Assembly (NCBI GenBank): GCA_021845945.1
Contig: JAJZRD010000172.1
Span: 1-8,220, forward strand
DNA from: Chloroflexota bacterium
GTDB lineage: Bacteria; Chloroflexota; UBA6077
Direction of reading: 5' to 3'
Length of the DNA: 8,220 nt
Under the pieces are notes generated by a model. That model did no database searches. It saw only the letters and a list, made by a program, of their open reading frames with translations, and had not been told where the DNA came from. Numbering within the stretch: position 1 is the stretch's first letter; the number at the start of each line of letters is the position of its first letter. Both the position numbers and the translations under genes were made by a program. Positions 1 to 8,220 of the stretch are shown here, piece by piece.

Positions 1-246
1 CACGTGGGGGCGTCCGGCACCGCTCCGCTCGGGATCCGCCTCGGGTCCCAACTCGGCCAGGAGGCCGTCTTCCAGGAGGCCGGCCACCAGGTTGGTGATG
101 GTGGTGGCGGATAGCCCCGTGAGGCGGGTAAGAGCGGCTCGGGTCAGCACCCCATGGCGCAGGAAGAGTCGCAACACCAGGGAGGTGTTGTGGTTTCGGA
201 CGTTCAGGAACCGGGCGCCACCGCTATCGTGGGTAGGGAGATTCAT
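1..246 (-). CDS. ROK-family transcriptional regulator, N-terminal 82 residues (cut by window edge)
   Basis: The frame is open from ATG at 246 to the left edge, so only the N-terminus is present. It carries the winged-helix domain of ROK/NagC/XylR regulators. The opening LNVRNHNTSLVLRLFLRHG (residues 14-32) is the typical ROK N-terminal helix. The helix-turn-helix follows as LTRAALTRLTGLSATTITNLV (residues 34-54, shown here as two overlapping helices), then a wing region leading into GAGRP. In the family, the missing C-terminal part is a sugar-kinase-like ligand-binding domain, and members control sugar uptake and catabolism genes. The start is supported by AGGGGG five bases upstream and by a sigma70-type promoter just beyond. 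I cannot tell the ligand or whether the kinase fold is catalytic. The family call is firm; the specific role is unknown. Confidence 0.85.
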   Translation of the reverse strand, partial: MNLPTHDSGGARFLNVRNHNTSLVLRLFLRHGVLTRAALTRLTGLSATTITNLVAGLLEDGLLAELGPEADPERSGAGRPHV

Positions 247-278
247 TTATCCCCCTGACAAAATAAACTTGGAAGCCG

Positions 279-307
279 AGGTTAGCATCCGCTACCCGGT
301 GTGTCAA
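279..307 (-). promoter_or_regulatory. Sigma70-type promoter of the ROK regulator
   Basis: Read on the minus strand, TTGACA (302-307) is a perfect -35. After a 17-base spacer comes TAACCT (279-284) as -10. The expected transcription start is near 272, about 25 bases before the ATG. Between the two lies an AT-rich stretch (246-267) whose ends, TTTAT and ATAAA, form a weak inverted repeat across the ribosome binding site. ROK regulators often autoregulate, so this could be an operator, but 5-bp arms are too short to claim it. Confidence 0.6.
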
Positions 308-663
308 GAAGAGATGCCCAAGGCCCATTCCCTGCCTCAAGCCCGCTTGTCGCCGCCTGGGTCCACTTGGCGCTTCTCGAGATTCACTTGCTCTTCAGCA
401 TATCGGAACCCCTACCTGGCCCGGTGCTCTACATCGAGATAGGTTAAGACACAGTTGCCCGCTATTGCGGTAGTAGCTACCCTCCAAGAGCATCCTCTTT
501 GCGGAACTGGCCTACGACGGGGTGGCCAGCTACTTGGATCCCTTGATCCCCGTCTTCAGTCTCTTGTCCAACGGCCTTGCGTACTATTCAGACCGTAATG
601 AAGAGGCATCGACTGCACAAGATGGCTGCAGAAAACGGCATCATGCTCGACACGAGAAACCCC
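308..663. other. Gene-poor spacer with two start-less open frames
   Basis: No convincing gene is seen. On the plus strand a frame ending in TAA near 443 reads protein-like over its last 30 codons (…PVLYIEIG, stop). Another frame, open from 477 to the TGA at 690-692, contains FAELAYDGVASYLDPLIPVF. Neither has an ATG or a ribosome binding site at its beginning, and I do not recognise either peptide. They could be decayed gene remnants or chance frames. Base composition is less GC-rich than in the flanking genes. Confidence 0.4.
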
Positions 664-693
664 TTGCATTCCTTACTTGGGGTCCGTTATGAT
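664..693 (+). promoter_or_regulatory. Probable promoter of the small hypothetical gene
   Basis: TATGAT (688-693) is a 5-of-6 match to the -10 consensus. TTGCAT (664-669), 18 bases upstream, is a weak -35. Transcription would start near 700, giving a leader of about 29 bases that contains GGAG at 716-719, eight to nine bases before the ATG at 729. Confidence 0.45.
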
Positions 694-728
694 GCTGACT
701 GACAAACCAGTCGATGGAGATGAGAGCC

Positions 729-1031
729 ATGCCCAAGCTTAATAAGGTGTTGACAGAGACCGATCTAAGCGCCGCACGAGCTCCGGCGATTATGGACCTA
801 ACGCCCTATCTGAATATTATTGATGAAATCACAAAGCAAGGGGGCGTTGGGGGTGAGATCGTGCTTGGGCCCAGCGAAAGCCAGCGTACCGAGAAACGGC
901 GCCTCAGCCTGGCGGCCAAGCAGAAGGGTCTGAAGCTGACCTGGCGGAAGTCTCCCCCAGGGGAGCTGAGGTTCGTTCTCTCCGCCCCGGGCCAGGCCGC
1001 ACCGGGCGGACGAAGGCGGCGGGGAGCCTGA
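729..1031 (+). CDS. Small basic hypothetical protein (100 aa)
   Basis: I do not recognise a named family. The sequence looks like a real folded protein in the middle: DLTPYLNIIDEI (a helix), then GGEIVLGPSESQRTEKRRL, then AAKQKGLKLTWRKSPPGELR, ending in an Arg/Gly/Pro-rich tail. The alternating hydrophobic pattern followed by many Lys/Arg residues would suit a small nucleic-acid-binding protein, but that is inference. No signal peptide or membrane segment is seen. The frame is also open from ATGs at 714 and 720. I prefer 729 because GGAG at 716-719 is correctly spaced for it and would overlap the 714 start. A promoter lies at 664-693 and a perfect palindrome 33 bases past the stop probably ends the transcript. 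The next gene is convergent. Confidence 0.6.
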   Translation: MPKLNKVLTETDLSAARAPAIMDLTPYLNIIDEITKQGGVGGEIVLGPSESQRTEKRRLSLAAKQKGLKLTWRKSPPGELRFVLSAPGQAAPGGRRRRGA

Positions 1032-1063
1032 GCCAGGCCGAAGGCTCCAGAATGTTGAGAGAG

Positions 1064-1095
1064 AGGTGGGGGCGACCGGCCGGTCGCCCCCACCT
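1064..1095. terminator. Perfect 32-bp palindrome, probable bidirectional terminator
   Basis: AGGTGGGGGCGACCGG (1064-1079) is followed directly by its exact reverse complement (1080-1095), giving a very GC-rich hairpin with no spacer. It lies between two convergent genes that stop at 1031 (+) and 1131 (-), where a shared terminator is expected. Neither side has a clean T run, so termination would rest on hairpin strength. A palindromic protein-binding site is the alternative. Confidence 0.55.
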
Positions 1096-1130
1096 GCGCT
1101 ATCGTGGGCCTTCGCGCCCCTCGCTACCCG

Positions 1131-1649
1131 CTACAGCAGCAGCTGCACCCTCAGCACCTTGTCGCCCCTGGTGACCACCAGTGACAGGCGCGACCCCGCC
1201 GAGAGCCCCGCCAGCAGCTTCTCGAGATCCGAGGCATTGGCAACCGGCCGGAGGTTGGCTTCGGTGATGATGTCGCCCTGGCGCAACCCCGCTCGCTCCG
1301 CAGGCGAGGAGGGAGCCACCCTGCCGACGAAGGCCCCGAAGATCGGAATGGCACCCGCCTTAATCGCCATTCGGCTGGCATCGGCGATGCTGAGCCCGAG
1401 GGAGGGCCTCTTCTGGGCCGCCTGGGCGATCATCGTCTCCAATCGCCGGGGATCGAACCCTACCACCACCCGATCGTCGACGGTGGTCACCGGGACCCCC
1501 TGCTGCCCAGACTTACGCACCATCTCGGCCGCCGCCACCGGGTCGCGCGTTACGTCGACCTCTTTGTACTGTACGCCCATCTGCGAAAGGAACTCTTTCG
1601 TCCTGGCGCACCAGGGTCAGGTGGGCGTGGTATATACGGTTACGTTCAT
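1131..1649 (-). CDS. Selenocysteine-containing glutaredoxin-PDZ protein (172 aa, in-frame UGA = Sec11)
   Basis: From ATG at 1649 the frame reads MNVTVYTTPT-UGA-PWC and continues open to 1131. The UGA (1617-1619) stands exactly where glutaredoxins have the first Cys of the redox motif, giving UPWC (Sec11, Cys14). Residues 1-78 form a glutaredoxin-like fold: strand NVTVYTT, helix TKEFLSQ, cis-proline GVPV (Pro53), then VVVGFD. Residues 85-172 are a PDZ domain of the HtrA type (APSSPAERAGLRQGDIIT). The start is strong: GAGGTGA lies four bases before the ATG. Starting at the later Met (1580) would lose the whole active site. A SECIS-like hairpin lies at 1584-1600. The likely role is thiol-disulfide reduction in the cytoplasm, as no signal peptide or membrane segment is seen. 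The PDZ may bind a partner peptide. The alternative, a nonsense mutation in a Cys protein, is less likely because the rest of the frame is intact and TGA is precisely at the catalytic position. The Sec machinery is not in this window. Confidence 0.8.
1584..1615 (-). promoter_or_regulatory. Bacterial SECIS-like element
   Basis: On the minus strand, CGAAAG (1600-1595) and CTTTCG (1589-1584) pair perfectly around the five-base loop AGTTC, which begins 22 bases after the UGA. In known bacterial SECIS elements the apical loop lies roughly 16-37 bases after the UGA and has a G among its first two bases; here the second loop base is G. A second short hairpin, CCTGG-TGCG-CCAGG, lies between (1615-1602). 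Fit was judged by eye, not by folding software. Confidence 0.6.
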
Positions 1650-1702
1650 TCTGTCACCTCATCGGCTCTCCCCGGAGGAAGGGCCCCGGATATCTACGGG
1701 GA

Positions 1703-1730
1703 ATCGTAGCAGTTGCCGGGAGTTTTGCAA
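1703..1730 (-). promoter_or_regulatory. Possible promoter of the selenoprotein gene
   Basis: On the minus strand, TTGCAA (1725-1730) and TACGAT (1703-1708) are separated by 16 bases, each matching four of six consensus positions. The predicted leader of about 50 bases ends in GAGGTGA at the ATG. The -35 overlaps a small hairpin (GGAGTT-TTGC-AACTCC, 1719-1734). Confidence 0.35.
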
Positions 1731-1739
1731 CTCCTTGGT

Positions 1740-1928
1740 AGCCGCCGGCCACAGGCCCTCGGCGATCGGCCCGGTGCACTCGCCGCTCCTGGCTCCCATC
1801 GATGGCACAATCGCTGCATTTCCCCCCTGGGAATGCACCGGCAAGAGGGGCCGTGGAGCACGGTCCGCGAACAGCCTTTCGGCGCCCCCCTTGCGGGCGG
1901 GAGGGGTGCGGACTCCCTCAGATAGGAC
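1740..1928 (+). promoter_or_regulatory. Structured leader region upstream of the secreted protein gene
   Basis: This gap between divergent genes holds several inverted repeats. TGCATTTCCC/GGGAATGCA (1815-1837) pairs with one bulged base. GTCCGC (1863-1868) pairs with GCGGAC (1908-1913), enclosing GCC-TTTC-GGC (1874-1883) and a C-rich/G-rich arm pair (1884-1906), so a branched fold is possible. The fold ends about 10 bases before the ribosome binding site. It matches no riboswitch class I know. No clear plus-strand promoter was found. Confidence 0.3.
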
Positions 1929-3068
1929 GTGGCGGTGGCAAAGAGGGGAAAGACCTTATCGCTTCTGGCGGGGGCAGCGCTGGCGCTGCTGTCGATGCTG
2001 CTGATGCCGGCGCCGGTCCGGGCCGATCCTCCCCCCACGGATGGCTGGACCTCGGACCCGGCCTTCACCATAACCCTGCTGGGCCGAGACGGTCCCAATA
2101 ACACCGACCACTACCTCGTGACCCTGAGCTGGGGTGGCACCTTCTTCGGCGTCGCCTCAGAGTCCATGCCCCTGGTACCCGCCGACCAGGCCGTGAACAT
2201 CGTCCTGGATGGCTACAAGCGCACCTTCCCGGGCCGCCCTCCCGAGGACATTCAGCCGGACGATAGCTTCGATTTCTTCGTGCCGGCGGGGACGCTGGTC
2301 GCTACGCAGTGGCGGATACTGGGGAACGTCACCCAGTATCGATCGCTCCAGGGCGACACCCTGACGACCTACACCGACCCGAAGAGCTCCCTCCTGTATC
2401 GGCTGGTGCGGGGCAACAACCCCAACAAGGCCGAAATCAAGATCAACCAGATGGCCGATCTCACACCCGACAGGTTGGCCCAGGCCATCTACGGCCAGGG
2501 CGACCCCAACTTCAAGCCGGACTTCCTCCAGCTGACCCGTGCCAAGGGTTTGATCCAGGCCAACGCCGATACGGCCACGATCGACCTGACCAAGGAGCAC
2601 CTGGACGATCTGCAGGAGTTGAAGGGCAGCGCCCAGTCCGGGGGCAAGACCGACGACGGGATGGACGTCTACTGGTTCGGCGCCGGCGAGCAGGCCCAAC
2701 CCCTCTTCCGGATCGACGACGCCGTCGGCGACCAGACGGATCTCAGCGGCATGCCCTCCCTGATCCGGGTTTACTACTACAAGGACGGGACCGTTCGGAC
2801 GTACCAGCGGGCCAGCGACACGGTGTTGCTGAGCGGCCGGCAGCCTCAGAACGATGCCTGGGCCAAGGTGTACCAGGATTACAAGAAGGTCGATCCGGCG
2901 CCGGCCCGATGGGAGATCGGGCAGCCTGAGCAGGACGACCAGGCCCAGGAGCTGAACAAGCTGGGGATCGCGGTGCTTCGCTTCCAGCCGAAGCCGCAGC
3001 CGCAGGGGAACTTCTTCACTCAACTGCTGGACATGCTGATGGGGCTGATGAAGCGGAAGGAGCAATAG
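1929..3068 (+). CDS. Secreted protein of unknown function (379 aa)
   Basis: The N-terminus is a Sec-type signal peptide: VAKRGKT, a hydrophobic core LSLLAGAALALLSMLLM, then PAPVRA before DPPP, a good signal peptidase I site. There is no lipobox Cys. I recognise no domain in the mature part. It is hydrophilic and Gln/Asp-rich, with aromatic-rich beta-like segments (YLVTLSWGGTFFGVA; SLIRVYYYKDGTVRTYQRAS) and an acidic, Pro-rich linker. It ends in FFTQLLDMLMGLMKRKEQ, a short amphipathic helix followed by basic residues. Start choice: GTG at 1929 is possible, but AGGA at 1924-1927 is correctly spaced for GTG at 1935, which would shorten the protein by two residues. It is probably transcribed alone. 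The upstream neighbour, the selenoprotein gene, is divergent and could share control. No Cys or catalytic motif is evident, so a structural or binding role outside the membrane is a guess. Confidence 0.75.
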   Translation: MAVAKRGKTLSLLAGAALALLSMLLMPAPVRADPPPTDGWTSDPAFTITLLGRDGPNNTDHYLVTLSWGGTFFGVASESMPLVPADQAVNIVLDGYKRTFPGRPPEDIQPDDSFDFFVPAGTLVATQWRILGNVTQYRSLQGDTLTTYTDPKSSLLYRLVRGNNPNKAEIKINQMADLTPDRLAQAIYGQGDPNFKPDFLQLTRAKGLIQANADTATIDLTKEHLDDLQELKGSAQSGGKTDDGMDVYWFGAGEQAQPLFRIDDAVGDQTDLSGMPSLIRVYYYKDGTVRTYQRASDTVLLSGRQPQNDAWAKVYQDYKKVDPAPARWEIGQPEQDDQAQELNKLGIAVLRFQPKPQPQGNFFTQLLDMLMGLMKRKEQ

Positions 3069-3078
3069 CCTCTCCAAC

Positions 3079-3137
3079 GGCCCGCTCTACCGCCGGGATC
3101 GCCCAATCTCCAGACATCTGCTGCGGTAGGGCCTTTT
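3079..3137 (+). terminator. Possible terminator after the secreted protein gene
   Basis: CTACCG (3087-3092) pairs with CGGTAG (3124-3129). The stem extends by GGCC on each side after a four-base bulge, and is followed by TTTT (3134-3137). The loop of about 31 bases is long for an intrinsic terminator. The distal arm is shared with the repeat that follows, so the two structures would compete. Confidence 0.3.
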
Positions 3138-3285
3138 CAAAGCCGGCGCAACTGTCATGCTGAGCAAAGCGAAGCATCTCCCGGAGCTGAGAGTCGAGAC
3201 CCTTCGCCACTCTGAAAACAGCCATTTCATTCCTGGTGGTGTCCGCCAGGACATGAACGCTCCGCTCAGGGTGACAAAAGGCCCT
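3128..3285. repeat. MITE-like inverted repeat of the TGTCATGCTGAGC type
   Basis: The outer arms AGGGCCTTTT (3128-3137) and AAAAGGCCCT (3276-3285) are perfect inverted repeats. Inside them, TGTCATGCTGAGC (3153-3165) faces GCTCAGGGTGACA (3264-3276), 11 of 13 complementary. The inner text, AAGCGAAGCATCTC then GAGACCCTTCGC, has the pattern of dispersed hairpin repeats I know from Chloroflexota genomes. Its translation gives spurious peptides such as REMLRFAQHD. The right half carries about 50 extra bases (3208-3258) relative to a simple hairpin. Confidence 0.6.
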
Positions 3286-3301
3286 GCTGCGGCGGTGAGG
3301 G

Positions 3302-3400
3302 GTAGAGTAGGAGACTGGCGCGGTGGCTCTTTGGTCCGGCGCTGTCCACGCAGTAATTGCAGGCGCTGCTGCCCGAGACCTGGCCCCGTTTCCAGCCTCC
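3302..3400 (-). ncRNA. Group II intron domain VI (proposed, extended)
   Basis: On the minus strand, GGAGGCTGG (3400-3392) pairs over nine positions (one G-U) with CCAGTCTCC (3318-3310). The latter is followed by TACTCTAC at the 3' end, where the branch-point A is expected. The enclosed loop (3319-3391) is 73 bases long, whereas domain VI usually closes with a short loop. The extra sequence contains CAGCGCC twice. Either this is a natural extension or the true 3' end lies elsewhere. Confidence 0.45.
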
Positions 3401-3407
3401 CCTCATC

Positions 3408-3441
3408 AAACCGGACATGCGGTTCTCTCGCATCCGGCTTT
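3408..3441 (-). ncRNA. Group II intron domain V (catalytic hairpin)
   Basis: The minus strand reads AAAGCCGGATGCG, a short loop, then CCGCATGTCCGGTTT. This is the canonical domain V layout: about 34 bases, the AGC catalytic triad near the 5' end, a distal stem GATGCG/CGCATG-like, a two-base bulge, and a closing stem CCGGA/TCCGG. It lies 11 bases downstream of the RT stop codon, as expected for an ORF in domain IV. Confidence 0.85.
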
Positions 3442-3451
3442 CCGAGATCCT

Positions 3452-4252
3452 TCACTGCGCCGCTATCGGTGCTGCCTTGTGCCACGACACGGTTCCAGAC
3501 AGTTGATACAAACCGAGCTTCTGGAAGAACTCCAAGCTATGGACCTCCCAGCGTCGCCCAGGTCGCCCCGCCTTCTTGCTCAGGAACAGCGCCAGCCTCT
3601 CGCGCACGTAGCTATCCACCTGCCCGAACTTGGCGGTGGAGTTCCCTACTCGGAAGTAGGCTCCCCAGCCTCGCAGCACGCGGTTCACTTCGTCCACTAT
3701 CGGCTGCACCGCCTCCGGCAGCCGATGCCGCGGCGCCGTGATCGCTTTGACGCGCTCTCGTACCGCTTTCATCGCTTTCTGGCTCGGCCACAGTTGCAGG
3801 TACCTCTTCCGACGGTACCGCCAGGACTCCACCTTGCGGCAGGCAAACCCCAGGAAGTCGATGCCTTCCCGCCCTTCCCCAAGGTTCACCACCCGGGTCT
3901 TGACGGGATGGAGCGTCAGCCCCAGGCCGGTGAGCACCTCGCCCACTCGCCTGAGGGCCTCCCGGGCATCGGGCTCCCTCCTGCACAGGATCACAAAATC
4001 GTCGGCAAATCGGATCAACTGGCCCAGATAGCGGCAGTGGTCCTCCCAGAACTTGTCCAGTTCGTTCAGCGCCACGTTCGCTAACATCGGGGAAATCACG
4101 CCTCCCTGAGGTACGCCCTGGTCGGTGGGCCTTATCGCCCCCTCTTCCAGCACGCCCGCTTCCAGTATCTGCCTCAGCAGTTTCAGCATCCGCCGGTCAC
4201 TGATCCGCCTCTCCACCAAGCCCATCAGCACTCCATGACCGATCCTGTCGAA
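3452..4252 (-). pseudogene. Group II intron RT/maturase, C-terminal half (separated by insertion)
   Basis: The frame from TTC at 4252 to the stop at 3452 gives 266 residues and continues the half at 7014-7540. It opens with FDRIGHGVLMGLVERRISDRR, listed here up to residue 21, and contains QGVPQGGVISPMLANV (RT4) and FADD (RT5, residues 257-260 of the rebuilt protein). RT6-7 are seen as LHPVKTRVV…DFLGF. The maturase X domain follows with LRGWGAYFRVGNST and a C-terminal GLYQLSGTVSWHKA. There is no HNH endonuclease. A GTG at 4261 could start translation, but the product would lack RT0-3 and the first catalytic Asp, so it should be inactive. There are no stops or frameshifts inside, which points to a recent insertion. 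Confidence 0.9.
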
Positions 4253-4277
4253 GGAACCCACTCCACACTACCCACTT
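4241..4277 (+). other. Left attachment junction (attL)
   Basis: Host RT sequence GATCCTGTCG (4241-4250) meets element sequence GGAACCCACTCCACAC (from 4253) at the core AA (4251-4252). Reading outward from the core, this element half-site resembles the one at the right end (GGATCCATCGACAT on the complement). Confidence 0.7.
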
Positions 4278-4752
4278 CGAGGACTATCCCAGCGAAGTCA
4301 CCGTTACCCGGCCCCACCATCCTCTCCAGGGCCAATCGGTGGCGGTGCTGAGTCGGACAGTCCGTGCCGGACAGCCCCAGGTGGTGGTCCAACTCCCGGA
4401 CGGCACCAGAGCAATGTGGCCACAGGCCTGGACCAGCCTCCAGCCAGCCGATGATGCGGGCCAGCCGACCTTCCTGACCGCTGAGCTGGCCCACCTCCTC
4501 TCCCTGCGCAAGTTGGTGGATGCCCTGCACCGACGCACTCCCGATACTATGGGCAACCACCCTACGGAGGACGCCCATGCGCAGCCAGCAGCAGCAGCCA
4601 CCACTCCCGGGTCTCGAACCCCTCGTCGCCGGCGAGCCTCCCGCTCCGCTCCTCTGGGAACGTCTCCCGGAGACGGATCGCCTGGCCGCCCTGCTCTTCC
4701 TAGCCAGGCTCATCAGCCGGATGCTTCATCCCGCAGGAGGCGATCACCATGA
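4255..4752 (+). pseudogene. DUF5372-like element protein, start codon separated by integration
   Basis: The frame reads HFEDYPSEVTVTRPHHPLQG then QPQVVVQLPDGTRAMWPQAW and AELAHLLSLRKLVDAL. From memory this resembles DUF5372 (VTHPFHPLHG…LP..W), a small protein of unknown function encoded beside transposon recombinases. In the integrated state no ATG, GTG or TTG exists in frame before GTG 4339, which lies past the conserved opening; the frame is open back to 4204 in host DNA without a start. The missing SD and ATG are at the other end of the element (6989-7002) and fuse in frame on circularisation, giving a 171-residue product. The last 65 codons are Pro/Arg/Ser-rich and overlap the next ORF, so they may be a run-on tail. 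The stop overlaps the recombinase start as ATGA (4749-4752). Confidence 0.6.
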
Positions 4753-4756
4753 CTGA
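4577..4756 (+). CDS. Small element ORF upstream of and overlapping the recombinase (59 aa)
   Basis: GGAGG (4566-4570) lies six bases before ATG 4577, an ideal ribosome binding site. The peptide has a Gln/Pro-rich head, then LLWERLPETDRLAALLFLAR and LISRML, an amphipathic helical stretch. It resembles small WxxLP-type proteins encoded just before recombinases or transposases in other elements (family not named with certainty). Its stop (4754-4756) overlaps the recombinase start by eight bases (ATGACTGA), so translation is probably coupled. A role as recombinase partner or directionality cofactor is only a guess. It overlaps the tail of the DUF5372-like frame in a different register, and its cleaner ribosome binding site and composition make this the better supported of the two in 4577-4750. 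Confidence 0.6.
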   Translation: MRSQQQQPPLPGLEPLVAGEPPAPLLWERLPETDRLAALLFLARLISRMLHPAGGDHHD

Positions 4757-6977
4757 TCAATCCAAGCTCTCGCCGCGGCACCTCAACCGACTGGCCTACG
4801 TCTACGTCCGCCAGTCGTCCCCTGCCAAGGTCCAAAACCACCGCGAGTCCACCGAACGCCAGTACGGCCTGGCCGAGCGGGTTATCGCCCTGGGCTGGCG
4901 GCCTGACGCCATCGTGACCATCGACGACGATCTCGGCCATTCCGCCTCCGGCTTGGAGGCGCGGGAGGGCTTCGCCCGCATGGCGGCCGCTGTCGCCCTC
5001 GGCCAAGTGGGCATCGTCGTCGGCCTGGAGGTCTCCCGCCTGGCCCGGAACAATGCCGCCTGGTACCGTCTCCTCGACCTCTGCCGTTACACCGACACCT
5101 TGATCGCCGACGCGGACGGGCTGTATGATCCTGGCGACTTCAACGACCGCCTGGTGCTGGGGCTCAAGGGCACGATGTCGGAAGCAGAACTCCGCCTCCT
5201 ACGCGCTCGGCTGATCGGCGGCATTCGCCACAAGGTCGCCAAGGGGAAGCTGCGCCGCCAGCCAGCCACGGGCTACGAGTACAGCCCCGACGGCAAGCTC
5301 CAGTTCACCCCCGATGAAGCCGTCCGCACCGCGATCAAGACCGTCTTCGACCGCTTCGGCGAACTGGGGTCCGCCCGGGGCGTGTGGACCTGGTTCCTGG
5401 ACCAGGGCCTGCTCCTCCCTCGGCGCCTCACCTCGGGGGCCGGCGTCCGCTGGGAACGGCCCAGCTACCACGCCATCCATGGCATCCTCACCAACCCCGT
5501 CTACGCCGGTGCCTACGTCTGGGGTCGCCACCAGGTCGCCCAGCGGGTGCTCCCGGATGGCACCATCCAGAGCCGCACCGTCAAGCGTCCCCAGGAGGAT
5601 TGGCACGTCGACTTGCAGGACCACCATCCGGCCTACGTCGATGCCCAGACCTTCCAGGCGATCCAGGTCCGCCTGCGGGCCAACTCTCCCGCCGAGCATG
5701 CTCGGACCGGCGGAGCCCCCCGGGAAGGCTCGGCGTTGCTCCAGGGGCTGGCCACCTGCGGCCACTGCGGCCGGCGCCTGCGCGTCCGCTACAACGGCGC
5801 CAACTCAACGCCCGGCTACACCTGCCACCGAGGCCAGCCGCTCCAGGGACGCCGCGAGCAATGCCTGGACATCGGCGGGCGCCAGCTGGAGCGACCCGTG
5901 GTCGACGCCTTCCTGGCAGCCCTCTCCCCCGCTCGGCTGGAGGCCACGCTCCTGGCCCTCCAGAGCCTCGCCTCCGACTTCGAGCAGTGGCTTCATCCCT
6001 GGAGGCTCGCGGTCGAACGCGCCCGGTATGAAGCGGAACGGTCCCAGCGCCAGTATCAGCAGGTGGAGCCGGAGAACCGCCTGGTGGCCCGCTCGCTGGA
6101 GGCAGCCTGGGAGACGGCTCTGCAGGAGCTTGCCACCGCCGAGGCTGAACTCGCCCGCCGCGAGCAGCAGCGGCCGCGCCCGCCTACCGCGGCCGAACTG
6201 GCCTCCTTGCGCACCCTGGGCGTGGACCTGGTGCGGGTCTGGTCAGCCCCTACCACCACCGACCGTGACCGCAAGGAACTGCTGCGCACCCTCCTCGACC
6301 GCGTCGTCGTTCGACTGGACCGCGGGACGGCCCCCGGCGACTCGCCTGAGCAGCAGCGCCCAGCGGTCTACGGCCATGCCCACCTCACCCTCGTCTGGCG
6401 TGGCGGGGAAGCCACCGAGCTGGAGGTCCCCCTGACGCGCTCCCATCCGGCCCCGGTTCGCACCCCGGAGGAAACCGTGGCCCTGGTGCGTCGCCTGGCC
6501 CAGCACTACTCCGACGCCACCATCGCCAGTATCCTCAACCGGCAAGGGCGCACCACCGCCACGGGACAACCCTTCACCGTATCCCGCGTCTCCTCCCTGC
6601 GCACCCACTGGAAGATCCCTGTCTACCAGGCGCTAGCAGAGGCACCTGCCACCGAGCTCTGCAATCTGCACGAGGCCGCGGTGCGCCTGGGAGTGGCCCA
6701 GTCCACGGTGTTGCGTTGGCTGGAGGAGGGCTACCTACCCGGCGTCCAGCTCACTCCAGGAGCGCCCTGGCAGATCCGCCTCACCGACGAGGTCCTGGCC
6801 AAGTTCGCACCGGAGCCCCCGCAGGGGTGGCTGCCCCTGGTCGACGCGGCGAAGGTGCTCGCTCTCCCCAGGCAGATCGTCATGAACAAGGTCAAGACCG
6901 GCGAGCTGCACGCTGTCCTTCTGACACGCGGGCGCCGCATCCAGATCCCACAGAGCTGTCCGCAGCTCTTCACGTGA
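4749..6977 (+). CDS. Large serine recombinase with C-terminal tandem HTH domains (742 aa)
   Basis: It catalyses site-specific strand exchange through a 5' phosphoserine. The N-terminal resolvase domain (about residues 12-165) shows YVRQS with nucleophile Ser23, ESTERQ (33-38), DDDLGHSASG, SRLARN with Arg97 and Arg100, and SEAELRLLRAR. A recombinase domain follows (about 170-260: TPDEAVRTAIKTVFDRF…ILTNPVYAGAYVWG). Next comes a zinc ribbon with Cys337, Cys340, Cys359 and Cys372, then an Arg/Glu/Gln-rich coiled coil (about 415-480) and a second basic region. Residues 637-680 (NLHEAAVRLGVAQSTVLRWL) and 694-738 (LPLVDAAKVLALPRQIVMNK) look like two excisionase/MerR-type helix-turn-helix units. AGGAGG (4735-4740) lies eight bases before the ATG. 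No catalytic residue is missing, so the enzyme should be active. It is the element's own integrase/excisionase, judging from the precise AA-core ends around it. Confidence 0.92.
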   Translation: MTDQSKLSPRHLNRLAYVYVRQSSPAKVQNHRESTERQYGLAERVIALGWRPDAIVTIDDDLGHSASGLEAREGFARMAAAVALGQVGIVVGLEVSRLARNNAAWYRLLDLCRYTDTLIADADGLYDPGDFNDRLVLGLKGTMSEAELRLLRARLIGGIRHKVAKGKLRRQPATGYEYSPDGKLQFTPDEAVRTAIKTVFDRFGELGSARGVWTWFLDQGLLLPRRLTSGAGVRWERPSYHAIHGILTNPVYAGAYVWGRHQVAQRVLPDGTIQSRTVKRPQEDWHVDLQDHHPAYVDAQTFQAIQVRLRANSPAEHARTGGAPREGSALLQGLATCGHCGRRLRVRYNGANSTPGYTCHRGQPLQGRREQCLDIGGRQLERPVVDAFLAALSPARLEATLLALQSLASDFEQWLHPWRLAVERARYEAERSQRQYQQVEPENRLVARSLEAAWETALQELATAEAELARREQQRPRPPTAAELASLRTLGVDLVRVWSAPTTTDRDRKELLRTLLDRVVVRLDRGTAPGDSPEQQRPAVYGHAHLTLVWRGGEATELEVPLTRSHPAPVRTPEETVALVRRLAQHYSDATIASILNRQGRTTATGQPFTVSRVSSLRTHWKIPVYQALAEAPATELCNLHEAAVRLGVAQSTVLRWLEEGYLPGVQLTPGAPWQIRLTDEVLAKFAPEPPQGWLPLVDAAKVLALPRQIVMNKVKTGELHAVLLTRGRRIQIPQSCPQLFT

Positions 6978-6988
6978 CCAAATCAGAC

Positions 6989-7025
6989 AAGGAGGCAGTA
7001 TGTCGATGGATCCAAGAACGCCTCT
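6989..7025 (+). promoter_or_regulatory. Right attachment junction (attR) carrying RBS and start codon of the split gene
   Basis: AAGGAGG (6989-6995) lies four bases before ATG (7000-7002), with a second in-frame ATG at 7006. The codons ATG TCG ATG GAT CCA then run into the core AA (7014-7015) and on into host sequence GAACGCC. In the integrated state this start points plus-strand translation into the antisense of the RT gene. Joined to the left end at the AA core, it continues as AGG AAC CCA CTC in the frame of the DUF5372-like ORF. It lies only 11 bases after the recombinase stop. Confidence 0.7.
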
Positions 7026-7540
7026 ATGTCCGCGTCCACCACCCAACTCCCACCTCGGTTCACTCCGACACGTAGCTGCTCCATCGCCTGGTGCGCGCTC
7101 CGCTTCGGCCTGAACCCGTGGGAACTGTCCCGGAAATCGGCCTCAAAGACCGGCTCCAGCACCACCTTCGCGGCAGCCTGTACCACCCGGTCCCGTATGG
7201 CCGGGATCCCTAACGGCCTCTGGCGTCCGTCTGCCTTAGGGATGTACACCCGACGCACTGGCTGTGGCCGGTATCGTCCCTCCCGCAGTTCCTCCCCCAG
7301 TTTCGCCAGGAACCCTTCGACCCCTCCCTGCTCAATCGTCTCGATGGTCGCGCCATCAATGCCCGCTGCCCCAGCGTTGGCTTTCACTTCCCCCCACGCC
7401 CTCTCCAAGATGTCCTCTCGGTACACCTTGTCGTACAGCGCATGGAACCGCCGCGTCGCACTCGCCTTCGCGGCTCGATACAGTGCCCTCTGGAGTTCTC
7501 GTGCAGCGTCTACGGTGTCGTTAGCCACTTGGGCATTCAC
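7014..7540 (-). pseudogene. Group II intron RT/maturase, N-terminal half (separated by insertion)
   Basis: The frame starts at GTG 7540, preceded by AAGGG four bases upstream, and runs 175 residues to the insertion point. It then picks up ten foreign residues ([10 protein letters not shown]) and stops at 6983. Visible motifs are RT0-1 ([12 protein letters not shown]), RT2 ([24 protein letters not shown] in outline, 20-residue core [20 protein letters not shown]), RT2a ([14 protein letters not shown]) and RT3 ([11 protein letters not shown], with the catalytic Asp at 169 or 171). Joined to the other half at the AA/TT crossover, codons read GCG TTC TTC GAC AGG, restoring AFFDR and a 441-residue protein. 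This is the length expected for an RT plus maturase domain without endonuclease. Confidence 0.9.
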
Positions 7541-8084
7541 CAGCCCTTACCCCCTTTGGACACACGGACCAAGTGCGGCCCCTTCCCTCCGCCCAGGTTA
7601 TGCTGCCTCGGCATCTTCAGTACTATGGGCCGCTCCGACTCCCGCTCCGCTCTCCCCCACTTCACGCTCATCGCGCTTATAGGGTTCGTCGCTCCCAGTC
7701 CACCCTCGGGTTGGCACCCTGAGGGTCTCACTGCTGGGGCGGAGACGGGCCTCTCCTGTTCCCACGATGGCTGTCCCGCCGTTCCACGCCCCCTACGCCG
7801 CAGGGTTCCTCGGTGCTGCACTCCAAGCTCTTCACACCTTCCGTGGCCTTCGCCCACACGCACCAGGCTCGGCTCCCTGTTGTTCCCCTCTCGGGGCCTT
7901 ATTCTCGACGCGGCAGGCTTCGCTTCATGCTGCGGACCGGCGGTTTGCACTCTCCTTTCGAGAGCTTGACCCCGCGCTTCGACGCCCGGGTCTCCCCATA
8001 CGTCGGCGGGCTACTACGAAGGGTCTTGGCACCTCCTTCGACCGGACTTCCACCGGCAAGTCATCGTGAACTTCCAGGACGCAC
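7541..8084 (-). ncRNA. Group II intron 5' ribozyme part (domains I-III)
   Basis: These 544 bases lie between the intron 5' end and the RT start. On the minus strand they begin GTGCGTCCTGGAAGTTCAC and are rich in short GC hairpins. Examples are CCGG-TGGAAGT-CCGG near the 5' end, CTCTC-GAAAG-GAGAG (7964-7950), and CCCC-GAGA-GGGG (7896-7885), whose GAGA loop is of the GNRA type used for tertiary docking. No protein is supported here; the open frames are by-products of GC content. I could not assign exon-binding sites. Confidence 0.7.
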
Positions 8085-8220
8085 ATTGCACCATAAGGAG
8101 AGGGGGTTGGGGAAAAGAGGCTCGGCTCCACCTTGTGTTGGGCAGTTTGAGGGCGTGTTGGTGGCTGGTGAACTGCGATTGGGAAGGCATGTTCCCCTGG
8201 CTGCCCCATGAGGGGCAGCA
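8085..8220. other. Intron 5' exon flank with an edge hairpin
   Basis: No gene is supported in these 136 bases. GCTGCCCC (8200-8207) and GGGGCAGC (8212-8219) form a perfect 8-bp stem with loop ATGA, probably a terminator or palindromic site of a gene beyond the edge. GCAGTT (8141-8146) and AACTGC (8171-8176) are a weaker inverted pair. Reading toward the intron on the minus strand, the exon ends TATGGTGCAAT. Confidence 0.4.

Follow-up and report, generated by a model that had tools for sequence, protein, structure and literature searches.

A serine-recombinase element whose attachment site splits the start of its own DUF5372 gene, which is predicted to be complete only on the excised circle

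We analyzed an 8,220-nt stretch of DNA from a Chloroflexota bacterium (the window: positions 1 to 8,220 of contig JAJZRD010000172.1, assembly GCA_021845945.1), in which a serine-recombinase element lies antisense within the reverse transcriptase (RT) gene of a group II intron. Its features are as follows.

3302..3442, minus strand: group II intron 3' catalytic domain (Rfam RF00029).
3452..4250, minus strand: 3' part of the RT gene with the maturase domain (RVT_1 profile 79-204 and GIIM).
4251..7013, plus strand: serine-recombinase element, 2763 bp from core to core; target ORF and circle ORF are both open when joined at AA.
4251..4252, no strand: crossover core AA, left copy (attL), from the sequence and computed joins.
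4253..4276, plus strand: attP left arm, 24 nt as taken in the consensus over 32 loci, with CACACTACCC at 4264-4273; doubles as the ORF1 leader.
4253..4752, plus strand: ORF1 body, a headless DUF5372/Y4bD-like frame with no ATG, GTG or TTG before GTG 4339.
4577..4756, plus strand: ORF2, 59 aa from the chosen ATG (longest form from 4520), overlapping ORF1 and the recombinase start.
4749..6977, plus strand: large serine recombinase, 742 aa, with Resolvase, Recombinase, zinc ribbon and a C-terminal excisionase-like HTH_17.
6989..7013, plus strand: ORF1 head, comprising AAGGAGG (6989-6995), ATG at 7000 and 7006, and the codons up to the core.
6990..7013, plus strand: attP right arm, as taken in the 32-locus arm consensus; part of the ORF1 head.
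7014..7015, no strand: crossover core AA, right copy (attR), from the sequence and computed joins.
7014..7540, minus strand: 5' part of the RT gene (RVT_1 profile 1-78).
7925..8059, minus strand: motif of group II intron domains I-IV (Rfam RF02003), located upstream of the RT.

Deletion of 4251-7013 in a computed join regained an open RT ORF. An earlier note on this DNA had drawn the element as 4251..7015; its AA core and both ends held, but the element spans 4251-7013, since the second AA belongs to the target. Some natural empty RT copies align gap-free through a single AA (e.g., L016/L109 and L019/L104), and other empty-site alignments show a few gaps. The gap-free empty sites of RT insertions reveal a short crossover core without a larger target duplication, as in large serine recombinase elements. 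The recombinase carries the Resolvase, Recombinase and zinc ribbon set that defines this class. Two other assignments were rejected: an IS607-type serine transposon (NF033518, 12.7 bits vs. a cut-off of 110, with the match confined to the C-terminal HTH) and an XisF-type excision element (78 bits vs. an equivalog cut-off of 375). ORF2 matched no Pfam or NCBIfam family at E 1, and its single PHROGs match was weak (E 0.16).

In the integrated form, the earliest ATG, GTG or TTG in the ORF1 frame is GTG 4339, already within the DUF5372 domain, so that the left-end frame has no usable start. The orphan AAGGAGG and ATG that the earlier note had reported at the right end are present, and its proposed fusion was reproduced by computation: when the ends are joined at AA, ATG TCG ATG GAT CCA A/GG AAC CCA (the slash marks the join) opens a stop-free, in-frame ORF of 171 codons running into DUF5372 (PF17342; 31.7 bits vs. 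a curated cut-off of 25).

The ORF1 start codon lies within an attP arm. Across 32 loci, the right and left ends together make up a single imperfect inverted repeat, with the ATG inside it; the leader motif CACACTACCC and the motif GGGxAGTATG are its mirror arms. In these loci, between −4 and 22 nt separate the recombinase stop from the ORF1 start, and in four of them the two codons overlap (ATGA/GTGA). Such a gap is shorter than a serine-integrase site.

To assess conservation, we analyzed 33 RT-class loci, including the window, in which the target gene fixes the junction. The ends fuse in frame in 32 of these, the sole exception being the decayed L064; excluding the window, the attachment site thus splits ORF1 in 31 of 32 RT-inserted relatives, a recurrence beyond what chance would give. 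None of the 33 loci has an ATG, GTG or TTG between core and domain, so a DUF5372 gene with its own start inside the left end was not encountered in this class. Counted back from the core, the nearest start is at 8, 11 or 14 nt, a spacing that is 2 mod 3 in every case, unlike the distances from recombinase stop to core, which occupy all three phases. Loci lacking a start at −14 have an in-frame substitute: in ten Burkholderiales/Pseudomonas loci, as well as in L012 and L014, it is an ATG at −11; in-frame replacement starts occur at both −11 and −8. Within the 32 in-frame loci, starts lying 5-17 nt ahead of the core were also counted in each of the two remaining phases, giving 12 loci and 0 loci; because loci in this phase count were kept for an in-frame start, the count to rely on is the 32 of 33 given above. 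In 32 of the 34 rows compared, the DUF frame stands in the same phase to the core, the exceptions being L064 and the misfiled L085, and changes in leader length beyond the arm preserve the frame except in L064. In L019 the ends fuse, but ORF1 is broken after 58 codons.

The same fusion was found with other cores in relatives inserted in IS21 istA/istB, IS66 tnpB/tnpC and IS3-like genes. Where junctions were set by IS21 references, seven of eight junctions fuse alike and L084 is ambiguous; among all target-set junctions, only L064 is out of frame. In a reference-scored check, eight of nine loci were in phase 0. L128, annotated from a TTG, fuses in frame once RT homology places its junction, while L138 has a stop in all three joins shown. 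One Mesorhizobium element, present in five loci at four distinct sites (L003, L037, L044 and L123/L124), shows the same fusion, as do L068-L070, whose ends were fixed by comparing the three copies; in these three, the ATG with the best spacing to the ribosome site does not share the DUF frame, and the ATG that does lies further on. Almost all relatives open to checking share the layout. On sequence evidence, these are compact serine-recombinase elements of a family that inserts into genes of other mobile elements. Carriers include Cupriavidus necator UYPR2.512, Mesorhizobium sp. AR07 and Bradyrhizobium septentrionale 28S5, for which the predicted circle junction reads GATCC-AA-GGAAAC, or CATCC-AA-AGACT in Bradyrhizobium.

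ORF1 is, by its substitution pattern, under purifying selection, with dN/dS of 0.13-0.36 in the 12 informative of 13 pairs (pairs share loci). Selection is weak in leader codons 8-20 (pooled pN 0.11, pS 0.24 over 13 pairs), where dN exceeds dS in three pairs and a fourth has two nonsynonymous changes and no synonymous one. As the leader doubles as attP sequence, conservation of its DNA need not be coding.

We propose that ORF1, the element's first gene, has both its ribosome-binding site and its start codon inside attP, and that the circle would read head to tail from the recombinase across attP into ORF1, ORF2 and the recombinase again. Crossover within the first ORF1 codons would send the start to the right end and the body to the left end, so that an integrated copy could not make the full protein, and excision would rebuild it. 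Since integration would behead ORF1 and excision restore it, ORF1 would be a circle-phase factor, and we consider it probable that it is intact and expressed only as a circle-phase gene. What can be read directly at the sequence level is the anatomy, its conservation, the selection on ORF1 and the targets. The most likely role for ORF1 would be to help or time re-integration, or to select the attP x attB reaction, being silenced by the integration it serves; taken alone, a function as integration factor falls below even odds.

A serious competitor holds that compactness is all there is: ORF1 would merely be needed in the circle phase, and its beheading would be a tolerated by-product without regulatory value. 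This is a distinct possibility, somewhat short of an even chance. With attP confined to the circle's one short gap, between recombinase stop and ORF1, overlap with the ORF1 start would follow, in keeping with the narrow range of that gap and with an inverted repeat that contains the ATG. However, the frame is kept over several targets and cores, though any lineage could gain a start in the leader, and no start codon occurs in the 320 codons at positions 1-10 past the core. Compactness and circle-restricted expression differ in purpose; their anatomy is identical and they are not exclusive.

The other readings are improbable to varying degrees. A shorter ORF1 protein made from a start inside the domain in the integrated state is unlikely: annotators chose such starts in L128 (TTG) and L132 (GTG), and in 31 of 32 loci the first 110 codons contain one, but the first such start varies in position between codons 15 and 102 past the core, is not conserved, and would in most cases cut away part of the predicted barrel. 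We give still less weight to integrated ORF1 being made from a start codon of the target gene. The earlier note had suggested such a trap for host starts, and the annotated relative P0002 does begin at a host-type codon, the TTG that L067 and L073 have; yet a host in-frame start before a stop is present in just 6 of 34 rows and absent from 28, which speaks against it. Least credible is that ORF1 is dead and the join a by-product of attP sequence. The mirror-arm motifs would fit this, whereas the dN/dS across ORF1, the in-frame replacement starts and the survival of the frame through leader length changes would not.

We also searched for a circle or joined copy. Several natural empty sites were found as gap-free RT copies, but no circle or tandem junction, and hence no circle with the intact ORF, was present in the proteins, plasmids, phages, loci, genomes or IMG/VR searched. 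Initial searches with the window's own proteins gave no matches. The canonical joined N-terminus was absent from 36 related predicted proteins (scoring was confined to the 7996 candidates with the most shared words); P0013 comes close, but has Q instead of P at the core, like integrated copies. In plasmids, joined attP gave half matches only, and joined ORF1 matched 31 records, of which the two matching from residue 1 are copies integrated in a transposase gene; phages had no joined ORF1. Joined-attP patterns, specific to the RT-class attP, were absent from 118 fetched loci and from 20 genomes or records, and their four matches in IMG/VR were all chance. Because no sequenced circle junction was found, we infer the expression of ORF1 from a circle, as we do circle formation and the role of ORF1.

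Circle-junction promoters are known in IS minicircles and serine-recombinase transposons; there too, closure creates an expression signal absent from the linear form, but here it is a coding sequence that would be completed, not a promoter. The closest precedent in the sources available to us is integration-dependent immunity in mycobacteriophage BPs, in which attP lies in the repressor gene and integration removes a C-terminal degradation tag to give a stable repressor (PMC4557955). In both, attP sits inside an element-borne gene so that integration alters the product, here at the level of predicted sequence; BPs, however, loses a C-terminus, whereas here the start codon is lost and only the circle is predicted to yield a full product, and DUF5372 is unrelated to the phage repressor. 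The gin element interrupts gerE of Bacillus cereus, and excision by site-specific recombinases restores that host gene (PMC5595907), whereas here the element's own gene would be completed on the circle in addition to restoration of the target. Repeated targeting of genes of other mobile elements is shared with an integrase clade of helper-embedded satellites in prophage late genes; those are phage satellites, and the available text mentions no split element gene (PMC10111431). ORF1 relatives are named Y4bD/Y4pK in sequence records, and full-text searches for these names or DUF5372 returned no relevant paper. Nor did the full-text literature searched, which leaves most subscription papers outside, describe a gene tied to DNA topology in this way or a set of elements landing in transposition genes and group II intron RTs. 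Helper-embedded satellites use another type of integrase than the serine recombinase of the present element.

If correct, our reading would mean that sequence by itself can couple the expression of an element gene to DNA topology, with neither repressor nor junction promoter involved, and would suggest a simple and testable way in which tiny elements keep excision apart from integration. The split start would also account for missed or mis-started annotations of DUF5372 genes, and the relatives point to a large element set whose landing sites are motifs conserved in transposition genes and in group II intron RTs. More tentatively, with chances we put slightly under even, these elements may form a superfamily that parasitizes the catalytic genes of other mobile elements, in which a start-splitting attP would act as a state sensor and ORF1 as a self-limiting, integration-only factor made from an endless head-to-tail circle operon.

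The reverse transcriptase (RT) gene of the group II intron in the window is interrupted by a plus-strand element of 2763 bp. The intron's RNA domains persist around this element (3302–8059, minus strand), with the following motifs recognised:

7925–8059, minus strand, group II intron domain motif, around the RT gene
3302–3442, minus strand, group II intron domain motif, around the RT gene

When the flanks were computationally joined at the AA core, the RT motif was regained and the frame remained open. Joining the element's own ends gave a 171-codon ORF that runs from the right-end AAGGAGG-ATG into DUF5372 (ORF1), exactly the in-frame fusion of a headless DUF5372 frame with a distant SD-ATG that the earlier note had described. 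In the integrated form, the first ATG, GTG or TTG in the DUF5372 frame lies at 4339, with none earlier.

We then looked at related elements. A profile built from seven recombinases was run against a collection holding a single genome per species (84,980 species) and recovered at least 578 relatives, of which the best 80 were taken forward. By tblastn, the recombinase matched 526 plasmid records, every one at <60% identity. The loci examined were the window and L001–L090, with L123–L140 added from plasmids; many were unusable because of contig ends, an absent DUF5372 match, RT on a single side or flanks of unknown kind. In one locus (L007), the first element is followed ~200 bp further right by a second related element (2903–5006) that has a headless DUF5372 frame too.

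For insertions in RT genes, junctions were set from the target (an RT frame that stays open through the junction, core AA and an FFD-type motif), giving a table of 34 rows, from which L085, an IstB insertion, was left out. The remaining 33 loci, window included, are not independent, since there are near copies among them (L020/L067/L073, L037/L044, L001/L009 and L002/L005). In-frame fusion of the ends, predicted for homologous elements, was borne out by a start in the right end at 32 of the 33; the exception, L064, has no in-frame start, and its recombinase is in five pieces. At L019 the ends fuse, but ORF1 is broken after 58 codons. An internal start left of the domain, sought as counter-evidence, was absent: no ATG, GTG or TTG lies between core and domain at any of the 33 loci, and codons 1 to 10 following the core contain no start codon (320 codons, 32 loci). 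Some natural uninterrupted RT copies aligned gap-free through a single core (for example L016 vs. L109, 299 bp, and L019 vs. L104, 300 bp); other alignments from this comparison contain 2 to 14 gaps. Many of the RT matches in five genomes, picked for carrying the element, have an end close to profile position 79, where the FFD motif lies.

A single imperfect inverted repeat has the right end (GGG.AGTATG...GATCC) as one arm and the left end (reverse complement of GGAAAC...CACTACCC) as the other, which places the ORF1 ATG within a presumed recombinase half-site. Sequence conservation of attP, the joined-end site, could by itself fix one ATG at −14. However, where −14 is not a start (ten Burkholderiales/Pseudomonas loci, L012 and L014), an in-frame ATG is found at −11 or −8 instead, and the frame survives changes in leader length beyond the arm, with core-to-HP distances of 68, 71, 80 and 86 nt (a value of 35 in five rows is an earlier HH motif picked up by the search). 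Moreover, ORF1 dN/dS was 0.13–0.36 in the 12 informative of 13 pairs (first 105 codons). The leader alone gave a weak selection signal (pooled pN 0.11, pS 0.24), with dN > dS in three pairs and nonsynonymous changes only in a fourth.

We also analyzed insertions in other targets. Using IS21 references, both flanks were matched in 8 of 23 loci tried. An in-frame fusion was seen in seven of these, five of them IstB and two IstA-like insertions; the eighth, L084, is ambiguous, its top join lacking a start and a lower-ranked join being in frame. Fourteen more joins were placed by hand with the wanted frame known, and are thus weaker evidence; all 14 fuse, and a recognisable target was regained in 11 (RT, IstB, IstA, IS66 TnpB and TnpC, IS3-like), the others being L080, L082 and L087, the last with a single-base core. 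Several of the target-gene names are putative, assigned from motifs; IS66 and IS21 genes are also annotated beside L129, L134, L135 and L138. Since join phase is set by element length modulo 3 only, every join preserving the target's frame gives one and the same answer. In a reference-scored check, phase 0 was found in 8 of 9 loci. For L138, each of the three joins shown contains a stop, and L127, which has no proper reference, had its top join in a different phase. With its junction set from RT homology (top score 172, runner-up 158), L128 gave a DUF5372 fusion. DUF5372 genes are publicly annotated with internal TTG/GTG starts at L128 (2689) and L132 (2309); at L128 the splitting of the gene is the probable cause of this artefact. 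In one Paracoccaceae genome with three copies, where ends were fixed purely by comparing copies, circularisation gives an open DUF frame that begins at an ATG, although the ATG immediately upstream of it, which is better placed, is not in frame. One Mesorhizobium element occupies four distinct sites in five loci: three in RT genes and a fourth, common to plasmid loci L123 and L124, at a Phe-Asp codon pair in a transposase gene, presumably IS1380-like. As an element that enters RT genes is thus also found in a transposase gene, what it recognises may be a short DNA motif and not a particular gene. Two insertions, L135 and L138, are in sense orientation. Together, these results show, at the level of sequence, the split gene, its conserved frame, selection on it and the targets of the element.

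The literature searched held no account of this gene, these targets or this arrangement. The closest known system is BPs integration-dependent immunity (PMC4557955). Neither DUF5372 nor reverse transcriptase is named in the main text of a systematic serine-recombinase survey (PMC10083194), and the available parts of PMC4227781 and PMC4853749 held nothing relevant to the split-gene question.

Elsewhere in the window (1131–1649, minus strand), a Glutaredoxin-PDZ gene has an in-frame TGA in its redox motif, TTPT-TGA-PWC. Reading TGA as a residue yields a Glutaredoxin match (E 1e-19), and the surrounding RNA folds (z −2.2), making the protein a candidate selenoprotein; a plain stop is possible.

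Since the element lies inside the ORF of an intron whose RNA domains remain, trans-helped splicing or intron mobility could carry it as a passenger. On three contigs (C3, C7, C8) of G001, the genome of L020, RT genes are split at one profile position with identical scores and gaps of ~2.7 kb, as if intron and element had been copied together. On the circle, recombinase stop and ORF1 start are −4 to 22 nt apart, overlapping in 4 of 32 loci, and in the window the small intervening frame, ORF2, overlaps both genes. The C-terminal end of the recombinase has excisionase-like HTH domains, so the enzyme may hold its own directionality control. For ORF1, structure prediction gave a helix and a small barrel of the SH3/Tudor/KOW-like type (mean pLDDT 78.7, pTM 0.48); fold matches were weak. 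We propose that the element would form a circle from which ORF1 would be translated, perhaps coupled to recombinase translation, and that ORF1 would work in the circle phase and be lost when the element integrates; support of integration is its likeliest role, at less than an even chance.
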